Assembly: GCF_030145145.1 (NCBI RefSeq) | Contig: NZ_JAQYWD010000006.1 | Coordinates: forward strand, 62,001-126,000 | Origin: Desulfobacula sp. | GTDB lineage: Bacteria; Desulfobacterota; Desulfobacteria; Desulfobacterales; Desulfobacteraceae | Direction of reading: 5' to 3' | DNA length: 64,000 nucleotides | Shown: positions 1-64,000 of the stretch, one piece after another | Numbering within the stretch: the stretch's first letter is position 1 | Layout: each line of letters opens with the position of its first letter | Notes under the pieces: model-generated | What the model saw: only the letters and a program-made list of their open reading frames with translations | What the model was told of the DNA's origin: nothing | The model's database searches: none | Translations under genes and position numbers: made by a program

Positions 1-117
1 GACATCACACACAAGGATGGCTTCCGGCAAATTCGAAATAAACGCAGCAAGAATTCGGTTTTCTTTCAATCGGGTGTTTTTATGGTCCATTATTTTTTTT
101 ACGATTAACCTTTGCAT
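1..117 (-). CDS. Partial PAS-type sensor protein (N-terminus only)
   Basis: The complement of this edge reads as open coding sequence from an ATG at 117 to the window boundary. It has a basic start and then a stretch containing ENRILAAFISNLPEAILVCD, which resembles the first helix and strand of a PAS domain (inference). Its start lies 14 bases after the stop of the CHASE gene on the same strand, so the two are probably co-transcribed and this may be the signalling partner that the CHASE protein lacks. A second in-frame ATG at 90 is possible. Only about 39 residues are visible, so the output domain (kinase, cyclase or other) cannot be told. Confidence 0.5.
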   Translation of the reverse strand, partial: MQRLIVKKIMDHKNTRLKENRILAAFISNLPEAILVCDV

Positions 118-131
118 TAATCCATCTGATA

Positions 132-1538
132 TCAGTCATCCTTGTCCTTGTCCGGGTAAAGAGTCTTGTGTTCCTTTGGATAATGCTGTTTTATGCAATC
201 CGGGCAAATGCCGTGACTGATATCTGCTTGTGAATGCTTGTGAATATAAACATCCACTTGTTCCCAGTATCCTTTATCATCCCTGATTTTTTTACAAAAT
301 GAACAAATGGGAAGTATGCCCCTTAACGTCTTTACTTCATTGAGCGCATGCTGGAGATTTAGAATGGTTAAATCGCGTTCCGCCTCTGCTGCCGTGCGGT
401 CTTTGATTTCGGTTTCCAGTTGCTGGTTTGTCTGTGCCTGGGTTTTAACCCGTCGTTCAATCTCGGCAGTGTATAAAATTTTTTTCAGCAGATAGAATGC
501 CAGAAGGGATGTCAGTAAAACCAATCCAAGGGAAACAATCCATGCCTGCCACATTTTCCGTGAGTGATAGTAACCGTCTAACGGGTGGATTACCATTTTC
601 CACCGGCGTTCTGCAAAATCAAATGTTTTGTTCCAGAAAAGTCCGGTTTGAATTTTTCCAGCAGATATGGGGTGATCTCTGGATTTTAAGATTCGCGACG
701 GTCGCTGATAAAGGAACTGGTTTCCTTTATCAGCAGACATATCGTAAATCGTCAAACAAAGTCCTTCATCGGAAAAGTCTTTCAGCGATGTCTCGATGGC
801 CGTGCCGATACGGAGGACTTCTACAACAAATCCTTTCAGATTTTTTCGTCGTTCTTCCGGGGTATTCAAAGGCCTGTCCAAATGATAGATGGGCAGGAGG
901 AGCAGGGTCCCGAACTGGTTGCCGGTCTCTTGAACCAGTTTGAGCCTGGCGGTGGCCGTTGTTTTCCCCGTATGGGACCCTTTGTTGATGGCCGTTAAGC
1001 GGGTCTTATCGGACGCGATATCAAAACCAAAGGCAGCGGTGTTGCCTGCCAGGGGGTGGAGATAATAGACGATGACATATTCCTCTCTGCGCTCAGCCCT
1101 GACCATAGCATTTGTTTGTGCGCGTTCTGTAAATTCAAAATCGGCAAACCCCTCTTTCCTTGCCGCTGATTCATAAAGGGCACGGTTCGTGTCCTTTACC
1201 AGCGGATTCCAGCCAAAGGCCTGGATTCCGGGGTAACGGGGCAGAATGTTTGCCACAAAGCTGGTGAATTCCTTACGGGTCACAAGCGTGGAATTATTAA
1301 AAAAATCACCCAGAAACAAGAGGGCCCCTTTATAGTCGTTTAAAGTCGATTCCACAGCGTTTGTGTAAGCTTTTGCCCAGGATTTAAATTCAGTGCGCTG
1401 ATTTTTCTTTTCCCAATTATGAACCAGCAAAAAAAGGATAAATGACATTGTCAACCCTGACACAAGCAACCATGCGATAGGAAAATAGCGGCGCATTGAT
1501 ATTGGAAAGTGAGGTCCGGCAATCGTTGTTTTTTGCAT
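132..1538 (-). CDS. CHASE-domain membrane sensor without an enzymatic output domain
   Basis: The 468-residue protein has a membrane segment at about residues 17-39, an extracytoplasmic region of about 280 residues with CHASE-like features (PRYPGIQAFGWNPLV near residue 100; FGFDIASD near 170), a second membrane segment near 335-355, a coiled coil and a Cys-rich tail. The tail has CSFCKKIRDDKGYWEQVDVY followed by HGICPDC, a motif often seen at the end of PAS or response-regulator proteins in deltaproteobacteria. No histidine kinase, GGDEF or other catalytic domain is present. CHASE domains sense small extracellular ligands (established for the family). The start has a strong GGGAGGG site. The next gene downstream begins 14 bases after the stop and may be its output partner. 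Confidence 0.8.
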   Translation of the reverse strand: MQKTTIAGPHFPISMRRYFPIAWLLVSGLTMSFILFLLVHNWEKKNQRTEFKSWAKAYTNAVESTLNDYKGALLFLGDFFNNSTLVTRKEFTSFVANILPRYPGIQAFGWNPLVKDTNRALYESAARKEGFADFEFTERAQTNAMVRAERREEYVIVYYLHPLAGNTAAFGFDIASDKTRLTAINKGSHTGKTTATARLKLVQETGNQFGTLLLLPIYHLDRPLNTPEERRKNLKGFVVEVLRIGTAIETSLKDFSDEGLCLTIYDMSADKGNQFLYQRPSRILKSRDHPISAGKIQTGLFWNKTFDFAERRWKMVIHPLDGYYHSRKMWQAWIVSLGLVLLTSLLAFYLLKKILYTAEIERRVKTQAQTNQQLETEIKDRTAAEAERDLTILNLQHALNEVKTLRGILPICSFCKKIRDDKGYWEQVDVYIHKHSQADISHGICPDCIKQHYPKEHKTLYPDKDKDD

Positions 1539-1574
1539 CTTGGCCCTCCCGTATAAAGATGACCTGGCGTGTTT

Positions 1575-1904
1575 TCATATCCGGTCTGAAAAAATATCCT
1601 CAAAAAGGATATCATCTGCTTTAATGCACCGTTGTTTCAATTCCCGGTATTTTTCAAGCAGTGTTCTGCCGTCTTCGGTCAGTTTTGTCCCTTTTCTTTT
1701 GTCGGCAAGGACAACGGGCTTTCCAAAATTCTTTTCAGTTGATTTTATTTTGCTCCAGACGGTTTTATAGGCCATTTTCAATTCTTTGGCAGTCTTGTTG
1801 ATTGAATTTGTCCGATCAATGGATTCAAGAATGGTCATTCGTCCCGTCCCCATTATGATCCCGCCGTCATTACTGATAAGCAACTGGCTGGATTTAATCT
1901 TCAT
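1575..1904 (-). CDS. ModE/LysR-type winged-helix DNA-binding protein
   Basis: The 109-residue protein consists almost only of the N-terminal helix-turn-helix of ModE-type regulators: a segment with ESIDRTNSINKTAKELKMAY, then KTVWSKIKSTEKNFGKP and a wing with RKGTKLTEDGRTLL. The C-terminal molybdate-binding (TOBE) domains of full ModE are absent, so any Mo/W sensing must come from elsewhere or not occur. The start has an AAGGATTCAG site. It follows mobB by 75 bases at the end of a Mo-cofactor gene set, which makes a regulatory role in Mo/W metabolism likely (inference). A candidate target is the palindrome at 4203-4234. Confidence 0.75.
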   Translation of the reverse strand: MKIKSSQLLISNDGGIIMGTGRMTILESIDRTNSINKTAKELKMAYKTVWSKIKSTEKNFGKPVVLADKRKGTKLTEDGRTLLEKYRELKQRCIKADDILFEDIFSDRI

Positions 1905-1979
1905 CTGAATCCTTATCTGAGAGATCTGTGTTAATTTTTCCTTTAATGATACTGTTTTTTTGATTTCATGTACACCTTT

Positions 1980-2504
1980 TTAACGGTTCCGACCCTGGCT
2001 TTTTTTTTTGAGAAAGGCTGTAATTTCCGTAATGGCATTTCTTTTAAAGCAGGATATGTTCAAGGCATTGACCTGTTTTTTGATTTTGGGATCCAACAGG
2101 TCATCGGTAATAATGGCCCTGACCCGGGGAACATCCATAAATAGCAGGGGCTTTTTTACCGTTTCTCTCCAGATTTCGATTTTATCATGGGGGCCGCTTA
2201 TCCATCCTTCTATGAGGACGATATCCAGATGCGGATAAAATTTTTTCATGACGGCATCTGGTGTCATGTTCCGGGTCCTGGGCAGGTAAACGGCTGCCAG
2301 GTCCCGGGTCATCATCGTCACGGGTGCTGCACCGGCCTGGCGGTGCAGAAATGAGTCCTTGCCGGGTTTGTCCAGTTCATGGGCATGGGAACTGTGCTTG
2401 ATAGACCCAACAGTGATGCCGGTTTTAACCATTTCCCCTATGAGATCCACTATCAGGGTTGTTTTTCCTGAACCTGGCTGGCCGATGATATGGAACGGAA
2501 TCAT
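1980..2504 (-). CDS. mobB: Molybdopterin-guanine dinucleotide biosynthesis protein MobB
   Basis: This is a 174-residue P-loop GTPase of the MobB family. The Walker A motif GQPGSGKTT is at residues 8-16, followed by GSIKHSSHAHELDKPGKDSF and then RQAGA, as in MobB. MobB binds GTP and assists attachment of the guanine nucleotide to the molybdenum cofactor in the cytoplasm. The ATG directly abuts the stop codon of the MoeA-like gene, so the two are translationally linked. No mobA is in the window. Length is normal for the family. Confidence 0.88.
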   Translation of the reverse strand: MIPFHIIGQPGSGKTTLIVDLIGEMVKTGITVGSIKHSSHAHELDKPGKDSFLHRQAGAAPVTMMTRDLAAVYLPRTRNMTPDAVMKKFYPHLDIVLIEGWISGPHDKIEIWRETVKKPLLFMDVPRVRAIITDDLLDPKIKKQVNALNISCFKRNAITEITAFLKKKSQGRNR

Positions 2505-3560
2505 TTATCCGGCCTTTCCAAATGAACAGGCTGGAAATCTGCAGGTCTTGCAGTTCAGGCAGAGGCCCCCATGGCTCAGTCGCGCCAGATCCCTTGCGCC
2601 TGGACGTTCCCCGGCCATCAACCGGGGCAATATCAGATCGAAAATGGTGGTTTTATGGTACAGGCCACAGGCAGGAAGTCCCATGATGGCCGTATTTTTG
2701 TGGTAGCCCAGAAGGAACATGGCGCCTGGAAGCACAGCGGCTGAATAATGAATTTCTTGGAATCCTGAATCCACAATCCCGTCTTTTGTCACGTCGTCGG
2801 GATCAACAGACATGCCGCCGGTGGTAATGATCAGGTCGGTATCTTTCTCAAGATACCGTCGGATTTGACGGCTGATCATCTCCCTGTTGTCCGGGAGAAT
2901 GACGGTTTCTTCCACTGTGGCCCCCAGGGCCGTTGTCTTTTGTTCAACAATGGCTTGAAATTGATCCTTGATCAACCCTTTATAGACCTCCTCTCCGGTG
3001 ATGATCAACCGGATTTTCAATGGATGAAAGAGCTTGACGCTGAAAACAGGGTACTGCTGCCGGGCAAAATCCAGGGCCTTGTCAAGCGTGTCTTTATGGA
3101 TCACGAGGGGGATGGTCCTTGTTGCAGCAAGGCTTTGATGCTGTTTGACACGGGTATTGGTGTGGATGGAGGCACACATCACATCCTGGAACATATTAAA
3201 CTCTTCCAGGGCCTGAATATTGACCTTGAAAAGCCCGGGATAAGCCGCATTAAGTTCCAGTTTCCCCTCCCCGGGAGACCCGGAAAAGGTAACACCCGGT
3301 CCTGAAAGTGCGGATGCAAGTTCCAGAACGGCATCATCTTCATGCACCTGATCATCCGCTAAATCAAGAACATAGAAATTATTTTTACCCATGCGCATCA
3401 ATTGACACACATCCCCGGATGTTATTTTATGTCCTTTTTTGAATGCCGGCCCTTTATACTTTCCCGGGACGATCTGGGTCATGTCATGGGCAAGGGGAGT
3501 GCCCACGGCCTGGTCAACAGTCAGGGTTTCAAAGGGCAAGAGTATTTTATTGTCTCCCAT
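2505..3560 (-). CDS. MoeA/MoaB-like molybdopterin-binding protein
   Basis: The protein has 351 residues. I chose the ATG at 3560 because AAGGAA lies just upstream and the 37 extra codons before it overlap fmdE. The second half holds a molybdopterin-binding domain with TTGGMSVDPDDVTKDGI and a conserved LPGAMFLLGY stretch. The N-terminal part resembles proteins of the MoeA superfamily found beside Mo/W genes in sulfate reducers. The C-terminus carries a Cys cluster, CLNCKTCRFPACSFGK, suggesting a metal site. The likely role is in Mo/W cofactor handling rather than canonical MoeA, since the full MoeA domain order is not evident. It sits between fmdE and mobB. Confidence 0.75.
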   Translation of the reverse strand: MGDNKILLPFETLTVDQAVGTPLAHDMTQIVPGKYKGPAFKKGHKITSGDVCQLMRMGKNNFYVLDLADDQVHEDDAVLELASALSGPGVTFSGSPGEGKLELNAAYPGLFKVNIQALEEFNMFQDVMCASIHTNTRVKQHQSLAATRTIPLVIHKDTLDKALDFARQQYPVFSVKLFHPLKIRLIITGEEVYKGLIKDQFQAIVEQKTTALGATVEETVILPDNREMISRQIRRYLEKDTDLIITTGGMSVDPDDVTKDGIVDSGFQEIHYSAAVLPGAMFLLGYHKNTAIMGLPACGLYHKTTIFDLILPRLMAGERPGARDLARLSHGGLCLNCKTCRFPACSFGKAG

Positions 3561-3568
3561 TTTTTTCC

Positions 3569-4159
3569 TTATTTTGTGACGGGTTGATAATAGGTTCCCA
3601 ATGCACAGGGCCTGCAGAGAATTTGATCGTTTTTCATGACTTCCCGCTTGTCCCGGATAACCTGTCCGCATTTTTGGCAGACAGCCTTGAATCGCGTCGG
3701 TCCAGGCATATCCGAGGCATTGACATCAACGCGTACGGCCTCGATGTGAAACAACGCGTCAAGGTCCATTCTCTTATAAGCGACAAGCTGCTGTTCTCTT
3801 TTATCCGTGATGTCAGGGGCATATTTTTTTGCAAGATGTCTCGCGCTTTCCGTGGATACAATCCTTACGGCTCTGCCGGTTTCAAGATTGACAAAGGTGG
3901 CTGCCATAATGCCGTTATCCACAAATTTTAAAGACCGTCTGCCCAGTCTGACACCGGTAACAAAAGAAATGGCATCTGTGGCACATCTGTCCATTTCTAC
4001 ATACACAATGAGTTTTTTTATCTGGGGCAGTTCTCTGGGGGTATCCAGGCCGATGAGACGGCATCCTTCCATTGCCATGCGAACACCGATAACCTGTCCC
4101 GAACAAATGTGCCCATGGGCATTTGCAGATCCTTTCAGCAGGGTTTCAAATTCTTCCAT
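3569..4159 (-). CDS. FmdE-family protein
   Basis: The protein has 196 residues. The ATG at 4159 is preferred over a TTG one codon upstream; AAGGAATTG precedes it. The N-terminal core has HGHICSGQVIGVRMA and later EMDRCATDAISFVTG, the Cys/His signature of the FmdE/FwdE family. The C-terminus is a small zinc-ribbon-like unit with CQKCGQVI and CRPCALG. FmdE proteins were first found with tungsten/molybdenum formylmethanofuran dehydrogenase, but in sulfate reducers they occur near Mo-cofactor genes; their exact role is not settled. It is the first gene of the minus-strand Mo/W operon, transcribed away from a 13-bp palindrome. Confidence 0.82.
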   Translation of the reverse strand: MEEFETLLKGSANAHGHICSGQVIGVRMAMEGCRLIGLDTPRELPQIKKLIVYVEMDRCATDAISFVTGVRLGRRSLKFVDNGIMAATFVNLETGRAVRIVSTESARHLAKKYAPDITDKREQQLVAYKRMDLDALFHIEAVRVDVNASDMPGPTRFKAVCQKCGQVIRDKREVMKNDQILCRPCALGTYYQPVTK

Positions 4160-4202
4160 CAATTCCTTCCCGTCTGGTTATCATTTGTTGAATTTGATGC
4201 GG

Positions 4203-4234
4203 TTGACCTTATGTTAAACTGAACATAAGGTCAA
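4203..4234. promoter_or_regulatory. 13-bp perfect inverted repeat, candidate operator
   Basis: TTGACCTTATGTT and AACATAAGGTCAA are perfect inverted arms separated by six bases (AAACTG). The site lies between the divergent FmdE-family gene (start 4159) and the DUF1847 gene (start 4347). The arms end in a TTATGT-type half site, vaguely like ModE half sites, and a ModE-type HTH protein is encoded in the same cluster. No T-run follows, so an operator is more likely than a terminator. Confidence 0.5.
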
Positions 4235-4264
4235 GGAAGGGGGTATTTTTTTTGCAACCCTTTC

Positions 4265-4293
4265 TTGACGACAACGCAATGTTCGCATACAAA
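4265..4293 (+). promoter_or_regulatory. Predicted sigma-70 promoter for the DUF1847 gene
   Basis: TTGACG (4265-4270), a 17-base spacer and TACAAA (4288-4293) fit the vegetative promoter consensus. The site lies about 55 bases before the ATG at 4347 and just downstream of the 4203-4234 palindrome. Confidence 0.45.
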
Positions 4294-4346
4294 TTAGAGC
4301 GGACACGTAATTTGAGCGGTTACATCACTTAACTCAGGAGAAAAAA

Positions 4347-5069
4347 ATGACAGATGAAAAAAAGAAGATGCCGTCTTCCTGTGCATCTTGTAAAGTTGAA
4401 ATTCCCCAAAGAATTTGTTTTTCAGATCAAGGAGAGGGCCACAAGGGGTGTCCGACATTGACCCGGAAAGCGGTGTTAAAAGAGGCCAATAAAGAATATG
4501 AGGCAAAAGACGTCCATACATTTGCCTACAACGCATCGTTGCAGGAAGCAGAGTGTTATGCCAACCGGGACCAGCAACCGTATATCATGCAGCCGTGCAA
4601 AACACGGATTGTTGAAATCTGTGAGTTTGCCATGAAAATGGGATATAAACGGCTTGGTCTTGCCTTTTGCCTGGGAATGACCAAAGAAGCCAAAATTGTT
4701 GAAGAAATTTTGAAAGGATACGGATTTGAGGTGGCCTCCGTTTGTTGTAAAGCCGGTAACAGTTCAAAAGATATCATCGGCATCAGTGAGGACGAAAAGA
4801 TATACAAAGGAACGGATGAGGCCATGTGCAACCCCATATTTCAGGCCAAGGCCCTGACCTATGAACAGGTGGATTTCAATATCCTTCTGGGATTGTGTGT
4901 GGGACATGATAGCCTGTTTCTAAAGTTTACGGATATCCCCACTACAGTATTGGCAGTCAAGGACCGGGTCACCGGTCACAACCCGCTGGCAGCCATTTAT
5001 AATGCAGACTCCTATTACAAAAAAGTCAGGTTTCCGGATGGCTCTGACGCTGCAGAGTTTCCGGGTTGA
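4347..5069 (+). CDS. DUF1847 cysteine-rich metal-binding protein
   Basis: This 240-residue cytoplasmic protein has many Cys: CASC near residue 11, a Cys at about 25 and 35, CYANRDQQPYIMQPCKTRIV, LAFCLGMTKEAKIVE and a late LGLCVGHDSLF. The pattern matches the DUF1847 family of predicted metal-binding proteins common in anaerobes; no enzymatic activity is established. A CAGGAG site precedes the ATG. It is transcribed divergently from the Mo/W operon across a shared palindrome, hinting at joint regulation (inference). No membrane segment or signal peptide is seen. Confidence 0.8.
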   Translation: MTDEKKKMPSSCASCKVEIPQRICFSDQGEGHKGCPTLTRKAVLKEANKEYEAKDVHTFAYNASLQEAECYANRDQQPYIMQPCKTRIVEICEFAMKMGYKRLGLAFCLGMTKEAKIVEEILKGYGFEVASVCCKAGNSSKDIIGISEDEKIYKGTDEAMCNPIFQAKALTYEQVDFNILLGLCVGHDSLFLKFTDIPTTVLAVKDRVTGHNPLAAIYNADSYYKKVRFPDGSDAAEFPG

Positions 5070-5191
5070 TACGGTACCGGCAATACCGGCCATCAAGATT
5101 AAAGGCTGTCGGCACCGCTGGCATCTGTGATCAAAAAGGTGAGATACCCGGAATAATTGTGAAAAAGGCTGTGATCTGCTAATAACAACGC

Positions 5192-6772
5192 ATGAAAATA
5201 AAATTAAAAGATATCATTGACCTGGATTATTTTATCCGTATGGATGAAGCCCTTGACACCAGGGAGGCAATAAGGTCCCGGGCGATCAAGGATCGCAAGA
5301 TCTATGATCAATGTAAGCAAACGTGTCAAACAGACACAGCCTTTTTATTCACCTGGTTGACGTTCAGAAAAGCGGAATTTTTTCAGAGGAAAGATAAAAA
5401 GGGAGAGACCCTGCTGCCCGGCACTGTTTTTTCTTCCCTGTACACCTGGATGGTCTATGCCATGGTTTTTACCGGGGGAATGACAGGCGTATCCCTGGCA
5501 TATTCATTTCTTGCCTACCATGGCAACCGTCCGATAAATGTGGCGGTTTTTATGGCCATATTTGTTGCCTTGCAGGTGGTGTTGATCCTACTCACGCTTA
5601 TCCTGTTGATGCGACGGCGGGTCAGTTCGAAACATCAAGGGAATCGGTTTGGCCATTCCATTGTTCATACACTGGTATCGGCGTTGCTTTTTAAGGTGTT
5701 GCCCGGAATTTTGAAAAAAGTAAATCACCCGTTGTTTAAAAAAACCGTTGAACCCCTTGAATATACGGCTTCCCTTATCCGGATCAAGCACAGGGAATAT
5801 AAGGACCTTTTTTTCTGGCCGGTGGTCATTCTGTCCTCAGTGTTTTCTTTTTGCTTTTCCACGGGTGCTGTTTGCGGCACCTTTTTCAGGGTGATCGTCA
5901 GCGACATGGCGTTTGGATGGCAGTCCACGCTCATGACCACCAGTGACCGGGTCCATGATCTGGTCGCTTTCCTGGCCCTGCCCTGGTCCTGGTTTCTCCC
6001 CCAGACCCTTGCCCATCCAAGCCTTGCTCAAATCGAGGGGTCCCGGATCATTTTAAAGGACGGCATTTCCGTGCTGGCAACCCAGGATCTGATCTCCTGG
6101 TGGCCCTTCCTGTGCCTGGGCATCCTGTTTTACGCGGTTATTCCCAGGGGACTGCTGCTCATTGCAGGGATTCTGGGGCAACATCAAGCCGCAAGACAAT
6201 TTAACATTGAACGGTCCCGGTTCAGGCAGGTGCTGGTCAGAATGCAGTCGCCTGTCCTGGACATTGATACCCGGGAAACGCCGGTAAGCCAGGCCATCGA
6301 ATCCAACCCCATCAAGGGGATGACCACAGCGCCCCCTGCTGCCGTCACACAAACGGATCCATCCGGCTCGACAGCTGTGGTCCTTGCGTCAAAAAAGGTT
6401 TACTCCGATGCCGCCATTCAAAAAGTTGTCCTTTATGTTCAAGACCATTTATGCCTAACGGTAAACGCGAGGATAGCTATCAATTTTGATTTTGATGAGG
6501 ATACAGATGCGGTCAGTCAAATATCGTCCAGTGATGCGGACCAGGTGATCCTGCTCCATGAGGTCTGGCAACCGCCCATAAGGGGCGTGCTTTATTATAT
6601 TCAACAGATAAAGTCGGTTATGCCGGAAAACAAACCCTTGTGGATATTGTTAACCCAGGATGCCGGACAGGAAGATCTGTGTGTGAGCGATACGGATATT
6701 AATTTTGAGGTCTGGAAAAAAGCGGTATTTAAACTTGAAAATCCCGATATAGGCGTGAAAAGGTTTTTGTAA
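5192..6772 (+). CDS. DUF2868 membrane protein
   Basis: The protein has 526 residues with a soluble N-terminal region, paired membrane segments at about residues 88-110 and 117-140, further segments at about 208-235 and 305-330, and a soluble C-terminal domain of about 180 residues. It matches the DUF2868 family. Its stop codon is immediately followed by the ATG of the DUF3482 GTPase, a conserved gene pair, so the two probably form a membrane-bound GTPase system. The ribosome-binding site is weak. The biochemical function is unknown. Confidence 0.78.
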   Translation: MKIKLKDIIDLDYFIRMDEALDTREAIRSRAIKDRKIYDQCKQTCQTDTAFLFTWLTFRKAEFFQRKDKKGETLLPGTVFSSLYTWMVYAMVFTGGMTGVSLAYSFLAYHGNRPINVAVFMAIFVALQVVLILLTLILLMRRRVSSKHQGNRFGHSIVHTLVSALLFKVLPGILKKVNHPLFKKTVEPLEYTASLIRIKHREYKDLFFWPVVILSSVFSFCFSTGAVCGTFFRVIVSDMAFGWQSTLMTTSDRVHDLVAFLALPWSWFLPQTLAHPSLAQIEGSRIILKDGISVLATQDLISWWPFLCLGILFYAVIPRGLLLIAGILGQHQAARQFNIERSRFRQVLVRMQSPVLDIDTRETPVSQAIESNPIKGMTTAPPAAVTQTDPSGSTAVVLASKKVYSDAAIQKVVLYVQDHLCLTVNARIAINFDFDEDTDAVSQISSSDADQVILLHEVWQPPIRGVLYYIQQIKSVMPENKPLWILLTQDAGQEDLCVSDTDINFEVWKKAVFKLENPDIGVKRFL

Positions 6773-8194
6773 ATGAATGATTCTCTTCAAACGAAAATGA
6801 TACCGGAGTTTGCCGTACTGGGTCACCCCAATGAAGGAAAGTCTTCCGTGGTGTCCACCCTGACCGAAGACGACCAGATAACCGTCAGTCGTATCCCTGG
6901 TGAAACAACGGTATCCAAGCGCTACACGGTTCAAATTGACGGGGAAGATATCATCCGGTTTGTGGATACACCCGGGTTCCAGGTGCCCCGGCAGACCCTT
7001 GCCTGGTTTAAACGATTTGAGGGGGATCCAAACCAGGTTTGTGAGCAGTTTATTGCCACGTTTAGAAAAGACCCGTTTTTTTCAGATGAGTGTGAACTTT
7101 TAGGGCCGGTGGTCAGGGGAGCCGGTATTATTTATGTGGTGGACGGATCCCGGCCGGTGAGGGATGACGACCTGGCTGAAATGGAAATATTACGGCTGAC
7201 CGGACGTCCGAGAATGGCCATAATTAATTCCAAAACCGAGGGCAAAGATTATACAGCGGATTGGAAATCTGAATTTCGAAAGCATTTTAATGCCATCCGG
7301 GTGTTCAATTCCAATACGGCCAATTTTATGGATCGCATTCGAATGCTGGAAAGCCTTAAGTCCATTGACCAGGAATGGGAACCGGTTTTGTCCCGGGTGA
7401 TCCTGGCCTTTCAACGAGACTGGCAGAAAAGAAACCGGCTGGTGACGGCTTTTATGACCCGTAGCATTGAAGAAAGCCTGGCTTTTTTTGTGTCCGAACC
7501 CATCCGGACGTCTTCGGACCAGGCGGACATCAAGGAGGCCCTCACTAAAAAATACCAGGCCCATATAAAAAATCTTGAACGACAGCTGTTTAAACAAATC
7601 AGAACCTTGTTCAAACACAATCTTTTTGAGGTCTACCTGCCGGAATATTCCATCCTCAAGCACGATTTGTTTTCAAAACAGACCTGGGAGCTGTTAGGGC
7701 TGACAAAGGAACAATTGGCAGCTACCGGTGCCATCATCGGCGGCACCATGGGCGCGGTGATCGATACGGCAGCCGCCGGCATCACCTTTGGCGTGTTTAC
7801 CGCCATCGGCGGTATTTTAGGGGCGGGCTCCGCCCTGTTCAGCGGGAAAAAGATCGCTAAAAAGAAAACCGCCGGTATCCGGTTTGGCGGGGATAAGCTC
7901 CAGCTGGGCCCCAATAAAAATCTTCAATTCCTTTATATTCTCATGGACCGGGCATTGATTTACTATTCCCATATCATCAACAGACCCCATGGCCGGCGGG
8001 ATTTACAAGACCCGTCAAAGAACACCCAGAACAAGAAGAAAGGATATTCCACAGAGTTAACGGCCCGCCAGAGAAATGTATGCGCCAGATTTTTCAAAGC
8101 CGTAAACAGCCGGACGTTTCTCAAGGAAAAAACAGCCCTGTCGGATTTTGAAGCATTGATTGAATCTGTCTTGAATGAGATATCCGGGACATAG
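6773..8194 (+). CDS. DUF3482 Era-like GTPase
   Basis: The 473-residue protein starts with a GTPase domain: G1 GHPNEGKSS near residue 18, a switch region with SRIPGETTVSKRY, and G3 as VDTPGFQVP near 65. The expected NKxD is replaced by a degenerate NSKTEGKDY. The C-terminal half (DUF3482) has a glycine/alanine-rich stretch near residues 318-365 that may insert in or contact the membrane. The start codon abuts the DUF2868 stop. This pair is found in many proteobacteria, but its role is not known. Confidence 0.82.
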   Translation: MNDSLQTKMIPEFAVLGHPNEGKSSVVSTLTEDDQITVSRIPGETTVSKRYTVQIDGEDIIRFVDTPGFQVPRQTLAWFKRFEGDPNQVCEQFIATFRKDPFFSDECELLGPVVRGAGIIYVVDGSRPVRDDDLAEMEILRLTGRPRMAIINSKTEGKDYTADWKSEFRKHFNAIRVFNSNTANFMDRIRMLESLKSIDQEWEPVLSRVILAFQRDWQKRNRLVTAFMTRSIEESLAFFVSEPIRTSSDQADIKEALTKKYQAHIKNLERQLFKQIRTLFKHNLFEVYLPEYSILKHDLFSKQTWELLGLTKEQLAATGAIIGGTMGAVIDTAAAGITFGVFTAIGGILGAGSALFSGKKIAKKKTAGIRFGGDKLQLGPNKNLQFLYILMDRALIYYSHIINRPHGRRDLQDPSKNTQNKKKGYSTELTARQRNVCARFFKAVNSRTFLKEKTALSDFEALIESVLNEISGT

Positions 8195-8306
8195 TCCGGT
8201 CAAGACAAAGGGTGTTGTAAAAATCGTGTATCCCAATGCTTAAATTGCATATATTAACGAGTGGAACCAAGCATATTCACAGATAATTCAAAAGGAAGCC
8301 TATTGC

Positions 8307-10232
8307 ATGTTATCAAAACTTTTCAGCCCGATTCAAATCGGCCCTATGACCTCAAAAAACAGGCTGTTAATGTCTGCCATGAGCATCAATTTTGGTGTGG
8401 ATGAAAACTGCTGTGTGACAGACCAGTTAATTGAATATTTTGTGGAAAGGGCCAAAGGCGGAGTGGGCATGATGCTGGTGGGGGGTGGCGGTGTTCACCC
8501 CGGGGGCCAGGAACTGCCTGATCTTCCCCAGATGTACAGGGACGATTGCATCCCGGCCCTTAAAGAGATGGTTCAACGGGTGAAGCCGTATGATACCCTG
8601 TTCGGGGTGCAGCTCATGCATGGGGGTCGTCAGTCCTATCTTCCCCAAAAAGTGGCGCCTTCTGCCCTTCCCGCACCGGCTGTTGTAAAAGGGGAGGTCC
8701 GGGCCCTTACCATTGATGAAATAAAGGCGCTGGTGTCCTGTTTTGGGGATTCAGCCAGACGATGCCAGGCAGCCGGATTTGATTTTATCGAGATTCACGG
8801 TGCCCACGGGTATTTGATCAACCAGTTCATGGCGCCCAATTCCAATATCCGGACCGATGAATATGGGGGATCATTTGAAAACAGGACCCGGTTTTTGTTT
8901 GACATTATAGCCGATATCCAGGCAAAAACCGGTAAAGACTTTCCCATTGGTATCCGGATCAATGGCAATGATTATATTGAAAACGGATGGGGCCTTGATG
9001 AAGCAGTGAGACTGGCCCCCTTGCTGGAAACAGCAGGCATTGTATATCTGCATGTCTCCGGCGGGGTTTACGGATCCACAGAATTGACCATCCCCTCCAT
9101 GTATACACCCCACGGGTGTTTTGTTCACCTGGCAGAAGCCGTTAAACGACAGGTCAGCATTCCCGTGATTACCGTGGGACGGATCAAATATCCGGATCAT
9201 GCCGACCAGATTATTCAAGAGGGCAAGGCAGATATGGTGGCCATGGGCAGGTCTTTTCTGGCGGATCCCTATTATCCGGAAAAGGCCAGAAAAGGGGAGT
9301 TTTCCCGGATTCGACCGTGTGTGGGATGCTGTCTTGGGTGTATCCATGCCGTGCTGGCCAAAGAGCCGGGTTCCTGTGTGGTCAATCCTGATGTGGGAAG
9401 GGAATATAAACTCAAACAGGAAGCACTGCCGGACCAATCCCTGAAAATACTCATTGTCGGTGCGGGTCCTGCCGGCATGGCTGCGGCAAGACAATTTGCG
9501 GTTCAGGGACATCAGGTCCTTGTCTGTGAAAAGAAACAGAACACCGGCGGGGTGTTGTTCCTGGCCTCAACGGCACCCGGCCGGGAGGAACTCAATGATA
9601 TCCTGGTGTTTTTTAAACAGGAATTGGACCGGTTGAATGTTGAGATTCGGTATGATACGGCACTATCCCTGGCGTTGATCCATGACATCAATCCGGATAA
9701 AATTATTCTGGCCACAGGGTCACTGCCGGATATGCCGGTGATAAAAGGGCTTTTTCAAACAAAAATGGATTTGGTAACCAATGTTGATGTGATCAGCGGT
9801 AACGCCCAGGTCGGTCATCGGGTCATCGTTCTGGGAGGTGGTATGACAGGGTTGATTACAGCCGATTTCCTGGCAGACCAGGGAAAACAGGTGGTTGTCT
9901 TAAACCGGAAGAAGCGTTTTGCCGAGGAAATGTCCAGCAATGACCGGTATTATTTGAGGGAACGGCTGAAAAAAGGGGATGTGTCCCTGCATAAAAATGT
10001 GTCAATTAAAGGGTTTATCGATGACGGAGTGGTGTTTAAAGCCCAGGGAGAAGAGATGACATTGACCGGGTTTGATTCAGTGGTGATTTCCGAAAAGCAG
10101 CGCCCTATCCGGGAAGCGAAAAAACTTGAAGGAAAAACACATGTTCCGTTTTACCTGATCGGGGATGCCAAATCTCCCCGGCATTTGATGTACTGCATCA
10201 GTGAAGCCGAGGAAATCGCCAGAGCTTTATGA
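8307..10232 (+). CDS. Old-yellow-enzyme type NADH:flavin oxidoreductase / dienoyl-CoA reductase-like enzyme
   Basis: The protein has 641 residues, normal for the 2,4-dienoyl-CoA reductase type. Residues 1-330 are an FMN TIM barrel (SKNRLLMSAM, IEIHGAHGYLINQFMAP, RTDEYGGSFENR). A 4Fe-4S motif follows: CVGCCLGC with a fourth Cys 12 residues on (Cx2Cx3Cx11C). The rest is FAD/NAD(P)-binding, with VGAGPAGMAAARQF and VLGGGMTGLITADF. Enzymes of this type pass electrons from NAD(P)H through FAD and the cluster to FMN to reduce an enone or enoyl-CoA; the substrate here is unknown. AAAGGAAG precedes the ATG. The next gene, another FMN enzyme, starts 28 bases later. Confidence 0.88.
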   Translation: MLSKLFSPIQIGPMTSKNRLLMSAMSINFGVDENCCVTDQLIEYFVERAKGGVGMMLVGGGGVHPGGQELPDLPQMYRDDCIPALKEMVQRVKPYDTLFGVQLMHGGRQSYLPQKVAPSALPAPAVVKGEVRALTIDEIKALVSCFGDSARRCQAAGFDFIEIHGAHGYLINQFMAPNSNIRTDEYGGSFENRTRFLFDIIADIQAKTGKDFPIGIRINGNDYIENGWGLDEAVRLAPLLETAGIVYLHVSGGVYGSTELTIPSMYTPHGCFVHLAEAVKRQVSIPVITVGRIKYPDHADQIIQEGKADMVAMGRSFLADPYYPEKARKGEFSRIRPCVGCCLGCIHAVLAKEPGSCVVNPDVGREYKLKQEALPDQSLKILIVGAGPAGMAAARQFAVQGHQVLVCEKKQNTGGVLFLASTAPGREELNDILVFFKQELDRLNVEIRYDTALSLALIHDINPDKIILATGSLPDMPVIKGLFQTKMDLVTNVDVISGNAQVGHRVIVLGGGMTGLITADFLADQGKQVVVLNRKKRFAEEMSSNDRYYLRERLKKGDVSLHKNVSIKGFIDDGVVFKAQGEEMTLTGFDSVVISEKQRPIREAKKLEGKTHVPFYLIGDAKSPRHLMYCISEAEEIARAL

Positions 10233-10260
10233 TAGGTGTTTAAGGAAAGGAAAAAAGGAT

Positions 10261-11274
10261 ATGAAAGAGATCTATGACACGGCAAGGCAATCCATGAAAG
10301 GGTTTTGCCGGGTCTGCAGGGAGTGCGATGGGAATGCCTGTGCCGGAGAAGTCCCCGGCATGGGGGGACTGGGAACGGCATCTTCGTTCAAGGCAAATGT
10401 TTCTGCCTTGAGAAAGATTAATTTTAATATGCGTCTGGTGCATGATGTGGTTGAACCGGACACCCGTGTTTCTCTCCTGGGGAAAGACCTTTCCATGCCT
10501 GTCCTTGCTGCACCCATCGGCGGGGTGTCCTTTAATATGGGCGGTGGTATTTCTGAAGAGGCCTATATCAATGCCATTATCTTTGGATGCCGGGAAAAAG
10601 GGATTATCGGGTGTACCGGCGATGGGGTCCCGGATTTTATCCATGAAACCGCATTGAGGGCAATCAAACAAGCCCAGGGCCATGGGATACCGTTCATCAA
10701 ACCCTGGGAGGATAAAGAACTGTTTGAAAAACTGGAAAAAGTGAAACAAACCACTGCAGATATCATGGGGATGGATATTGATGCGGCAGGGCTCATTACC
10801 TTAAAGAAAATGGGTCGGCCCGTTTCGCCCAAAACCATTGAAAAGCTCCGGCAGATCGTCAAACAGGCACCTGGTAAATTTATTCTTAAAGGCGTTATGA
10901 CCGTTGCGGATGCCCTGGCTGCTGTTGACGCCGGTGCCGATGCCATTGTGGTGTCCAACCATGGTGGAAGGGTTCTGGATTTTACACCGGGTGCCGCCAC
11001 TGTCCTGCCGGGCATCTGCGATGCAGTAAAAGGAAAGATCACCATTCTGGCCGATGGCGGTGTCAGAACCGGTGGCGATGTGCTGAAGCTGCTGGCACTG
11101 GGAGCAGATGCGGTTATGATCGGCCGTCCTTTTTCTGTTGCGGCTGTTGGCGGCCGTCAAGAAGGTGTGGGGCAGTATATCGATAAAATCAGGATAGAAC
11201 TTGAACAGGCAATGGTCTTAACCGGCGTGTCAGATGTATGCCATGTTTCAAGGACGATCCTTCATGGGTTTTAA
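10261..11274 (+). CDS. FMN-dependent alpha-hydroxy-acid dehydrogenase family protein
   Basis: The protein has 337 residues. The ATG at 10261 follows a purine-rich GGAAAGGAAAAAAGG; a longer frame would overlap the previous gene. The FMN barrel shows VSNHGGRVLD (catalytic His and Arg) and ADGGVRTGGDVLKLLALGAD (phosphate binding). An N-terminal Cys cluster, CRVCRECDGNAC, is not part of classic lactate or glycolate oxidase and suggests an Fe-S or metal site, as in anaerobe homologues. It probably oxidises a 2-hydroxy acid or acts in isoprenoid or flavin chemistry; the substrate is unknown. It forms an operon with the preceding oxidoreductase. Confidence 0.82.
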   Translation: MKEIYDTARQSMKGFCRVCRECDGNACAGEVPGMGGLGTASSFKANVSALRKINFNMRLVHDVVEPDTRVSLLGKDLSMPVLAAPIGGVSFNMGGGISEEAYINAIIFGCREKGIIGCTGDGVPDFIHETALRAIKQAQGHGIPFIKPWEDKELFEKLEKVKQTTADIMGMDIDAAGLITLKKMGRPVSPKTIEKLRQIVKQAPGKFILKGVMTVADALAAVDAGADAIVVSNHGGRVLDFTPGAATVLPGICDAVKGKITILADGGVRTGGDVLKLLALGADAVMIGRPFSVAAVGGRQEGVGQYIDKIRIELEQAMVLTGVSDVCHVSRTILHGF

Positions 11275-11363
11275 ACTGAATACATTGCCATAATAAACAG
11301 GCCGCCGCCACCACCACGGACGGCCTTAACATCGTTTTAAACTGAATACATTGCCATAATAAA
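11268..11363. repeat. 30-bp direct repeat pair with 36-bp spacer
   Basis: An identical 30-mer beginning GTTTTAAACTGAATACATTG occurs at 11268-11297 and 11334-11363; the bases just outside each copy differ. The first copy contains the stop codon of the preceding gene (TAA). The 36-base GC-rich spacer between them can form a short GGCCG/CGGCC stem. There are no further copies and no cas genes, so this is most simply a local duplication. Confidence 0.75.
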
Positions 11364-11504
11364 TTAAAATTGATCTGCCCTGGCAAACAAGACATTCTCC
11401 AGCAGGCATAACCGGTTGTCATTTGTTTGCCATTGCAGACCCTGTCATGGCTGTATCATCACTGCTGCGCTTTTTGGAACATGAAACGGGTAACCCCCAA
11501 CCGT

Positions 11505-12527
11505 TTATTCGGTAACGGAAAATTCGATTTGGTCGAGTTTTACTCCGTTTTCGGTCATCACTTCAACCCGCCATTTTCCCACATGATCCCGACTGCTTAA
11601 GGTTATATTGCTCCATGTGCGCATGCGGGGATGGCGTATTTTGAGGGGAATCCTGCAATGCCGGCGGCCATTGACATAATATACATGGTATAGGGTGAAC
11701 GGCGGGCTGTCTGACAGCACGGTCATCCACACCATCGGTGTCAGACCTTTTTTGAGGGAAAACGTTGTTCGGGCAGAGACATATTGTCTTGCCCTGACGC
11801 TGCTGCAGGTCACGATTTCGGAGATGTGAATGTCTGACGGAATATGGATTTGCTCAGTTGGTTTTGACTGAGCCGTGGTGATTGCCGGTGCTGGACGGTC
11901 AGTGTTTAAAATCGCTTCCGGCGGCTTTGGCGTTGCCTTAAGGGACACTGTTTTTTTTTCGGACTGAAGGACCCCTTTGGCAGCAAGGGGACTTGCTGTC
12001 TCAAGAGACGCTTTGGATGCCGGCGCTGACGTGCTTGACACCCTTGTTGTCGAAGGGTCTCTGAAAATCATCAGGCCAGCCATAATCAACCCGGTGAACA
12101 AGAGAACCGGCACCCAGAAGTAACCTGTTATCCAAACCGGTTTCTTTTTATTGTCAATAATTTTTCTGATTTTTTTTGTGAGGTGCTGATCATTTTCTTC
12201 AATATTCATCTTTGCAGGATTCATCTTCATGCCACTGCTCAACAATATTTTCAAAGAAATTATAAAATCATCATACCGCTCAGAGCAGCAATTACGCCTG
12301 ACGGCTTCAGCCAGCGCATTATATTGATCATTGTCCAGAATGCCTCTTCTTTTTTTCAACATTTCAACTTCCCTGGGCAGACCGATGTCACAATATGCCC
12401 TTAAAACGTCGTCCAACTCAGAAGAAGTCAAAACAGTCTCCCTCTTGTTCAAAGTGTTCAGCAATCTTCTCCCTTTTCCACTCTCGGCAAATGCGATAAG
12501 TTTTTCAATCAAACGTCCATTCTCCAT
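11505..12527 (-). CDS. DUF2914 domain protein with one membrane segment
   Basis: The 340-residue protein has a mostly helical cytoplasmic N-terminal part, one membrane segment at about residues 131-155, a Ser/Ala/Pro-rich linker, and a C-terminal DUF2914 domain at about 235-340. That domain shows CSSVRARQYVSA, HVYYVNGRRHCRIPL and GKWRVEVMTENGVKLDQIEF. DUF2914 is a beta-sandwich-like domain of unknown function, usually outside the membrane. No neighbours suggest a pathway. It is flanked by repeats on both sides, which may mark a boundary between gene blocks. Confidence 0.72.
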   Translation of the reverse strand: MENGRLIEKLIAFAESGKGRRLLNTLNKRETVLTSSELDDVLRAYCDIGLPREVEMLKKRRGILDNDQYNALAEAVRRNCCSERYDDFIISLKILLSSGMKMNPAKMNIEENDQHLTKKIRKIIDNKKKPVWITGYFWVPVLLFTGLIMAGLMIFRDPSTTRVSSTSAPASKASLETASPLAAKGVLQSEKKTVSLKATPKPPEAILNTDRPAPAITTAQSKPTEQIHIPSDIHISEIVTCSSVRARQYVSARTTFSLKKGLTPMVWMTVLSDSPPFTLYHVYYVNGRRHCRIPLKIRHPRMRTWSNITLSSRDHVGKWRVEVMTENGVKLDQIEFSVTE

Positions 12528-12609
12528 AAAAACAGTGTATTCACCCGGGATAATCCCCGGAGCATCCGATTATCATAACACCCATAACCTTAATGATGTA
12601 TCAAACTAT

Positions 12610-12752
12610 TGTTTGGACGAAAACTCACCCATCTGCTGCGTTGCTGCAAAACTCTGAAATCCTCATGTACAATAGTACACTCCGGTTTCAGAGTTTCTTG
12701 CGCCTTGCATATGGGCAACTTTTCGTCCAAACACGGGTTTCCGTTCAGGCAC
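12610..12752. mobile_element. 143-bp MITE-like element, copy 1
   Basis: The element differs from the copy at 16228-16370 at three positions and has no indels. It begins TGTTTGGACGAAAAC and its first 122 bases fold into one long imperfect hairpin: GTTTGGACGAAAA pairs with TTTTCGTCCAAAC, AAACTCTGAAA with TTTCAGAGTTT, and TGTAC with GTACA around the centre. A 20-base tail follows. The seven bases AAACTAT directly flank it on both sides (12603-12609 and 12753-12759), consistent with target duplication. It encodes no protein and must have been moved in trans. Confidence 0.8.
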
Positions 12753-12824
12753 AAACTATAACGGAAAATAACGCCATCAGGCAACTGATTATCCACAAAC
12801 GGTTAAATGGGGGTTTATTCTTTA

Positions 12825-12867
12825 CTCAACGTTCGGACTTTTAAAATGACCACCCCCGAAAGTTGAG
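12825..12867. repeat. Short remnant of the CTCAAC...GTTGAG repeat family
   Basis: It starts CTCAACGTTCGGACTTT and ends CCGAAAGTTGAG with AAAATGACC between. It therefore keeps only the two ends of the 143-bp element at 43957-44099, the middle being lost. Confidence 0.55.
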
Positions 12868-13107
12868 GGTTTTTCCTGAAAGGGTTCCTGGTGTCATGTG
12901 CCTGTGTTTTGATGGATATCTTTACAAAAAAAAGGATATGTGCGACAAATATTCAAGTCGGCTTGTGGGAAGGGATATGGCACGCATCACCAGAGAGATA
13001 TATTATGGATGACCCTATTGGCCGCACAATTTGGGACGTTTTTGAAAAGGAAGTGGCAGACAAAAGATTTGCAGGGGTTACAAGACAACCAAAGCGTGAG
13101 GCTCATT

Positions 13108-13569
13108 ATGGGAACATCGTTTAAAGATCAACTGCTCAAAGCAGGGCTGGTGAATAAAAAACAGGTAAAGAAGGTTGCGCATGAAAAACGTGCCAACCGT
13201 AAGAAAGATAAGGGGAAAAAACCCTCTCCTGAAATAAATAAAACACAGCAGGAACAATTGGCCAAAGAAAAACTGAACCGGGAACTGAACCTGCAACTCA
13301 ATAAAGAAAAACAAAAACTGGAAAACCTGAAACAGGTAAGACAGCTCATTGAATCAAACCGTTTAAACCTGGACGATTACGATGAACCGTATTATTTTGT
13401 TGTGGGCAAGAAAATAAAAAAGTTATTTGTCAATGAGGAAATAGCCAAGAAGTTAACCCTGCGGCAGCTGGCCATTGTAACGCTGGATGATCGGTTTGAG
13501 ATTGTGCCTGCCCCGGTGGGCAAACAGATCGCCAAACGTGATCCAGATGCCCTGGTGATGCTGAAATAA
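13108..13569 (+). CDS. DUF2058 family protein (YaiL-like)
   Basis: The protein has 153 residues. The ATG at 13108 is used because it gives the family's usual opening, MGTSFKDQLLKAGLVNKKQ. A very basic, coiled-coil region follows (residues 20-80, rich in Lys/Gln/Glu), then a compact C-terminal domain with PYYFVVGKKIKKLFVNEE and a DRFEIVPA ending. DUF2058 proteins are small nucleoid- or nucleic-acid-associated proteins of unknown activity. It stands alone downstream of a repeat-rich gap and is convergent with the next two genes. Confidence 0.8.
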   Translation: MGTSFKDQLLKAGLVNKKQVKKVAHEKRANRKKDKGKKPSPEINKTQQEQLAKEKLNRELNLQLNKEKQKLENLKQVRQLIESNRLNLDDYDEPYYFVVGKKIKKLFVNEEIAKKLTLRQLAIVTLDDRFEIVPAPVGKQIAKRDPDALVMLK

Positions 13570-13604
13570 ACCCGAAAAGGATGGGTCAGTGCGGTTCCAT
13601 CAAT

Positions 13605-13889
13605 TCACAAAACCCTTCTGACGACCATCCTTCTTTTTTCCCTGTCGGCATCTGACAATTCATGCCAGGGGGCATCAAAAAAACTGTCGAAAGATTCCGG
13701 GTTATCCTCCAACTCAAGGTCTAACCATGACATGGCATTAAAATTGCCAGAGGTATCTTCCTGTTCTGCAATCTTTGCGGTCTGTCTGACATGTTCCATT
13801 AAACGGTCTATTTTTTCTTTTTTATCCGGCTTTGTTAAAAAAGGATCGTATCCCGGGGGTTGATAAAGTTTCACAATTATATGCGGCAT
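13605..13889 (-). CDS. Small conserved-looking hypothetical protein
   Basis: The protein has 94 residues and starts at the ATG at 13889, with AAGGAAAG upstream; an upstream in-frame start would overlap the next gene further. The sequence is acidic and soluble (KLYQPPGYDPFLTKPDKKEK, FDSFFDAPWHELSDADREKR). No family was recognised. Its start overlaps the end of the Cys-rich gene at 13877 by 13 bases, so the two are probably expressed together. Confidence 0.6.
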   Translation of the reverse strand: MPHIIVKLYQPPGYDPFLTKPDKKEKIDRLMEHVRQTAKIAEQEDTSGNFNAMSWLDLELEDNPESFDSFFDAPWHELSDADREKRRMVVRRVL

Positions 13890-14446
13890 GGGGTCTTTCC
13901 TTGTTTTGGGTGCGGTTTCCCGGCAGATATCCGGCAAAACTCAGATTCTATTTGATGTCTCAGCATCTTGAGATGGTCCACCGTCTCAAGGAGGGTGTGA
14001 TCGGGTCCCTGTTCATGGGATGTCATGACCTGTTTCTGGGTCGGGCACAGGTACCAGGTGCAGACAAAGGGCCTTTCCAGTCGGGAAAGATTGCATCCGG
14101 TTTCGGTGAAATGCATGCAATGGGGGGTGCCTGTTTTGTCCAGGACTTTTTTGATCTGGGTCTCCGGCAGTCGACCAAAGGCAAAATGAAGATAGACCAG
14201 GTCTTTAAAATCATACCAGATGGTGGCCTTTTTGCAGCAGATATCCCCACAGGCCATGCAGGTTGCATTACACAGGACATCCATGGGGTCTGATAACGCC
14301 TCAAACGCCTGCCGGATTTGATCGGCAAGCGTTTGAACCTGAACAAGCGCCGGATTTAGGTCCAGTGTCATGGCGTGAAAAAATCGGGTGACTCCCTGCC
14401 AGTCTTCTGATGTGCACCAGGGTATCCTATGATCCATTTTTGACAT
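13877..14446 (-). CDS. Cysteine-rich protein, possible YkgJ-type Fe/Zn-binding
   Basis: The protein has about 189 residues from the ATG at 14446; a TTG at 14482 could extend it by 12. Cys are clustered: CNATCMACGDICCKK near residue 60, then HCMHFTETGCNLSRLERPFV, and CTWYLC. This resembles the CxxC-rich 'Fe-S or zinc cluster' proteins of the YkgJ group, but the spacing is not classical, so the assignment is tentative. It is upstream of, and overlaps, the 94-residue gene. Confidence 0.62.
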   Translation of the reverse strand: MSKMDHRIPWCTSEDWQGVTRFFHAMTLDLNPALVQVQTLADQIRQAFEALSDPMDVLCNATCMACGDICCKKATIWYDFKDLVYLHFAFGRLPETQIKKVLDKTGTPHCMHFTETGCNLSRLERPFVCTWYLCPTQKQVMTSHEQGPDHTLLETVDHLKMLRHQIESEFCRISAGKPHPKQGKTPCRI

Positions 14447-14573
14447 GGGATCTTTTGTATCCTGAATTTGACAAATATTCAATTGGCTTTTTTTCTGAAT
14501 GGTTGAATATTTTCACGCTCAGCATATGGATAAAAAGAGTTTGGGCAGCCCTTATGATCCGGATTTTTTAATG

Positions 14574-15869
14574 CTATTCTATTTCAAAGGCACGTTCCCC
14601 ATGGAGGGAATTGTCAAGCCCGGCCAGTTCTTCCTCGGTTTCCACCCGCAGTCCATTGGTCGCCAGTTTGGTCACAAACACGACTACGAGGGTCGCGACG
14701 GCGCTAAAGGCGATGGTGCCGATAATGGACAGAAACTGAATCCAGACCTGTTTCGGGTTGCCGTAAAACAGGCCGACTGCCCCTTCCGTTACGGAAGGGG
14801 TGGCAAAAAGCCCTGTGGCAAGGGCACCCCACATACCGCAAAGGCCGTGGATGCCAAAGGCGTCAAGGGAATCGTCATACCCCAGTTTCTGCTTGAGAAT
14901 CGCTACCCCAAAAAATCCGATGATACCGGAGATGGCGCCAATGGCAAGGGCGCCGGTAAGAGAGACAAAGCCCGCGGCCGGGGTAATGCCCACAAGTCCG
15001 GCAATCACACCGGATGCAAGGCCTAAAAGGGTTGGTTTTTTATTGTGGTGCCATTCAATGAACAGCCATGCTAACCCCCCCATGGCAGCGGCGGTATTGG
15101 TAACCATGAATGCCGACGCAGCAATGCCGTCCGCCGCCAGTGCGCTGCCGGCATTAAATCCAAACCATCCAAACCATAAAAGTCCGGCGCCAAGGGCGGT
15201 AAAGGTAACACTGGACGGAATCATGGGTTCTTTTCCATACCCTTTGCGTTTTCCGAGAATCAGGGTCAGGACCAGTCCTGAAACCCCTGCATTGATGTGG
15301 ACAACGTTTCCGCCGGCAAAATCAAGGGCACCGATGTTGTGCATCCACCCGCCGCCCCAGGCCCAATTGCACACCGGTGCATAAACAAAGGTGACCCATA
15401 AAACGGTAAAGATAATCCATGAAGAAAATTTCATTCTATCGACCACTGAGCCCAGGATAAGGGCCACAGCGATACAGGCAAAGGTCATCTGGAAAAGCAC
15501 AAACAGGAGGGTAGGGATGGTTCCGGATACGGAATGAATATCAATGCCGTTCAAAAACAGGTATTTTAAATTGCCGATTAACAGGCTTGAGCTCTCCCCA
15601 AAGGCAAGGGAATATCCCCAGCCCACCCAAACAATGCTGGCCAGGCAGTATGCCACCAGCGTCATGGCAATGGTGTTCAGCATGTTCTTATACCGTGACA
15701 TGCCCCCATAAAAAAGGGCAAGGCCGGCCGGGGTCATCATCATGACCAGGGCCGTTGATATGGTAACCCAGGCCGTGTCCCCCGTATCAATGGGACCATC
15801 TCCGGCAATGGCACAAGGGGTGAGTGACAGCAAAATTCCCAAGGAGAGTAATACGTTTTTAGGTAACAT
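14574..15869 (-). CDS. amtB: Ammonium transporter AmtB
   Basis: The protein has 431 residues with a cleavable signal (MLPKNVLLSLGILLSLTPC, cleavage near AIA-GD) and about 11 membrane helices. Family signatures are FYGGMSRYKNML, a GGWMHNIGALDFAGG stretch and HINAGVSGLVLTLILG, with the channel histidines in DAFGIHGLCGMWGALATGLF and HINAG. AmtB takes up ammonium when nitrogen is scarce. The start at 15869 has AAAGGATC upstream. No glnB/glnK gene is adjacent, unlike the usual glnK-amtB pairing. A strong sigma-54 promoter (15919-15934) indicates nitrogen control. Confidence 0.93.
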   Translation of the reverse strand: MLPKNVLLSLGILLSLTPCAIAGDGPIDTGDTAWVTISTALVMMMTPAGLALFYGGMSRYKNMLNTIAMTLVAYCLASIVWVGWGYSLAFGESSSLLIGNLKYLFLNGIDIHSVSGTIPTLLFVLFQMTFACIAVALILGSVVDRMKFSSWIIFTVLWVTFVYAPVCNWAWGGGWMHNIGALDFAGGNVVHINAGVSGLVLTLILGKRKGYGKEPMIPSSVTFTALGAGLLWFGWFGFNAGSALAADGIAASAFMVTNTAAAMGGLAWLFIEWHHNKKPTLLGLASGVIAGLVGITPAAGFVSLTGALAIGAISGIIGFFGVAILKQKLGYDDSLDAFGIHGLCGMWGALATGLFATPSVTEGAVGLFYGNPKQVWIQFLSIIGTIAFSAVATLVVVFVTKLATNGLRVETEEELAGLDNSLHGERAFEIE

Positions 15870-15918
15870 GTTAAAGATCCTTTGTTTTAAAATGTTCGGT
15901 TTTGTTTGTGTTTTTAAC

Positions 15919-15934
15919 AGCAAACCGTGTGCCA
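15919..15934 (-). promoter_or_regulatory. Sigma-54 (-24/-12) promoter of amtB
   Basis: The minus strand reads TGGCACACGGTTTGCT, an exact match to TGGCAC-N5-TTGCT. Transcription would start about 12 bases downstream, giving a leader of roughly 35-40 bases before the amtB ATG. The sequence upstream is very AT-rich; no clear NtrC site was picked out. Confidence 0.8.
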
Positions 15935-16479
15935 AAAAACAGCATTATTTTGATTTTTTGTTGTAACCTACCGAAATTATATTAACAACATCACGTATAA
16001 CATTATTTTTTTTGGAACATTAATTTAGACATATTCAAAAATAGACCATATTTGTATTTTTTATCTTATTTTTTAATACAAAAATGTCTTAAAAATTATA
16101 TTGAGTAAGATTGAGACTTAATAAGCATAGTTTGGCTTGATAGAGGGTAACGCAATTATCGGCGTTGGCCATTTTACATGGGGCCGTCTTTTTTCAGGGC
16201 ACTTTCTACCTGTCTGGTCATAAATAGTGTTTGGACGAAAACTCACCCATCTGCTGCGTTGCTGCAAAACTCTGAAATCCTTATGTACATTAGTACACTC
16301 CGGTTTCAGAGTTTCTTGCGCCTTGCATATGGGCAACTTTTCGTCCAAACATGGGTTTCCGTTCAGGCACTAAATAAGGATAAAAAGGGCCTTGAAAAAA
16401 GATGGTCCCAGTCCATTATAGCTAACCACCGTTTGTCGTGTTGGCAATAAATGACATAGTTGTAATAAAAATGAGTTGT
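15935..16479. other. AT-rich intergenic region with nested repeats
   Basis: About 540 bases lie between the amtB promoter and the end of dnaE2. The first 200 are very AT-rich with no frame of note. From about 16186 there is an old copy of the GGGTCAGGCTT repeat family, interrupted by MITE copy 2 (16228-16370) and resuming at 16371. No gene or dnaE2 terminator was recognised. Confidence 0.6.
16228..16370. mobile_element. 143-bp MITE-like element, copy 2
   Basis: It has the same length and fold as 12610-12752, with three substitutions. It is flanked by TAAATAG (16221-16227) and TAAATAA (16371-16377), six of seven bases identical. The flanks match the repeat family seen at 43957 and 49257 (GGCACTTT...TCTGGT...AAATA and then GGATAAAAAG), so this copy inserted into an older repeat; removing it with one flank restores the older sequence. 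Confidence 0.8.
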
Positions 16480-19400
16480 TCAACTCCTGTGCCTTGATGA
16501 GGGGGTGTCTTCCCCTGTTTTTTTCGTCAACAACGGCATGGGTTGGGTTCTTTCAACGATAAAGGTGATGGCACCCCAGTTTGAATTAATTGTCCCATAC
16601 AGCAGGTAGGGTTTCCCATAATCCAGCATATGGCAGAAAAGGGCATAGGGCTTTGGAAAGAAAACCGTTTCAATTATACCGGTCTCATCTTCAAAGGTCA
16701 AAAATTTCATGGGATCTCCCTGTTTGGTTTTGACGACTTTCCCGGTGATAAGCCATCCGGCAAAGGTGACTTTTTTATTGATGAATTTTTGCAGGTGCCG
16801 GGCTTTTACCGTGTTGTGCTGCCGGCGGATGTCGTTGAACAGAACAATGGGATGGCAGGCGCATAAAAACCCCAGTACAGTGAATTCTCTTCGAAGCGTT
16901 TCAATGGGATTATCCGCCGGCAGGTCGGGAAGGGCCGGCGGGGACCCGTCAGGACCAAACAAGGCGGGGGGCTGATCCGTCTTTTTTTTTTGTTTTTTCC
17001 AGGCGGCAAAGGCCCATAAAATGGCGGCCCGATTGCCCGTCGGATCCAGTGAGTCCAAACTGCCGCTGTGGATCAGGGCACGGAGTTCGTCTTCCCGGGG
17101 ACGGACCCGGTCAAAAAAGTCCTCCAGGCTTGAAAAGGGTGTTTTTTTCCGTTGGGTCACAAGGGTTTCCATGGTGGTAAAGGACAGGTCCTTGATGGAC
17201 TGAAATCCCACCCAAAGCTTGGACTGGCAGCCCTTCCACTGGATATCGCTTTGGGTGACATCCGGAGGGAAAACGCGAACCTTCAGCCGTTTGGCTTCGG
17301 ATACATAGGCAAACGTGGAATAAAATCCCCCCTGGTTGCTGATAACAGCGGCCATGAACTCTGCCGGATAATGGGTTTTCAAGTAAGCCGCCTGAAAAGA
17401 CACCCGGGCATAAGAGGCCGAGTGGGGTTTGCAGAAAGAGTATCCTGAAAAACTGGTGATCATGTCCCAGACCGACTGAATGTCTCGGGGGGATACCCCG
17501 TTGGCCAGGGCGCCTTTTTTAAACCGGGTATAATAATCTGCCAGTTCCAATGTCTTGTCTTTTTTGGAGATAATCTTTCTTAATCCATCGGCCTGGGCAT
17601 GGGTGAACCCTGCCATTTTTACCGCTACTTTTGAGACATCTTCCTGAAAGACCATGATGCCGTAAGTGTCGTCCAATACATCTTCCAGAAGGGGATGAAT
17701 GGGCTTCCAGATGCCTGTATGTAGCCGTTTGATGTATTCCTGGATAAAGTCATTGGCTGCCGGCCGGATAATGGAAGAATGAATCACCACATGCGCAAAA
17801 TCCCCTACTTTGGATTTTTTTTGCAGCAGGCGCATGGCAGGGCTTTCAATGTAAAAACAGCCCATGGTATTGCCCTGGGCAACCGTTCGCCGGGTGTCAT
17901 CATCATCTTCCGGGTCAAGGCGGTTAAAGTCATTGAATCGTCCGGAGTCTGTCCGGATACTGGTGATGCAGTCCCGGATCACCCCGAGACTTCGGTTGCC
18001 CAGGAGATCTATTTTGACAAGGCCTGCGGATTCGGCGCCCTCTTTTTCCCACTGGATGATGGGCACGCCCTTGGGAGCCGTTTCAACAGGCACATAGGTG
18101 TCAATGGGGGCTGGGGTGATGACAATGCCGCCCGGGTGGACGGAAAGGGTTCTTGGGGTCCCTATGAGGGCCCGGGCATACCCCATGATCTGGGGCCAGG
18201 GCTGGGGAAATGCCGGAAGCGCCAATTCAGGCTGGTGCCGGATCCGGTTCAGCAGATCTGTCCCGGTTTCATTGAGTTTCCAGAACCAGGGCAGCCGTTG
18301 GGAGACCTTGCTGATTTCCGCCTCGGGAAGCCCAAAGACCCGGGCCACCTCCCGGACGGCCATCCTGGGTTGGAACAGGATATGGCTGGACACCATGGCC
18401 GCATGGCCGTCAAACGTCTTTAATACCCAGTTTAAGATATCGTCCCTTTCATCCCAGGCAAAATCGATGTCAATATCCGGTGGATCTGTTCTTTCCAGGT
18501 TCAGAAACCGTTCAAAATACAGGTGGTGTTTCAGGGGGCAGACATTGGTGATGCCCAGGCAATAGGCCACAATGGAGGCTGCGCCCGATCCCCGGCCGCA
18601 GATGCGGGACGCTTTTTTGACAATTTGTTCCACAACCAGGAAATATTCACAGAAATTTTTTTGCCGGATGATATTCATCTCATGTTCAATCCTTTGGCGG
18701 ACAGGGCCGGGCAGATGGGTCCCATAACGAATTTTGGCTCCCTGTAACGTGTTGTTGTATAACAGCTGATCTGCAGGAAGCCGTGTCGCCTCTTTCAGGG
18801 GCGGCATGACAATGCCAAAGTCCGGTCCCTGGAAGTTCAGTTTTTCTGCCAGGACAAAACTGTTTTTTATGGCCGAGGGGCAGATGATGAATTTTTCCCG
18901 GTACACATCCGGGGAGGCAAAAAAGGCGGTCGCCGGTGCCGTGTCCTTCTGGGGCAATCGGCTTAAACAGGTTTTTTTTTCAATGGCCCGGAGCATGCGG
19001 TGGATATTGACGTCTTCCCTGTTTAAAAAAAAACTGCCCGGGGTGGCCACCAGGGGAAGGTTCAAGTGCCTGGCAGTGACACATAACGGATGGTTCCGGG
19101 ACAGGGGATTCCGGGTAAGATTGATTGCGACATCCACCTGGTTTTCATGCCAGAACGGCAACAGATCCGGGTTTTTGGTTAACACCACAAGTCCTTTGGA
19201 AAGGCTGGGCAGATCGGTCTTCAATGAAAAGGTTTTATTCCTGTGCCGCCGGGTGATAAGGCGGGTCAGGTGGCTGTAGCCGGTATCATTTTTCACCAGG
19301 CAGATCGCCCTGTGGGCGGTATGGGGGTCTGTGATTTCCGCACCAATAACCGGCTGTAACCCCTGGGACCGGCACGCGTGGATAAACTGCCACATGCCGC

Positions 19401-19527
19401 ACAGGTTGTCGGTATCGGTGAGGGCAAGCTGTCGATATCCATGGGCTTTTGCCTGGCGGCAAAGCTGTTTTACAGAGGCGGTACCCCACATGAACGAATA
19501 ATGGGATCGGGTGGTTAAGGGAATCAT
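16480..19527 (-). CDS. dnaE2: Error-prone DNA polymerase DnaE2 (ImuC)
   Basis: This is a 1015-residue C-family polymerase, the length typical of DnaE2. The PHP domain is at the N-terminus (TRSHYSFMWGTASVKQL, ALTDTDNLCGM), the palm carries GRGSGAASIVAYCLG and PDIDIDFAWDERDD, helix-hairpin-helix motifs follow, and an OB fold lies near the C-terminus (FAGWLITGKVVKTKQG, FLTFEDETGIIETVFF). DnaE2 performs translesion synthesis and damage-induced mutagenesis with ImuB. Its ATG overlaps the imuB-like stop by four bases (ATGA). It is last in the lexA - DUF72 - imuB - dnaE2 operon and is expected to be SOS-induced. Confidence 0.92.
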   Translation of the reverse strand: MIPLTTRSHYSFMWGTASVKQLCRQAKAHGYRQLALTDTDNLCGMWQFIHACRSQGLQPVIGAEITDPHTAHRAICLVKNDTGYSHLTRLITRRHRNKTFSLKTDLPSLSKGLVVLTKNPDLLPFWHENQVDVAINLTRNPLSRNHPLCVTARHLNLPLVATPGSFFLNREDVNIHRMLRAIEKKTCLSRLPQKDTAPATAFFASPDVYREKFIICPSAIKNSFVLAEKLNFQGPDFGIVMPPLKEATRLPADQLLYNNTLQGAKIRYGTHLPGPVRQRIEHEMNIIRQKNFCEYFLVVEQIVKKASRICGRGSGAASIVAYCLGITNVCPLKHHLYFERFLNLERTDPPDIDIDFAWDERDDILNWVLKTFDGHAAMVSSHILFQPRMAVREVARVFGLPEAEISKVSQRLPWFWKLNETGTDLLNRIRHQPELALPAFPQPWPQIMGYARALIGTPRTLSVHPGGIVITPAPIDTYVPVETAPKGVPIIQWEKEGAESAGLVKIDLLGNRSLGVIRDCITSIRTDSGRFNDFNRLDPEDDDDTRRTVAQGNTMGCFYIESPAMRLLQKKSKVGDFAHVVIHSSIIRPAANDFIQEYIKRLHTGIWKPIHPLLEDVLDDTYGIMVFQEDVSKVAVKMAGFTHAQADGLRKIISKKDKTLELADYYTRFKKGALANGVSPRDIQSVWDMITSFSGYSFCKPHSASYARVSFQAAYLKTHYPAEFMAAVISNQGGFYSTFAYVSEAKRLKVRVFPPDVTQSDIQWKGCQSKLWVGFQSIKDLSFTTMETLVTQRKKTPFSSLEDFFDRVRPREDELRALIHSGSLDSLDPTGNRAAILWAFAAWKKQKKKTDQPPALFGPDGSPPALPDLPADNPIETLRREFTVLGFLCACHPIVLFNDIRRQHNTVKARHLQKFINKKVTFAGWLITGKVVKTKQGDPMKFLTFEDETGIIETVFFPKPYALFCHMLDYGKPYLLYGTINSNWGAITFIVERTQPMPLLTKKTGEDTPSSRHRS

Positions 19528-20708
19528 TGGTATGGGGGGGTGTTGGTCAGGGTTAAACCGGTCCGGATGGACTGCCGGCCGAATTTTTCCCTGATCCGGT
19601 CCATGGACCGGATCAGGTCAGCCTGTTTTGTCTCTTTTGTTCTGGACGCAAAGAGGTCTGCCTGCACCTGGGGCGAGGAAATTTTTTTACAGATCAGGCG
19701 CATGTGACGGATGCGGATTCTCCGGGTCCAGGCCTTGTTCAACAGGGGGATACATTTTTTAAACATGGCCATATCATTGGCAGTGGCGGGGGCCAGTTTC
19801 ACCGTTGCAGCCGTTTGCAGCCCGTCTGAGTAGGTGAGGATCATTTGTGCGGCAGCCCCGGTAAGGTTTCGGCTTCTCAGGGTATGGCAGATGCTTTCGA
19901 TCATGGGATACAGGGCCTTTTTCAGCAAATTGGCGGTATTGGTATCGTCGGCAAATTCATGGTCTGCCCGTATCGTTGAATGGGATTCGCAACGGGCTGT
20001 CACCGGTGTGGGATCAATCCCCCTGATCCGGTCGTAAATCACGGGTGCCCGGTGATCAAAGGGAACATGGAGCTGTTCCAGGGTAAGGGCCCTTGCCTGG
20101 AACACCCAAAACAGATTAAAGTCTTTGAGCCGGGTCAGCGCTGTTTTGCCAAGGCCGGGAATCAGGAGAAGGGGCAATGGGCCGAGAAATGCTTTTTCCT
20201 CCCCGGGGCCGACAATATACTCTCCGGCGGGTTTGACCATGCGGGTGGCCACCTTAGCCACCAGTTTGTTGGTGGCAACAGACCAGATGGGGTCCAGATT
20301 ACAGGTTTTTTTAAAGGCTTTTTTCAGTTTAAAGGCCACATCCACAGAAGGGCCGAAAAGCCTTCCCGATCCGGTGACATCCAGAAATATATGGCCGTCT
20401 GAGGTGCCGGATTCAATCAGGGGGGTAAACGTCATCGTTTCTTTTATCAGGTCTTTCATGACCCGTTCATACCGGTTGAAACTGGGGGGGAGGATTTTGA
20501 TTTTTTGATTGAGCCGTCTGGCCCGGGTCAGGGGCATGCCTTTCCGGATGCCCTGGCGGTAGGCTTCATTACTCATATCATACACCACTGCCCGGGGGGC
20601 TCCCTGGGGGGCAATCACCAGTGGGTATCCCTTGAGGGCGGGTTGCCGGTTGGTTTCCACGGCCACGGCAAAATCGGCAATATTTAAATGGATGATGGCG
20701 CGGTCCAT
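19524..20708 (-). CDS. imuB: ImuB-like inactive Y-family polymerase
   Basis: The protein has 394 residues from the ATG at 20708; the upstream extension overlaps the preceding gene and lacks family similarity. It has a Y-family fold (VVYDMSNEAYRQGIRKGMPL; FLDVTGSGRLFG; LIPGLGKTALTRLKDF). Catalytic acids seem lost: the position of DinB Asp8 is Asn9 (HLNIADF) and the Asp-Glu pair is Gly105-His106. A clamp-binding motif QADLF is at about 349-353. Inactive polymerase plus clamp motif beside dnaE2 is the ImuB pattern: it bridges the clamp and DnaE2 in the mutasome. It overlaps the DUF72 gene by 25 bases. Confidence 0.82.
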   Translation of the reverse strand: MDRAIIHLNIADFAVAVETNRQPALKGYPLVIAPQGAPRAVVYDMSNEAYRQGIRKGMPLTRARRLNQKIKILPPSFNRYERVMKDLIKETMTFTPLIESGTSDGHIFLDVTGSGRLFGPSVDVAFKLKKAFKKTCNLDPIWSVATNKLVAKVATRMVKPAGEYIVGPGEEKAFLGPLPLLLIPGLGKTALTRLKDFNLFWVFQARALTLEQLHVPFDHRAPVIYDRIRGIDPTPVTARCESHSTIRADHEFADDTNTANLLKKALYPMIESICHTLRSRNLTGAAAQMILTYSDGLQTAATVKLAPATANDMAMFKKCIPLLNKAWTRRIRIRHMRLICKKISSPQVQADLFASRTKETKQADLIRSMDRIREKFGRQSIRTGLTLTNTPPYQ

Positions 20709-21529
20709 GATTTTTGCCGGGACCCTTCCGTGAGCAGGAGGTCCATGAGCCTTACTGCATTCTTCGGGGCCTGCCCCCGGACATGGTTGTTGAAAAAAGC
20801 AGCCCCGGACCGGGCTTGGGGCATCATGGCGGTTTGAAGGGTGGTGACCCATTCCTTGAGCGCCTGGTCGGCATAATCATAATCAAATTGTTTTTGCATG
20901 ATGCCGGATCGCCATCCTTTGGCGTTCCTGCCGTGGAAACGGATATAAAACAACTCCGGGTTGGTGATCACGTCAAGCCGGGGGAAAAGGCCGGGTAACG
21001 CGGGTACATCCACAGATACCAGGGTGACATGTCGTCGTTCAAGTTCTGAAAACACCGTGTCCTTTGCCCAGGAATCATGCCGGAATTCCACGGCAACGGG
21101 CAGGCCTGACAGCGCATCCAGAAGCCTGGCAAGATACTGCCGGAAATGGACGGTTCGCCGGAAATAGGGTGGAAGCTGGATGAGGATGCACAAAAGTTTT
21201 TCCCATCGGAGCAACGGGGCTATGCCCTGGCGGTAGAGCAGAACTTGTTTTTGCCATTCCCCGGTTTTGATTTCATGGGTCATGGTCCGGGTGAGTTTGG
21301 CGGCAAATTTGAAGTGTTTCGGCACTTTCGCACACATCCGTTCAATGGCCGGTGCTTTTGGCATCTGGTACCAGGTGTAGTTGAGTTCTGTTGTATGGAA
21401 GATTTGCGTGTAAGCTTCCAGCATATTGGACGAATGGGTGCCGTCAGGATAAAATCCGGCATCGATCCATTCTCCATAGGAATACCCGCTGGTACCGACG
21501 AAAAGCTGGCATGCAGAAGGGGCTGTCAT
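20684..21529 (-). CDS. DUF72 (YecE-like) protein in an SOS operon
   Basis: The 281-residue protein matches DUF72: FVGTSGYSYGEW at the start, TELNYTWYQMP, HFKFAAKLTRTMTHE, VAVEFRHDSWAKDTVF and YIRFHGRNAKGW, then a late AAFFNNHVRGQAPKNA. DUF72 has a TIM-barrel fold and unknown activity. It starts immediately after the lexA stop and overlaps imuB, so it is embedded in the SOS mutagenesis operon at the place where imuA is usually found. Its inclusion suggests a link with DNA damage (inference). Confidence 0.85.
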   Translation of the reverse strand: MTAPSACQLFVGTSGYSYGEWIDAGFYPDGTHSSNMLEAYTQIFHTTELNYTWYQMPKAPAIERMCAKVPKHFKFAAKLTRTMTHEIKTGEWQKQVLLYRQGIAPLLRWEKLLCILIQLPPYFRRTVHFRQYLARLLDALSGLPVAVEFRHDSWAKDTVFSELERRHVTLVSVDVPALPGLFPRLDVITNPELFYIRFHGRNAKGWRSGIMQKQFDYDYADQALKEWVTTLQTAMMPQARSGAAFFNNHVRGQAPKNAVRLMDLLLTEGSRQKSWTAPSSI

Positions 21530-22165
21530 CTATATTTCCATGCCCTTTGGGCCCCGGACAATACCAATGACCCTGCCCTGGATCAACACGTCTTCAAATG
21601 TATATTTCTGGGTGTTGAATGCCGGGTTTTCAGGCCGCAGCTCAATACAATCCGGGTGCAGGAAAAATCGTTTGACCGTGGCCTCTTCATGGTGGATCAG
21701 GGCCACGACGATTTCTTTGTCCCGGGCATATTGCCGGGGCTCGCAAATGGCCAGGTCCTGATCAAGAATACCGGCATTTTTCATGGATTGTCCCTGGATT
21801 TTCAAGGCAAAAAGGGTCTGGCCCGGGAAGATGGTCGCATCCACCAGGATGCTGCCCTCCCATTCCTGCTGGGCATACATGGGGAGCCCGGCCGTGATGT
21901 GGCCGATGATCGGGACCTGTTTCTGCCGTTGCGCCATATGTAAGTCTCCGGTATGATCCAGGATATGGAGGGTCCGACTGTATCGGCCCTCCCTTTTGAT
22001 ATAGGCCTTGTCTTCAAGGGCTTTCAGGGTTTGGGCCACCGCGGCATGGCTGATGGCAAGTTCAGCAGCAGCCGTACGAAGACTGGGAGAGGTCCCGGTC
22101 TCTTTAATTTTTTGTTTCAGGTAATCCAGCACCTTTTGCTGGTTTGGGGTCGGTTTGAGTCGCAT
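21530..22165 (-). CDS. lexA: LexA-family SOS repressor
   Basis: The protein has 211 residues from the ATG at 22165, with AAGGGATGCC upstream. A winged-helix N-terminus has TAAAELAISHAAVAQTLKAL. The S24 peptidase domain has the cleavage site Ala92-Gly93 (HITAGLP), catalytic Ser127 (IQGQSMKNAG) and Lys165 (HHEEATVKRF). LexA represses SOS genes and self-cleaves with RecA. It is first in the operon with DUF72, imuB and dnaE2 and so probably controls it directly and itself. The HTH differs from the common LexA form, so its operator may be lineage-specific. Confidence 0.9.
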   Translation of the reverse strand: MRLKPTPNQQKVLDYLKQKIKETGTSPSLRTAAAELAISHAAVAQTLKALEDKAYIKREGRYSRTLHILDHTGDLHMAQRQKQVPIIGHITAGLPMYAQQEWEGSILVDATIFPGQTLFALKIQGQSMKNAGILDQDLAICEPRQYARDKEIVVALIHHEEATVKRFFLHPDCIELRPENPAFNTQKYTFEDVLIQGRVIGIVRGPKGMEI

Positions 22166-22193
22166 GGCATCCCTTTTTTGTGAGGTTTCGTGT

Positions 22194-22222
22194 AGTTTAA
22201 TGGTCTTTTTGAATAATGTCAA
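22194..22222 (-). promoter_or_regulatory. Predicted sigma-70 promoter of the lexA-imuB-dnaE2 operon
   Basis: On the minus strand TTGACA (22222-22217), a 17-base spacer and TAAACT (22199-22194) fit the consensus, ending about 28 bases before the lexA ATG. The upstream bases are AT-rich with short imperfect palindromes; no known LexA box was recognised. Confidence 0.5.
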
Positions 22223-22373
22223 TATAAATGTAAATATTTTGTAAGGTAATAAATCAAACAAACAAACAAAGGGCGGACGTTGGTTGTGGAAACCGCTTTC
22301 AACGGGTTCTGAAGCGGTTCGTTCCGGGTTGATGAACCGGGTCGCTTCCTTGCAGGGTTTGATTTTATTTGGG

Positions 22374-22402
22374 TTGACAGCCCAGGGGATATGGGCTACA
22401 GA
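22374..22402 (+). promoter_or_regulatory. Predicted sigma-70 promoter of the livGKHMF operon
   Basis: TTGACA (22374-22379), a 17-base spacer and TACAGA (22397-22402) lie about 75 bases before the livG ATG. Confidence 0.5.
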
Positions 22403-22475
22403 AACTAACATCATCTATTGGTACGATTTTTAAACTGGTTATAAATTTTTAAAATTTAACGGGTTAGAGATCTGT

Positions 22476-23243
22476 ATGGCACAATTAGATTTAAAAAACA
22501 TAAGTGTACGGTTTGGCGGACTTCTGGCATTATCCGATTTGAGTTTTACCATTGGGAATGGAAAAATTATAGGGCTGATCGGTCCCAATGGTGCCGGCAA
22601 AACAACGGTGTTTAATGTCCTTACAGGGGTTTATCAGGCATCGGAAGGGGATGTGATCTTTAACGGAGAGAGCATCCTGGGCAAACGGCCGCATATGATT
22701 TTTAAACGGGGGATTGCCAGAACCTTTCAGAATATTCGTTTGTTTTCCGCCATGACCGCAGTGGAAAACGCCATGGTGGCAAGACACTGCCGGTCCAACA
22801 AGGGTATCATCGGTTCCATCTTGAGAACCGCCTCACAGAAACGAGAAGAGGCCCAGATTAAAAAAAAAGCGCTGGACGCATTGCAGTTTATGGGGGTTGA
22901 CCAGTACGCAGATACCGTGGCATCCAATCTGCCCTATGGTCTCCAGAGACGACTTGAAATCGCAAGGGCCATCGCATCAAACCCCCAGGTGCTGCTGCTG
23001 GATGAACCTGCTGCAGGAATGAACCCCAGCGAATCCTCAAGGTTAATGAAGGACATTGCCCGCATATCAGACTTGGGTATTGATGTGCTCCTGGTGGAGC
23101 ATGACATGAAAGTGGTGATGGGCGTGTGCGACCATATTGTATGTGTTGATCATGGTGTTAAGATTGCTGAGGGTGATTCTCATGAAATCCAGAACAACCC
23201 AAAGGTAATTGAGGCGTATCTTGGTCAGCCTGCCAACCCATAA
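22476..23243 (+). CDS. livG: LIV-type ABC transporter ATPase LivG
   Basis: The 255-residue ABC ATPase has Walker A GPNGAGKTT, the LivG-type FKRGIARTFQNIRLF segment, a signature region as NLPYGLQRRLEIARAIA, and Walker B VLLLDEPAAGMNP. It powers uptake of branched-chain amino acids or related compounds across the inner membrane with LivF, LivH, LivM and the periplasmic protein. It is the first gene of the five-gene operon; the binding-protein gene follows after 16 bases, an unusual position (G-K-H-M-F order). Confidence 0.9.
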   Translation: MAQLDLKNISVRFGGLLALSDLSFTIGNGKIIGLIGPNGAGKTTVFNVLTGVYQASEGDVIFNGESILGKRPHMIFKRGIARTFQNIRLFSAMTAVENAMVARHCRSNKGIIGSILRTASQKREEAQIKKKALDALQFMGVDQYADTVASNLPYGLQRRLEIARAIASNPQVLLLDEPAAGMNPSESSRLMKDIARISDLGIDVLLVEHDMKVVMGVCDHIVCVDHGVKIAEGDSHEIQNNPKVIEAYLGQPANP

Positions 23244-23259
23244 TGTGAAGGAGAAAAAG

Positions 23260-24396
23260 ATGAAAAAAAGAGTGTTGTCAATGATGGTAATGGGTCTTAT
23301 CCTGGTGCCGTTTCTGTTTGGTCCGGTTTCTGCAAAAACGTTGAGAATCGGCTCCATGGGTCCGTTGACGGGTCCCTATGCCGCAGATGGAAACGATATT
23401 AAAAACGGTGTTCTCGCTGCCATCAAAGTGATTGAAGATGAGGGGGGTATTCCCGGGTATGACACCATCCAGCTTTTCCCCCAGGATACGGCATGTGATC
23501 CGAAACAGGCGGTTGCCTCAGCCAACAAACTGATCAACCTTGAAGTGGTCGGGGTTATCGGTGCGTATTGTTCTTCGTCCACCATTCCGGCTTCGGCAAC
23601 ACTGGCAGAAGAAGATATTATTGTGATCACCCCGGCATCCACCCACCAGGATGTAACGGACAGGGGGCTCCCCTATGTATTCCGAATGTGCGGAAGAGAT
23701 GATGCCCAGGCACCGGCTGCCGTAAAATTCATGAAAGAGGCCCTGGGAGCCAAAACCATTTTTATCCTGGATGACAAAACCACTTATTCCCAGGGCCTGG
23801 CAGATGGTGTGGCCAAAGCGTCTGAAGCAATGGGAATAGAGATCGTGGGCCGGGATCATGTGAATCAGGGAGACAAGGATTTTTCTGCTGTTTTAACCAT
23901 GGCAAAAACCAAAGGGGCAGACATTTTCTACATGAGCCTCCAGAACCATTCCACCGGAAGTATCATGGCGATTCAGGCACGGAGAATGGGCCTGAAAGCC
24001 AAGATCGTTTCCAACGATGCCATGTTCCATCCCAACTTTATGAAAGTGGCGAAACAAGCGGCTGAAGGGATCTATGTCACCTATGGCTATACGGACAAGA
24101 CCACGGATGCCTATAAAAAATATGAAAAAATATTTACCGCTAAATACGGAGAAATCGGTGCCTATGCAACCTATGCCTATGACGGCGCCATTGCATTGTT
24201 AAAATCCATTAAAGCCGCCGGCTCCACAGATCCTGAACGAGTAAAAGCCGAAATGATGAAGCTGGATTATGACGGCGCCTCCAAGCATGTGAAATTTGAA
24301 AAAAATGGAGATTCCGGATCCTCATATATCGCATTCCAGGTTAAAAACGGCGATTATGTTCCTTACTGGACCCCGGCCCAAGGCGTTCTGAAATAA
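23260..24396 (+). CDS. livK: LIV-type periplasmic substrate-binding protein
   Basis: The protein has 378 residues; the ATG at 23260 follows GAAGGAG. A signal peptide (MKKRVLSMMVMGLILVPFLF, cleavage near VSA-KT) leads into a type I periplasmic binding fold: GSMGPLTGPYAADGNDIKNG and GVIGAYCSSSTIPAS are typical of leucine/isoleucine/valine receptors. It captures the substrate for LivHMGF. The exact ligand (branched-chain amino acid or another amide/aromatic acid) cannot be told. It is separated from livH by a hairpin (24412-24452) that could lower downstream expression relative to the receptor. Confidence 0.88.
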   Translation: MKKRVLSMMVMGLILVPFLFGPVSAKTLRIGSMGPLTGPYAADGNDIKNGVLAAIKVIEDEGGIPGYDTIQLFPQDTACDPKQAVASANKLINLEVVGVIGAYCSSSTIPASATLAEEDIIVITPASTHQDVTDRGLPYVFRMCGRDDAQAPAAVKFMKEALGAKTIFILDDKTTYSQGLADGVAKASEAMGIEIVGRDHVNQGDKDFSAVLTMAKTKGADIFYMSLQNHSTGSIMAIQARRMGLKAKIVSNDAMFHPNFMKVAKQAAEGIYVTYGYTDKTTDAYKKYEKIFTAKYGEIGAYATYAYDGAIALLKSIKAAGSTDPERVKAEMMKLDYDGASKHVKFEKNGDSGSSYIAFQVKNGDYVPYWTPAQGVLK

Positions 24397-24411
24397 GACA
24401 AGAATCCGCTT

Positions 24412-24452
24412 AAGCCGTATGATGGCGTTGAACCCCCCCCTTCATACGGCTT
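24412..24452 (+). terminator. Hairpin between livK and livH (attenuating terminator)
   Basis: AAGCCGTATGA and TCATACGGCTT are perfect 11-base arms around a 19-base loop, followed by TTTAC. Inside an operon just after the receptor gene it could let the receptor be made in excess, as seen in other binding-protein operons. Confidence 0.6.
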
Positions 24453-24485
24453 TTACATGCTGACATTCAAGGATAAAAAACAAGA

Positions 24486-25397
24486 ATGGATTATTTTATT
24501 CAGCAGTTGATAAACGGCATCACCCTTGGCGGCATCTATGCCTTGATTGCCCTGGGATACACCATGGTATACGGGGTGATCCAGCTGATCAATTTTGCCC
24601 ATGGCGAGTTCTTTGCCGCAGGCGGTTATGTTGGGGTGATCCTGTTAAGTTATTTTGCAGGCCGTGGGCTCATGGAAACCCATCCATGGATTTGTCTGGG
24701 CATGTCCTTTATGTTAACAATGGGGTATTGCGCCTTCCTTGCCATGGGCGTTGAAAAAGTGGCATACCTGCCCTTGCGGAATCAATCCAGACTGGCCGCA
24801 CTGTTGTCTGCCCTGGGCGTGTCCATCTTTTTGTCCAATGCATTGATGCTGACCCAGGGGGTGTTTGATAAACCCTATCCGGGCGAGCTGTTCAATGGCG
24901 GTTGGGAATTCGGTCTGGTGACCATCTCTTATCTCCAGGTCATGATCGTAACCATGACCATTGTCTTGCTTGTGTCATTGAATATCCTTGTGTTCAAGAC
25001 CAAAATGGGCATGGCCATGCGGGCCACTGCCCAGGACAAGACCATGTCCGCCCTGGTCGCCATCGGCAGCAACAGAATCATTTCCCTGACCTTTGCCATC
25101 GGTGCCGGCCTTGCCGCCGCCGCCGGTATCATGGTGGGACTCTATTACGGGTCTGTGCGGTATGATATGGGATTTGTCCCCGGCATCAAAGCGTTTTCCG
25201 CAGCCGTGCTGGGGGGTATCGGAAATATTACCGGTGCCATGCTCGGTGGGCTGATCATCGGGATGGTGGAAATCTTCGGTGCCGGATATATCTCGGGACA
25301 ATACAAGGACGTGTTTGCGTTTATCATCTTAATTGCCGTGTTATATTTTAAACCAACCGGAATCATGGGTGTGAATGTCGATGATACACGAGTTTAA
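24486..25397 (+). CDS. livH: LIV-type ABC transporter permease LivH
   Basis: The 303-residue permease has about eight membrane segments. It shows the family pattern QQLINGITLGGIYALIALGY, INFAHGEFFAAGGYVGV and, near the C-terminus, AVLGGIGNITGAMLGGLIIG. It forms the channel with LivM. Its end overlaps the start of livM by 23 bases, indicating coupled translation. Confidence 0.9.
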   Translation: MDYFIQQLINGITLGGIYALIALGYTMVYGVIQLINFAHGEFFAAGGYVGVILLSYFAGRGLMETHPWICLGMSFMLTMGYCAFLAMGVEKVAYLPLRNQSRLAALLSALGVSIFLSNALMLTQGVFDKPYPGELFNGGWEFGLVTISYLQVMIVTMTIVLLVSLNILVFKTKMGMAMRATAQDKTMSALVAIGSNRIISLTFAIGAGLAAAAGIMVGLYYGSVRYDMGFVPGIKAFSAAVLGGIGNITGAMLGGLIIGMVEIFGAGYISGQYKDVFAFIILIAVLYFKPTGIMGVNVDDTRV

Positions 25398-26607
25398 AAA
25401 AGTATGGAAGCCCTATACCCTGGGCTTGTTATGGGTTTTGGGACTGCTGTGGCCCCTTCTGGGCATTCATCCCGACGGGACCCTGTCTTTTGAGCGAACC
25501 CTGATTGTATGGCTGTATCTCCTGGTGGTCTCTTTCGTCTGTCTTATTTTATACCTGATGAACAAAAGCGGTCACCTGGAACTCATGAAAAATCCATTGT
25601 CCGCGGCCTGGTCAAAGGGCGCTGTGGCAGCAAAAGTCCCGCCTGTCTGGGGGTGGTTTCTGGTTGGCCTGATGCTGGCGATGCTTTTCCCTCTTTTCAC
25701 CGGGCGATATCATCAGGATGTGGCCATTAATGTCCTCATCTATGTCTGCCTGGGACTGGGCCTTAATGTGGTAGTGGGGCTGGCCGGCATGCTGGACCTT
25801 GGGTATATTGCCTTTTATGGCGTGGGGGCGTATACCTATGCCCTGTTCAATATTCACTACGGGATACCCTTCTGGGTCTGCCTGCCCGTTTCCGGGGCAT
25901 TGGCTTTGGTGGTTGCCTGTATTGTGGGATATCCGACCCTGAGAATGCGGGGGGATTATCTGGCCATTGTGACCCTGGGATTCGGCGAAATCATCCGGAT
26001 TATCCTGAATAACTGGATGACCTTGACCAATGGGCCCAATGGCATCATGGGAATCAATCGGCCGGGTATTTTCTTTCCTTCCTTTGCGGATGGATTTTCC
26101 TGGGAGCACCTGTGGCTGAAAAAATTGTGGCTGCTGTATTATGTGGCCCTGGGGCTTGCCGTGGTGACCATTCTCTGTGTGCATCGCCTGAATTTTTCCC
26201 GGGTGGGACGGGCCTGGGAATCCATCCGGGAAGATGAGACAGCAGCAGAACTCATGGGCGTGAATACCTTTATTTATAAACTCCTGGCCTATGCCATGGG
26301 GGGGATGTTTGCCGGATTCGCCGGGGCCTTTTTTGCCGCGAGAATGAAGTTTGTCAGCCCGGAAAGTTTTACTTTCCTGGAATCTGCCATGGTTCTCTGC
26401 ATGGTGGTGCTGGGGGGTATGGGGTCCATTCCGGGAATTATTTTAGGTGCGGCAGCATTGATTGTTCTGCCGGAGTTGTTCCGGGAGTTTGAGCTGTATC
26501 GAATGCTGGCATTTGGATCTGTCATGGTCCTGATGATGCTGTTCAGGCCGGAAGGACTGCTGCCTGCCAAGCGGTTGGGAACCCGGTCCGAAGAAAGGGA
26601 GGGATAG
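25375..26607 (+). CDS. livM: LIV-type ABC transporter permease LivM
   Basis: The 410-residue permease has an N-terminal extension with three hydrophobic segments before the LivM core (NVVVGLAGMLDLGYIAFYGV; GDYLAIVTLGFGEIIRIILN; VLGGMGSIPGIILGA). The core EAA-like cytoplasmic loop is WESIREDETAAELMGVN. The first ATG (25375) lies inside livH; a second at 25381 is equally possible. The stop is immediately followed by the livF ATG. Confidence 0.9.
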   Translation: MSMIHEFKKVWKPYTLGLLWVLGLLWPLLGIHPDGTLSFERTLIVWLYLLVVSFVCLILYLMNKSGHLELMKNPLSAAWSKGAVAAKVPPVWGWFLVGLMLAMLFPLFTGRYHQDVAINVLIYVCLGLGLNVVVGLAGMLDLGYIAFYGVGAYTYALFNIHYGIPFWVCLPVSGALALVVACIVGYPTLRMRGDYLAIVTLGFGEIIRIILNNWMTLTNGPNGIMGINRPGIFFPSFADGFSWEHLWLKKLWLLYYVALGLAVVTILCVHRLNFSRVGRAWESIREDETAAELMGVNTFIYKLLAYAMGGMFAGFAGAFFAARMKFVSPESFTFLESAMVLCMVVLGGMGSIPGIILGAAALIVLPELFREFELYRMLAFGSVMVLMMLFRPEGLLPAKRLGTRSEEREG

Positions 26608-27327
26608 ATGACAGACCCCATTCTTGAACTAAAAGACGTCCATTCCGGTTATGGCAGCATTAAAGCCTTAAAAGGCATTTCCCTTCGAGTATACCCCGGA
26701 GAAGTGGTGGCCATTATCGGGGCCAATGGCGCGGGAAAATCCACGACCCTCATGACCATTTGCGGTATTGTTAAAGCGGAACGAGGCCAGGTGATTTACA
26801 AGGGACAGGTCATCAACACGCTGTTGCCGGAAAAGCTTCCCACTCTGGGGCTTTGTCAGGTTCCGGAAGGCAGAAGAATTTTTCCCCGGTTGACGGTGAT
26901 GGAAAACCTCCGGCTGGGTGCTTTTTACCGGAAGGACACCGATGAGATCCTGAAAGATATCCAGAAAGCCTATGAGATGTTTCCCATCCTGGGGGAAAGA
27001 AAAAACCAGGAGGGCGGTACCCTCTCCGGTGGGGAACAGCAGATGCTGGCCATCGCAAGGGCCCTGATGACCAAACCCAAAGTTCTCCTGCTGGATGAAC
27101 CCTCCCTGGGGCTTGCCCCCATCATTGTCCAGCAGATTTTCAATATCATTGACCGGATCAACAAGGAAGACGGCACCACGATCCTGCTGGTGGAACAGAA
27201 CGCGAACCTTGCCCTTCAGGCAGCCACCCGGGGCTATGTGGTTGAAACCGGCCAGATCACCCTTGAGGATGATTCAACGTCCCTGTTGGCCAATCCGAAA
27301 ATAAGGGCCGCCTACCTGGGCGAGTAG
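26608..27327 (+). CDS. livF: LIV-type ABC transporter ATPase LivF
   Basis: The 239-residue ABC ATPase has Walker A GANGAGKST, LivF-type VPEGRRIFPRLTVMENL, signature LSGGEQQMLAIARAL and Walker B VLLLDEPSLGLAP. It is the second ATPase of the complex. It directly abuts livM and closes the operon; a 107-base palindromic repeat starts one base after its stop codon and probably ends transcription. Confidence 0.92.
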   Translation: MTDPILELKDVHSGYGSIKALKGISLRVYPGEVVAIIGANGAGKSTTLMTICGIVKAERGQVIYKGQVINTLLPEKLPTLGLCQVPEGRRIFPRLTVMENLRLGAFYRKDTDEILKDIQKAYEMFPILGERKNQEGGTLSGGEQQMLAIARALMTKPKVLLLDEPSLGLAPIIVQQIFNIIDRINKEDGTTILLVEQNANLALQAATRGYVVETGQITLEDDSTSLLANPKIRAAYLGE

Positions 27328-27328
27328 A

Positions 27329-27435
27329 CCTATGTTAGGGGTCAGGCTTGCGTTATTGACGCTTTTGCTGAATTTCTTCGCTATTACAGTCTGTTGCCAA
27401 AAGCACAATAACACAAGCCTGACCCCTAACATAGG
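27329..27435. repeat. Palindromic repeat of the GGGTCAGGCTT family, likely livF terminator
   Basis: The outer 22 bases (27329-27350, starting CCTATGTTAGGGGTCAGGCT) are perfectly inverted at 27414-27435, and pairing continues with a few mismatches (GTTATTG / CAATAAC, GCTTTTG / CAAAAGC). The centre is a roughly 25-base loop. The core GGGGTCAGGCTT / AAGCCTGACCCC recurs at 43957 and 49257 in this window. It lies directly after the livF stop. Confidence 0.8.
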
Positions 27436-27537
27436 GGCGTTATTTTATCGGTCCAACTGGTTTTGATTTCATGTAAAATCAGCCGGGCATTTCTATTTTG
27501 ATTTTCAAACCCGGGTTTTCCTGATATTAATACGTGT

Positions 27538-28389
27538 ATGTTTATTGGTTACCTTTTTATCATATCTGCGGCCACGCTCTGGGGACTTATCGGGATTTTT
27601 TCAAGCCTTGCCTTTTCCCAGGGGATCGGGCCCATGGAAGTGGCGTTCTGGCGGGCTTTATTGACCTGGATCTGTTTTGGCACCCAGGCAGTTATCCGGC
27701 AGGAAACCCATTTGTATAAACAGGATATTCCCTTGTTTGTCCTGTTTGCCCTGCTGGGGATCACCCTGTTTTATATCTGTTATCAATTTGCCGTAAAAAC
27801 CGGCGGGGCCGCCTTTGCATCGGTTTTGCTGTATACAGCACCTGCCTGGGTGGTGATCTGTTCTTTCTTTATATATAAAGAAAAATTGACCGTGATAAAA
27901 TTGCTGTCCGTCACCCTGGTGATGCTGGGGGTGTTTTTAATATCAAAAACCGGGGGTAATTCCCAGGGCAACACCTCCCTGGGATGGATGGCCATCCTGT
28001 CGGGACTGGCATCCGGGTTTTGCTATTCCCTTTACTACACCATTGGAAAATACTTTTCCAGCCGGTATTCCTCCGCGAACCTGTTTTTATGGGTGCTACC
28101 CCTGGGTGCCCTGGGCGTCTTTCCCTTTGTAACCTTTGTTCACAAGACCCCCCTTGCCTGGGCGGCTTTGATAGCGTGTTCATTTTTTTCCACGTTCCTG
28201 GCCAATTTTTGTTATTATAAGGGCCTTAAATACCTGGAGGCAGGCAAGGCATCCATCGTTGCAACCCTTGAACCGGTAGTTGCTGCCTGCGCAGCATATG
28301 TTCTGTTGGGAGAATATTTTTCATTTTTAGGGTATATCGGTGCCGGTTTGATTCTCCTGGCCGTCATCTCAACCATTTATGAACACTAA
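27538..28389 (+). CDS. EamA/DMT-family transporter
   Basis: The 283-residue membrane protein has about ten helices in two EamA repeats: ISAATLWGLIGIFSSLAFSQ at the start, and a second repeat near residue 150 (LGWMAILSGLASGFCYSLYY). The end of each repeat has the usual FASVLLYTAPAWVVI / EAGKASIVATLEPVVAAC pattern. These carriers export or import metabolites such as amino acids; the substrate is unknown. The ribosome-binding site is poor. Its stop overlaps the ptsP ATG (TAATG). Confidence 0.85.
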   Translation: MFIGYLFIISAATLWGLIGIFSSLAFSQGIGPMEVAFWRALLTWICFGTQAVIRQETHLYKQDIPLFVLFALLGITLFYICYQFAVKTGGAAFASVLLYTAPAWVVICSFFIYKEKLTVIKLLSVTLVMLGVFLISKTGGNSQGNTSLGWMAILSGLASGFCYSLYYTIGKYFSSRYSSANLFLWVLPLGALGVFPFVTFVHKTPLAWAALIACSFFSTFLANFCYYKGLKYLEAGKASIVATLEPVVAACAAYVLLGEYFSFLGYIGAGLILLAVISTIYEH

Positions 28390-30668
28390 TGTGGGAGTCG
28401 CACTATCTTATGCAGGAAAAAGATTCCAGTTACCTTAATCTTTTGTTTCATATCAGTGAACTGGCAGACCTGGTCACGGGCAGTTCAGATCTTGAAGATT
28501 TTCTTCAACTTTCTGTTGACCTGGTGGCACAGCATTTCAATGCCCCGGTCTGTTCCATCTATCTGTACAATAAAAAATTAACCCGCTTAACCCTTAAGGC
28601 CACCAAGGGGCTTAAACCGGAAGCGGTCAATAAAATACGCATGAAACCCGGCGAAGGACTTGTGGGTCAGTCCTTTGAAACCCTTTCCATTGTCCGGGAA
28701 GGCAATGCCACCCAAAATCCGAGATTTAAATATTTTGCGGAAGCAGGAGAGGACCCGTTTCATTCTTTTCTTTGTGTTCCCATCAAATGGGGAGATGAAA
28801 AAATAGGTGTGCTGGCGGTTCAGCACAGGGATATGGATCACTTTGACATCTCTGATGAAAGAGCCATCAAGGCGGTTGTTACCCAGGTTGCCGGGTCCAT
28901 AAAAAACGCAGGGCTGTTGATTGAGCTTGCCCATACCAAAGGTGGCAAAACCGTGTCGGCACCCCTGGCCTTTGTTAAGGGGAAAGCCGCCACCAGGGGA
29001 TATGCCATGGGAAATGCCGTCATCCTGAATCAACAGCAAAAAACCCTGTTGTATGCGCCGGATCCGGCGGAACCGGTCTGTTCAAAAGACGATTTTCTCA
29101 CGGCCATAAAAAAAACCACCCGGGAACTTAAAGCACTTCAAAAAACTTTTGTCAGAAGATTGCCGGAAAGTGCTTCCCTGATATTCACAGCACATTTTAT
29201 GATATTATCAGATAAGAATTTCATGGGTAAAATGGAGATGCTCATTGATGCGGGGACCCCCCCCTGTGATGCCGTTCGAAAAGTCGCCACCCAGTATATT
29301 GGCATCTTTTCATCCAGTCCCCATGCCTACATGAAAGAGAAGGCCCAGGATGTTGAGGACCTGAGTATCCGAATCCTGAATAAGTTAACAGCCAGGCAGG
29401 AAGATCGCGGGTATGAAAAAGGCAATATCGCCATTGCAACGCAGGTGTATCCGTCTGATATCCTGAAATTTGTTTCCGGAGGAATCAAAGGGATTATCCT
29501 TGCCAGTGGCGGGGTCACATCCCACGTGACGATTCTGGCGCGGTCACTCCAACTGCCCTTGATCATTACTGAGGAACCCGAGTTGTTAACCCTGCCTGAA
29601 AACACTAAAATCCTTATGGACGGGGAACAGGGCAATGTTTATATCAACCCTGAAAAAGAAACGATAGCGCTTTTTGAAACACGGTTAACGACTGAAAAAC
29701 AGACCCGTTCCGTGTCCATGAAGCATCAGACCCATACCCTGGATAATGAACGGGTTACATTGCTGGCCAATATCAACCTGCTCAGTGAAATGTCCCTTGC
29801 CCGACGACTCAAAGCAGAAGGTATCGGCTTGTACCGCTCGGAATTTCCTTTTTTAATCCGGGCCACTTTTCCCACGGAAGCCGAACAATATCGTATCTAT
29901 AAAAAATTATTTGATGAAATGCCAGACCATCCCATCACCATCCGGACATTGGATGCCGGCGGTGAAAAAACCCTTGCCTATGGTGATGGACCCCGGGAAA
30001 CCAATCCTGAGCTGGGACTCCGGTCCATTCGGTTTTCTCTGAAATATAAGGATATATTTGAATTTCAGATCCGGGCCATCTTGAGGGCCGCAGCCGGTAA
30101 AAAACAGGTCAGGATCATGTTTCCTTTGATTTCATCCATTGATGAATTCCTGGAAGCAAAACAGATTGTCCGGGACTGCATGGCCTGTCTTTCTGAAGAA
30201 CAACTTGAATTCAACCGGGACGCGGCCCTGGGGATGATGGTGGAACTGCCCTCGGTGCTTGAGACCCTGGATGAATTTGCCAGGGAAGCGGATTTTTTTT
30301 CCATCGGCACCAATGATTTTATTCAATATATGCTGGCTGCTGATCGTTCTAACAAAATGGTGGCAGACCATTATATTCCGCATCACCCGGCAGTGAATCG
30401 CGGTATCGGAAAAATTGTTGCGGCTGCCGTCATCCATGGCATTGATGTATCGGTGTGTGGTGAAATGGCCCATGAAGATGCGTATATCCCTTTTTTACTA
30501 GGACTTGGCATCCGTTCCCTGAGTGTTGATCCCCAATTTTTGCCCAGGGTTCAGCAAACCATCATGACCCTGAACATGGCCGATACCAGGGAATATGCCG
30601 GGAAAATGCTGTCCCAGACCAGCGTAAAAGGTGCCCGAGCCGTTCTTGAATCCTGGAAAAGGGGGTAG
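28389..30668 (+). CDS. ptsP: PEP-protein phosphotransferase PtsP (GAF + enzyme I)
   Basis: The protein has 759 residues: an N-terminal GAF domain (about 20-170; GEGLVGQSFETLSIVREGNA), then enzyme I. The phospho-acceptor is His379 in ASGGVTSHVTILARS; the PEP-binding barrel has the catalytic Cys690 (VSVCGEMAHEDAYIP) and FFSIGTNDFIQYMLAADRSN. It is the first phosphoryl carrier of the nitrogen-type PTS, which regulates rather than transports sugar in many proteobacteria. No HPr/NPr or EIIA gene is in the window. It sits between two exporter genes with no intergenic space. Confidence 0.9.
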   Translation: MWESHYLMQEKDSSYLNLLFHISELADLVTGSSDLEDFLQLSVDLVAQHFNAPVCSIYLYNKKLTRLTLKATKGLKPEAVNKIRMKPGEGLVGQSFETLSIVREGNATQNPRFKYFAEAGEDPFHSFLCVPIKWGDEKIGVLAVQHRDMDHFDISDERAIKAVVTQVAGSIKNAGLLIELAHTKGGKTVSAPLAFVKGKAATRGYAMGNAVILNQQQKTLLYAPDPAEPVCSKDDFLTAIKKTTRELKALQKTFVRRLPESASLIFTAHFMILSDKNFMGKMEMLIDAGTPPCDAVRKVATQYIGIFSSSPHAYMKEKAQDVEDLSIRILNKLTARQEDRGYEKGNIAIATQVYPSDILKFVSGGIKGIILASGGVTSHVTILARSLQLPLIITEEPELLTLPENTKILMDGEQGNVYINPEKETIALFETRLTTEKQTRSVSMKHQTHTLDNERVTLLANINLLSEMSLARRLKAEGIGLYRSEFPFLIRATFPTEAEQYRIYKKLFDEMPDHPITIRTLDAGGEKTLAYGDGPRETNPELGLRSIRFSLKYKDIFEFQIRAILRAAAGKKQVRIMFPLISSIDEFLEAKQIVRDCMACLSEEQLEFNRDAALGMMVELPSVLETLDEFAREADFFSIGTNDFIQYMLAADRSNKMVADHYIPHHPAVNRGIGKIVAAAVIHGIDVSVCGEMAHEDAYIPFLLGLGIRSLSVDPQFLPRVQQTIMTLNMADTREYAGKMLSQTSVKGARAVLESWKRG

Positions 30669-32171
30669 ATGATGGACGTAAATCAAATGACACAGGTCAG
30701 TCGGCGGTTGATCATTGGGGCAGCTCTTCTGGCGTTGTTCCTGGGCGCCATGGATGCCCTTGTCATGACCGCAGCCATGCCGACGATTATCACCGATCTG
30801 GGTGGACTTCACCTGTATGCATGGGTGTATTCCGCTTATTTCCTGGCCCGGGCCGTTTCTCTGCCGGTATTTGGGAAGTTATGCGACCTGTTTGATACGA
30901 AAAAACTGTTTTTATTTTCCATTGGACTGTTTATTTTGAGCAGCATGGCAGCCGGAGCATCCCCTTCCATGTCTTTTCTTGTTGCTGCCCGTATATTCCA
31001 GGGGATCGGGGCAGGCGGTGTGTTTGCTTTAGTGTATATCGTACTTTCAGAAGCCTCTCTGCCCGGGCAGCGGGTAAAAACCCTGTCCTTTGCCAGTTCC
31101 ATCTGGGGAATTTCAAGTGTGATCGGACCGACCTTGGGCGGGTTTATTGTGACCTATTTTTCATGGCGATGGATTTTTTATATCAATGTGCCGCTGGGGA
31201 TCGTCTCGTTTGTCGGGATCTGGCACTACCTTAAGGACTTCAGGGAAAAGAGAACCACCATTTATCTGGATATTGCCGGGGTCCTTTTTTTGTCTGGATT
31301 TATCCTGTCCCTGTTAACGCTTTTTATGGTGGGTGGCAGGGAATTTGAATGGACGTCATGGCCGATGGCGGCCCTGGTTTTTGTGACCTTTTTTTTTGCC
31401 GCAGGATTTTATCTGGCAGAAAAAAGGGCCAAAGATCCCATTCTTGATCTCCGGTTTTTTAAATATAAACGATTTGCCTATGGCAATCTGGCCACATTTT
31501 TCAGCAGTTTTTCCATTTTTTCCCTGTTTGCATACGCCCCCCTGTTTCTCCAGGGGGCATTGACCCAGACCCCCATGCAGGTGGGGTGGGCCATGCTGTC
31601 ATTGAGTCTTGGCTGGTCTGTGGGATCGCTTGTCCTGGGCAGAATCATGGACCGGATCGGGGCTAAAACAGCTGCCCTGGCCGGTGGGGCGCTGCTGGTG
31701 GTCGGCAGTACCCTGACCCTTGGATTTAACCTGACCACCACCATGGTTCACACGTTTATCACCTTTCAACTGGTGGGACTGGGTATGGGATTTGTTACCC
31801 TTGCAACGCTGATTCTGGTTCAGGAAAGCCTGTCAATAAAAGACCTGGGCGTGGCAACGTCTTTCCATCAGTTTTCAAGGACCCTTGGGGGAACCATCGG
31901 GGTTGGGATTTGCGGGGGACTGGCCACATCCGGCCTGTTGAATCGCCTGGAAACGGCAACTCAGGGATTGAACCCGCAACTTCTGGTCCAGCTTCGGGCG
32001 GGTGTGGAAAATTTGTTTAAACCTGAGTTTGTCGCCATGATGGCCCCCAGTGAAGGCAGAATTCTCCAGGAAGCAGTTCTAAAAGGGGTTTCTTCGATTT
32101 TCCTGGTGGTTTTCATTGCCTCCCTGTTGAGTTTTGTCTGTTGCTTCCTGCTTCCGGGAGAGGACAAATGA
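30669..32171 (+). CDS. MFS exporter, EmrB/QacA (DHA2) type
   Basis: The 500-residue protein has about 14 membrane helices. It shows the DHA2 features LGAMDALVMTAAMPTIITDL, GKLCDLFDTKKLFLFSIGLF (motif A) and RIFQGIGAGGVFALVY, and GPTLGGFIVTYFSWRWIFYI (motif C region). DHA2 proteins export drugs or toxic metabolites with proton exchange. No EmrA partner is nearby. It starts immediately after the ptsP stop; a hairpin at 32191-32225 closes the operon. Confidence 0.88.
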   Translation: MMDVNQMTQVSRRLIIGAALLALFLGAMDALVMTAAMPTIITDLGGLHLYAWVYSAYFLARAVSLPVFGKLCDLFDTKKLFLFSIGLFILSSMAAGASPSMSFLVAARIFQGIGAGGVFALVYIVLSEASLPGQRVKTLSFASSIWGISSVIGPTLGGFIVTYFSWRWIFYINVPLGIVSFVGIWHYLKDFREKRTTIYLDIAGVLFLSGFILSLLTLFMVGGREFEWTSWPMAALVFVTFFFAAGFYLAEKRAKDPILDLRFFKYKRFAYGNLATFFSSFSIFSLFAYAPLFLQGALTQTPMQVGWAMLSLSLGWSVGSLVLGRIMDRIGAKTAALAGGALLVVGSTLTLGFNLTTTMVHTFITFQLVGLGMGFVTLATLILVQESLSIKDLGVATSFHQFSRTLGGTIGVGICGGLATSGLLNRLETATQGLNPQLLVQLRAGVENLFKPEFVAMMAPSEGRILQEAVLKGVSSIFLVVFIASLLSFVCCFLLPGEDK

Positions 32172-32190
32172 AGACTGAAAATTGAGTAAA

Positions 32191-32225
32191 CAATCTCCTG
32201 AAAGGTGACTCGTTTCAGGAGATTG
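32191..32225. terminator. Convergent hairpin terminator
   Basis: CAATCTCCTGAAA and TTTCAGGAGATTG are perfect 13-base arms with a nine-base loop. It lies between the MFS gene (plus) and the acyl-CoA synthetase (minus), ending 33 bases before the latter's stop. There is no strong T-run on either side. Confidence 0.65.
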
Positions 32226-32258
32226 AGATACGGTTGAATGACGTGTAAGACTGGGGCG

Positions 32259-33911
32259 CTAGCGCCTGTCCGGCCAAAGCTCCTCTGACAATTCAGTGAG
32301 CTTGAACTTCTGTATTTTTCCACTGGCTGTCATGGGGTAGGCATCCAGAAAGTGAACATATCTGGGGATCTTATACCGGGCAATCTGGCCCCGGCAAAAA
32401 TCAATGACATCGCTTTCATCTATGTCAGCGGTTTCTTTAAGGACAATAAACGCCCCCACTTCTTCTCCATATTTTTCGCTGGGAACCGCAGCCACCTGGA
32501 TGTCTTTGATCTCCTCCATGCGGTACAAAAATTCTTCGATTTCCCGGGGATAGATATTTTCGCCTCCCCGTATAATCATATCCTTGTGACGGCCGGTGAT
32601 GGACAGGTAGCCCTGATCATCCATGACACCAAGATCACCTGAATGCAGCCAGCCGTCTGCGTCAATGGCTTGTCGGGTTGCCTCGGGGTTGTTGTAATAC
32701 CCTTTCATTATATTATATCCCCGGCAGCAGACTTCTCCCTGGACACCCGGGGAAACGGTTTCTCCTGTTTCAATATCAATGACCTTTACCTCAACATGGT
32801 GAAATGCCCGTCCCACGGTTTCCACCCTGAGCCGTAATTCATCCCCGATCCGCGTACCGGTCATGCCCGGCGATGCCTCGGTGAGTCCGTAAATGATGGT
32901 GATATCGGTCATGTTCATTTTCTCGATGACCTGTTCCATGACATGGATGGGACAATTGGAACCGGCCATGATACCGGTCCTGAGGGATGAAAAATTAAAT
33001 TTTGAAAACAAGGGGTTATCCAGGATTGCTATAAACATGGTGGGAACCCCATACAGGGACGTACAGCGTTCCTGTTCCACAGAGGCCATGATCAGCAGCG
33101 GATCAAACCCTTCCAGGATGACCATGCAGGTGCCGTGGTTCACAGCAGCCAGGACCCCCAGCACACATCCGAAGCAGTGAAACAGGGGCACGGGAATACA
33201 GACCCGGTCTTTTTCAGTGAACTTCTGGTTTGCACCGATAAAAAAACCATTGTTGCCGATATTGTAATGGGTGAGCATCACGCCCTTGGGAAATCCAGTG
33301 GTTCCCGAGGTATACTGCATGTTGACCACATCATGGGGACTTAATTGGTTTTGCCTTTCAAGATACTCGTCATGGGTTGTCATGACACTCAATGCCTTGA
33401 TTTCTGGAATGGAATACATGCCCCTGTGCTTTTCCTGCCCGAGAAATCCCACCCGTTTGAGGTGGGGAAAGGTTCGGCTGGAAAGGCTGCCCCTCTGCTG
33501 GGTTTTGAGCTCTGGAACCAATTCATAAAGCGTGTTTACATAATCTGTGTCCTGGAAACCGTCAATCAGAAAAATGTTTTCGGTTTCAGACTGGATTAAA
33601 AGATATTCCAGCTCTGCTTTTTTGTAATTGGTGTTCACGGTGAGCAGAACCGCGCCGATTTTTGCTGTTGCAAATTGCAGGGTGACCCAGTAGGGAATAT
33701 TGGTGGCCCAGACAGCGACTTTTTCCCCTTTTTGAATGCCCAGGGCCATCAGTCCCCTGGCCATTTCATCCACTAAAAGAGAAAATTCACGATAGGTCAG
33801 CCGAAAATCCCGGTCCACATAAACAATGGCCTCATTGTCGGGAAATCTGGCCACGGTGTGATCCAGAATCTGTCCCAGGGTAAGGTCTCTTAACGGGTGT
33901 TGATTTTCCAT
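32259..33911 (-). CDS. AMP-forming acyl-CoA synthetase
   Basis: The 550-residue adenylate-forming ligase has a P-loop YTSGTTGFPKGVMLTH, IIYGLTEASPG (A5), GWLHSGDLGVMDDQGYLSI (A8 region), GRHKDMIIRGGENIYPREIE, and the C-terminal lysine in TASGKIQKFKL. It activates a carboxylic acid to acyl-CoA with ATP. Its architecture matches medium-chain or fatty acyl-CoA synthetases of anaerobes; the substrate is not determined. A cupin regulator gene starts 15 bases upstream and probably co-controls it. Confidence 0.9.
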   Translation of the reverse strand: MENQHPLRDLTLGQILDHTVARFPDNEAIVYVDRDFRLTYREFSLLVDEMARGLMALGIQKGEKVAVWATNIPYWVTLQFATAKIGAVLLTVNTNYKKAELEYLLIQSETENIFLIDGFQDTDYVNTLYELVPELKTQQRGSLSSRTFPHLKRVGFLGQEKHRGMYSIPEIKALSVMTTHDEYLERQNQLSPHDVVNMQYTSGTTGFPKGVMLTHYNIGNNGFFIGANQKFTEKDRVCIPVPLFHCFGCVLGVLAAVNHGTCMVILEGFDPLLIMASVEQERCTSLYGVPTMFIAILDNPLFSKFNFSSLRTGIMAGSNCPIHVMEQVIEKMNMTDITIIYGLTEASPGMTGTRIGDELRLRVETVGRAFHHVEVKVIDIETGETVSPGVQGEVCCRGYNIMKGYYNNPEATRQAIDADGWLHSGDLGVMDDQGYLSITGRHKDMIIRGGENIYPREIEEFLYRMEEIKDIQVAAVPSEKYGEEVGAFIVLKETADIDESDVIDFCRGQIARYKIPRYVHFLDAYPMTASGKIQKFKLTELSEELWPDRR

Positions 33912-33926
33912 GTTTGTCCCCTCCGG

Positions 33927-34496
33927 CTATTCAGGTATATAGATGACCGCATGGATCTGTGCTTTTTCATCCCCCAGACAGCTCACATAGTGGGGGACAA
34001 TGGAATTGTAATAAACGCTGTCCCCTTCATTGAGAACATGGGTCTCTTTGCCATAGATAATTTCAATGCTGCCTTTAATAACAGCGATCCATTCTTCTCC
34101 CTCATGGGAGGACAGGGATTTCTGGCTGGCTGACTCAGGAAAAATTTCAACAAAAAAAGGTTCCATGTGTCGGTCGGTTTTCCCCTTACCCAGGGAAAAA
34201 AAGTTCAGGGAAGTGGGTTTGTTCTTTTCTGCCAGAACACTGAATTGAGATTTTTTTTCGGCATTGCGAACAATATACGGGTCCGTAGTTTCCTGGTCAT
34301 CCAGAAACGTTCCCAGCCGAACCCCCAGTGTCCTTGCGATTTTCATCAAAGGCCCCAGGGGCGGATAAACGTTTTCGTCAAGCATGGTCTCAATAAAGTC
34401 TTTTTTCAGGCCGGTGGCGGTTGCCAGGTCTTCAATGCCGACGTGTCTTTTTTCCATAAAATATTTAATGCGCTGGCTTATTTTTCCGGTATTCAT
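33927..34496 (-). CDS. XRE-family regulator with cupin domain
   Basis: The protein has 189 residues from the ATG at 34496, which has a strong GGAGGAACA site. The N-terminal HTH (KISQRIKYFMEKRHVGIEDL; ATGLKKDFIETML) is followed by a cupin barrel at about 100-185 (HEGEEWIAVIKGSIEIIYGK, NEGDSVYYNSIVPHYVSCLG). Such HTH-cupin regulators sense small ligands. It is directly upstream of the acyl-CoA synthetase gene, its likely target or co-operon partner. Confidence 0.87.
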   Translation of the reverse strand: MNTGKISQRIKYFMEKRHVGIEDLATATGLKKDFIETMLDENVYPPLGPLMKIARTLGVRLGTFLDDQETTDPYIVRNAEKKSQFSVLAEKNKPTSLNFFSLGKGKTDRHMEPFFVEIFPESASQKSLSSHEGEEWIAVIKGSIEIIYGKETHVLNEGDSVYYNSIVPHYVSCLGDEKAQIHAVIYIPE

Positions 34497-34536
34497 TGTT
34501 CCTCCATACAAATTTCAAAAATTATTTTTTCAGGTG

Positions 34537-35316
34537 TTATCGCTTTAATTCATCCGGAATATGGCAAACCGGTATGGGGTCCATTTTGTGTTTATTGGCA
34601 GCGTGAAATCCTTTATAGATGGAAATGATTTTTTGCTGTCGGTCATTCAAAGTGTTTTTTTGAGGGGATTCCAGGTACTGCATGGCCCATTCCAACTCTT
34701 CATAGGTGGCCCCGATCTGGCTTTCATCGGTCCGGTCGTCTTCCCAGAGTCCGTCTGTTGGGGGGGCTGTCAGGATATCGTCACTGATCCCCAAGGTTTT
34801 TCCCAGGGCATAAACCTGGGTTTTCATCAGGTCGGCAATGGGGGAAAGATCCACGCCACCATCCCCGTACTTGGTGTAAAAGCCCACACCAAAGTCTTCA
34901 ACTTTATTGCCGGTTCCCACCACCAGCAGTTTCTGGCTGGAGGCAAACGCATACAAGGTGAGCATGCGGAGCCTTGACCGGGTGTTGGCCATGGTCAGGC
35001 CGTCCTGTATGTGACCGGGAAAGCTTGCTTTCATCTGGTCAAAAATCGGGGTTAGTGGCATGTCTATGCCGTTGACGGTATCAAAGTGCTTTTCAAGCCA
35101 TGCCATATGGTTCAACGATCGGGATACCTGGTCTTTTGCCTGGTGGATGGGCATGTTCAGCACAAGAACGGGTTTGCCGGTTTTGGCGCACAAGGTGGAT
35201 GTAACAGCAGAATCGATGCCGCCTGACACACCAACGGCAAACCCTGATAAACCGGATTTGTCAAGATAGGTATCCAGCCACTGGACAATATGGTCAATTA
35301 TTTTTTGTGTTTTCAT
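34537..35316 (-). CDS. nadE: NAD+ synthetase (ammonia-dependent type)
   Basis: The 259-residue protein has the P-loop GVSGGIDSAVTS at residues 29-40, ANTRSRLRMLTLYAFASSQK, and GTGNKVEDFGVGFYTKYGDG, matching NadE. There is no N-terminal glutaminase domain, so free ammonia is the likely nitrogen donor. It makes NAD from deamido-NAD with ATP in the cytoplasm. It lies between the cupin regulator and a SpoU methyltransferase, without obvious functional link. Confidence 0.92.
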   Translation of the reverse strand: MKTQKIIDHIVQWLDTYLDKSGLSGFAVGVSGGIDSAVTSTLCAKTGKPVLVLNMPIHQAKDQVSRSLNHMAWLEKHFDTVNGIDMPLTPIFDQMKASFPGHIQDGLTMANTRSRLRMLTLYAFASSQKLLVVGTGNKVEDFGVGFYTKYGDGGVDLSPIADLMKTQVYALGKTLGISDDILTAPPTDGLWEDDRTDESQIGATYEELEWAMQYLESPQKNTLNDRQQKIISIYKGFHAANKHKMDPIPVCHIPDELKR

Positions 35317-35375
35317 ATGCGGTTTTTCGTCCTTTTATGGTTGCCGGTAACAGTCGTTCCAAATAGTTTCCAAGT

Positions 35376-35948
35376 TTAAGAACTCCGTTGGTTGTTGTCA
35401 ATCCTTTCATGCTGCCTGCTGTATTCGTACAGAAGAATTGAAGCGGCCACACTCACATTCAAACTCTGGGATTTGCCAAACTGGGGGATAGTCATCCGCC
35501 TGATCCCGGGAAACAAGTCCGGTTCAAAGCTGATCCCGAATTCTTCGTGACCGAAGATAAAGGCGCTTTTAAGGGGCATTGCTGTTTGGGTAATGGAGTC
35601 TCCTTTGCCGGGTTCCAGGATAAACGGGACATAGCCCTTGTTCATCAGGCGGGTATAGCAGGAAAAAAACGTGTTGTGAAATACGGTGGGCACCCATTTA
35701 AAGGCGCCCATTCCCGGCGCAGGATCAAAAAAATCGATCCCCACCAGGTGAACTTCATGGGCACCAAAGGCCTCGGCACTCCTGAAAATTTTCCCGATAT
35801 TATAGGAGGGCTTTAAATGATCCAGTACAATGATGCAGTCATGGATACCGGGTTTGGCCAGATAATTTTTATTTTTTTGTCGTCTGAACCGATTCTTGGC
35901 CCGATCTCTTTCAGCCTTCATCATCAGCCTGACTTTATGGGGTCCCAT
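35376..35948 (-). CDS. SpoU/TrmH-family RNA methyltransferase
   Basis: The 190-residue protein has a SPOUT fold: LDHLKPSYNIGKIFRSAEAF (motif 1 with the catalytic Arg), FIFGHEEFGISFE (motif 2) and MTIPQFGKSQSLNVSVAASI (motif 3, AdoMet knot). It is shorter than 23S Gm2251 enzymes and lacks their N-terminal substrate-binding domain, resembling TrmH/TrmL-type 2'-O-methyltransferases. The RNA target is not known. Confidence 0.88.
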   Translation of the reverse strand: MGPHKVRLMMKAERDRAKNRFRRQKNKNYLAKPGIHDCIIVLDHLKPSYNIGKIFRSAEAFGAHEVHLVGIDFFDPAPGMGAFKWVPTVFHNTFFSCYTRLMNKGYVPFILEPGKGDSITQTAMPLKSAFIFGHEEFGISFEPDLFPGIRRMTIPQFGKSQSLNVSVAASILLYEYSRQHERIDNNQRSS

Positions 35949-36065
35949 AGAGGCTTCAACCTTTCATATCATTTTTTTCTGGCCCTTGATATACACTTCC
36001 CGGCATTAAATTGCAACGACCCGATAAGGATCTGTATTCCTTCAAAATATATATTGGTATCACGA

Positions 36066-36110
36066 TAACTCTTTCAGTCTTCAGCTTTAATGGACAGGGT
36101 CAGGCTTTTT
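36066..36110. repeat. Half-copy of the GGGTCAGGCTT repeat family
   Basis: The bases from AACTCTTTCAGTC to TAATGGACAGGGTCAGGCTT and a T-run parallel the left half of the element at 43957-44099 (AACTTTCGGACTTTAGCTCT, then AATGGACGGGGTCAGGCTTT). The right half is missing. Confidence 0.55.
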
Positions 36111-36177
36111 TCCCACCCTGGCCTCCCACCCATAGAATGAGGGGAGACCCGGTAACGCTGCGGCGGCTGATTTCAGG

Positions 36178-36942
36178 TTAAACCCATGCAATTTCAATGG
36201 CATCACACACCGATTCCATTTCCGGTATTGCCGCGTTCAGGGGATTGCCTTTCAGATTGTTTAAAAATATTGACTGGCTGTCCGGCAGCTGGCCGATAAT
36301 GCTGACACCCGCCAGTGCGGCGTTGAGATGGTTTTCACTCTCCGGGGTCACCCGGTTGAGGACAACGGATACCGGCAGATGGGCTTCTCCGGCAAAAACA
36401 GTCACCCGTTTCGCCATCATAATGGACTCATAAGACGGATCCACCACGCACAGGATTTGATCGCACTGTCCGTCAAGATTGCGCCCGAAATGTTCTACGC
36501 CGGCAGCTGTATCTACGATCACCAGGTCCTGCTGCTCAAGGCGGAGGGATGAAAACAGCAGACGGAAAAGTCTTCCCATGGGACAGGCACAGCCTTCTCC
36601 AAAATGGTGGATTTTGCCCAGGGACATCACCCGGATCCCTTCTGATGATGCGATACACTTGTCAGGCAGTTCATCCATTTTTAAATTTTGGGGGAACAAT
36701 TGGGGTCGGCCATCGAGAGAAATCCCGGACGTTTTTGTTTTTTCCTGAAATCCTTTTTTCCCCCCCAGGCTGTCCATGAGCGGTTCAGGTATATTCAACC
36801 CCAGCATACGGTATAAACCGACATTGGATTCGTCCGCATCCAGTAAAAAAACTCTTTTGCCTCTTTGCTGCATGCTGACAGCTAACATGGCGGCCACGGT
36901 ACTTTTACCACATCCGCCTTTTCCACAGATCAGTAGTTTCAT
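36178..36942 (-). CDS. cooC: CO dehydrogenase accessory ATPase CooC
   Basis: The 254-residue MinD/ParA-like ATPase has a deviant Walker A GKGGCGKST at residues 7-15, FLLDADESNVGLYRMLG, a CxC motif GEGCACPMGRLF (nickel site in CooC homologues) and VIVDTAAGVEHFGR. CooC helps load nickel into the C-cluster of CooS. It is encoded alone, 17 kb from cooS. The start follows GGAG at a somewhat long distance. Confidence 0.87.
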   Translation of the reverse strand: MKLLICGKGGCGKSTVAAMLAVSMQQRGKRVFLLDADESNVGLYRMLGLNIPEPLMDSLGGKKGFQEKTKTSGISLDGRPQLFPQNLKMDELPDKCIASSEGIRVMSLGKIHHFGEGCACPMGRLFRLLFSSLRLEQQDLVIVDTAAGVEHFGRNLDGQCDQILCVVDPSYESIMMAKRVTVFAGEAHLPVSVVLNRVTPESENHLNAALAGVSIIGQLPDSQSIFLNNLKGNPLNAAIPEMESVCDAIEIAWV

Positions 36943-37319
36943 GGGCGTATAACGTTCTCCTTTTAAAGATTTGTTTGGTTTCCATTTGTCACAGACAGTG
37001 TATCGATTTTATTGTCGGGATGCAAGCCGGAGAATTGCCGATATCGTCCTGGATTATGGCTAAATTACAGCTATAAAAAAGCGACAAATCTCTTGACAGG
37101 GGCATTTCTTTATTCTAAATTTCCCTAGTTTTACTAGGAAAAGAGAATGGCCCATTAATGATTCATAGCGATAAGTACTTTGTCTGATCTCAGGGTTGAA
37201 TGGGGAAAAAATTTGATATTTAAAAAACATATCTGTTTTCTGCTGCTTCAAACTGGTGTCAATTGAAATACCCCCTATCGCCGTTGATCAGCAAACAAAC
37301 GATGACACAGGAGAAACGT
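36943..37319. other. 377-bp intergenic region before the PEBP gene
   Basis: The region between divergent cooC and the PEBP gene contains a predicted promoter and palindrome (37093-37138). No small gene was recognised in the rest. Confidence 0.5.
37093..37138 (+). promoter_or_regulatory. Predicted promoter with overlapping palindrome
   Basis: TTGACA (37093-37098), a 17-base spacer and TAAATT (37116-37121) are followed at once by CCTAGT-TTT-ACTAGG (37124-37138), where transcription would start. The palindrome could be an operator. It lies about 180 bases before the PEBP ATG. Confidence 0.4.
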
Positions 37320-37874
37320 ATGAAAAAAAGCGTATGGTTAATAGTGTTTGGAATCAGTCTTCTTGCAGCAGCAAGCATTGTTCATGCAGAGGGATTCACC
37401 CTTTCAAGTCCGGACCTTGCCGGACAATTATCCAATCAACAGATATTTAACGGGTTTGGCTGCAGCGGTGAAAACATCTCTCCCCAGTTGAACTGGAAAA
37501 ATGCTCCGGCAGGCACAAAAAGTTTTGCCGTCACCGTATATGACCCTGATGCACCGACAGGAAGTGGGTGGTGGCACTGGGTGATATATGATATTCCTGC
37601 CACGGTTCACTCCCTTGCAAAAAACGCCGGCAATATCACCGCCGCCATTGCCCCCAAAGGCAGTATTCAAAGCATGACAAGTTATGGGAAACCCGGTTTT
37701 GGCGGCGCCTGCCCACCGCCGGGAGACAGTCCCCACCAGTATATCTTTACGGTTTATGCCCTTAAAACAGAGACATTAGGGTTACCCGCAGCCGCGACAT
37801 CGGAACTGGTGGGCTTTTATCTGGGGCAGAATGTGCTGGCCAAGGCCTCTATCGTGGCCTATTATTCTCGGTAA
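37320..37874 (+). CDS. YbhB/YbcL-type PEBP protein, exported
   Basis: The protein has 184 residues from the ATG at 37320, with ACAGGAG upstream. It has a signal peptide (MKKSVWLIVFGISLLAAASI, cleavage near VHA-EG). The PEBP fold shows FNGFGCSGENISPQLNWKNA, VTVYDPDAPTGSGWWHWVIY, PCP-like GGACPPPGDSPHQYIFTVYA, all family hallmarks. Bacterial PEBP proteins bind phosphate-like ligands; the function is not established. It is monocistronic and ends at the terminator at 37900-37960. Confidence 0.9.
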   Translation: MKKSVWLIVFGISLLAAASIVHAEGFTLSSPDLAGQLSNQQIFNGFGCSGENISPQLNWKNAPAGTKSFAVTVYDPDAPTGSGWWHWVIYDIPATVHSLAKNAGNITAAIAPKGSIQSMTSYGKPGFGGACPPPGDSPHQYIFTVYALKTETLGLPAAATSELVGFYLGQNVLAKASIVAYYSR

Positions 37875-37899
37875 GCAGATGGGTAGATAACAAAATAAA

Positions 37900-37960
37900 G
37901 AGGGATTTTTTTCGTGGCACGCTTTTCTCTTTTCCACGGATCACCTTAAAAAAATCCCTC
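37900..37960. terminator. Bidirectional terminator
   Basis: GAGGGATTTTTTT (37900-37912) and AAAAAAATCCCTC (37948-37960) are perfect inverted arms with an inner CGTGG/CCACG pair. It is placed between the convergent PEBP and DUF364 genes and gives a T-run on both strands. Confidence 0.75.
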
Positions 37961-38007
37961 ATTTTGATGTGCCATTAAATATAAAACAAACTTTCAATTC
38001 AAGGGAG

Positions 38008-38805
38008 TTATTTTTCCCATTGAGTGAAAACAATCCCTCCATTTTTTTTAACCGCTTTAAACGGGAGGCCGGCGCGAATTCCCTGACCCACTTTTTCCCT
38101 GTCTGTCACCACGGAGCCGCAAAGATAGTCTGCCCCGTGGTCGAACAACGCAGGGGACACCGGGGTGGTGGGGCCGATAATCACGATGGTGGCCTGGGGT
38201 GCCCGGGACAGGAACCAGGCCATGCTGCGGGTTAAAAGGGCGGTCCCTGTAACAGCGAAGACCTCCAGTTCGGCCAGCACATTTTCCCATTGATCCCGGG
38301 GAACAGCGTTGGGGAGATCCCTTAATTCAAACAAATGAAAGGTGCCCACGCGGTCTTTTAATGCGTCCACAAAAGGGAATTCTCCCACAAGTCCAGTGAT
38401 TTTATCTTTGCCGAGCCTGGCGATCAGATCATCCGCCGGAAAATTCGACGGTTCAACCTGATTCGGGTCCGGGGCATTGCCGGCATTCAATGCGGCAAAC
38501 CCAAGAGAAATGCCAAAAGGAGACGGTTTGCGAATCAATCCGACCACGTCTTTGACCGGTTTGCCAACCATTTGATGTTCCAGATCCTTTTCGTGTTCCC
38601 GGGGACTTGCCCCCAACAGGGAGGAGAGCCCCATGCGGCCCCCGGCCGTCACTGCAATGAATTTGGGGCCTGCGATGATGTCTTCCACAACGGCATCCGG
38701 CCGGATAATGGATGACAGGATGCTGTCTGCAAGGGCTTTTTCTTCCCCTTCAAGGGGGCGGTCAGGAACAGTATTTGAGGGTGGGGTGCAGGAATAGGTG
38801 CTCAT
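38008..38805 (-). CDS. DUF364/DUF4213 protein
   Basis: The 265-residue protein has an N-terminal DUF4213-like part (AVTAGGRMGLSSLLG, FGISLGFAALNAGNAP) and a C-terminal DUF364 Rossmann-like part (VGEFPFVDALKDRVGTFHLF, ELEVFAVTGTALLTRSMAWF, IIGPTTPVSPALFDHGADYL). The family is predicted to bind or chelate heavy metal and occurs near metal-cofactor genes; no activity is proven. AAGGAAACCCAAT precedes the ATG. It lies 89 bases downstream of the radical-SAM maturase and may be co-transcribed. Confidence 0.83.
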   Translation of the reverse strand: MSTYSCTPPSNTVPDRPLEGEEKALADSILSSIIRPDAVVEDIIAGPKFIAVTAGGRMGLSSLLGASPREHEKDLEHQMVGKPVKDVVGLIRKPSPFGISLGFAALNAGNAPDPNQVEPSNFPADDLIARLGKDKITGLVGEFPFVDALKDRVGTFHLFELRDLPNAVPRDQWENVLAELEVFAVTGTALLTRSMAWFLSRAPQATIVIIGPTTPVSPALFDHGADYLCGSVVTDREKVGQGIRAGLPFKAVKKNGGIVFTQWEK

Positions 38806-38894
38806 ATTGGGTTTCCTTAATTAAGATATTGCCTTCTTTTTCATTCAAACAATTGTTGTCTCATGTGAATCGGTATAATATTGCCCAGAGCAAG

Positions 38895-40508
38895 TCAACC
38901 CTGAAAAAAACAATATGGATCCTTCCGGGTAAACACATCCAGGCTGTAACTGTGGGCGGCGGCCATGCATCCCCTGCAGACCAGGTTGAGCCGGCAGGAA
39001 CCGCAGTCGTCAGGTCCTTTCCGGTATCGCTCGGCAATATCCGAGTGGTATATTTCTGCCAATGACTGCCGGGTGATGTCGCCGATGGGTGAAGGGAATT
39101 TTCGGCAGGCATGCACCTCTCCCGTGGCCAGAACACTGACAAAGTTAAAGGCGGCGCCACATCCATAACCGGTGCATCCGCCGAACAGCGGGGATTGGTT
39201 TTTGTGAAGGAGGATGTTGAACAAGTTGTCTTTCAGCTGGAAGACAGGATGGGTTTCAGCGGCGTGGGCATAGGTTTCAAGGAAATCGCTGTACGTGTCC
39301 GGATCCGTCATGATGAGGTTTGCCCCTTCCCCCATCAGGGAAAGCCGGTTAAAGGTAAACAGGTCTACGCGGTCTTTGAGATATTCGCCCAGGGGGATCA
39401 CCTGGTCCAGATTATCCCGGGTCAGGGTCAGCATGACCTGGGAGTAAATACCCGTTTGCCGGAGGATGTCCAGAAAAGCCAGTATCCGTTGAAAATGTCC
39501 TTTTCCGCGCATATAGTCATTGTGGGGCTCAAGGCCTTCCAGGCTCACCTGATAGAACGAAGGCACCTGGATGGCCATGAGAGAGTCAATCTTATCCCGG
39601 GTTGTCGGATTGCCCAGAATGCCAATGAAGAACCCCCGGTCCGAGGCTTCCCGGTACAACCGGTGAAAATTGGTATGCAGCAGGGGATTGCCGCCGGTGA
39701 AAGAAACCTGTCCGAACAGGTGATGGGTGTGGCAGAAATCGTACAGGCTGTCCAGAATGGCGATTTCCCGGGACAGGGTCAGCGGTTCACAGGGCGTGCG
39801 GTCATAACAGTGGCGGCAGTGAAGATCACAGGCCTGGGTAATATGCCATTGCAGGGCAAATACCCTGGCAGTTCTGAAGGCGGCCGGTACAGATTCACTG
39901 TCAATGGCGGCCTTTGTGGGATCCCATTGGCATGTCCTAACGATGCCGGGTTTCGGCCCCAGAAGGATGCCCCTGTCCAGCGCCCGAAGAATAGCGCTGT
40001 TAATGGTGGCAATAGGCGTACCAGCCAGGTCTGCCACCTGTTCCGGTTTCAGGTTTTCCATGGTTATTTTCAAAGCCAGCAGGTCCTGGCGGGTGACCGG
40101 TTGCACCATTGGTTTGCTTTTAATGGGGTCCGGCCAGACCATGACCTGTTCATTCCCTTTCACAGGCAGATGTCCCTGGATGTCACCGTTCAAACGTGCT
40201 GCCAGATGTTTCCAGGTGTTTGAAAAAATCATCAGTCCGGGGTTGATGACACGATGGTCTGAATAGGGATCCATACGGATGAAGCGGTTGGCAAGTTTGA
40301 AGGCATGCCCTTCCATGGCCGCCAGCTCGGGAAGATAGGCCGGCAGGTTGAACTTTTTTGTGTTTTTCTGGAGGGCTAGTACAAAAGCTTCCACAGCGTC
40401 GGTTGTGGCGGCCATCTCCCGGAACAGGTCATCATCCATGCATTGCCGGGTGGCAGGAAAGATTTTGGGGTCCCTTAGAAGTATGTCTGTGACTGTTTTG
40501 TGCATCAT
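38895..40508 (-). CDS. sbtM: Radical SAM/SPASM peptide maturase, SbtM-like
   Basis: The protein has 537 residues. Residues 1-210 are an N-terminal extension with a winged-helix-like part (LKPEQVADLAGTPIATINSA). The radical SAM motif is Cys227, Cys231, Cys234 (TQACDLHCRHCYD); VSFTGGNPLLHTNF is the SAM-binding region. SPASM-type Cys follow: CTGYGCGAAF, GEVHACRKF, CGSCRLNLVCRGCM and a final C near the end, for auxiliary 4Fe-4S clusters. The length and layout fit the 'selenobiotic' peptide maturase family (SbtM, named from memory). The peptide gene with two UGA codons lies 160 bases upstream, matching the family's arrangement. Confidence 0.83.
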   Translation of the reverse strand: MMHKTVTDILLRDPKIFPATRQCMDDDLFREMAATTDAVEAFVLALQKNTKKFNLPAYLPELAAMEGHAFKLANRFIRMDPYSDHRVINPGLMIFSNTWKHLAARLNGDIQGHLPVKGNEQVMVWPDPIKSKPMVQPVTRQDLLALKITMENLKPEQVADLAGTPIATINSAILRALDRGILLGPKPGIVRTCQWDPTKAAIDSESVPAAFRTARVFALQWHITQACDLHCRHCYDRTPCEPLTLSREIAILDSLYDFCHTHHLFGQVSFTGGNPLLHTNFHRLYREASDRGFFIGILGNPTTRDKIDSLMAIQVPSFYQVSLEGLEPHNDYMRGKGHFQRILAFLDILRQTGIYSQVMLTLTRDNLDQVIPLGEYLKDRVDLFTFNRLSLMGEGANLIMTDPDTYSDFLETYAHAAETHPVFQLKDNLFNILLHKNQSPLFGGCTGYGCGAAFNFVSVLATGEVHACRKFPSPIGDITRQSLAEIYHSDIAERYRKGPDDCGSCRLNLVCRGCMAAAHSYSLDVFTRKDPYCFFQG

Positions 40509-40529
40509 ATCCCACTTCAGGTTACCGCT

Positions 40530-40576
40530 AAAAAATAAGGCCCCGCATGCCAGCCATCATAAAGCACACAGGCCTT
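40530..40576 (-). terminator. Intrinsic terminator between peptide and maturase genes
   Basis: On the minus strand AAGGCC (40576-40571) pairs with GGCCTT (40542-40537), with further GTGTGC/GCATGC pairing inside, followed by ATTTTTT. It ends about 22 bases before the maturase ATG. Partial read-through would give much more peptide than enzyme. Confidence 0.6.
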
Positions 40577-40597
40577 TCCTGTTTCTATTTCAATAGT

Positions 40598-40631
40598 CGG
40601 GCTTTGAAACTGCCGAAAGGTTCAAAGCCCG
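40598..40631 (-). terminator. Strong hairpin after the selenopeptide gene
   Basis: CGGGCTTTGAA and TTCAAAGCCCG are perfect 11-base arms with a 12-base loop, 37 bases after the peptide stop. There is no T-run, so it may stabilise the short mRNA rather than terminate. Confidence 0.5.
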
Positions 40632-40645
40632 GGAAATTGTTAATC

Positions 40646-40660
40646 AATGCCAACGGCACT
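40646..40660 (-). promoter_or_regulatory. Second SECIS-like hairpin (for UGA codon 61)
   Basis: After UGA (40676-40674) and 13 bases, AGTGCC-GTT-GGCATT forms a six-pair stem (one G-U) with a short GTT loop. Its distance is right for a bacterial SECIS, but the loop is small and the hairpin lies beyond the stop codon, so support is weaker than for the first. Confidence 0.35.
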
Positions 40661-40667
40661 GACGATA

Positions 40668-40856
40668 CTAGCCTCAGCCACTCTTTGCCGGGGGTTTTTG
40701 TTCCGCTTCCGTCTGCTGTGTTTCGGTGCTACCTGCACCGGCTTTTTTCTCAGCACTTCAGGCGGTTGAGCATCCAAAGCCTGTCAGTCCTGCACCGGCA
40801 ACCAATCCGGCAATGCTCAGGCCGGCCAGGAGTTTTTTTAAATCGGTTTTGTCCAT
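40668..40856 (-). CDS. sbtA: Selenocysteine peptide precursor, SbtA-like
   Basis: From an ATG at 40856, preceded by a perfect AGGAGGA, 62 codons run to TAG at 40668 with two in-frame UGA codons: codon 33 (40760-40758) and codon 61 (40676-40674), read here as selenocysteine (U). The leader is MDKTDLKKLLAGLSIAGL plus a Gly/Ala-rich hydrophobic stretch; then GFGCSTAUSAEKK, a Glu/Gln/Thr-rich linker, and KPPAKSGUG at the end. A hairpin with an AGGTA loop starts 18 bases after the first UGA. Standard gene callers miss it because of the UGAs. It is directly upstream of the SPASM maturase, so it is the likely substrate (RiPP precursor). Sec incorporation is inferred; selA/B/C/D are not in the window. 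Confidence 0.8.
40724..40740 (-). promoter_or_regulatory. SECIS-like hairpin for UGA codon 33
   Basis: CGGTGC-AGGTA-GCACCG is a perfect six-pair stem with a five-base loop containing GGU, beginning 18 bases after UGA. Bacterial SECIS elements need a short stem with GU in the loop within about 16-37 bases of UGA; the stem and loop here are very like the upper stem-loop of the E. coli fdhF SECIS (from memory). Confidence 0.65.
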
Positions 40857-41248
40857 ATCGTCCTCCTTGATTTAGGTTAACAGACAACAATGATCGTCAC
40901 CACCCAGTGTAGCGACAATTGTATGAGGCAGGATTGTATTTTTATACAATATCACACATGGGTTGGCCGTTTCAACTGAGAAAAAGGATTGATTTCGTCA
41001 ATGATATGCCCAGGGGCGTATCATTGTGGGGAGCCAAAGTATTCCCAGGGGATCTGAATGATCCCAGAACCCTTTTTATAATCATTTCCTGAGCTTGATT
41101 TTTTTGTTTAATATCACTATATATTCAAGACGGGAAATTTTGTTACTGTTCTGTAATTATTTCAATTTCCTGGGCTCATCGTTTTTTAGGGAAGGGAAAT
41201 CCGAAAGTAGCGGCATTAAACCATAGACCATAAAAAGGAGATGATTGT
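40857..41248. promoter_or_regulatory. 392-bp divergent control region with two palindromes
   Basis: The region separates sbtA (minus) from the molybdenum hydroxylase genes (plus). ATTGTAT-TTTT-ATACAAT lies at 40933-40950, about 77 bases before the peptide ATG, with another ACAATTGTAT close by. CAATGATATGCCC and GGGCGTATCATTG (one mismatch) form a near-perfect palindrome at 40999-41026 with a two-base centre. No T-run follows either, so both look like protein-binding sites. No gene was seen. Confidence 0.5.
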
Positions 41249-41716
41249 ATGATTTCGTTAACAGTAAATGGCAAAAATTATACCTTAGATGTTCCTGAAG
41301 ATGTTACATTACTATGGGTTCTGAGGGATCATTTACACCTCACCGGAACCAAATTCAGTTGTGGTATTGGGGAGTGTGGGTCCTGCACGGTGCTAATTGA
41401 CGGTGAACCGGAAAGATCGTGTATGATGACCGCCGTGGATGCTGACGGCGCAAACATTACGACCATTGAAGGACTGCCCGAAGATCATCCGGTAAAACGG
41501 GCCTGGATTGAAGAACAGGTGGTTCAATGCGGGTATTGCCAGCCCGGCACCATCATGCAGGTTGCGGGCCTCCTCGCAAAAAACAAAAATCCTAACCCCC
41601 AGGAGATTTTCGATTCCATGGACAATATTATCTGTCGCTGTGGCACCTATCAGCGCATGAAAAAAGGGGTTGAAACGGCCATCAACATCATGCAAAAGGA
41701 GGGCTCGTCATCATGA
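41249..41716 (+). CDS. 2Fe-2S subunit of molybdenum hydroxylase (IorA-like)
   Basis: The 155-residue protein has two 2Fe-2S sites: CGIGECGSCTVLIDG plus C at 'RSCMM' (plant-ferredoxin type) and CGYCQPGTIMQ plus CRCGTYQRM (helical type). This is the small subunit of xanthine-oxidase-family enzymes such as isoquinoline 1-oxidoreductase and aldehyde dehydrogenase. It passes electrons from the Mo site. It has no signal peptide, so it would be exported folded with its TAT partner. AAAAAGGAG precedes the start; the stop overlaps the next ATG by four bases. Confidence 0.9.
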   Translation: MISLTVNGKNYTLDVPEDVTLLWVLRDHLHLTGTKFSCGIGECGSCTVLIDGEPERSCMMTAVDADGANITTIEGLPEDHPVKRAWIEEQVVQCGYCQPGTIMQVAGLLAKNKNPNPQEIFDSMDNIICRCGTYQRMKKGVETAINIMQKEGSSS

Positions 41717-43914
41717 AAAAAAATATGACACGCCGTACGTTTCTCAAGAACTCTCTGGCCGCTTCCGGTTTGACCATTGCCGCCTATGTTACCCCCCTGG
41801 GAATCCAACTGGTCAACGCGGCCACCAAAACGGGTGCCATGGATGGGTTCAAGCCCAGTGCATTTTATCAGATTACCCCGGATAACCTTATCAAGGTCAT
41901 GGTCCCCAATTCCGAGATGGGCCAGGGCGTGAAGACCGCCCTTCCCATGATCATTGCCGATGAACTGGAAGCGGATTGGGATCAGCTTGAAATTATTCAG
42001 GCCCCGGCTGCAGAAGAATTTAAAAATCCCATTTTACACAATCAACTGACGGTTGCCAGCGCCAGTGTCAGGGGATTTTACTGGCCCCTGCGAAAGGCGG
42101 GGGCTGCCGGTCGAGCTGTCTTGATAGACGCGGCTGCCCGAGAATGGAAAGTTCCGGCATCCCATTGCCAGGCCATCAAGGGGACAGTGGTCAACCTTAA
42201 ATCCGGTGCCGGCTTTACCTATGGTGAATTAAGCCTCAATGCCGCCAAACTGCCGGTTCCCCAGGATCCGGTTCTTAAAAAACCGAGTGAATTCAGATAT
42301 ATGGGCAAGGCCATGCCCCGGGTCGACATTCCGGAAAAGGTCAGCGGCAAGGCCGTTTTCGGTTTGGACGTGGATCTGCCGGACCTGCATTATGCGGTTT
42401 TGTCCCGCCCGCCGGCGTATGGCGCCAAACATCTATCGTTTAATGCAGATGCTGCCATGGCCATTAAAGGGGTAAAAAAGGTGGTTCCCACACCCAGGGG
42501 AATTGCGGTTGTGGCAGAGACCCTGGATGCTGCGGAGAAAGGAAGGCATGCCCTGGACACGAAATGGGATAAGGGATCTCATCCCGGGATGGACACGGCA
42601 TCCATTGAATCAAGTTTTATCAAGGATCTTGAAAAACCGGGCGCCAATGTGATTACAAGGGGCAATGTCAAAACGGCATTCAATGCGGCATCAAAAATCC
42701 ACGAGGCAACCTACTACATTCCGTGTATCTCCCATGCCACTATGGAACCCCAGACCTGCACGGCAGATGTCCGGGCAGACCAATGCGATATCTATGCCCC
42801 TACCCAGGGCCAGACATTGGGTCACATGGTGGCAACCCAAATATCAGGATTGCCACCGGAAAAGGTTTATCTTCACACCACACTACTGGGGTGCGGACTC
42901 GGCAGAAGGGCCAGGCCGGATCAGATTGTCGAGGCGACCATTGCTTCCAAGGTTTCGGGAAAGCCCGTCAAGGTGGTTTATTCCCGGGAAGAGGACATTA
43001 AAACAGACTATTTCAGGTCGGCCATGGCCCACAGAATCAAAGCAGGTCTGGATGACCGCAATCAGATGATCGTCTGGGACCATAAAGTGGCCAGCCTGTC
43101 TCTGAAAAAGCATATGGGGGCTGAGGTCAAAAACGGTATTGATGGGTATTGTCTGTGGGGATTATGGGATTCACCCAAGTCACCTGCCAAGGCAAACATG
43201 ACCTACACGTTTCCGAATTTTTCCATCCACCTGGTTTTGTCCGATCTGCCCATTCCGGTGGCACCTTTTCGATCCGTTCAAAATGCTGTAAATGCCTTTG
43301 CCACAGAGTCTTTCATGGACGAGATGGCCCATATGGCCGGCAAAGACCCCCTTAATTTTCGTCTGGAAAACCTGACGGGGCATATGCGCGCCAGCCGGGT
43401 TCTGGAAAGCGTGGCCCTTAACTCGAACTGGGGAAACCCCCTGCCGGACGGATGGGGCCGGGGCATTGCCCAGCACAGTAGTTTCGGTACAAACATTGCC
43501 CAGGTGGCAGAGGTGTCAGTGGACAAGAAGACCGGCATCATTCAGGTTCACCGGGTGGATGTGGCGGTGGACTGCGGCCCGGTGGTCAATCCGGATCCCC
43601 TGGAGGCCCAGATACAGGGGGCTGTCGTCTTAGGCGTGAGCACCGCCCTGTTCGAGGAGGTGCAGTTTGCCGATGGCGGTGTGGCATCAGGGAATTTTGA
43701 TGATTATCGAATCGCCACGATGAGTGAATCACCCGATGTTAACGTTCATATTGTAAAAAGCAATGAGGATATCGGTGGCATCGGTGAACCGGGCATCATG
43801 CCGTTGGCCCCGGCGGTGGCCAATGCGGTTTTCAATGCCACCGGCGGACGGCTGCGGCGGATGCCGTTTACCCCTGAACGGGTTTTAGCTGCAATAAAGG
43901 CCGCATCCGTATAG
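41713..43914 (+). CDS. Molybdopterin subunit of exported Mo hydroxylase (IorB-like)
   Basis: The 733-residue protein has a twin-arginine signal (MTRRTFLKNSLAASGLTIAA), so it matures in the cytoplasm and moves to the periplasm. It has xanthine-dehydrogenase-type Mo domains in duplicated order as in IorB: VMVPNSEMGQGVKTALPMII near residue 75, VSGKAVFGLDVDLPDLHYAV, a central SHATMEPQTCTADV, and a late IGGIGEPGIMPLAPAVANAV (with the conserved Glu). It oxidises an aldehyde or N-heterocycle by hydroxylation with water. The electron acceptor is not encoded next door (no cytochrome c subunit). Confidence 0.9.
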   Translation: MKKNMTRRTFLKNSLAASGLTIAAYVTPLGIQLVNAATKTGAMDGFKPSAFYQITPDNLIKVMVPNSEMGQGVKTALPMIIADELEADWDQLEIIQAPAAEEFKNPILHNQLTVASASVRGFYWPLRKAGAAGRAVLIDAAAREWKVPASHCQAIKGTVVNLKSGAGFTYGELSLNAAKLPVPQDPVLKKPSEFRYMGKAMPRVDIPEKVSGKAVFGLDVDLPDLHYAVLSRPPAYGAKHLSFNADAAMAIKGVKKVVPTPRGIAVVAETLDAAEKGRHALDTKWDKGSHPGMDTASIESSFIKDLEKPGANVITRGNVKTAFNAASKIHEATYYIPCISHATMEPQTCTADVRADQCDIYAPTQGQTLGHMVATQISGLPPEKVYLHTTLLGCGLGRRARPDQIVEATIASKVSGKPVKVVYSREEDIKTDYFRSAMAHRIKAGLDDRNQMIVWDHKVASLSLKKHMGAEVKNGIDGYCLWGLWDSPKSPAKANMTYTFPNFSIHLVLSDLPIPVAPFRSVQNAVNAFATESFMDEMAHMAGKDPLNFRLENLTGHMRASRVLESVALNSNWGNPLPDGWGRGIAQHSSFGTNIAQVAEVSVDKKTGIIQVHRVDVAVDCGPVVNPDPLEAQIQGAVVLGVSTALFEEVQFADGGVASGNFDDYRIATMSESPDVNVHIVKSNEDIGGIGEPGIMPLAPAVANAVFNATGGRLRRMPFTPERVLAAIKAASV

Positions 43915-43956
43915 AACGACAGGCCGGTTTTTCTTATGGATGAATGGGGTTAATGA

Positions 43957-44099
43957 CTCAACTTTCGGACTTTAGCTCTAATGGACGGGGTCAGGCTTTT
44001 TTTATTGTGCTTTTTATCACTATTTCATTACCAGACGGGTAAAAAGTGCCATAAGGAAAGCCTGACCCCATTTAAAAATGACCAACTCCGAAAGTTGAG
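43957..44099. mobile_element. 143-bp palindromic element of the GGGTCAGGCTT family, with target duplication
   Basis: The ends CTCAACTTTCGGA and TCCGAAAGTTGAG are perfect inverted repeats; inside, GGGGTCAGGCTTT pairs with AAAGCCTGACCCC. The seven bases TTAATGA directly flank it on both sides (43950-43956 and 44100-44106). It shares length (143 bp) and duplication size (7 bp) with the other MITE in this window but has unrelated sequence. Relatives lie at 12825, 16186, 36066, 49257 and 58131. It encodes no protein. Confidence 0.78.
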
Positions 44100-44109
44100 T
44101 TAATGACGC

Positions 44110-44150
44110 GTGTCGATAAAGCCTGTCCCGTGAATGGGCTTTATCGACAC
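44110..44150. terminator. Convergent hairpin terminator
   Basis: GTGTCGATAAAGCC and GGCTTTATCGACAC are perfect 14-base arms with a 13-base loop, ending 10 bases from the stop of the binding-protein gene (minus). It separates the Mo hydroxylase operon from the second LIV operon. Confidence 0.7.
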
Positions 44151-44160
44151 CGTCAATCAA

Positions 44161-45357
44161 TCAATGGGTTTTGACGAATACAAATTCCCCATCCCTGATT
44201 TCCATTTCCTGGTAGGAACCGAACACTTCACCAATGTCATTAAATTCTACATCTTCAGCACCGACATAATCAATTTCGCCACCCTTGGCTAAAATTTCCA
44301 GCCCTTTTTTCAGTTCTCCGGCAAAAATTTTCTCGCCAGGTGCATTGGCAACCCCCATGACATGTTTCTGGATGCTGGCTTTGTCCACGGAATTGCCTGC
44401 CTGGGCAGCCAGAATAATCAGCGCGGCAGCATCATAGGACCCCCCCCGGAATGGGCCATCAATGGCAATTCCAGCGGATTTGGCAATCACTTTCCATTTT
44501 TGAGTGGCCTCATTTTCACCCCCCGGCATGGTCCCGTAGGAACCGTTCAATGCTTTACCAAAATGCTGGGTCAATGACGGCCCGATCATCCCATCTGTAA
44601 AGATAAAACTGTCAAACGCACCCGAATCCAGAGAGGCTTGGATAATGCCCTTGCCACCCTGATCAATAAACCCGAATATGACCAGGTGATCAGCTCCGGA
44701 AGCCGATAATGTACCGACCTCTGCCGAGTAATCGGCTTTACCGTCTTCATGGGAAGAAATCATTAAAATTTTACCGCCTAACTCTTTATACCGCTTTCCA
44801 AAGGATTCAGATAACCCTTTGCCATAGTCATTGTTGGTATAGGTGATGGCCACCTGTTTAATCCCCTTTTCCATGGTTATCTTGGCCAGGATCTGGCCTT
44901 GCCTGGCATCAGAAGGCGCGGTCCTAAAGTAATATCCGTTATCATTAAGTTCAGACAATGCCGCTGATGTGGCGGATGATGAGATGGTGGTGATCCCATT
45001 GGGGGCAGAAACTTTGTTGGCCACAGCCGCACTGGTTCCGGAACAGCTGGGACCCACAATGGCAATAACCTTTTCCACAGTGACGAGTCTTTCCGCTGCC
45101 GCTGTCGCAGCGGCGGCGTCTATACACGTTGAATCCGCACGAACCGCTTTTATTTTTGTCCCCCCCAGAAACATTCCGGAATCGGATGCTTCATTGATGG
45201 CAAATTCAGCTGCTGAGGCCATGGGTGGGGTGAGGGACTCGATGGGCCCGGTAAATGCTTGTAATATACCAATTTTTACGGTGTCCGCGGCAACACATAC
45301 AGTGACCATATTGATTGCAATTGCAACACTCACCATGAACGTAAGATACTTTTTCAT
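44161..45357 (-). CDS. LIV-type periplasmic binding protein (second system)
   Basis: The 398-residue receptor has a signal peptide (MKKYLTFMVSVAIAINMVTV, cleavage near VAA-DT) and a type I fold with GILQAFTGPIESLTPPMASA and AIVGPSCSGTSAAVANK. It has C71-type Cys residues in DSTCIDAAAA and GPSCSG that may form a disulfide. It is last in its operon, a normal place for high receptor expression. Together with the neighbouring aminotransferase and kynureninase it may take up an aromatic amino acid such as tryptophan or kynurenine (inference). Confidence 0.86.
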   Translation of the reverse strand: MKKYLTFMVSVAIAINMVTVCVAADTVKIGILQAFTGPIESLTPPMASAAEFAINEASDSGMFLGGTKIKAVRADSTCIDAAAATAAAERLVTVEKVIAIVGPSCSGTSAAVANKVSAPNGITTISSSATSAALSELNDNGYYFRTAPSDARQGQILAKITMEKGIKQVAITYTNNDYGKGLSESFGKRYKELGGKILMISSHEDGKADYSAEVGTLSASGADHLVIFGFIDQGGKGIIQASLDSGAFDSFIFTDGMIGPSLTQHFGKALNGSYGTMPGGENEATQKWKVIAKSAGIAIDGPFRGGSYDAAALIILAAQAGNSVDKASIQKHVMGVANAPGEKIFAGELKKGLEILAKGGEIDYVGAEDVEFNDIGEVFGSYQEMEIRDGEFVFVKTH

Positions 45358-45370
45358 ACAATCCTCCCTG

Positions 45371-46729
45371 TTATAATTTTTTATTTGTTTCAGGCAGTAT
45401 GCCGTCGGGACTAAACCGCATAACCACCAATAAAACCGCCCCCATGAAGATTAATCTTATATATTGTGCATTGTTCAATAAATGCTGTCGGATGGAATTT
45501 TCCTTGTCTAAAAATGAGGTGGATACATCTGCCAGCCAAAACCCGAAAGGTTCTGCCTCAATCCAGAGAAACCAGATTAAAAATCCCCCCACAACCGATC
45601 CCAGATTATTGCCCGATCCGCCCACAATCACCATCACCCAGATCAAAAATGTATATCTTAAGGGGATGTATGACCCTGGCGTGAACTGACCATTATAGGT
45701 CACTAACATGGCACCGGATACCCCGGCGATGGCGGAACCGATAACAAATATCTGCAAATGACGTTTTGTTACGTTTTTGCCCATGGCAGAAGCGGCGATT
45801 TCATTATCCCGGATCGCCCGGATCATCCTTCCCCATGGTGAATCAAGGGCGAGACTGGCCAGAAAGATAATCAGCAGCAATACCGCTATAAACAATCCTG
45901 AATAGCACAGTTTTACCAGTACAATTGACGCATCACTCGCATATGCGGTTAAGGCGGATGCCTGTTCAGAAACCGGCAATAGATCCAGCCGGCCGGCATA
46001 CACTGTTGCCACCATCTCTTTAAACCAGTCAACTTGCTGCAAATCAATTTCATAGGGCACCGGTCGTGGAATGGCAGTTATATTTTTTACACCGCGGCTC
46101 AGCCAGTCTTCATTTTTGATAATGGCGATAATTATTTCCGAAATTCCCAGGGTTGCAATGGCCAGATAGTCTGTACGCAACCCCAGAGAAATCTTGCCAA
46201 TCAACCAGGCAGCAGCAGCGGCAAACAATCCCCCCGTTATCCATGACAACAGAACGGGTAATCCCAGACCGCCGAGGTAACCGCTAAACGCCGGATTTAT
46301 CGCTTCAATGGACTGGGCGGCATCCAGGTAGAAATATCGGGTTATTATGTAACCCGCCAGTAAGGTGGCACTGACCATCCATTTGCTTTTAAATCGTTTA
46401 TAAAAATAATGGCTCAAGACAATGGACAGTGAAAAGATGATCAGGGCCATCAGCATTTTCATCCCACCGGCATTCACGGCTTCTTGGACGCTGTCTTTTG
46501 AAATCAGTACCACACTGAGGCCGCCTAAAGCGGTGAACCCCATGATGCCGACATTAAATAATCCGGCATATCCCCATTGAATGTTGACCCCCATGGCCAT
46601 TATCGCTGAAATTAAACACAGGTTTAAAATACTTAAACACACAGACCATGATTGGCCAAACCCCACCGTGAGCAGCAACAGCAACATCGTGCCAAACGTC
46701 ACCCCCACTCTTATCGTGTATCGGCTCAT
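45371..46729 (-). CDS. LIV-type permease LivM (second system)
   Basis: The 452-residue protein is longer than usual LivM, with a periplasmic insertion of about 60 residues near residues 210-270 (SRGVKNITAIPRPVPYEIDL). Core features are NIQWGYAGLFNVGIMGFTAL, RTDYLAIATLGISEIIIAII, IRAIRDNEIAASAMGKNVTK and VIVGGSGNNLGSVVGGFLIW. The ATG overlaps the livH stop by four bases. Confidence 0.88.
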   Translation of the reverse strand: MSRYTIRVGVTFGTMLLLLLTVGFGQSWSVCLSILNLCLISAIMAMGVNIQWGYAGLFNVGIMGFTALGGLSVVLISKDSVQEAVNAGGMKMLMALIIFSLSIVLSHYFYKRFKSKWMVSATLLAGYIITRYFYLDAAQSIEAINPAFSGYLGGLGLPVLLSWITGGLFAAAAAWLIGKISLGLRTDYLAIATLGISEIIIAIIKNEDWLSRGVKNITAIPRPVPYEIDLQQVDWFKEMVATVYAGRLDLLPVSEQASALTAYASDASIVLVKLCYSGLFIAVLLLIIFLASLALDSPWGRMIRAIRDNEIAASAMGKNVTKRHLQIFVIGSAIAGVSGAMLVTYNGQFTPGSYIPLRYTFLIWVMVIVGGSGNNLGSVVGGFLIWFLWIEAEPFGFWLADVSTSFLDKENSIRQHLLNNAQYIRLIFMGAVLLVVMRFSPDGILPETNKKL

Positions 46730-47739
46730 ATCACTTTTCCTTTGAAAATTCCGGTTGGTCGCAATAACAGGACAATCACCAGGATGACAAACGAAACAGC
46801 AAATTTGTATTCTGTTCCAAGGAATTGTAACAGGCTATCGGGTTGTAATATTTCCGGCAGCAGGTAAATGAAAAATTTCTTGTATGCGTAAGTCAATATC
46901 AGCTCTGAAAAAGAAATCACGAAACCACCGATAATGGCCCCGGGTGGCGAGCCGATACCCCCAACAATAACGGCTGCAAAAGTGGGCAATAACAATTGAT
47001 GGTATGAGGTGGCCATAAATCCTTTATCCAGGCCATACAAAACCCCGGCAATTGTTGTCAAAATTGCCACCAGTATCCAGGTCACCCGGACAATGTTATG
47101 GGGTTCAATCCCGGACAGCAATGCCAGGTCTTCATTGTCCGCATATGCCCGCATGGCTTTGCCGGTTTTTGTGCGTTGTAAAAAATAAAACACAAACCCC
47201 ACCAGTAAAATCGCAATGGTGATGGTTAAAAATTGAGATGTTTTAATGGCAAGTCCCTCTGCAAGACCTGTCATGGCTTTAAATTCCCTGGCCGTAATAA
47301 TAAATCGTTCGCCATCAGCAAAGATATGATGGTCCGGGCCTAAAACAAACCTGACAATTCCGCCGGTGACAAACATGACCCCGACGGATGCCATAACAAT
47401 GGTAATGGGTTTGCTCTTTTGTCGTCGATAGTATCGGTATACAAATGTGTCCACCAGCATGATATAGATCAGGCACCCAATAATGGCCAGTGGCAGGGCC
47501 AAAAGAGCCGTTGGCATAAAGCCCAGGGTGATGCCGAAGTGTTGCAGCAGCCATGTCAGTAAAATTGTCATAACCGTGCTCAAGGCCATGGTATCCCCCT
47601 GGGCAAAGTTGGCAAATCTTAAAATAGCGTACACCAGGGTAACGGCAAGTGCCCCTAAGGCCAGTTGGGATCCATATGACAAGCCTGGCAGGAATACAAA
47701 ATTCAAGAGTAAAACAATCGCGTTGAGAATATCGGTCAA
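46726..47739 (-). CDS. LIV-type permease LivH (second system)
   Basis: The 337-residue permease has about eight helices with LALGALAVTLVYAILRFANF, AQGDTMAL, and VGGIGSPPGAIIGGFVISFS. The start is a TTG at 47739 with AGGAGG about 14 bases upstream; no ATG gives a better alignment. It partners with the LivM-like protein that overlaps its stop. Confidence 0.86.
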   Translation of the reverse strand: MTDILNAIVLLLNFVFLPGLSYGSQLALGALAVTLVYAILRFANFAQGDTMALSTVMTILLTWLLQHFGITLGFMPTALLALPLAIIGCLIYIMLVDTFVYRYYRRQKSKPITIVMASVGVMFVTGGIVRFVLGPDHHIFADGERFIITAREFKAMTGLAEGLAIKTSQFLTITIAILLVGFVFYFLQRTKTGKAMRAYADNEDLALLSGIEPHNIVRVTWILVAILTTIAGVLYGLDKGFMATSYHQLLLPTFAAVIVGGIGSPPGAIIGGFVISFSELILTYAYKKFFIYLLPEILQPDSLLQFLGTEYKFAVSFVILVIVLLLRPTGIFKGKVI

Positions 47740-47748
47740 CTCAGGTAT

Positions 47749-48456
47749 CTATCCTCCTAAAAAAGATCGGCGGACTTCAGGGTTTGCCAGGAGTTCTTTG
47801 CCCGTACCTGTGTGCTCATTCCGCCCCGAGACCAGGACAAACCCTTTGTCGGCAATTTCTAATGCCTGTCTGGCATTTTGCTCGACCATTAACACGGCCC
47901 TGCCCGAATTTTTTAAATTTAAGATATTGTCAAAAATTTCATCCACTACATTGGGTGCCACTCCGGCGGTGGGTTCATCGAGCAGCATGATCGTTGGTTG
48001 GGTCATCATGGCCCTGCCAAACGCAGCTTGTTGACGTTGACCCCCGGACAACTGACCTACCAGTTGATTCCGCCTGTCATTCAAGATGGGAAAAAGGTCA
48101 TACACTTCTGCCAGGGTTTGCGATATATCGTCTGTTCTTAAAAAAGCCCCCATTTCGAGGTTTTCCTGAACCGTCATCGTCGGGAAAACATTGTCTGTCT
48201 GGGGGACAAAAGCAAGTCCCAGGCGTATTCTCTTTTGTACAGACAGTCTGGATATATCCTTGCCTTCCAGTGTCACAGACCCGGCACTGGGTTTGAGCAT
48301 GCCCAGCAACACTTTCATGGCCGTAGATTTTCCGGCGCCATTGGGCCCGACAATAACGGCCACCTCGCCTTTTTCAGCCTCAATCGTGCAATTGTTCAAT
48401 ATCGGTACACTCTGGTCATATGCGGCCACTAAATTTGTTCCGGATAAATATGCCAC
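47749..48456 (-). CDS. LIV-type ATPase LivF (second system)
   Basis: The 235-residue ABC ATPase has Walker A GPNGAGKST, LGLAFVPQTDNVFPTMTVQE, signature LSGGQRQQAAFGRAM and Walker B IMLLDEPTAGVAP. It starts with GTG overlapping the last base of the LivG stop. Confidence 0.9.
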   Translation of the reverse strand: MAYLSGTNLVAAYDQSVPILNNCTIEAEKGEVAVIVGPNGAGKSTAMKVLLGMLKPSAGSVTLEGKDISRLSVQKRIRLGLAFVPQTDNVFPTMTVQENLEMGAFLRTDDISQTLAEVYDLFPILNDRRNQLVGQLSGGQRQQAAFGRAMMTQPTIMLLDEPTAGVAPNVVDEIFDNILNLKNSGRAVLMVEQNARQALEIADKGFVLVSGRNEHTGTGKELLANPEVRRSFLGG

Positions 48457-49232
48457 TAGGGGGACCCCTTTTCTTTGTTTTTTCGACCTAAATATGCTTC
48501 AATCACCTGGGGGTTGCTTTTTATGTTGTCCGGTGTTCCCTGGGTTAAAATCCTGCCATTGGCAAGCACAATCACAGGATCGCACAGCTTTGAAATAAAG
48601 TCCATGTCATGCTCAATCATGCAGAAGGTATACCCGTGTTCTGAGTTTAACCGGATGATCGCCTCACCAATCTGGCGTAACAGTGTCTGGTTGACACCGG
48701 CACCCACTTCATCCAGCAGCACGACTTTGGCATCGACCATCATGGTCCGGGCCAGTTCCAATAACTTTTTTTGTCCGCCGGAAAGCCGGCCCGCTTTTTC
48801 ATTTTTCAGGTGGGAGATATTCAGAAACCGGATGACGTCTTCCGCCTTTTTTTTCAGGGTGTTTTCCTGTTCTTTTATTTGCCGGCGCCGGAACCAGGTG
48901 TTGATAATTTTTTCCCCCAGCTGGTTACCGGGCACCATCATTAAATTTTCAAACACCGTAAGGGTGGGAAAGGGATGGGCAATTTGAAACGTACGTAAAA
49001 GACCTTTGTGGAATAACTGGTGGGCGTCTTGTCCGGTGATGTCTTCTCCTTCAAGATAAATTTCGCCTGATGTGGGTTTGTAAAATCCGGCAATAAGATT
49101 AAACAATGTGCTTTTACCTGCGCCATTGGGACCGATCAAACCGGTAATGGTCCCCTTTTTAATCTGCAAGGTGACATTGTCGACTGCCTTGATGCCCCCA
49201 AAATGTTTGGAAATGTCCTTTACTTTTATCAT
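48456..49232 (-). CDS. LIV-type ATPase LivG (second system)
   Basis: The 258-residue ABC ATPase has Walker A GPNGAGKST, FHKGLLRTFQIAHPFPTLTV, signature LSGGQKKLLELARTM and Walker B VVLLDEVGAGVNQ (the usual Pro after Glu is Val here). It is the first gene of the G-F-H-M-receptor operon. Its promoter region contains a repeat copy (49257-49365). Confidence 0.9.
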   Translation of the reverse strand: MIKVKDISKHFGGIKAVDNVTLQIKKGTITGLIGPNGAGKSTLFNLIAGFYKPTSGEIYLEGEDITGQDAHQLFHKGLLRTFQIAHPFPTLTVFENLMMVPGNQLGEKIINTWFRRRQIKEQENTLKKKAEDVIRFLNISHLKNEKAGRLSGGQKKLLELARTMMVDAKVVLLDEVGAGVNQTLLRQIGEAIIRLNSEHGYTFCMIEHDMDFISKLCDPVIVLANGRILTQGTPDNIKSNPQVIEAYLGRKNKEKGSP

Positions 49233-49256
49233 TTCAAAGCCTTTTGAAGTGTGTTT

Positions 49257-49365
49257 GGGATCAGGCTTTCTTTATGGCACTTTTTACCCGTCCGGTCATG
49301 AATAAGTGATAAACAGCATGGAGCCTGATAAAAGATTCAGCCTCCAATAACCCAAGCCTGACCCC
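49257..49365. repeat. Degenerate copy of the GGGTCAGGCTT repeat family
   Basis: GGGATCAGGCTTTCTTTATG on the left and CCCAAGCCTGACCCC on the right are inverted, and the left half (GGCACTTTTTACCCGTCCGGT, then AATAAGTGATAAA) closely matches the reverse complement of the element at 43957-44099. Confidence 0.65.
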
Positions 49366-49481
49366 GTCGAACCATCAATTATGACAAGTGGGCGAAGTTA
49401 CGACCAAGCCCGTTTATTCATATGATCATGACAGATGAAAATCGTCAAGAAAAATTCTACCTCCATGGGGTCTTTCTGACG

Positions 49482-50849
49482 TTAAAAGGTTGAAAAATGA
49501 CTGGTATCCGACAAAAGATCTTTTTCCAGGGCGTGACCTAAGATCTCAACCGCCGCGTCGATCTGGGCTTCAGTGATGATAAACGGCGGGCCAAACATGA
49601 TCATATCGCCGGACTGCCCCCTGTTGCATCCCCCGGAATATTCAATGAACATCCCCTGTTTCAGGCATTCTGCTGACAGGCGGGCTGAAAATGCATATGT
49701 TGAATCAAGGGGTTTCCGGGTTTTTTTGTCTTCAACAAATTCAATTCCCCTCATCAGTCCGATTCCCCTGATATCCCCCACAAGGGGATGGGATTTTAAC
49801 GTCTGCAGCTTATGATCAAGATACATCCCCATTTGATGGCTCCGGTCGATGAGATTATGGTCATACAGGTAATCAATGGTTTTTGATACCACGGCACAGC
49901 CAAGGGGATTGCCCCCCCAGGAATGACCGGCACCAAACATGCCGGAATTCTCCGCTATTTTTTGATGGATATAATCTGGAACCGCCACGGCTCCTATGGG
50001 GAAATAACCGCCCCCAAGTCCTTTGCCCAGGGCCAGAATGTCCGGCACAACATCAAAGTGTTCGTAGGCAAACATTTTACCGGTCCGCCCCATTCCGGTC
50101 ATGACTTCGTCAAACATTAACAGCACATCATAGGTGTCACAGATTTCCCTGATCCGTTTAAAGTATCCTTTTGCCGGCACCGCACCGCAAAGGGACATGC
50201 CTGAAACAGGTTCTGCCAGAAAAACAGATACATTGTCAGGTCCCAGGCACATGATTTCATTTTCAAGGGCATTGGCACATTCCAGGTGGCAGGTGTCAGG
50301 CGTTTTATCAAACCAGCACCGGTAACAATAGGCCGGGGGAATATGGGTGAAATCATGAAGATAGGGGAGAAAATCTGATCTCCGGCTGGTTGCACCTGTC
50401 CACGCCAGTGCACCTGCGGTGCTTCCATGATAGCTCTGCCACCTGGAGATCACACGGGTTTTAAAGGGGGCGCCATTATCCAGATGGTATTTTCTGGCAA
50501 TTTTAACCCCAATTTCCACGGCTTCTGTCCCCCCGGAAACAAAAAACACCTTGTCCATGGCATCACCAGAAGCCTGGCAAACCTTATGCGCCGCTTCTAT
50601 CAGCGGGGGGTTGGTAAAATCGATGCGATGAACATAGGAGACCTTTTTTGCCTGATCTGCGATAACGGTGGCCATTTCCTCAATCCCATGGCCGAGGTTA
50701 CACAGTATGGGTCCGCCGGAAGCATCGATATACCGGTTTCCTCGATCATCGTAAAGATAAATTCCCTTTGCCTCGGCAATGGAGATATATTCCCGGTTTA
50801 AAAAAAAATGAAAGACATGGGAAGGGTCCTTTGACGTGTTTTTTTCCAT
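49482..50849 (-). CDS. Class III PLP aminotransferase
   Basis: The 455-residue fold-type I aminotransferase of the 4-aminobutyrate/ornithine class has FVSGGTEAVEIGVKIARKYH (cofactor phosphate), LLMFDEVMTGMGRTGK (Asp for the pyridine N) and DILALGKGLGGGYFPIGAV with the Schiff-base Lys. An unusual Cys-rich insert, AYCYRCWFDKTPDTCHLEC, could bind metal; it is seen in anaerobe homologues. The substrate is not known. It has a strong AGGAGG site and is divergent from kynU, so both may serve degradation of an imported amino acid. Confidence 0.88.
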   Translation of the reverse strand: MEKNTSKDPSHVFHFFLNREYISIAEAKGIYLYDDRGNRYIDASGGPILCNLGHGIEEMATVIADQAKKVSYVHRIDFTNPPLIEAAHKVCQASGDAMDKVFFVSGGTEAVEIGVKIARKYHLDNGAPFKTRVISRWQSYHGSTAGALAWTGATSRRSDFLPYLHDFTHIPPAYCYRCWFDKTPDTCHLECANALENEIMCLGPDNVSVFLAEPVSGMSLCGAVPAKGYFKRIREICDTYDVLLMFDEVMTGMGRTGKMFAYEHFDVVPDILALGKGLGGGYFPIGAVAVPDYIHQKIAENSGMFGAGHSWGGNPLGCAVVSKTIDYLYDHNLIDRSHQMGMYLDHKLQTLKSHPLVGDIRGIGLMRGIEFVEDKKTRKPLDSTYAFSARLSAECLKQGMFIEYSGGCNRGQSGDMIMFGPPFIITEAQIDAAVEILGHALEKDLLSDTSHFSTF

Positions 50850-51084
50850 TCACTTTCCTCCTGTTGGATACATTCCAAAGCCATCAAATTTGTGACGTGT
50901 CTTTTTTGTACGGTCTATCTGTATCATAAAAGTGTTATGGTGCTTAAGATAAAGGTGCCTTTTGATTTTTATCTGTTTTTTTGCTATTTTACAATTCTAA
51001 AAGTTTAATTTTCAACCCGAAAAACAGGACAGAGAATCCTGACACTTGAATCGAGTGAAATAAAGGCAAAAGGAACCCGCATCA

Positions 51085-52377
51085 ATGACCTACAAATTTG
51101 AATCAAACCAAGCATTTGCAAAAAAACTGGATAGCGAAGATATCTTGAGCAGGTTCAGGCATAAATTTTATATGCCCCACGATACCATCTATATGGATGG
51201 AAATTCTCTGGGTCTGTTATCAACGGATGCTGAAAAAAATATCAACAGGGTCATAAACGAATGGAAGCAAACGGCCATCAAAGGATGGATGGCCGGAGAT
51301 AAGCCCTGGTTTTATCTCCCTGAAGAAATCGGTAAAAAGTGTGCCCGGGTTGTGGGTGCAGATGAAAAGGAGGTGATACTGACCGGTTCAACAACGGTCA
51401 ATATCCATTCCCTGATCAGTACATTTTACACTCCCCAAGGGAATCGAACAAAAATTTTAGCCGATGAATTAAATTTTCCGTCTGATATCTATGCGCTCAA
51501 GGGGCAGATCTTGATGAAAGGCCTTGATCCTGACAAAGAACTCATACTCGTAAGGAGTGAAGATGGCCGTTACCTGGATGAAGATAACATTGTCGCATCC
51601 ATGACCGATGACATTGCATTGATATTTCTGCCGTCGGTTCTTTACAAAAGCGGTCAGCTGCTTGACATGCCATACCTGATCCGGCAGGCGCACAAAAGAG
51701 ATATTTTAATTGGATTTGACTGCTGCCATTCCGCAGGTGTGGTACCCCATAAATTTCATGAATGGGGCCTTGATTTTGCCGTCTTCTGCAGTTACAAATA
51801 CATAAACGGTGGCCCGGGAAGTCCTGCTTTTTTATATGTAAACAGCACCCACTTTGAGAAAAAACCCCTGTTGTCCGGATGGTTTGGCTGTGGTAAAGAC
51901 AAGCAATTTGATATGGCGCTTGAATTTGAGCACGCTAAAAATGCGGGGGGATGGCAGATTTCAACCCAGGCCCTGTTAAGTGCGGCCCCTGTTGAAAGTG
52001 CTTTGGAAATCATCCTGGATGCAGGAATGCATAACATAAGAGAAAAATCGAAACACATTACCGCTTACCTTGCTTATCTTGTTGAGAAGGACCTGTCAAA
52101 AGCGCCATATGAGTTTACCATTGGAACACCGCTTGACCCGGAAAAAAGAGGCGGTCATATTGCCATTGAACATGCAACAGAAGCCGTACGGATCAGCAAG
52201 GCACTATTGGATCACAATATCATTCCCGACTTCAGACCGCCAAATGTCATTCGGCTGGCACCGGTACCCCTTTACAATACCTACCATGAAGTCTGGAAAG
52301 TGGTTCAAACATTGAAAAAAATAATGGATACAACAGCCTATAAACACTATTCAACAGAAAGGAAAACAGTGTCTTGA
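51085..52377 (+). CDS. kynU: Kynureninase
   Basis: The 430-residue PLP enzyme has IYMDGNSLGLLS at the start, STTVNIHSLISTFY, FDCCHSAGVVPHKFHEWGLD and FCSYKYINGGPGSPAFLYVN with the PLP Lys, then RPPNVIRLAPVPLYNTYHEV at the end, all typical of KynU. It cleaves kynurenine to anthranilate and alanine. Kynurenine normally arises from oxygen-dependent tryptophan dioxygenase, so in an anaerobe it would act on imported kynurenine or a related compound. No other kyn gene is nearby. GGAAC precedes the ATG. Confidence 0.9.
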   Translation: MTYKFESNQAFAKKLDSEDILSRFRHKFYMPHDTIYMDGNSLGLLSTDAEKNINRVINEWKQTAIKGWMAGDKPWFYLPEEIGKKCARVVGADEKEVILTGSTTVNIHSLISTFYTPQGNRTKILADELNFPSDIYALKGQILMKGLDPDKELILVRSEDGRYLDEDNIVASMTDDIALIFLPSVLYKSGQLLDMPYLIRQAHKRDILIGFDCCHSAGVVPHKFHEWGLDFAVFCSYKYINGGPGSPAFLYVNSTHFEKKPLLSGWFGCGKDKQFDMALEFEHAKNAGGWQISTQALLSAAPVESALEIILDAGMHNIREKSKHITAYLAYLVEKDLSKAPYEFTIGTPLDPEKRGGHIAIEHATEAVRISKALLDHNIIPDFRPPNVIRLAPVPLYNTYHEVWKVVQTLKKIMDTTAYKHYSTERKTVS

Positions 52378-52516
52378 CGTCAGGCTTGATGACCGTACAA
52401 AGGATTTCATCTGAACTGAATCTAAGACGGCTGGAACGGAAGGGCGTTCCCAGCGACCAGGTCGCCGGGAAACTGGACATCTCTGCAGGCCCTTTTTTTG
52501 GTATGCCCCGGATGAA

Positions 52517-53767
52517 TTATCGCATGAAATATCCGTAATTCAGGGTGTGGTCGATGATCTGCTGTTTAAAACCGGACACCGGCAGCCGTTCCCGGATCAC
52601 ATACCGATACAGCCCGGCATTGGTAATGTCCCCCACAAAAACCGCCCCGATAAGCCGGGTGCCGTCAGCATCAAAAACCATTTTCCTGTATGTGGTTTTT
52701 GTGGCCTGCCGGAAAACTTGACAGTCGCTGTTTTCAGTGTGCACCACCCCCATGGAAACAAAGGGCTCATCCGCCACCTGGGTGGCGTTCAGAATACCGA
52801 AGGTGCCGGTATAGGCGGTTTTGATCCCGGCCATATTTTGCCCGGCGCAGCGACCCATTTCCACGGCATTGGTCCACAAGGCCGTGGATATCGGCGCGCC
52901 TGAGATCGGTTCATGGGTGATGGCCACATCCCCGGCGGCAAAAGTGTCCGGTAAATTGCAGGCGGTATAGCGATCCGTCACAATCCCATTTTCAAGGGCA
53001 ATGCCGCTGTTTTCAAGGTAATCCACATTGGGTCGGACCCCTTTGCCGATGCAGACCATCTGACAGGCGAGATGGCTCCCGTCATCCAGGGTGACACCTG
53101 TCACCCCGGTGCTGTCAGACAGAATGCCGGTGGCTGACACCCCGGTTTTAATCGTAAGCCCGGCATTTTCCAGGGCCTTTCTGATCAACAGGGCATCTTC
53201 CGGCGCCATCAACTGGGACAGCACTTCCGGAGAATATACCACCAGGGTCACTTTCAGGTGTCGTTCAAGCAATGCAAATGCTGTTTTAAGATTTAACAGT
53301 CCCCCACCCAGCATCACGGCATGCCGGGTCTGTTCAACCCGCTGGGCCATGGCCTTTGCATGGGCCAGGGTCCTTAAGGCAAAAACACCCGAAGCATCCA
53401 CCCCTTTTATGTCCGGGGGCATATGGGGACGGCTGCCCGTGGCAAATAAAATTTTTTGATATCCCAGGCAGGTGCCGTCCTGCAGAAAAACGGACCGGGC
53501 AGCCGGGTTCACCGAGGCGACCCGGCTGTGTGTCCGCACAAAAATATTGGATCCGGTATAGGGCCCGCACCCCTCCAGGGCCATCTGCTCCCATTGGTTT
53601 TTTCCAGAGATCACAAAGGGAATCAAGGGCCGGAAATAGGGGGCACACGGTTCTTCGCTGATCACTGTCACCGTTCCCTGCCGGTCGTGTTCCCGGATAG
53701 CGTGTGCCGCTGCCATTCCGGCAGCACATCCCCCCACGATCATATACTGGCTGTCATCGGCAGTCAC
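52517..53767 (-). CDS. FAD/NAD(P)-dependent oxidoreductase of the CODH operon
   Basis: The protein has 416 residues from a GTG at 53767, one base after the ferredoxin stop, with GGAAGGGGAA upstream; a longer frame overlaps the ferredoxin gene. FAD-binding MIVGGCAAGMAAAHAIREH and NAD(P)-binding VMLGGGLLNLKTAFALLERH are present, then FAAGDVAITHEPI. It is like the 'FNOR' proteins encoded after cooS and cooF, which pass electrons from CO oxidation to NAD(P)+. The last two dozen residues are basic and unusual, with no clear role. Confidence 0.85.
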   Translation of the reverse strand: MTADDSQYMIVGGCAAGMAAAHAIREHDRQGTVTVISEEPCAPYFRPLIPFVISGKNQWEQMALEGCGPYTGSNIFVRTHSRVASVNPAARSVFLQDGTCLGYQKILFATGSRPHMPPDIKGVDASGVFALRTLAHAKAMAQRVEQTRHAVMLGGGLLNLKTAFALLERHLKVTLVVYSPEVLSQLMAPEDALLIRKALENAGLTIKTGVSATGILSDSTGVTGVTLDDGSHLACQMVCIGKGVRPNVDYLENSGIALENGIVTDRYTACNLPDTFAAGDVAITHEPISGAPISTALWTNAVEMGRCAGQNMAGIKTAYTGTFGILNATQVADEPFVSMGVVHTENSDCQVFRQATKTTYRKMVFDADGTRLIGAVFVGDITNAGLYRYVIRERLPVSGFKQQIIDHTLNYGYFMR

Positions 53768-53768
53768 G

Positions 53769-54275
53769 TTATTCCCCTTCCGCTTTGGAAAGCGCTTGAG
53801 AAACCTGTTTTCGGACCGCCCCCGAATACGCCGGAACCGTATCATACACCAGTGCCCCTGTGGGACAGGCACTGACGCAGGCCGGGATATCCCGATCCGG
53901 GCACCGGTCACAGCGATAGGCTTTACGGGTTTCAAGGTTCCGGCCGATGACCCCATAGGGACACACCATTACACAGGTCCAGCAGCCAATGCACTTGTCT
54001 GGATCCGTGACCACAATGCCCTTTTCATTCCGGCTGATGGCGCCGCTGATACAGGCGTACATGCAGGGGGCGTCTTCACACTGCCGGCAGACAATGGGAA
54101 CTTTTTTGTCCGGTGCAACCCATTCCACATAGACCCGGTTTTTCGGACCCGGTGATTGTGCGACAGCACCAAAAAGTGTCTTACTTTCAGAATGCGCCAC
54201 AGCACAGGCAATAATGCAGGACCGGCAGCCCATGCATCGATCTGTTTTAACGAATATTTCTTTTGGTTGTGACAT
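53769..54275 (-). CDS. cooF: CooF-like 4Fe-4S ferredoxin
   Basis: The protein has 168 residues from the ATG at 54275 (AAAGGAGAAGGC upstream). There are four Cys clusters: CMGCRSCIIAC, CRQCEDAPCMYAC, CIGCWTCVMVCPYGVI and CDRCPDRDIPACVSACPTGA, so it is a four-cluster electron-transfer protein. It carries electrons from CooS to the flavoprotein encoded next. It lies 29 bases downstream of cooS. Confidence 0.9.
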   Translation of the reverse strand: MSQPKEIFVKTDRCMGCRSCIIACAVAHSESKTLFGAVAQSPGPKNRVYVEWVAPDKKVPIVCRQCEDAPCMYACISGAISRNEKGIVVTDPDKCIGCWTCVMVCPYGVIGRNLETRKAYRCDRCPDRDIPACVSACPTGALVYDTVPAYSGAVRKQVSQALSKAEGE

Positions 54276-54304
54276 TGCCTTCTCCTTTCTGCTCTTTGGG
54301 GGCA

Positions 54305-56185
54305 TTAAAGGCCCAATGCCTGACGTTTCTTTTCTATATGGGCAATCATCAGACCGGCCCCTTTAATCGGATCGGTCTCCACTGCAAAGGCCGCACCCAC
54401 CACATCATTGGCTGCATGGGTCAAAATATTTGTCACCAATGGGCTGCCCAGCACAGGGGGCACGGTTCCCAGTACCGTAAAAATCCCGGAAGAAACAACA
54501 TATGCCCCGATACTGACGGCCTTCTCACTCATCCATTCAGGCGCAGCGCCCGCCACCGGCAAATCGCAGATGTCAACGTCCAGGGCATTGGCGATGGCAG
54601 CACAAACCGTCAGGATGCGGCTGATATCCACACAGGACCCCATATGCAATACCGGAGGTACCCCTAAACTTTGGCAGACCCCTTTGAGACCATCTCCGGC
54701 AGTGTTGGCCGCCTCGGGGACCATGAGCCCCGCCTTGGCACAGGCAATGGCGTTACACCCGGTGGTGACCACCAGCACGTTGTTTTTAACCAGTTCCCGA
54801 ACCAGGGCGACATGGCCGTGGTCATGTTTGATCTTGGGATTATTGCAACCCACCACACCGGCAATGCCTTTAACGGCCCCGGATTTTATGGCATCCAGCA
54901 GGGGATCAAGGGTGCCACCCAGGGCCGCTAGAATGGCCTCTGTGCTGAAACCGGCCATGCAGTCAGTTTTTTCATCCGGGATAAAGACTTTTGCCGGGTT
55001 CCGGTTGGTAAAATTGTCCACAGCACTCTCAACAATTGACTTGGCGATCTCCAGGGCTTTTTCTTCATTAAATTGCATATGAACTGCGCCGGGAAATTTG
55101 GCCTTGGGCGACGTGGAAATAAACCGGGTATGAAAACATTCGCACAGGTCCCCCAGGGACGGCATGATGCACTGGACATCCACAATCATGGCCTCAACAG
55201 CGCCGGTGATCACTGCCAGTTCCTGCTGCAGAAAATTACCGGCAATGGGAATGCCGTGGCGCATCATGAGTTCATTACCGGTACAGCACATGCCGGTCAC
55301 ATTGATACCGGCAGCACCGGCTGCCGTTGCCCGGGATACCAGATCCGGGTCATTGGACGCTGCCATGATCATCTCAGACAACACGGGTTCGTGCCCATGA
55401 ACAATAATGTTGACCTGGTCCGCCTTGATAACACCCAGGTTGACGGTTGACCGGGTCGGCGTGGGGGTACCGAACAGCACATCGGATATTTCAGTGGCAA
55501 TCATTGACCCGCCCCAGCCATCGGCAATGGATGCCTTGAGTCCCTGGAGAATCAAATTGACCGGGTCATTGTCCACGCCGATATGGGTGCGGTGCATAAT
55601 CTCCACGATCTCCCGGTCAATTCCCCGGGGGTCGATGCCAGCCTTCTGCCATACGGCCAGGCGTTTGTCCGGCGCCCGCCGGGTAAATTGAACATATCCT
55701 TCCTGCTTGCCGAATTCAGCGTAGACATTTTTGGCCAGCGCCAGGGCAATGTCTTCCTTGCTTCGCCCGTTGACGTCAATACCATATTCTTTGGCCAGGG
55801 CCATGAGTTTTGTCTCGTCTTTAATCTTATATCCGCCGCTTTTGCCCTGGGCGGTCAACAAAAGGGTGTGGGCCAGATCCCGTCCGTGGTCGGAATGGGC
55901 GGCTGCACCTCCAGCGATCATGCGAATTAAATTGCGGGCCACGATGATGTCGGCCGTTGCGCCGCAGACCCCTTTCTGGGGCCCTTGATCTTCAAACGGG
56001 CTGATACGGCAGGGGCCCATATTACAATTACGGCAACACACGCCCAGTTCACCAAAACCACATTCAGGCAGCATCTTTTCGTAACGATCCCAGACCGTTT
56101 CCAGACCCAGTGTCTCAGCCCGGGCCAGCATCTGGTGTACGGCAGGATCAATACTTTTATTCAAAATGTTTTCGTTATAAGCCAT
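54305..56185 (-). CDS. cooS: Anaerobic CO dehydrogenase catalytic subunit
   Basis: The 626-residue Ni-Fe enzyme has N-terminal GELGVCCRNCNMGPCRISPF for the B and D clusters, HGHEPVLSEM with a conserved His, CCTGNELMMRHGIP, VVGCNNPKIKHDHGHVALVR, TTGCNAIACAKAGLM and HMGSCVDISRI for the Ni-containing C-cluster. It oxidises CO to CO2 (or the reverse). No acetyl-CoA synthase subunits are adjacent, so this looks like a CO-oxidising or redox-balancing enzyme coupled to CooF and an NAD(P) reductase. A GGAGG site precedes the ATG. Confidence 0.95.
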   Translation of the reverse strand: MAYNENILNKSIDPAVHQMLARAETLGLETVWDRYEKMLPECGFGELGVCCRNCNMGPCRISPFEDQGPQKGVCGATADIIVARNLIRMIAGGAAAHSDHGRDLAHTLLLTAQGKSGGYKIKDETKLMALAKEYGIDVNGRSKEDIALALAKNVYAEFGKQEGYVQFTRRAPDKRLAVWQKAGIDPRGIDREIVEIMHRTHIGVDNDPVNLILQGLKASIADGWGGSMIATEISDVLFGTPTPTRSTVNLGVIKADQVNIIVHGHEPVLSEMIMAASNDPDLVSRATAAGAAGINVTGMCCTGNELMMRHGIPIAGNFLQQELAVITGAVEAMIVDVQCIMPSLGDLCECFHTRFISTSPKAKFPGAVHMQFNEEKALEIAKSIVESAVDNFTNRNPAKVFIPDEKTDCMAGFSTEAILAALGGTLDPLLDAIKSGAVKGIAGVVGCNNPKIKHDHGHVALVRELVKNNVLVVTTGCNAIACAKAGLMVPEAANTAGDGLKGVCQSLGVPPVLHMGSCVDISRILTVCAAIANALDVDICDLPVAGAAPEWMSEKAVSIGAYVVSSGIFTVLGTVPPVLGSPLVTNILTHAANDVVGAAFAVETDPIKGAGLMIAHIEKKRQALGL

Positions 56186-56275
56186 GATATTTGCCTCCGG
56201 TTTTATTAAATGGAAAAGATCGCATTTTGTTCTGCGCTAGAAAAGCTATATCGCCATATTTTAAGCTTTGCAAGG

Positions 56276-56304
56276 AAAATATACCCCTGTCGTCAACGGG
56301 TCAA
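56276..56304 (-). promoter_or_regulatory. Predicted sigma-70 promoter of cooS-cooF-FNOR
   Basis: On the minus strand TTGACC (56304-56299), a 17-base spacer and TATTTT (56281-56276) precede cooS by about 90 bases. CCTGTCG and CGACAGG half sites at 56286-56292 and 56338-56344 are inverted around it; they resemble TGTCR-type half sites but the spacing is too wide for a normal CooA/CRP dimer. Confidence 0.4.
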
Positions 56305-56352
56305 TCCTGAACTGGGGAGATCGTTTATAATGAACAGCGACAGGGTTCTATC

Positions 56353-57204
56353 TTACAGAAGCGCCGTCATGGTAAAATCGCCTGGAATATCATGGGCGCG
56401 GGACGCAAATTCGTCCACGAACGGGTTTTCAATATAGTGGCGGACCACGGCTTTTATGCTGTCCACCCTTTCGGAGGCCGGCAGGACACTGCAGATCAAC
56501 TCGATATAGTGACGGGAAATGACCGCATCAAGCGCCGGTTTGAAATTGATATCAAAAATCCATCCGATTTGAAGCACCTTGAAATCATTCAAATTCCGGA
56601 TATGATGGGAGTCGACAATTTCTTTGTTGATTACCGCGTCATACACCTTGTCGGAGATACCCGGTGTGTCCGGCAACTCCAATTCAATGGCACGATTGGA
56701 AACACCGTCCTGGCGAAGATAATAGTCAGTCAAGACCTTCCAGATGTCAAGCTTGTCTGCATCCCGGAGCAATTTTGAAAAAAACAGGCACTGGTCGGTT
56801 TCCCCGTCGGGAAGACAGGCGCGGTTATGGTAGGATACAATGCGGTAAATCAGGTCGGTTAGGGACGGGTTCAGGCCATTGAGCACATTGTTTTTTTTTA
56901 AGATTTTCACACTCAGTTCAGCGTGATTCTCGGATTTGTAGTCTGCAAAGGTGTTATATCTGGCATATTGTTCAAATCGTCCGATATCGTGGAAAAGGGC
57001 GGTTAATTCTGAAAATATCAGGGCTTCCTCACCCAGGCCCAGTGTGCTGCCGATAGTTATAATTTCTTCACAGACCCGCATTGTATGCATTTTTTTAAGC
57101 AGGATATTTTTTTGTACATCTTTTTGTGAATGGCTGAACGTCATTAGGTATTCATGGAACCAGTCCTTGAAAGACTGCATCGTTTCTATGTCTATACGGG
57201 TCAT
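56353..57204 (-). CDS. HD-domain phosphohydrolase
   Basis: The 283-residue protein has MRVCEEIITIGSTLGL, ELTALFHDIGRFEQYARY (the HD pair), LIYRIVSYHNRACLP and LLRDADKLDIWKVL, giving the metal-binding His and Asp set of the HD superfamily. Such proteins cleave phosphate esters, often of nucleotides or cyclic dinucleotides; the substrate is unknown. It starts 15 bases after the stop of the methyltransferase gene on the same strand, so the pair is probably an operon. Confidence 0.85.
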   Translation of the reverse strand: MTRIDIETMQSFKDWFHEYLMTFSHSQKDVQKNILLKKMHTMRVCEEIITIGSTLGLGEEALIFSELTALFHDIGRFEQYARYNTFADYKSENHAELSVKILKKNNVLNGLNPSLTDLIYRIVSYHNRACLPDGETDQCLFFSKLLRDADKLDIWKVLTDYYLRQDGVSNRAIELELPDTPGISDKVYDAVINKEIVDSHHIRNLNDFKVLQIGWIFDINFKPALDAVISRHYIELICSVLPASERVDSIKAVVRHYIENPFVDEFASRAHDIPGDFTMTALL

Positions 57205-57219
57205 GTTTTTTTTACTCGC

Positions 57220-58020
57220 TTATTTGGCCCGGCAGTCTATAATGCGATAGGGGATTGTCAGGCGGATGTGTCCTTTTTTTGTGGCCCTGTTATTTAACCG
57301 GGTCTCAATCTGATCAAAAACGGTGTTTATTTTGTTCGAATCGACCAGTTGTTTCCACCCGTTTAAAAAAAAATGTCGAATCAGGTAGTGGTTGAACAAG
57401 GTTGTGCCATCTGTAAATTTAAGGGTGAAGGCATCATCAAGGATCTGGTGGATGCGGAATCCTGCAGCATTTAACAGGACGACCAGCTCTTTTCGGGGCA
57501 ATCGTTTTTGCCGGATCTGATCTTTCATTTTTTCTACAGCGGTCCCTAAAGATTCCTTCACTAAAATGGTTTCAAAAAGCGCATAAAATTCTTTCATGGT
57601 GTGCCTGGTATTCATGGCAATGACCATTTGGCCACGGGGTTTTATGACACGCTGGCATTCGGTTAAGGTCTGGTTCAAATCCCGGACATTGTTCACGCCG
57701 TTGTTGGATACAATCAGATGAAAACACTGGTCATCAAAGGGCAGGGTTTCTGCCAGTCCCTGGACGGGATGGACTGTGGGCAGGTGGTACGCCTGCTTTT
57801 TAAATACCAGCCGTTCCAGGGGGGATGCCAGGGGCTCTAATCCGAAAAACCGGCTGGTTCCCCCGAACCGGGCCGCGATTTCAATTAATGGAAACCCTTC
57901 TCCGCAGCCGATATCCAGCACATTGATATTTTTCTTGAAAATCAGTGTGTCCAACAGTTTCAGGCCAAATGGCGCGGACCATAAGGGCAGGTCATCAATA
58001 AAAACATTAAAATCATTCAC
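57220..58020 (-). CDS. Class I SAM-dependent methyltransferase
   Basis: The 266-residue protein has motif I NVLDIGCGEGFPLIEIAARF, an acidic motif II as FFGLEPLASPLER, and DDQCFHLIVSNNGVNNV (motif IV region), typical of the UbiE/Methyltransf_11 group. The start is GTG at 58020. The substrate is not known. Confidence 0.82.
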   Translation of the reverse strand: MNDFNVFIDDLPLWSAPFGLKLLDTLIFKKNINVLDIGCGEGFPLIEIAARFGGTSRFFGLEPLASPLERLVFKKQAYHLPTVHPVQGLAETLPFDDQCFHLIVSNNGVNNVRDLNQTLTECQRVIKPRGQMVIAMNTRHTMKEFYALFETILVKESLGTAVEKMKDQIRQKRLPRKELVVLLNAAGFRIHQILDDAFTLKFTDGTTLFNHYLIRHFFLNGWKQLVDSNKINTVFDQIETRLNNRATKKGHIRLTIPYRIIDCRAK

Positions 58021-58130
58021 GGGTCATCTCTTTTCAGCCCATGTGGGGAACATCATTCAAACGGTTCCTTTTGCCAGGTTAAAAACGGTAACATCAGTGT
58101 TGATCTTTTGTAGGATATTTTTTAATTAAT

Positions 58131-58163
58131 TTCAACTTAAAGCGAATGACCAAAAGTTGAGTT
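58131..58163. repeat. End fragment of the CTCAAC...GTTGAG repeat family
   Basis: TCAACTT at the left and GAATGACCAAAAGTTGAGTT at the right resemble the two ends of 43957-44099 joined together; it touches the stop codon of the carboxyltransferase gene. Confidence 0.45.
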
Positions 58164-59721
58164 AACAGCGCATCCCTCTTTTTTTTATGCCCAGATGGTG
58201 ACGCTCCACCTCATAGGCCATATCAATCCAGTCGCATAAGATGGGTCGCGTTTCCCTGGGATCGATGATGTCCTCAAGACCAAAGGCTTCTGCGGTTTTG
58301 AACGGAGAGCTGACCGCCCTGTATTGGTCTTGAAGCGCTTTCAGGCAGGCTTCGGGATCATCGGAAGATTCGATCTCTGACCTGTGGGCCGCATAAACAC
58401 CGCCTTCCACTGGAATGTTCCCGAAAATGGCAGACGGCCATGCATATCGCCAACTCAGGCGCGATCCCGTTTTCTGGGCAGCCCCTGCCACGCCAAAGCA
58501 TTTGCGCAGGTAAATGACCGATAGCGGCACCGTGGCCTGGACGATGGAAAAACTGGCCCGGACACCCTTGCGAATGGTACCGTAAAGTTCACTTTTTTCC
58601 CCGATGGCAAATCCCGGCTGATCAACAAAATTGATGATGGGCAGGTGAAATGTATCACACATGTCAATGAACCGCTGAAATTTTTCAGCCACATCATAGT
58701 TGAAGGCGCCCCCGTAAAATGCAGGGTCATTGGCCAGTATGCCCACCGGGTATCCATTCAACCGTGCCAGTGCCGTAATTTGCGATCGGCCCTGGTATTT
58801 ACCGATTTCAAAAACGGACCCCCGGTCCAGAACCTTTTTTAAAATGTGACGCATGTCATAGGCCCGTCTGACATTTTTGGGGATTGCACAAGCCAGGTCT
58901 TCTTCCATGCGGTCCGGGGAATCCTCTAAAGGCATTTTCCGTTGCGGCATCTGCCAGACATTTGAGGGCAGGTAGGATAAAAATGTTTTGATCTGATCCA
59001 GGGCATCAGCTTCATCTTCCGCTGCATTGTCCACAACACCCGTCAAGCAGGTATGGAGCTTATAGCCCCCCAGGTCTTCTTTTGTGATATGATCCCCCAT
59101 GCAGGCGGCTTTCACCAATGGGGGGCCGCCAACAAAAACATGGGATTTTTCTTTGACCATGACTGAAAAATGACTTTGGACCATGTACAAGGCCCCCAGT
59201 CCGGCCACTGAACCAAACCCGGCAGATACCACCGGAACCTCTGACATGATATCCACCCTGTCCTGAACACATTCATCGCCTGAACTGGGCAGTTCTGAAT
59301 AGCCGATTTCAAGGATTTCCTTTATGGACCCCCCCGCCCCCTCAATCAGCCGGATAACCGGAAGTTTCAAAGACCGGGCCATTTTGACAAAATAAGCGCC
59401 TTTGCTTTTGTATAATCGGCCGACGGAAGCCCCTTTGACGGTGAAATCATCCCCGTGAACCGCTACTTTCCGCTGATGGATGGTTGCGGTTCCCATGATA
59501 AACGGGCAGGGCACCACATGGGTTAATTCCTGGTTGTCATACGTGGCCACACCGGCAAGCTGACCCCTTTCTTTAAACGACCCTTTATCAGTTAATGCCG
59601 CGATCCTTTCCCGCACGGTCAGTTTTTGACTGGCATGTTGACGATCAATGTTTTTTTGCCCCCCCAGCTGACGGGCAAAGCGTTTCCTTTGTTTAAGTTC
59701 TTCAATTTCAGTTTCCCACAT
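58162..59721 (-). CDS. Acyl-CoA carboxylase carboxyltransferase subunit
   Basis: The protein has 519 residues from the ATG at 59721 (AAGGAACAG upstream). It has two crotonase-like carboxyltransferase halves: KLTVRERIAALTDKGSFKER, KSKGAYFVKMARSLKLPVIR, IEGAGGSIKEILEIGYSELP in the first, and NDPAFYGGAFNYDVAEKFQR, IINFVDQPGFAIGEKSELYG in the second. It is PccB/MmdA/GCD-alpha-like and moves CO2 between biotin and an acyl-CoA. No biotin carboxylase or biotin carrier gene is in the window. It is last in the hbd - crotonase - gntR - CT operon. Confidence 0.88.
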   Translation of the reverse strand: MWETEIEELKQRKRFARQLGGQKNIDRQHASQKLTVRERIAALTDKGSFKERGQLAGVATYDNQELTHVVPCPFIMGTATIHQRKVAVHGDDFTVKGASVGRLYKSKGAYFVKMARSLKLPVIRLIEGAGGSIKEILEIGYSELPSSGDECVQDRVDIMSEVPVVSAGFGSVAGLGALYMVQSHFSVMVKEKSHVFVGGPPLVKAACMGDHITKEDLGGYKLHTCLTGVVDNAAEDEADALDQIKTFLSYLPSNVWQMPQRKMPLEDSPDRMEEDLACAIPKNVRRAYDMRHILKKVLDRGSVFEIGKYQGRSQITALARLNGYPVGILANDPAFYGGAFNYDVAEKFQRFIDMCDTFHLPIINFVDQPGFAIGEKSELYGTIRKGVRASFSIVQATVPLSVIYLRKCFGVAGAAQKTGSRLSWRYAWPSAIFGNIPVEGGVYAAHRSEIESSDDPEACLKALQDQYRAVSSPFKTAEAFGLEDIIDPRETRPILCDWIDMAYEVERHHLGIKKRGMRC

Positions 59722-59781
59722 ATGGCTGTTCCTTATGGTTGTTTTCACCTTCGCCTGCTGACGGCGTGATCTGAATTTCCA

Positions 59782-60513
59782 TCAGTCATTTTTTAACAGT
59801 GATTGGTTTTTGGATTTTCTGGAGATTAATTTGTCGATTTCCTCTATATGGCGCGCGCAAAGATTACCGGCCTGTTGAAAATCCTTGTTTTTCAATGCCC
59901 GTGTGATTTGCCGGTGCTCCTGGATGGTCCGGCTTGCCATGGCAGTGGATGCTTTTACCTGTTTGAAAAAATCATATTCCATATTCAGTACAATCTTATG
60001 CATTAAAATAATAAAGGCATTTTGGGTCATTTCTGAAATGATGCTGTGAAATTGAATATTGGATTGAAGTCTTTTTTCTGCATTTCCGTGTTTCAGGTGA
60101 TGCTCAGCCTGAACAATGGTCTCTTCCATCCGCTCAATATAGGCTGCCGTCTCTGACGGGTCTATCATCCGGGTGATAATGACGCTTTCCAGAAGGCTCC
60201 GGGCGTCACTCAATTGTTCAAGGGTCATATGGCTCATCTGCAGGATTTTTCCCATTTGAACCGCCACATCATCCATCACCATTTTTTTTACATATGCGCC
60301 GCCCTTTGCCCCCTGCCGGACTTGAATAATACCATGCTGTTTGAGGGACAATAAGGCTTCCCGGATGGTGACACGGCTCACGCCAAAGGTCTTGCTCAAT
60401 TCGTGTTCAGACTGGAGCTTGTCGCCGGGTTTCAGATCCCCCCTGAAGATGGCTTCTGTTATCTCGTTGGTAATCTTTTCATACAAAGGGGTTTGATTTA
60501 ATCGTTTAAACAT
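59782..60513 (-). CDS. GntR/FadR-family regulator
   Basis: The 243-residue protein has an N-terminal winged helix (AIFRGDLKPGDKLQSEHELS, KTFGVSRVTIREALLSLKQH) and a helical FCD ligand-binding domain (ARSLLESVIITRMIDPSE, IQFHSIISEMTQNAFIILMH, EHRQITRALKNKDFQQA). Such regulators sense acyl or carboxylic ligands. It lies inside the acyl-CoA operon and its likely operator is the GTATAAC-centred palindrome at 62292-62314. Confidence 0.87.
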   Translation of the reverse strand: MFKRLNQTPLYEKITNEITEAIFRGDLKPGDKLQSEHELSKTFGVSRVTIREALLSLKQHGIIQVRQGAKGGAYVKKMVMDDVAVQMGKILQMSHMTLEQLSDARSLLESVIITRMIDPSETAAYIERMEETIVQAEHHLKHGNAEKRLQSNIQFHSIISEMTQNAFIILMHKIVLNMEYDFFKQVKASTAMASRTIQEHRQITRALKNKDFQQAGNLCARHIEEIDKLISRKSKNQSLLKND

Positions 60514-60515
60514 GA

Positions 60516-61292
60516 TTAATTTCCTTGGAATACAGGGGGCCTTTTTTCCAGATAGGCCCGGATGCCTTCCCGGGCATCCCGGGTCTTGTAGGCATCGCCA
60601 TACAGCCGGGAAGACACTGCTAACGCCCGGTCCATATCCAGATCCATGACCGAGTTGATGGCCTGCTTGGCCAGAGCGATTGAAGCAGGTCCCCGGGCCA
60701 GTTGTTCTGCCATATCCAATGCGGTCTGCATCAATTGCTCCCGGGGGATCACACGGGTCACCAGGCCCATGGTCTCTGCCTCGGCAGCGGTAATAATTTT
60801 TCCAAAGTAAATCATCTCTTTGGCCCTGGGAATGCCGATGGTGCGTGGCAATCGTATATTGGCCCCATACCCCGGCAGAATGCCGACCTTGACTTCGGGT
60901 TGCCCGAATTTGGCATTTGGGCTGCAGATACGGATGTCGCAGGCCAGCGCCAGTTCCAGGCCGCCACCCAGGGCCCAGCCATTGATCGCTGCGATGACAG
61001 GGATGGGCATATTTTCCAGGAATAAAAAAAGGGTGCTCCCCTGCCGGGAAGACTGCACCGCGTCTTCAATGGAATACGATTCCATTGCCCGTATGTCGGC
61101 GCCTGCGGCAAACGCGTCTCCGGCACCGGTGATGATGGCTGCCCGTATCTGGTTATTGCCGTCAATTTCTTTTAAAATCGTGAAAAGTTCTTGACGGGCG
61201 CTGGCCGTCAGAGCGTTTTGTTTCTCCGGACGATTCAAGGTGATGACAGCCATTCGGTCTTTTTTTTCAAGTGTTACCTGCCCCATAAACAT
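60516..61292 (-). CDS. Enoyl-CoA hydratase/isomerase (crotonase family)
   Basis: The 258-residue protein has RPEKQNALTASARQELFTIL, ITGAGDAFAAGADIRAMESY (first oxyanion segment) and GWALGGGLELALACDIRICS (second), with a catalytic-type Glu in FGQPEVKVGILPGYGA. It hydrates or isomerises an unsaturated acyl-CoA. The second ATG (61286) has better spacing from AAGGAAGC and may be the true start. It is the second gene of the acyl-CoA operon. Confidence 0.9.
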   Translation of the reverse strand: MFMGQVTLEKKDRMAVITLNRPEKQNALTASARQELFTILKEIDGNNQIRAAIITGAGDAFAAGADIRAMESYSIEDAVQSSRQGSTLFLFLENMPIPVIAAINGWALGGGLELALACDIRICSPNAKFGQPEVKVGILPGYGANIRLPRTIGIPRAKEMIYFGKIITAAEAETMGLVTRVIPREQLMQTALDMAEQLARGPASIALAKQAINSVMDLDMDRALAVSSRLYGDAYKTRDAREGIRAYLEKRPPVFQGN

Positions 61293-61299
61293 GCTTCCT

Positions 61300-62145
61300 T
61301 TACGTATAGTCGTAAAACCCTTTCCCGGTTTTTCTGCCGAGATACCCCGCTTTCACCATATTTTTCAATATTCCCGGGGGAAAATGAGCGGGTTCCCTTG
61401 TCTCATTGTAGATGTTCAGCCGGGCATTCAAAACCACATCAAGTCCCACCAGGTCCATCAATTCGAACGGCCCCATGGGGTTCCCCAGACCAAGCCGGAT
61501 GGCCTTGTCAATATCTTCCACGCTGGCGACACCTTTTTCCAGAAGTCTCAATGCCTCCAGAAAAGCCATGCCGTTTATCCGGTTGACAATAAATCCGGCA
61601 CTGTCCCGGTTGACCACAACCGGTTCTTTTGCAAGGGTGAAAACGAACTGTCTGGCTGTTTCAACGGTATCCTCTGAAGTGGCAAGGCTTTTTATAATTT
61701 CTACCAGCTTCATTTTGTGAACCGGGTTGAAAAAATGAAGACCCAGAAATCGTTGTGGATGCGCAATGGCAGCTGAAATATCTGTAATGGGAATGGCGGA
61801 GGTGTTTGTGGCAAAAATGGTATCCAGCCCGCAGATGGATTCGAGTGCCTTAAAAATGTCCTGTTTAAGGGTTATATTTTCAAATACGGCTTCAATGACC
61901 ATATCTGCTGTTGCCGCCCCGTTGAAACTGGTTTCTTTTTTAAGGTTAGCAAAAATATCAGCGGCCTTTTGGTCGAGCAATTGTTTTTTTTCGAGCTTTT
62001 GCAACGCCCTTTCAATATTGTGTACGGCCTTATCAAGGCAGGGGCCGTCTGTGTCCATTATCGACACATGATAACCGGCTTGACAGCAGGTCTGGGCAAT
62101 ACCGCTCCCCATTATTCCTGATCCAATGACCCAAATTTTTTTCAT
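61300..62145 (-). CDS. 3-hydroxyacyl-CoA dehydrogenase
   Basis: The 281-residue protein has NAD-binding VIGSGIMGSGIAQTCCQAGY, ATNTSAIPITDISAAIAHPQ, and LHFFNPVHKMKLVEIIKSLA with the catalytic His, then GNPMGPFELMDLVGLDVVLN. It oxidises 3-hydroxyacyl-CoA (for example 3-hydroxybutyryl-CoA) with NAD+. It starts the operon and has a promoter-operator at 62292-62326. Confidence 0.92.
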   Translation of the reverse strand: MKKIWVIGSGIMGSGIAQTCCQAGYHVSIMDTDGPCLDKAVHNIERALQKLEKKQLLDQKAADIFANLKKETSFNGAATADMVIEAVFENITLKQDIFKALESICGLDTIFATNTSAIPITDISAAIAHPQRFLGLHFFNPVHKMKLVEIIKSLATSEDTVETARQFVFTLAKEPVVVNRDSAGFIVNRINGMAFLEALRLLEKGVASVEDIDKAIRLGLGNPMGPFELMDLVGLDVVLNARLNIYNETREPAHFPPGILKNMVKAGYLGRKTGKGFYDYT

Positions 62146-62291
62146 TGATTTTCTCCTGATGTTTCAGTGGTTTTCCCGGGGTGCTTTCACACGTTAGCCG
62201 TTTGCGTGGTCGTATTCAGGACGAATAAACACATGCTTATGTCTCGATAAACACCATTTCCCTGCAAAAGGCTGACAGGAAACCAAAATAT

Positions 62292-62326
62292 ATTTATATG
62301 TATAACATATAAATATGATATGTCAA
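62292..62326 (-). promoter_or_regulatory. Promoter with palindromic GntR-type operator for the acyl-CoA operon
   Basis: ATTTATATGT-ATA-ACATATAAAT (62292-62314) is a perfect 23-base palindrome whose centre GTATAAC fits the GT-N3-AC core of FadR-subfamily GntR sites. On the minus strand TTGACA (62326-62321), 16 bases and TATACA (62304-62299) form a promoter, so the palindrome covers the -10 region: a repressor arrangement. The leader before the dehydrogenase ATG is about 150 bases. The rest of the 62146-62531 gap holds no recognised gene. Confidence 0.6.
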
Positions 62327-62531
62327 TTTTTATCCCCGGTATCGCCTGGTTGCTTTTTTGCCGTTGGGCGGCGTGTCAGCAAAGGGCTGGACGAAGAGCC
62401 GGGGAAAAATACGCGGGTCTTTTCTTGTTTAAAAAAAAGGGCCATGGTATACAAAAAACCATAATATGAAAGGGTGTCGATCTGTTACTGAAATCACTGT
62501 AAACAAAAGAGATTAAACACAAGGGGGCCAT

Positions 62532-64000
62532 ATGCATACCCTGGCCGTTATTGGATGCGGTTTGACTGGGACCTCTCTGGTCTATCAATTTGTTCGAAAC
62601 ATGACGTGTCGTAAGGCGAAAACGAAAAGGACATCTCCTGGAATCAGCCTGCTGATCCTTGACCAAAGCCGGCAGCCGGGTCCTGGTTTTCCCTATGCCA
62701 AAGACCAGATATACCCTTTTCATATCAGCAATATGCCTGGCCGGGAAATGAGTATTGTTGCATCGTGTAACACTGATTTTACAGATTGGCTCAGGAAACA
62801 TCACATCGACCTGAAGTTAAAATATCCAGAACTGGACCAGTGGTTTACGGAGAATGGGATTGATCTGTTATACGGCCAGTGTCTGCCCCGGATGATCATG
62901 GGGGAATACCTTAAAGATCGATTTGACGGTGCCCTCCGAATGGCAGCAAATGAAGGGATCTCGGTGTCTTTGCATACCCAGTGCACGGTGACCGGGATAC
63001 ATTCCAAAGACAATGGCTTTTCAATAGAAACGATTGATAAAAACACCCATACGGTGAACGCCTTTATGAGTGAACGGATCATCCTGGCCACCGGACACTG
63101 GATCACACAACATCAGCAAATAGGGTATTTTGATTCCCCCTGGCCGGCGAACCGACTGATCGAGGAAATTCCCCAAGGCTCACGGGTTGCCATTATTGGA
63201 ACCAGTTTGAGTGCAATAGATACAGTCTTAACCCTTTTTTCCGACGGCAGGTTTGAATGGCAAACCAATGGCCGATTAACCTTTATACCCGCCCATCATT
63301 CCAGAACGGCGACCATGTATTCGAGAACCGGTATTTTGCCGAGGGTCCGGGGCAAAACAGGACACTATCAAAATCAATTTTTTTCTGTTCAGCAGATCAA
63401 TCGTTTGGTAGAAAGGAAAGCGAAACGGTTAGTCCTGGAAGATCTGTTCTCGCTGCTGCAAAAAGAATTGGCCCTTGCATATGATGCTTCCATAAACTGG
63501 AAACAGGTCATTGCCACCGGAAAAAATGCAGTGTCCATGCTCCTGGCGAATATTCAAGATGCTGAAAATGGGGATAATCCCGGCGGCGACATTTTATGGC
63601 AAACTATTTTGTTCCAGTCAATACCGGTGATCAAAAAGGCCTATTTAAATTTAACCGCCTCACAGCGTAAACGGTTCGAGAAACACTATAAATCCATATT
63701 TATGGCCCATGCCGCTGTTATCCCGCTGTTAAATGCGAAAAAATTGCTGGCATTAATGACATCCGGCGTTTTAAAGGTTGAAAAATTGTCTGCTCACTAC
63801 GAACTGAACCCCATTACAGATGATCAAGGGTTTGAATTCTGTTATCCGGATGCGGCCGGTAAACCAGTGAAAAAAAGGTATCCGTTTGTTGTCGATGCAA
63901 GGGGACAGTCTCTCGCGTATCAGACCAATCCTTCAAAACTGGCGAAACAGATGATATCCTCCGGGCTTGTGCTCCTTGAAAATCAAGATCCTTCTTTGCC
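62532..64000 (+). CDS. FAD/NAD(P)-binding protein (partial, cut by window end)
   Basis: From the ATG at 62532 (AAGGGGG upstream), 489 codons run open to the window edge. It begins LAVIGCGLTGTSLVYQFV (Rossmann), has YPFHISNMPGREMSIV near residue 60 and RIILATGHW near 185, then RVAIIGTSLSAIDTVLTLFS, a second dinucleotide site. This is the COG4529-type FAD-NAD(P) family, which includes monooxygenase-like and unknown proteins. The reaction is not known. It is divergent from the acyl-CoA operon. Confidence 0.8.
   Translation, partial: MHTLAVIGCGLTGTSLVYQFVRNMTCRKAKTKRTSPGISLLILDQSRQPGPGFPYAKDQIYPFHISNMPGREMSIVASCNTDFTDWLRKHHIDLKLKYPELDQWFTENGIDLLYGQCLPRMIMGEYLKDRFDGALRMAANEGISVSLHTQCTVTGIHSKDNGFSIETIDKNTHTVNAFMSERIILATGHWITQHQQIGYFDSPWPANRLIEEIPQGSRVAIIGTSLSAIDTVLTLFSDGRFEWQTNGRLTFIPAHHSRTATMYSRTGILPRVRGKTGHYQNQFFSVQQINRLVERKAKRLVLEDLFSLLQKELALAYDASINWKQVIATGKNAVSMLLANIQDAENGDNPGGDILWQTILFQSIPVIKKAYLNLTASQRKRFEKHYKSIFMAHAAVIPLLNAKKLLALMTSGVLKVEKLSAHYELNPITDDQGFEFCYPDAAGKPVKKRYPFVVDARGQSLAYQTNPSKLAKQMISSGLVLLENQDPSL

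Follow-up and report, generated by a model that had tools for sequence, protein, structure and literature searches.

What does a 62-codon reading frame that is interrupted by two UGA codons encode, and what would its product do? The question is raised by a two-gene locus in the 64,000-nucleotide stretch of DNA analysed here (the window), which comes from a sulfate-reducing bacterium. The initial annotation had read the locus as a RiPP precursor containing selenocysteine (Sec, U) together with its modifying enzyme, and had placed the precursor gene on the minus strand behind an AGGAGGA. Translation with TGA read as Sec bore this gene out, with the following features.

40668..40856, minus strand: sbtA, 62-amino-acid Sec-containing precursor, stop UAG (TIGR04081 match; translation with TGA read as U)
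40758..40760, minus strand: UGA33 (Sec33), from the same translation and kept in kin
40674..40676, minus strand: UGA61 (Sec61), part of the SGUG at the C terminus, from the same translation and kept in kin

The translation reads MDKTDLKKLLAGLSIAGLVAGAGLTGFGCSTAUSAEKKAGAGSTETQQTEAEQKPPAKSGUG, and AGGAGGA lies 4 bases 5′ of the ATG. Ordinary gene calling does break the gene at UGA33, as had been predicted: under translation table 11 the frame terminates there, and with UGA as a stop an open frame of 37 amino acids occupies the position. SbtA scored 48.3 bits (cut-off 30.5) against TIGR04081, a 27-position model that covers the leader only (SbtA residues 1–25). TIGR04081 and TIGR04082, which the initial annotation had named as the SbtA and SbtM models, do exist; both proteins of the window exceed the respective cut-offs, and each model has one match above cut-off in the whole genome. 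The family context around Sec is G/S-U-G/S, to which the C-terminal SGUG conforms, and the context of Sec33 is TAUSA, which differs from the commonest family context. A search of plasmids with the SbtA precursor (Sec written as Cys) gave no matches. We conclude that sbtA is a real 62-codon gene with two UGA codons and that the sbtA–sbtM locus is a further member of the known SbtA/SbtM family.

We compared sbtA with its nearest kin, which belong to Desulfobacula or Desulfobacteraceae and share 69–72% SbtM identity. Both UGA codons and the frame between them are kept in loci L042, L043, L044 and L124, which amount to three distinct kin only, since L043 and L124 are identical in sequence; the C-terminal ends of the three are SGUS, SSUG and SGUG. 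Kin and window vary mainly at third positions in codons 1–32, and codons 34–60, between the UGAs, are under weaker constraint, with a lower third-position bias of the differences. Randomly placed UGAs and an unconserved leader, which had been named among the observations that would speak against a selenopeptide, were not found: both UGAs are kept and the leader passes its model. Conservation supports the predicted decoding of UGA33 and UGA61 as Sec. The leader profile matched in 98 of 114 SbtM loci scanned, a set that includes regions present twice (for example L021/L055, L018/L077, L025/L107 and L043/L124), and was absent from 16. Under a looser scan of these, L113 proved to have a Cys-type precursor and L115 a fragment, with no clear precursor in the others. 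Precursors with Cys only were found in L054, L062, L081, L082, L090 and L113; in L054, L071 and L113, the UGA downstream of the Cys repeats was counted as a stop. Many family members have several Sec per precursor, and the window member has only two.

The SECIS-like hairpins that had been noted are present, one at the right position after each UGA codon, and a third hairpin lies between the two genes.

40724..40740, minus strand: SECIS-like hairpin of UGA33, CGGUGC-AGGUA-GCACCG, loop AGGUA, within the coding sequence over the GAGST codons
40643..40663, minus strand: SECIS-like hairpin of UGA61, GUCAGUGCC-GUU-GGCAUUGAU, loop GUU, 3′ of the UAG stop
40598..40631, minus strand: strong intergenic hairpin between sbtA and sbtM, −19.7 kcal/mol, z −4.35, with GGGCTTTG at its start common to kin

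The loop-closing pair of the UGA61 hairpin is C-G in the window and A-U in L042, L043 and L044. Following the loop rule of bacterial SECIS elements, we scored hairpins whose loop begins 14–26 nt past the codon; the score and its threshold of 14 are our own definition, and the Sec sites of the window scored 17 and 20. Their folding energies do not stand out from those of shuffled sequences (z −1.87 for UGA33 and −0.60 for UGA61), and scanning the window with Rfam models, each at its gathering threshold, gave no matches. The case for the window hairpins comes from position, loop and recurrence across the family, not from folding energy. Of the 215 Sec sites in 94 distinct precursors, 186 scored at least 14. 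The corresponding numbers were 6 of the 70 Cys sites, 24 of the 254 random codons and roughly 5% of 1,075 shuffles (Mann–Whitney P = 6e-26 for Sec against Cys and 8e-58 for Sec against random codons, values that are too small because related sequences are not independent). GG or GU was present in the loop of 184 of the 186 Sec-site hairpins and of 4 of the 24 random-codon hairpins, and the commonest loop start was 20 nt past the UGA (71/186). Mean folding energy did not distinguish Sec sites (−13.3) from Cys sites (also −13.3) or from random codons (−14.6); what sets Sec sites apart is a correctly placed hairpin. GAGST/SAVST, a recurring motif of the peptides, overlies the hairpin and is best read as an imprint of the RNA, not as a feature of the peptide; SECIS-like hairpins written within coding repeats would explain it.

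The selenium genes for which a check had been suggested are in the genome, where selA, selB, selD and tRNA-Sec each have one match above cut-off, and selD itself has an in-frame TGA. We surveyed selB in 34 genomes picked from the SbtM loci. It was above cut-off in none of the seven with Cys-only precursors and in all of the other 27, of which 25 have a detected Sec precursor and two, L078 and L105, have no detected precursor; the Cys-only L081 genome has two selB-like pieces, possibly a split gene, and the partial selB matches of other Cys-only genomes may be other elongation factors. Across the phylum, 39 of 395 genomes contain SbtM, as do 5 of 38 relatives (own genome counted in each) and 2 of 23 genomes within the genus; such a minority indicates that the function of sbtA–sbtM is dispensable. 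From a collection of genome contigs, in which 286 stretches matched SbtM, 80 were taken in.

We next consider the leader, to which we assign two features.

40773..40856, minus strand: conserved SbtA leader, residues 1–28, read as a recognition leader and export (lipoprotein-type) signal (HMM over residues 1–25; lipobox-type pattern)
40770..40772, minus strand: Cys29, predicted lipidation site (pattern match)

Lysines followed by a hydrophobic stretch make up the leader. The lipobox pattern (PS51257) was found in 47 of 97 precursors and was missing from 50, compared with a mean of 7.0 and a maximum of 14 in 500 rounds of shuffling residues 11–40; the precursors are kin by descent, so that these counts are not independent. 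The lipobox Cys is residue 29 in 34 of the 47 matching precursors. The window lipobox, TGFGC, is weak and satisfies the loose pattern only. Many precursors that lack a lipobox have an AHA/AQA-like site closing the hydrophobic stretch, and a crude signal-peptidase-I pattern matched nearly all of the remainder and is uninformative. Judged by these patterns, the SbtA leader looks as though it doubles as an export signal, which is an addition to the first reading of the locus.

Just downstream of sbtA lies the SPASM radical SAM enzyme that had been described there, identified by matches to TIGR04082, PF04055 and PF13186.

38895..40508, minus strand: sbtM, radical SAM/SPASM maturase of 537 amino acids (TIGR04082; PF04055, PF13186)
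39807..39830, minus strand: radical-SAM motif CDLHCRHC (C227, C231, C234), cysteines invariant in 23 of 23 aligned SbtM
38994..39161, minus strand: SPASM domain, residues 450–505 (PF13186)

SbtM scored 665.8 bits against TIGR04082 (cut-off 350) over residues 16–534. With both family models passed, the sel genes present and the UGAs conserved, the reading as a RiPP precursor with its modifying enzyme is supported. The source paper of the SbtA/SbtM thio(seleno)oxazole chemistry is reportedly Lewis et al. 2021. According to a review (PMC11002830), SbtM abstracts four hydrogens from its substrates, Cys and Sec alike, and the Cys product was identified by NMR as a thiooxazole. From this in vitro work on another SbtM, we infer that the window SbtM would form oxazoles. 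The initial annotation had called product and purpose alike not well described. The chemistry is in print; on the biological role of SbtA-type thio(seleno)oxazole peptides, the openly licensed literature that we searched yielded no text.

The N-terminal part of SbtM provides a further clue to the function.

39936..40469, minus strand: SbtM residues 14–191, homologous to the DUF2063-RRE proteins (PME type 1) that partner MNIO enzymes

Pfam assigned no family to the N-terminal ~190 residues of the window SbtM. We tested a relation to DUF2063 because the conserved pattern of the domain, PPYLxDLARLE...NPxL...VLVW...DLLALK, resembled by eye that of DUF2063 partner proteins. A profile of 27 SbtM N-terminal domains aligned with five DUF2063 proteins (from 4 of 99 genomes) in hhalign with a probability of 98.5% and an E-value of 3.4e-15 over 173 columns. 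All five DUF2063 proteins, taken singly, scored between 41.3 and 86.2 against the profile, compared with at most 21.65 for 200 unrelated ORFs of similar length and at most 20.2 for 20 shuffles. An AlphaFold2 model of the domain (mean pLDDT 87.3) has helices, then three strands with a short helix between the first two, then three helices, the same strand–helix order that defines RRE domains in PMC12710340. The best Foldseek match in the PDB was 3DEE (NGO1945, a DUF2063-RRE protein; E 6.1e-5), followed by TglHI chain A in ranks 2 and 3 (E 1.1e-3 and 2.3e-3), with E-values of at least 0.39 for the remainder.

Run over 395 genomes (E-values per genome, at most 8 candidates scored in each), the domain profile matched in all 39 genomes with SbtM and in 7 more, where the best match was to a DUF2063 protein (E 9.2e-14). 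Of these seven matches, four were examined, and all four carry PF09836 and adjoin a PF05114 MNIO gene; the motif that we had presumed to mark MNIO enzymes was confirmed by Pfam as PF05114. A fifth match is the DUF2063 protein of L128, and two more are short. More direct comparisons did not detect the relation: PF09836 matched none of 23 SbtM and PF22106 one of 23 at E 0.12, a PDB sequence search with the profile gave three matches at E 0.53 to 1.7 with no DUF2063 protein among them, and the window domain gave no significant BLASTP match to the nearest DUF2063 protein. We conclude from profile and model comparison that SbtM is a PME1-like domain, of a type that would dock precursors, fused to a radical-SAM enzyme; the homology was found here and the docking of SbtA is inferred from it. 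The kinship with DUF2063-RRE partners looks new, and neither the shared recognition domain nor the export reading appeared among the matches listed from the openly licensed literature searched.

On the basis of these results we propose a five-step explanation of the sbtA–sbtM cassette, which we consider likely as a whole. SelB would decode UGA33 and UGA61 as Sec, aided by the intragenic hairpin and by the one past the stop. The DUF2063/RRE-like domain of SbtM would then dock the precursor, as separate partner proteins do for MNIO enzymes, and the radical-SAM/SPASM part would take four hydrogens at [SGT]-[GSA]-Sec/Cys-[GS] sites, giving selenooxazoles or thiooxazoles. Our confidence in these three steps is high. 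In a fourth step, held with fair confidence, the leader would act as an export signal for the general secretory route, the product would be released by signal peptidase II (in other members, signal peptidase I), and that of the window SbtA would be anchored through Cys29. Finally, the exported oxazole selenols or thiols may bind a soft metal, in analogy to the copper-binding 5-thiooxazole bufferins and captophorins, a step that we put forward tentatively and somewhat below an even chance. A docking domain in common with the copper-binding MNIO peptides suggests a concrete role for the cassette, the binding of soft metals outside the cytoplasm.

We also examined the neighbouring genes at 68 of the 80 loci, many of which have short flanks, using ORFs of at least 70 amino acids and clusters named by eye. 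Six clusters occurred in at least 5 of the 68 loci. The largest (11 loci) was rejected as an antisense artefact on the strand opposite the sbtA position. The other five (8, 6, 5, 5 and 5 loci) were read by eye as a sensor kinase, a GGDEF protein, MsrA, an RND efflux pump and a glycosyltransferase, none of them tightly placed. Leaving the artefact aside, 8 of 68 loci was the most that any neighbour family reached. None of the six clusters was recognised by eye as a dedicated exporter, a leader protease, an immunity gene, DoxX or a sigma factor, and the loci surveyed showed no recurrent gene for export or maturation next to sbtA–sbtM. A Pfam scan of 35 downstream genes (that of the window and 34 of 46 same-strand ones) found no family in more than 4 of them, among the families listed; ArsP and DUF364 appeared once each among 25 of 44 downstream families listed, and three kin loci have a different gene in place of the DUF364/DUF4213 gene downstream in the window (ORFs read). 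Neither the 68-locus survey nor the 35 downstream genes revealed a clearly recurrent metal gene in the vicinity of the cassette. The dearth of dedicated export neighbours would be explained by an export signal within the precursor, which suggests an export route without a dedicated transporter.

These surveys bear on other functions of the peptide. An exported selenol or thiol could reduce peroxides or disulfides in the envelope, with the oxazole tuning or protecting it. Sec is typical of redox sites, and in 5 of 68 loci the cluster with an MsrA-like representative (by sequence reading) is found close to sbtM, but the modified sites sit within Gly/Ser repeats that have no evident fold and oxazole formation would consume the free Cys/Sec side-chain environment; we regard a redox peptide as unlikely. 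Still less likely, in our view, is a secreted antimicrobial. RiPPs are often antimicrobial, and the distribution of SbtM is patchy. A recent selenoproteome table carries the entry ‘Selenobacteriocin TIGR04081 SGUG’ (PMC13188914). However, the six clusters contain no recognised immunity, exporter or leader-protease gene, the 35 downstream genes share no listed Pfam family in more than 4 cases, and a lipobox pattern in nearly half of the precursors would hold the product at the membrane. A store or carrier of selenium, comparable to the multi-Sec selenoprotein P of animals, would account for the several Sec of many precursors and for selB above cut-off in 25 of 25 sampled genomes with a detected Sec precursor; it is nevertheless improbable, because the window SbtA has only two Sec and the existence of Cys-only members indicates that the function does not depend on selenium as such. 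That the frame simply ends at UGA33, leaving a 32-residue peptide and a remainder due to chance, finds some room in the weak folding energies of the two hairpins and the lower third-position bias of codons 34–60 but is hardly credible given the recurrence in kin of both UGAs, the frame between them and a terminal SGUG, SSUG or SGUS, the family-wide association of Sec sites with hairpins and the selB split (27/27 against 0/7).

Given the fusion of a PME1-like domain to a radical-SAM enzyme in SbtM, the working model with the best support is that of an exported selenopeptide that binds metal, and it can be compared with known systems. Both models passed, Sec in SGUG and adjacent genes are shared with the described SbtA/SbtM thio(seleno)oxazole system, from which the window member differs in being short, with two Sec, one of them at an atypical site (TAUSA), and in having a lipobox-like cysteine. 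The radical SAM/SPASM maturases of the ACGX system, PapB and StsB have the catalytic core in common with SbtM, but the corresponding NCBIfam models matched it more weakly, far below their cut-offs. DAG-RiPPs, the RiPP–lipoprotein hybrids described in passages of PMC12636315, likewise combine a modified peptide, a lipoprotein-type signal and a Cys anchor; their lipidation is reported there as proven by mass spectrometry for MNIO products, whereas that of SbtA is predicted from a sequence pattern.

The closest parallel to the working model is with the bufferins, oxazolins and captophorins of MNIO (PF05114) systems, whose PME1 DUF2063-RRE partner is homologous to the N-terminal domain of SbtM. 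Passages in PMC12452194, PMC12538549, PMC12668002 and PMC12636315 describe DUF2063-RRE partners, copper binding and, by some assignments, 5-thiooxazoles for these systems, and PMC12452194 and PMC12636315 describe MNIO precursors that bear secretion (Sec-type) or lipoprotein signals. A likeness of SbtM and MNIO products is already in print, in that sections of PMC12668002 list modified SbtMa among thiooxazole compounds absorbing at ~305 nm and sections of PMC12538549 use SbtMa as a thiooxazole reference. Like bufferins and captophorins, SbtA has a repeated small motif with Gly after Cys, although the motif is SG-U-G, with selenocysteine, instead of EGKCG. Catalysis is by radical SAM/SPASM and not by MNIO chemistry, and partner and enzyme are fused in SbtM but separate proteins in MNIO systems; the DUF2063-RRE partner is represented by the fused, diverged SbtM domain, with PF09836 itself unmatched. 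Because the adjacent modifying gene is a radical SAM gene and not PF05114, we do not class the locus as a bufferin/captophorin member. The best reading is a radical-SAM, selenium-using counterpart of these peptides that would be exported or lipidated and may bind metal. It is possible, though we hold the view with less than even confidence, that SbtA/SbtM is the bufferin/captophorin metallophore of anaerobes, in which the DUF2063-RRE domain has been joined to a radical SAM enzyme in place of a multinuclear iron enzyme, exported or lipid-anchored peptides undergo the same azole chemistry, and selenium serves to bind soft metals more tightly. If this is true, two unrelated catalysts that share a recognition module have arrived by convergence at a single class of product.

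The genes on either side of the sbtA–sbtM pair, which encodes the selenocysteine-containing precursor and its radical SAM/SPASM maturase, and the hairpin in the gap between the two, lie in the window as follows.

38008-38805, same strand as sbtM (minus), 89 bases downstream of sbtM: DUF364/DUF4213 gene
40598-40631, in the sbtA–sbtM gap: strong intergenic hairpin (z -4.35)
41249-43914, strand opposite to sbtA (plus), divergent from sbtA: molybdenum hydroxylase-like two-gene unit

The Pfam description of the DUF364/DUF4213 gene is putative heavy-metal chelation, and in the three kin loci (L042, L043 and L044) the downstream gene is a different one. The divergent unit comprises iron–sulfur and molybdenum-binding subunits, with scores under the cut-offs of specific models. 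The intergenic hairpin is absent from the terminator listing; it may control how much precursor is made relative to enzyme. Elsewhere in the same genome lies the following gene.

G000:C74:71040-71963: selD, with one in-frame TGA

Because of this codon, SelD is probably itself a selenoprotein.

We also observed variation among SbtM loci of other genomes. One SbtM at locus L026 is accompanied by two SbtA-like precursors, one rich in selenocysteine and one containing only cysteine. The precursors of L099 and L125, which are identical and represent one observation, have UGA at codon 29 (LSAU), where other precursors carry the lipobox cysteine; read from sequence, this would place selenocysteine at the predicted lipidation site. 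An SGUSU C-terminus, with two UGA codons separated by one codon near the end, occurs in the L042, L061, L066, L068, L070, L074, L084, L085 and L092 precursors, in which the second UGA is probably the true stop. The L042 hairpin loop starts 19 nt past the first UGA and 13 nt past the second.

UGA pairs five codons apart occur at codons 35/40 in L025 and L107 (identical, counted as the same precursor) and in L028, and at codons 98/103 in an L026 precursor. These pairs appear either to share a single downstream hairpin or to have a hairpin that encloses the second UGA, and thus deviate from the usual picture of one hairpin per UGA.
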